This document shows, in pieces, positions 1 to 5,177 of a stretch of 5,177 bases of DNA. The notes beneath the pieces were generated by a model. It was given only the letters and a program-made list of their open reading frames with translations, was not told where the DNA came from and did no database searches. This DNA is from an uncultured Woeseiaceae bacterium (GTDB lineage Bacteria; Pseudomonadota; Gammaproteobacteria; Woeseiales; Woeseiaceae): positions 1 to 5,177 of the forward strand of contig CAMYMP010000229.1 of assembly GCA_947259435.1 (NCBI GenBank). Reading direction: 5' to 3'. The position numbers were made by a program, and so were the translations under genes. The number at the start of each line of letters is the position of its first letter. Position 1 is the first letter of the stretch.

Positions 1-780
1 GTCTCCGGGATTGAGGTTCGGCCGGCGCTCCACCAGCGTTGAGCCACTCAGGAAGAAGACAACGGTGTCGAACCAATCCTCATCCGTTGTGCCATCTTCA
101 TCGTCATCGTGGCTGTTGTCTTCATCGATGTTGCCATCCCCGTCATCGTCAAAACCGGCGATGCCCGATGCGCCGTCGCCGTTACTGTCCCTGTCGGGGT
201 CTTCGTCAACGGAACCGTCGGCATCGTTGTCGATGCCGTCGAGGGGATCCTCTTTGTCCTGGCCATCCTCATCGTCATCGTTGTTGCTCCCCTCATCGAC
301 GTCGCCATCGCCATTATCGTCAATTCCATTTACGCCGGGTTTGCCGTCATCGTTATCGTCATCACCAGGATCCTCGTCCACCCGCCCGTCCTTGTCATTG
401 TCGGCGTCCTTGACGCCATCGGCATCGATGTCAAGACTCGGGTCCAGCGTTACCGCCAATACAGCCGTGGCCAAGGTACTGTCACCTTCGGGCGGCGATG
501 CCGGCACCGTCTGTTCGCGTACGTTCTCGCGCCAGTTAGTGTTCGGGTTGTCGGCCAGCGGCAGCATCAGCCGCTCGGTGCCGATCACGGCCGTCACCAT
601 GCGCTGCATCGCGAAGCGCGCGTCGCGGGTCGCATCGTTGCGCATGCCCGCAGCGTCCTGCGACTCGAGCACGTTATTGAGCAGGCCGGACATAGCCGTC
701 AGCAATAGTGCAGCGATCGCCACTGAGACCAACAGCTCAATAAGCGTGAAACCGGAGAGTATGTTGCGGCGGGCAGGCAC
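1..780 (-). CDS. gspJ: Minor pseudopilin GspJ-like, with large Asp-rich insertion (3' end beyond window)
   Basis: Minor pseudopilin thought to sit near the pseudopilus tip in the periplasm. The frame is open for 260 codons from a GTG at 780 to the left edge, with no stop seen. The GTG is the first possible start after the in-frame gspI stop, 9 bp upstream. Residues 1-10 form a short basic leader ending in Gly10, followed by FTLIE (11-15) with the conserved Glu at +5 and a hydrophobic helix to about residue 34: a class III prepilin signal cut by prepilin peptidase. Residues 35-112 resemble the start of a pseudopilin globular domain. Residues 117-235 are extremely acidic (46 Asp and 8 Glu of 119) with repeated DxDxDG loops. 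Residues 237-253 (FDTVVFFLSG...LVERR) look like a beta-strand of the GspJ fold resuming, so the acidic block appears inserted within the domain. J is assigned mainly from gene order; a PilW-type minor pilin is the alternative. Confidence 0.82.
   Translation of the reverse strand, partial: MPARRNILSGFTLIELLVSVAIAALLLTAMSGLLNNVLESQDAAGMRNDATRDARFAMQRMVTAVIGTERLMLPLADNPNTNWRENVREQTVPASPPEGDSTLATAVLAVTLDPSLDIDADGVKDADNDKDGRVDEDPGDDDNDDGKPGVNGIDDNGDGDVDEGSNNDDDEDGQDKEDPLDGIDNDADGSVDEDPDRDSNGDGASGIAGFDDDGDGNIDEDNSHDDDEDGTTDEDWFDTVVFFLSGSTLVERRPNLNPGD
61..402 (-). repeat. Two tandem copies of a 171-bp (57-codon) Asp-rich calcium-loop unit inside gspJ
   Basis: Copy 1 is residues 127-183 (232-402) and copy 2 is residues 184-240 (61-231). 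Aligned at an offset of exactly 57 residues with no gaps, 127-178 and 184-235 share 31 of 52 residues by hand count. Shared landmarks are DND.DG.VDEDP at the start, a Gly-rich spacer, DD.GDG..DE, and DDDEDG. The codons differ at many synonymous sites, so the duplication is not recent. The DxDxDG loops resemble EF-hand-like or thrombospondin type 3 calcium-binding loops. Calcium binding is inferred from the motif only. Confidence 0.8.
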
Positions 781-789
781 GTCAGCGAC

Positions 790-1260
790 TCACGGTGCGG
801 AGAGGCTTTCGAGCGACGTGACCGAACCTTCGACGTCGACGCGCACCCAAAGCAGGCCCGTATAGCCTGTAAAAGGATTGTTGTCGCCGTCCAAATTCTT
901 GTCCTGGATGGTGAACAGGTTGCCGTCGCTGTCCTCGTTGTCAGCGTCATAAAGTGCGAGATAGACAAGGCACCGGTTTGGCGACCCGGGCGCATCGGAG
1001 TAACTGCTCGGCATATTCTTGTTACCCGCGGCGGCCGCCGCCGTGATTAGCGACGACTGCGGCTCGGCGAGGACCTCTTCCATCTTCGCGAGCGCCGTGT
1101 AATGCTCTGCTGATGTCGATGTATAGACATCACTGCCGTGCATGCCCGTGTAAAGAGCATTCATCGCCGGAACTAACGCGAGCGCAATCAGCACGGTCGC
1201 GATCATGACTTCGATGTAAGTCAGGCCCGACTGACGTTTGTTAGAGGATGGCCGATTCAC
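790..1260 (-). CDS. gspI: Minor pseudopilin GspI-like
   Basis: Minor pseudopilin of 156 residues. In characterised T2SSs, GspI forms the tip complex with GspJ and GspK. The start is a GTG whose last two bases belong to the gspH stop codon (GTGA, 4-bp overlap), implying translational coupling. The leader ends at Gly12, followed by LTYIE (13-17) with Glu at +5 and a hydrophobic helix to about residue 32. Leu at +1 instead of the usual Phe is mildly unusual. Residues 56-68 (ALAKMEEVLAEPQ) match the conserved helix of the GspI/PilV family. Residues 105-128 form an acidic segment (DADNEDSDGN and DKNLDGDNN), which helps make it longer than the roughly 120-130 residues usual for GspI. The C-terminus (LLWVRVDVEG) resembles the terminal beta-strands of the family. 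Assignment to I rather than a PilV-type protein rests partly on position. Confidence 0.82.
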   Translation of the reverse strand: MNRPSSNKRQSGLTYIEVMIATVLIALALVPAMNALYTGMHGSDVYTSTSAEHYTALAKMEEVLAEPQSSLITAAAAAGNKNMPSSYSDAPGSPNRCLVYLALYDADNEDSDGNLFTIQDKNLDGDNNPFTGYTGLLWVRVDVEGSVTSLESLSAP

Positions 1261-1814
1261 TGGATCGTTACCCGCCCGGTCATCGGCGAAACACTTACAA
1301 ATCGCTGCTGGCCCTCATAGCTCAGCTCAACGGTGCCGTCCGTGAGCAATTTCCTGACGGGGTCTGCGCCAACCATCCATATTGGCGTGCCGTTGGGATC
1401 GAATATCACGCTTCGACGCCGACCCGCATCTTCGTAGGCGAAGACATCAATGTTGTTGCTGATCGTCACACCTTGCGTGCCGCTACTCGTATTGACGTTG
1501 AAAACATAGGGTTGCTTGCTGATCGGATGCGTCAGCGTGGAAAGCGTGATCAACGGGACGACGCTGATATCGTATTTTTTGACCGTCACCGTTTGCGTAA
1601 CGTGGCTGACCGTGAGTCCGTGACCTTCGCCGGTCCGAATCGCCTCGCTCCTGGCGAAGCGAAAAGCGCTCGCAACGGCCGCCGCGGCGCGATCCAGCCG
1701 GACTTCGTCATTGCCGTTGTTAGCAGGAATCGCCAGCGCGGCGATCAGCCCGAGCAGCCCGATGACGAGCAGCATTTCGATCAAGGTGTAGCCTTGTGCC
1801 TGCCGTACCTTCAT
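1257..1814 (-). CDS. gspH: Minor pseudopilin GspH-like (GspH/FimT family)
   Basis: Minor pseudopilin of 185 residues that would link the tip complex to the GspG shaft. I chose the ATG at 1814 because GGAGA (1822-1826) lies 7 nt upstream. An in-frame TTG at 1832 would add six residues but lies upstream of that Shine-Dalgarno sequence and inside a hairpin arm. The leader MKVRQAQG is cut after Gly8. YTLIE (9-13) carries the +5 Glu, and a hydrophobic helix runs to about residue 29 (IGLLGLIAALAIPA). Residues 40-62 (AAAAVASAFRFARSEAIRTGEG) are the characteristic GspH/FimT helix. The C-terminus (RFVSVSPMTGRVTIQ) is the usual ending of this family. It overlaps the gspI start by 4 bp. It is separated from gspG by 84 bp holding a large inverted repeat, so its expression may be set apart from gspG. 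Confidence 0.88.
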   Translation of the reverse strand: MKVRQAQGYTLIEMLLVIGLLGLIAALAIPANNGNDEVRLDRAAAAVASAFRFARSEAIRTGEGHGLTVSHVTQTVTVKKYDISVVPLITLSTLTHPISKQPYVFNVNTSSGTQGVTISNNIDVFAYEDAGRRRSVIFDPNGTPIWMVGADPVRKLLTDGTVELSYEGQQRFVSVSPMTGRVTIQ

Positions 1815-1821
1815 CGTGCCG

Positions 1822-1826
1822 TCTCC
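1822..1826 (-). promoter_or_regulatory. Ribosome binding site of gspH
   Basis: GGAGA on the minus strand, 7 nt before the ATG at 1814. It decides the start in favour of this ATG over the in-frame TTG at 1832. It begins 5 nt downstream, in transcription order, of the inverted repeat 1832-1887, so the folded mRNA could influence access to it. Confidence 0.65.
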
Positions 1827-1831
1827 ACGCA

Positions 1832-1887
1832 AATGGGGACATTCCTAATTTAATGTACTAGTACGCTAAATCGGGAATGTCCCCATT
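1832..1887. repeat. 56-bp inverted repeat with perfect 14-bp arms (REP/MITE-like) between gspG and gspH
   Basis: The outer arms AATGGGGACATTCC (1832-1845) and GGAATGTCCCCATT (1874-1887) are exact reverse complements. Inside, 1848-1852 pairs with 1867-1871, and the centre GTAC-TA-GTAC (1855-1864) is self-complementary. In total, 23 of 28 opposed positions are Watson-Crick around a centre between 1859 and 1860. The interior is more AT-rich than its surroundings. There is no transposase in the window and no target duplication I can identify. It resembles repetitive extragenic palindromes or small non-autonomous elements. It could also act as an mRNA-stabilising hairpin 3' of gspG. It lacks the T-tract expected of an intrinsic terminator in the gspG direction. 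Confidence 0.85.
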
Positions 1888-1898
1888 GTTGGTTGAGA

Positions 1899-2417
1899 TT
1901 ATTCGTCGCCGATGAATTCACCGGTGACCGAGTCGAAACGCCAGCCGTCCGTGCCCGCGCTGGCCAGCCCGAGAATGCCGGTCGTGACTACGGTAACCGT
2001 GTTGTTCGGGACTCCTCCAAGCGGGTTATCCGGCAGGTCGTCCTTGAGGTACGGACCGTACCTGAACGTCGTATCCGTGCCCGTGCAAGCTACCCCCGCT
2101 GCGTTGGTGTAGTTCCGGAGCTGCGCGAGAAATGCCGGTTCGCCGACCGCGCCAACCACGTTCGTGGAGCCGGCAGGACAACCTGCGCCTGTCGAGACCA
2201 CGGCACCCGGGTATTCCCCGTGCTGTTGACGGTACAAGTCGATCGCAGATCGAATATTGGCTATGTTCGTGTCATAGGCCGACTGCGTCGCATCATCCGT
2301 GGCAGCCGTGAACTGCGGGACAATGATCGCCGCAAGAATCGCCAGAATGATCACGACGATCAGCAACTCAACCAGTGTAAAGCCTCGTTGGACCATATTT
2401 TTTTCCAGCGAAATCAT
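1899..2417 (-). CDS. gspG: Major pseudopilin GspG-like (divergent)
   Basis: Predicted shaft subunit of the pseudopilus, 172 residues. The ATG at 2417 has GAAGAGG ending 8 nt upstream. An internal ATG at 2396 (Met8) is possible but has a poorer site. The leader MISLEKNMVQRG is cut after Gly12. FTLVE (13-17) carries the +5 Glu, and the hydrophobic helix runs to about residue 36 (IIVPQF). Residues 45-70 (QSAYDTNIANIRSAIDLYRQQHGEYP) are the typical GspG/type IV pilin alpha-1 continuation. GPYLKDDLPDNPLGG (121-135) corresponds to the GspG segment usually written GPYL..P.DPWG, but lacks the Trp. GTDGWRFD near the C-terminus fits the last strands. It differs from textbook GspG in being longer and having two cysteines (80 and 111), which might pair in the periplasm. 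A type IV-like major pilin is the alternative. Confidence 0.8.
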   Translation of the reverse strand: MISLEKNMVQRGFTLVELLIVVIILAILAAIIVPQFTAATDDATQSAYDTNIANIRSAIDLYRQQHGEYPGAVVSTGAGCPAGSTNVVGAVGEPAFLAQLRNYTNAAGVACTGTDTTFRYGPYLKDDLPDNPLGGVPNNTVTVVTTGILGLASAGTDGWRFDSVTGEFIGDE

Positions 2418-2529
2418 AGGATTAACCTCTTCAACAGAATGTTGTGTCTACTACAGTAACCATATCGGCAAAGTACCCCGGGGCTTTAGCGAACGGTTCA
2501 CGTTTTTCGCCTTTCAGGGCCCGAATATC
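2418..2529. other. Short gspF-gspG intergenic gap
   Basis: 112 bp with no open frame of interest. It contains the gspG Shine-Dalgarno (GAAGAGG on the minus strand, 2426-2432). There are only short inverted matches, such as GAAC-G-GTTC near 2489-2499, and no run of T typical of a terminator. I looked for a sigma70-type promoter for gspG and found no convincing -35/-10 pair, though the gap is long enough to hold one. A separate promoter or processing site would make sense because the shaft pilin is needed in excess, but the sequence does not show it. Confidence 0.5.
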
Positions 2530-3657
2530 CTAAGACACAGCGTGCGAGAGCTTGAAAATCGGCAGAATCAGGGAGCTAACGAGCACGCCGACGACGACAC
2601 CCATGACCAGCAGCATGATCGGCTCGGCGAGTTTCGACAGTCTGTCGAGCTGCTTGGTCAGCTGGGTTTCATAATAGTCGGCGATACGTCCCATAACCTT
2701 GCCCAGGTTGCCGGTCTGCTCGCCTGTCGCAATCATGTGCTTGGCGAGGTCGGGCACGAAGTCGGCCTCGGCAAATCCTGCGGCGACGCCTGCGCCCGAT
2801 TGCACTTTTGCCGCGATATTTGAAATCAGGTTTCTGAAAATCGAATTCCTCACGACGTCGCGGCACGCATCGAGGCTGTCCATGACCGATACGCCGTTGA
2901 CCAGGGACAGGCTCAATACTTGCAAAGACTGCACGAGGTAGATTTGGATAAATACGTCGCGGATGCCTGCAAGATGCAACTGCAGATAATCGATGCGAGC
3001 GCGGCCTCTGTCGCTGGTCACCCACTGGCGAAGTGCAACGCCTGTCACGCCGATCCCTGCGAGCACCAGCCACCAGTATTGCCGCAGCATGTCGCTGATC
3101 GACATGAGCGCTTTCGTCGTTACCGGCAGCTGGTCATAAATAGAGTTGAACAACGTGCCGAACTTGGGAAACACGACGACCAGCACGAAAACGACCACGG
3201 CCAGCGAAAAGGCAATCAGGAAAGCCGGGTAGGTTGCGGCGGAGATGAGCGTGTTGCGCAGCTCCTCGCGCTTTTTATCCATATCGAGCAATTGCAGCAA
3301 GACCTCGTGCATGAATCCACCGGCCTCGCTCGCACCGATCAGGTTGACATAGGTGGAGGAAAACACGGTGTCGTGATTCGCGAGCGCGAAACCGAATGAC
3401 TGGCCTTCACTGATATCCTGCGCTACCTGCTCGACAATCTTGCGCATATGCGGATTCTCGGTCTGTTTGACGATCGTCGTCAGCGCGCCGTAGAGGCTTT
3501 CACCGGTCTCCAGCAACAGCGCCAGCTGCTCGGTAAAGAACATTCGGTCGGTCGTCCCGGCCGTGCGCGACTGTCCTGGAAGCTGGAATTCGAAGCCGCC
3601 GCCGACCTTTTTCTCGACCGGGTCTTTGACCGGAGCTGTATCGATCTGCAGTGCCAT
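2530..3657 (-). CDS. gspF: T2SS inner-membrane platform protein GspF
   Basis: Polytopic inner-membrane platform of the T2SS/type IV pilus family. It contacts the GspE ATPase and handles pseudopilins. 375 residues; ATG at 3657, preceded by AGGCGG that partly overlaps the upstream stop codon. The first T2SSF domain is about 38-161, opening with MFFTEQLALLLETGESLYGAL and including GASEAGGF (108-115). The second is about 240-364, with the family motif TGEQTGNLGKVMGRIADYYE (311-330) and then LAEPIMLLVMG. Predicted membrane segments are about 144-163, 194-209 and 346-367. It ends in LPIFKLSHAV, close to the usual family end. The N-terminal part before the first domain is short and lacks the Y.A.d..G opening common in GspF, which explains the below-average length. 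It starts 9 bp after the end of the gspE remainder, so the two are probably co-transcribed and coupled. Confidence 0.93.
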   Translation of the reverse strand: MALQIDTAPVKDPVEKKVGGGFEFQLPGQSRTAGTTDRMFFTEQLALLLETGESLYGALTTIVKQTENPHMRKIVEQVAQDISEGQSFGFALANHDTVFSSTYVNLIGASEAGGFMHEVLLQLLDMDKKREELRNTLISAATYPAFLIAFSLAVVVFVLVVVFPKFGTLFNSIYDQLPVTTKALMSISDMLRQYWWLVLAGIGVTGVALRQWVTSDRGRARIDYLQLHLAGIRDVFIQIYLVQSLQVLSLSLVNGVSVMDSLDACRDVVRNSIFRNLISNIAAKVQSGAGVAAGFAEADFVPDLAKHMIATGEQTGNLGKVMGRIADYYETQLTKQLDRLSKLAEPIMLLVMGVVVGVLVSSLILPIFKLSHAVS

Positions 3658-3666
3658 TTCAGCCGC

Positions 3667-3855
3667 CTATATGCTCGTCACGCGAGAGACTTCCTCGAGC
3701 GTCGTGCGCCGCTCCAGCACGCGGGCGAGGCCGTCCTCAAACAGATTGCGAAAGCCGCGCCCGTGGAGGTAGTCGCTTAGTTCATCGCGACTCGGACTCG
3801 AGATGATCAGTTTTTGCAGGTCCGGGTCCGTCTTCAAGATTTCGTGGATGCCCAT
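3667..3855 (-). pseudogene. gspE: C-terminal remainder of gspE, out of frame with the main part
   Basis: 62 residues from an internal ATG. They match the extreme C-terminus of GspE/PilB ATPases: GIHEIL, a conserved helical stretch (DPDLQKLIISS), then NLFEDGLARVLERRTTLEEVSRVT, which is the usual family ending. It is read one frame away from the upstream gspE and overlaps its premature end (3834-3855). In intact relatives, GIHEIL follows directly on a GC..C..TGY.GR sequence. Here only an Arg codon (3856-3858) of that motif is present, and the frame further upstream encodes nothing family-like before a stop at 3898-3900. No Shine-Dalgarno near the ATG argues for independent translation. I read this as the displaced tail of a broken gene or a sequence error, not a separate small gene. 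Confidence 0.8.
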
Positions 3856-5177
3856 GCGGAGCCGAACTGCTCGACGATCTCGAGCGGTGCAAGAAAATCA
3901 GATTGGCAGCTCGGGCAGATCGTCCGTACAAGGCGCTGACCCACGACGCCGAGCAGTGCTGACGACAATAAGTAAGGCTCGACACCCATGTCGATGAGCC
4001 GTGTGACTGCACCGACAGCATCGTTGGTGTGCAAAGTCGAGAGGACGAGATGACCCGTGAGTGCGGCCTGCACCGCGATCTCGGCGGTCTCGCGCTCACG
4101 AATCTCGCCAACCATGACGATGTCCGGGTCCTGGCGCAGCACATGCTTGAGGATCTTGGCGAACGTCAGACCGATGCCGCCACGAACCTCGTTCTGATTG
4201 ATAATGTCGAGCTGATACTCCACGGGATCTTCGATCGTGACGAGGTTCTTTTCGATGCTCTTGATATGATTTAGGGCCGCGTAAAGGCTGGTCGTCTTGC
4301 CGCTGCCCGTCGGTCCGGTCACGAGAATCAAGCCGTGGCTGGAATCCAGCAACTGCTTGAATATCATGAGGTTCTCGTCACACATGTTGAGCTTGTTGAC
4401 GTCGAGGATCGCCTGGTTCTTGTCGAGAATACGGAGTACGACTTTCTCGCCGTATAGTCCCGGCAAGGAACTGAATCGCAGGTCAATCGAGCGGCCCTGT
4501 GTCTGAACCTGGATGCGCCCATCCTGCGGCATACGCCTCTCGGCGATATCGAGATTCGCCATGACTTTTAGTCGTGATACGAGCGCTGGATGCAGCTCGA
4601 CGCGCGGCGCCGTGAATTCATACAGCAGGCCGTCGATACGAAAGCGGATGCGTGAGTGCGTGCGGAATGGCTCGAGGTGGATGTCACTCGCGCCGTCGCG
4701 GACGGCGCGCTGAATAATTGAATTGACGAGGTTGACGACGGGGCTGCCGGCCGCCACCTCGTCGATCGCAGAGTAATCGTCGATCTGCAAATTTTCGACG
4801 ACGGCAAAGTCTTCATCGACATCGCCCACCATGTCGAATTGCATATCGTCGATATCGACCGACTCGTTGAGCAGCTTGAGAATGTCTTCCTTGCGGGCCA
4901 GCACGGGTTTAACGACGCACTGCAGACGTTCAGAGACTTCCTCGATCGTCGGCATATCCTGCGGCTTTGCGGTTGCGAGATACAGGGAGCTCCGAACGCG
5001 GAACAGTGGCATTACGCACAGACGCCGCGCGACGTTGCTGTCCAGAAGCGCCGCTGCCACCGGATCGAAAAGTCCAGGCCGCACCCTCACGAACGGCACG
5101 CCCAGCTGTTCGCCGAGGGCCCGTAGCACATCGTTCTCAGCAACCCAGCCCTTGTCGATAATGATCTGGCCCATGCG
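3834..5177 (-). CDS. gspE: T2SS assembly ATPase GspE, 5' end cut by window edge, 3' end frameshifted
   Basis: Cytoplasmic hexameric ATPase that powers pseudopilus assembly through GspF. Residues are counted from the Met at 5174, which is probably internal: with the preceding Arg (5175-5177) it forms the RMG of an N-terminal MshEN/T2SSE_N half-motif ending at Gln23. The true start therefore lies beyond the window. An acidic linker (107-139) precedes the N2 domain (about 143-250: VRDGASDIHLEPF, then RFRIDG). The C1 domain has Walker A GPTGSGKT (287-294), Asp box VTIEDPVEY (312-320), Walker B region RQDPDIVMVGEIRE (347-360) and His box TGHLVLSTLHTNDA (373-386). Only the first pair of the tetracysteine zinc motif is seen, CPSC (420-423). 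After FGSA (440) the frame runs into six unrelated residues and a TGA. The family C-terminus resumes in another frame at about 3858. Catalytic motifs are intact, but product function is uncertain. Confidence 0.9.
   Translation of the reverse strand, partial: RMGQIIIDKGWVAENDVLRALGEQLGVPFVRVRPGLFDPVAAALLDSNVARRLCVMPLFRVRSSLYLATAKPQDMPTIEEVSERLQCVVKPVLARKEDILKLLNESVDIDDMQFDMVGDVDEDFAVVENLQIDDYSAIDEVAAGSPVVNLVNSIIQRAVRDGASDIHLEPFRTHSRIRFRIDGLLYEFTAPRVELHPALVSRLKVMANLDIAERRMPQDGRIQVQTQGRSIDLRFSSLPGLYGEKVVLRILDKNQAILDVNKLNMCDENLMIFKQLLDSSHGLILVTGPTGSGKTTSLYAALNHIKSIEKNLVTIEDPVEYQLDIINQNEVRGGIGLTFAKILKHVLRQDPDIVMVGEIRERETAEIAVQAALTGHLVLSTLHTNDAVGAVTRLIDMGVEPYLLSSALLGVVGQRLVRTICPSCQSDFLAPLEIVEQFGSAWASTKS

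What the first reader, a model, noticed from the sequence alone, without database searches (positions are those of the whole stretch)
61..432. GspJ-like pseudopilin with a 119-residue Asp-rich insertion made of a duplicated 57-residue calcium-loop-like unit
Residues 117-235 contain 46 Asp and 8 Glu with only 6 Lys/Arg, and the DxDxDG loops recur. Two 57-residue units align gap-free (31/52 identical). The prepilin N-terminus precedes it and a GspJ-like strand (FDTVVFFLSG...LVERR) follows it. Calcium sites are known in GspG and GspK, but a long repeated acidic array inside the J position is not something I recognise as standard. Inference: it may bind several calcium ions and give a calcium-gated or rigid tip extension that contacts substrate or the secretin. 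A cation- or mineral-contacting role is another possibility.
Basis: partly seen in the sequence, partly recalled or inferred. Interest (0 to 1): 0.72.

Follow-up and report, generated by a model that had tools for sequence, protein, structure and literature searches.

The report
Calcium-type repeat inside pilus-tip protein
A minor pilus protein of an apparently undescribed bacterial surface-filament machine carries a conserved, duplicated aspartate-rich block that most likely folds around calcium near the filament tip, beside a partner with a predicted sugar-binding domain; the block is usual in its own family but was not seen in the few ordinary pilin loci checked.

Summary
Residues 117-235 of the minus-strand gene (window 432-76) hold 46 Asp and 8 Glu; two 57-residue units match at 31 of 57 positions, and the best 50-residue self-match beats all 500 shuffles. 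The block is no private oddity: all 250 aligned relatives (found by similarity to array-bearing queries) carry it, five with one unit, 245 with a longer block. Asp is kept in 94% of cells at loop positions. A full-length relative folds with high confidence (pLDDT 89.7) as a GspJ-type minor pilin (best PDB matches XcpW, EpsJ) with an ordered, loop-only insert. Calcium itself was neither modelled nor measured.

The gene is not canonical T2SS GspJ: curated models fail. Related loci show an operon of kinase, regulator, GGDEF/EAL, STAS-MshEN-ATPase, F, G, H, I, J, large K, PilM-N-O-P and secretin. Its ATPase forms a clade apart from GspE and PilB enzymes of the same genomes. Each K scanned (12 of 14 loci) carries CBM96.

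Best explanation: a calcium-stabilised module of the I-J-K tip that braces or positions K's glycan-binding head. New variant of a known kind; calcium and gating are inference.

The parts
1..780 (-). J-type minor pilin gene, 260 codons in the window, 3' end (about 60 codons by comparison with relatives) beyond the window
   Evidence: ORF; N_methyl; 42 relatives aligned at 57-76% identity; GspJ fold for 75%-identical relative P0001
748..753 (-). inferred prepilin peptidase cleavage point between G10 and F11 (FTLIE)
   Evidence: sequence; N_methyl hit residues 9-30
580..744 (-). long N-terminal pilin helix, residues 13-67
   Evidence: AlphaFold2 secondary structure
76..432 (-). Asp-rich insert, residues 117-235
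   Evidence: 46 D, 8 E of 119; present in 250 aligned relatives; ordered in the model of P0001
397..432 (-). leading loop DIDADGVKDADN (residue 117)
   Evidence: [DN]x[DNST]x[DNS] at this place in 250 of 250 rows
247..417 (-). unit 1, residues 122-178, four loops starting at 127, 141, 154, 168
76..246 (-). unit 2, residues 179-235, four loops starting at 184, 198, 211, 225
   Evidence: 31 of 57 identical to unit 1
25..75 (-). pilin beta-strands after the insert (WFDTVVFFLSGSTLVER)
   Evidence: strands in models
790..1260 (-). I-type minor pilin
   Evidence: alignment A3 with 13 I proteins of related loci
865..951 (-). acidic loop of the I protein (YDADNEDSDGNLF...DKNLDGDNNPFTG)
   Evidence: Y104, D105, D110 invariant and D107, N108, D112 at 90% or more in 14 aligned I proteins
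1257..1832 (-). H-type pseudopilin
   Evidence: Pfam GspH 27.5 bits, cut-off 21
1899..2417 (-). G-type major pilin
   Evidence: Pfam T2SSG 22.0 bits, cut-off 21; TIGR01710 58.8 bits, below its cut-off 88.85
2530..3657 (-). inner-membrane platform protein F
   Evidence: ORF; counterpart in 12 of the 14 related loci, (L002 and L030 lack it in the stretch read)
3667..5174 (-). assembly ATPase E, reading frame broken near 3834-3855
   Evidence: longer piece lies in the operon's ATPase clade

Best explanation
The block is a folded, multi-ion calcium-binding module (about nine Dx[DN]xDG-type loops: one leading loop plus two units of four) built into a surface loop of the J-type minor pilin of a separate, apparently undescribed type IV filament system. 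Shown here: J fold of a close relative, fixed insertion place, strong Asp conservation in loop pattern, one- or two-unit copy number, neighbours I (with its own acidic loop) and K (a pilin-like protein joined to a CBM96 domain and a variable tail). Inferred: the module takes up calcium outside the cytoplasm, which turns a chain of about -46 net charge (family median) into a rigid element of the I-J-K tip and so braces or positions K's glycan-binding head when the tip is exposed. A true on/off gate is possible but less likely than a permanent structural role.
Against: No ion was modelled or measured. Asp-to-Glu change is rare throughout the insert, not only at loop positions (1.2% against 0.5%), so that contrast is modest. 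Loops 141 and 172 (P0001 numbering) fit the pattern in only 182 and 145 of 250 rows. No known calcium-repeat family matches; PDB sequence matches are weak (best E 0.015, a geopilin N-terminus, and calmodulins from 0.019; 0.56). XcpW is reported to make no solid contact with XcpX, and the J loop used here was not mapped on XcpW, so contact with K is inference. Calcium-free PilC/PilY1 mutants of other species showed no major piliation effect (PMC4471445 passage). Unit number against K length was not tested statistically.
Confidence: 0.55

Rival explanations
1. Calcium switch: the insert is disordered and self-repelling inside the cell envelope and folds only on exit into calcium-rich water, which gates tip maturation, assembly or retraction, as proposed for PilY1.
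For: Net charge -24 to -58 across 250 rows; PilY1 precedent read as passages; related operons are rich in signalling genes: kinase, regulator, GGDEF/EAL, and STAS and MshEN on the L001 ATPase.
Against: Nothing tested shows reversibility or a threshold; the periplasm is thought to equilibrate with outside calcium (recalled); strict conservation fits a permanent fold as well; the PilY1 effect was not seen in other species.
Confidence: 0.2
2. The acidic surface itself is the point: it binds cations, mineral surfaces or basic polymers, or keeps the tip from sticking to the secretin lumen or LPS.
For: 46 of 119 residues are Asp; Asp is conserved outside the loop positions too (82% of cells).
Against: A charge brush would let D and E swap and spacing drift; D to E is 32 of 6188 cells at loop positions and 56 of 4670 elsewhere, and insert length is 103-127 in 240 of 250 rows.
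Confidence: 0.12
3. Low-complexity expansion without function: a drifting Asp-rich repeat tolerated in a surface loop.
For: Repeat in a loop of a minor pilin; copy number differs (one unit in P0121-P0124 and L025).
Against: Conserved place and pattern in rows down to 34% identity in A2, no DNA-level tandem repeat, third codon positions diverged while protein pattern is kept.
Confidence: 0.03

Closest known systems
T2SS minor pseudopilin GspJ (XcpW, EpsJ)
   Different: Below the TIGR01711 cut-off (26.4, 19.5 and 18.6 of 64.85); carries a 119-residue insert; the pilin ORFs seen in four weak-hit comparison loci L051-L054 have no DxDxDG loop (these ORFs were not typed by a model)
GspK/XcpX calcium sites and PilY1 calcium site
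   Same: Calcium sites in the tip complex of a type IV filament (passages)
   Different: There two or three sites in K, one in PilY1; here about nine loops in J, calcium not shown
Modular pilins (Streptococcus sanguinis PilB/PilC)
   Different: In J the module is inserted within the pilin fold rather than added at its C-terminus
Thrombospondin type 3, dockerin and EF-hand Dx[DN]xDG loops
   Same: Loop motif and repetition (resemblance recalled, plus PMC3123361 passages)
   Different: No Pfam match for the insert at E up to 10; no EF-hand helices in the model; 179 of 250 rows without cysteine
MSHA, T4aP and 'generic' type IV filament systems (Denise et al. 2019, PMC6668835, passages)
   Same: PilM-N-O type assembly proteins, secretin, MshEN-ATPase
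   Different: ATPase and secretin of relatives below the curated cut-offs; ATPase clade of its own

Membership tests
T2SS GspJ | NCBIfam TIGR01711 curated cut-off 64.85 bits | tested here: not met
   26.4 bits (window, truncated), 19.5 and 18.6 bits (full-length P0001, P0005)
T2SS GspJ | GspJ fold | tested here: met
T2SS GspJ | prepilin N-terminal motif | tested here: met
   PF07963 25.4 bits, cut-off 21.2
T2SS | major pseudopilin GspG, TIGR01710 cut-off 88.85 | tested here: not met
   58.8 bits, N-terminal part only (window); L001 53.4. The Pfam T2SSG cut-off of 21 is just met by the window (22.0) and not by L001 (16.8)
T2SS | ATPase GspE, TIGR02533 cut-off 630.25 | tested here: not met
   567.8 (L001) and 582.5 (L025); controls L066 and L069 of L001's genome 674.4 and 636.7. 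The window's own broken copy was not scored
T2SS | secretin GspD, TIGR02517 cut-off 351.35 | tested here: not met
   167.9 bits for L002 secretin
T4aP | ATPase PilB, TIGR02538 cut-off 675.65 | tested here: not met
   554.9 (L001) and 563.2 (L025); control L062 853.7
MSHA pilus | secretin MshL, TIGR02519 cut-off 250.2 | tested here: not met
   146.1 bits for L002 secretin
Calcium-binding Dx[DN]xDG proteins | conserved Dx[DN]xDG-type loops | tested here: met
   Seven of nine places fit [DN]x[DNST]x[DNS] in 191-250 of 250 rows; the other two in 182 and 145
Calcium-binding Dx[DN]xDG proteins | bound calcium | not testable with these tools
   No ions in the predictor; no assay
Thrombospondin type 3, EF-hand or dockerin families | Pfam profile match | tested here: not met
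   0 families for the 119-residue insert and for a 60-residue unit stretch at E up to 10 (HMMER filters may drop weak ones)

The most novel reading that the evidence does not exclude
The window belongs to a distinct, undescribed class of type IV filament of Gammaproteobacteria: a two-component and cyclic-di-GMP-controlled fibre whose tip is a modular K pilin with a CBM96 glycan-binding head locked and sensed by a calcium-loaded array in J, i.e. a calcium-dependent glycan-probing filament.
Probability: 0.3. Interest if true: 0.75.

Novelty: new variant of a known kind. Interest (0 to 1): 0.55.

Why it matters
Calcium at type IV filament tips (GspK, PilY1) is a known but poorly explained theme. 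A J pilin with a conserved array of about nine loops, in an operon with a CBM96-bearing tip-type pilin, gives a self-contained domain on which calcium's role at a filament tip can be tested directly, and points to an unstudied filament system in environmental Gammaproteobacteria.

Tried and rejected
Rejected: chance or low complexity (shuffles; conservation; no DNA tandem repeat). Rejected: a one-off insertion in this gene (250 of 250 aligned relatives have it; they were found by similarity to array-bearing queries, so this is not a census of J pilins). Rejected: canonical T2SS, T4aP or MSHA membership (membership table). Tried without result: Rfam (no match at gathering score); Pfam on the insert; PDB by sequence (a geopilin N-terminus, calmodulins and a calcineurin B at E 0.015 or worse, not evidence); Foldseek with the full model (no E below 0.001). 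The insert was not folded or searched alone. A search scored on the insert alone returned 999 proteins; of the 314 distinct proteins held from three searches (120 best rows each), 303 show a prepilin motif in the first 110 residues and the other 11 look like late-started members, so no non-pilin carrier was seen among the listed rows. Whether the single-unit form is ancestral is open: in the ATPase tree L025 (one unit) branches among poorly resolved early lineages. A cyclic-di-GMP ligand pattern that I wrote matched 0 of 11 ATPases; I think it was too strict and draw nothing from it. The 250 rows hold near-duplicates (for example P0121 and L025).

The search with the I protein is also weaker than it looks: 11 of its 13 strong genomes supplied rows of the query alignment.

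Literature: searches (open-licence PubMed Central only; long hit lists were cut at 10-15 rows) listed no paper on such an insert in GspJ or on this operon. Of the papers I saw only passages of PMC6668835, PMC6211770, PMC8179133, PMC3123361 and PMC4471445, and listings with abstract starts of the others.

Full report
Observation. The window reads, on the minus strand, as an operon E-F-G-H-I-J of a type IV filament system (Pfam and NCBIfam on J, I, H and G). The J gene occupies 780..1 and runs off the window. Its residues 117-235 (window 432..76) contain 46 Asp, 8 Glu, 4 Lys and 2 Arg. The best gap-free self-match is at offset 57 (29 of 50; 500 shuffles: mean 17.4, maximum 23), and two whole units share 31 of 57 residues.

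Relatives. A search of predicted proteins gave 2256 matches, of which the 120 best are listed. In 42 of them aligned with the window protein (A1, 43 rows) the block is present in the rows shown, with invariant Asp and Gly columns over all 43. A second search with a one-unit relative gave 903 matches, 120 listed. I aligned the 236 distinct proteins then held with 14 J proteins read from genome loci: 250 rows, near-duplicates included. All 250 hold the block: 62-63 residues (one unit) in 5 rows (P0121-P0124 and L025), 103-157 residues in 245; in L026 and L028 (112 and 103 residues) the block is shorter than two full units. Because the rows were found by similarity to array-bearing queries, this is not a census. 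At loop positions 1, 3 and 5 the 25 Asp-majority columns hold D in 5835 of 6188 cells, N 133, E 32, S 41, other 147; the 19 other Asp-majority columns of the insert hold D in 3832 of 4670, N 387, E 56, S 45, other 350. Asp is thus better kept at the predicted loop positions, and Glu, which would keep the charge, rarely replaces it in either set. Cysteines occur in even numbers only: 0 in 179 rows, 2 in 60, 4 in 11. Two of the nine places (141 and 172 in P0001 numbering) fit the pattern less well, 182 and 145 of 250 rows.

Genome context. No whole genome is held for the window. Five named loci came from one scan of genome contigs: three Gammaproteobacteria MAGs, a Chromatiales MAG and Crenothrix polyspora; one of the MAG loci (L005) ends before the block. 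Of 369 genomes sampled from the class of L001's genome 12 have the protein (L001's and L003's genomes are among them), and of 398 sampled from the phylum 2 (L001's again counted). The first look of these searches scores few candidates per genome, so misses are possible. Searching the same class sample with the operon's I protein gave 17 of 369 genomes at E up to 1e-8: 13 strong (E up to 5.7e-42), which are the 12 above plus G159, whose hit lies at a contig end so that J cannot be seen; and 4 weak (E 7.6e-10 to 5.2e-9), in whose loci the pilin ORFs printed have no DxDxDG loop (L051-L054). So no copy of the operon without the array was found; but 11 of the 13 strong genomes supplied rows of the I alignment, so this is a weak test of whether such copies exist.

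The gene order over 14 loci (ORFs matched by BLAST to L001 and L002 proteins) is kinase, response regulator, GGDEF-EAL, ATPase, F, G, H, I, J, K, sometimes GGDEF, then PilM, PilN, PilO, PilP-like, secretin. A kinase is seen in 10 of 14 loci; L028 lacks kinase, regulator and GGDEF-EAL although 4.5 kb upstream were read, L027 lacks the GGDEF-EAL gene, L026 is rearranged, and several stretches end within the operon. The L001 ATPase bears STAS and MshEN domains, and its 10 counterparts align to it over 671-692 residues; that MshEN binds cyclic di-GMP is recalled. K is the next matched gene after J in 14 of 14 loci, with gaps of some 260-520 bases in L031, L034 and L035. I scanned 12 of the 14 K proteins: all 12 have CBM96 above its cut-off, three have a Laminin_G_3 domain (L001, L033, L035), L001 also YCF48-type repeats. 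A PilX N-terminus passes its Pfam cut-off in one (L026); the likeness of the others to PilX/GspK rests on the look of their N-termini and on homology to each other. K lengths run from 311 to 1678 residues (L031, L034 and L036 cut by ends). The I proteins have a conserved acidic loop of their own (14 aligned).

Not a canonical system. J and G (window), and the ATPase (L001, L025) and secretin (L002), score under the curated T2SS cut-offs; the ATPase also scores under the PilB one and the secretin under the PilQ and MshL ones, while L001's genome holds separate ATPases above the GspE cut-off (L066, L069) and one above the PilB cut-off (L062). In a tree of 34 ATPase rows the 12 of this operon, the window's included, form one clade (100/99); its place among the others is unresolved (32/0). 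Denise et al. 2019 (PMC6668835; passages) left 884 filament systems as 'generic'; this may be one of those. I did not run their models.

Mechanism. Shown: fold (of P0001), place, conservation, copy number, neighbours. Inferred: calcium. Dx[DN]xDG loops bind calcium in many folds and are mostly outside the cytoplasm (PMC3123361, passages). In the P. aeruginosa tip complex two loops of the J protein XcpW are restrained by the calcium-binding K protein XcpX, though without solid contacts (PMC6211770, passages), so a J loop is a sensible place for a module that braces K. The most economical reading is a calcium-stabilised structural module of the I-J-K tip beneath K's CBM96 head. A switch that reads calcium, as argued for PilY1 and disputed by later mutants (passages), is a weaker rival; a pure charge surface is weaker still because D and E rarely swap and the spacing is kept.

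Novelty. The kind (calcium in filament tips, modules grafted on pilins) is known; an array of about nine loops inside a J pilin, as a regular mark of a separate operon, was not found in the rows listed by ten literature searches of an open-licence library. I therefore file it as a new variant of a known kind.

Noticed in passing
window 3834-3855, minus strand: The ATPase E frame is broken: two ORFs overlap here, and a stretch present in L001's protein is missing; could be a real lesion or an assembly error. Described only.
   Followed up: partly
L001 4904-7141: The operon's ATPase is fused to an N-terminal STAS domain in addition to MshEN, an unusual regulatory head for a filament ATPase.
   Followed up: partly
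L001 612-5087 and counterparts: A kinase, response regulator and GGDEF-EAL gene precede the filament genes in most loci that reach so far, and a further GGDEF gene follows K in L001, L002, L029 and L035.
   Followed up: partly
L001 10954-14595, L033 5138-9610, L035 11671-16704: Large K pilins with CBM96, lectin-like and (L001) YCF48-type domains: likely modular tip adhesins.
   Followed up: partly
window 865-951: The I pilins of this window and 13 related loci share a conserved acidic loop (about YDxDNxDxDxDxFTG), a possible further calcium site.
   Followed up: partly
P0079, L014, L015, L016, L019: Some members carry an additional Asn/Asp stretch ending in roughly RDxGEPERIDED inside the first unit, dockerin-like to the eye.
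   Followed up: no
P0066: A public record names a family member 'MSCRAMM family adhesin SdrC', a likely misnaming caused by the Asp-rich repeat.
   Followed up: no
L002 5827-6492: An ORF resembling REP-associated tyrosine transposases (recalled from its start, not scanned) lies just after K.
   Followed up: no
window 2-865, plus strand: A long Ser-rich open frame on the other strand mirrors the Asp codons and is most likely an artefact of composition.
   Followed up: no
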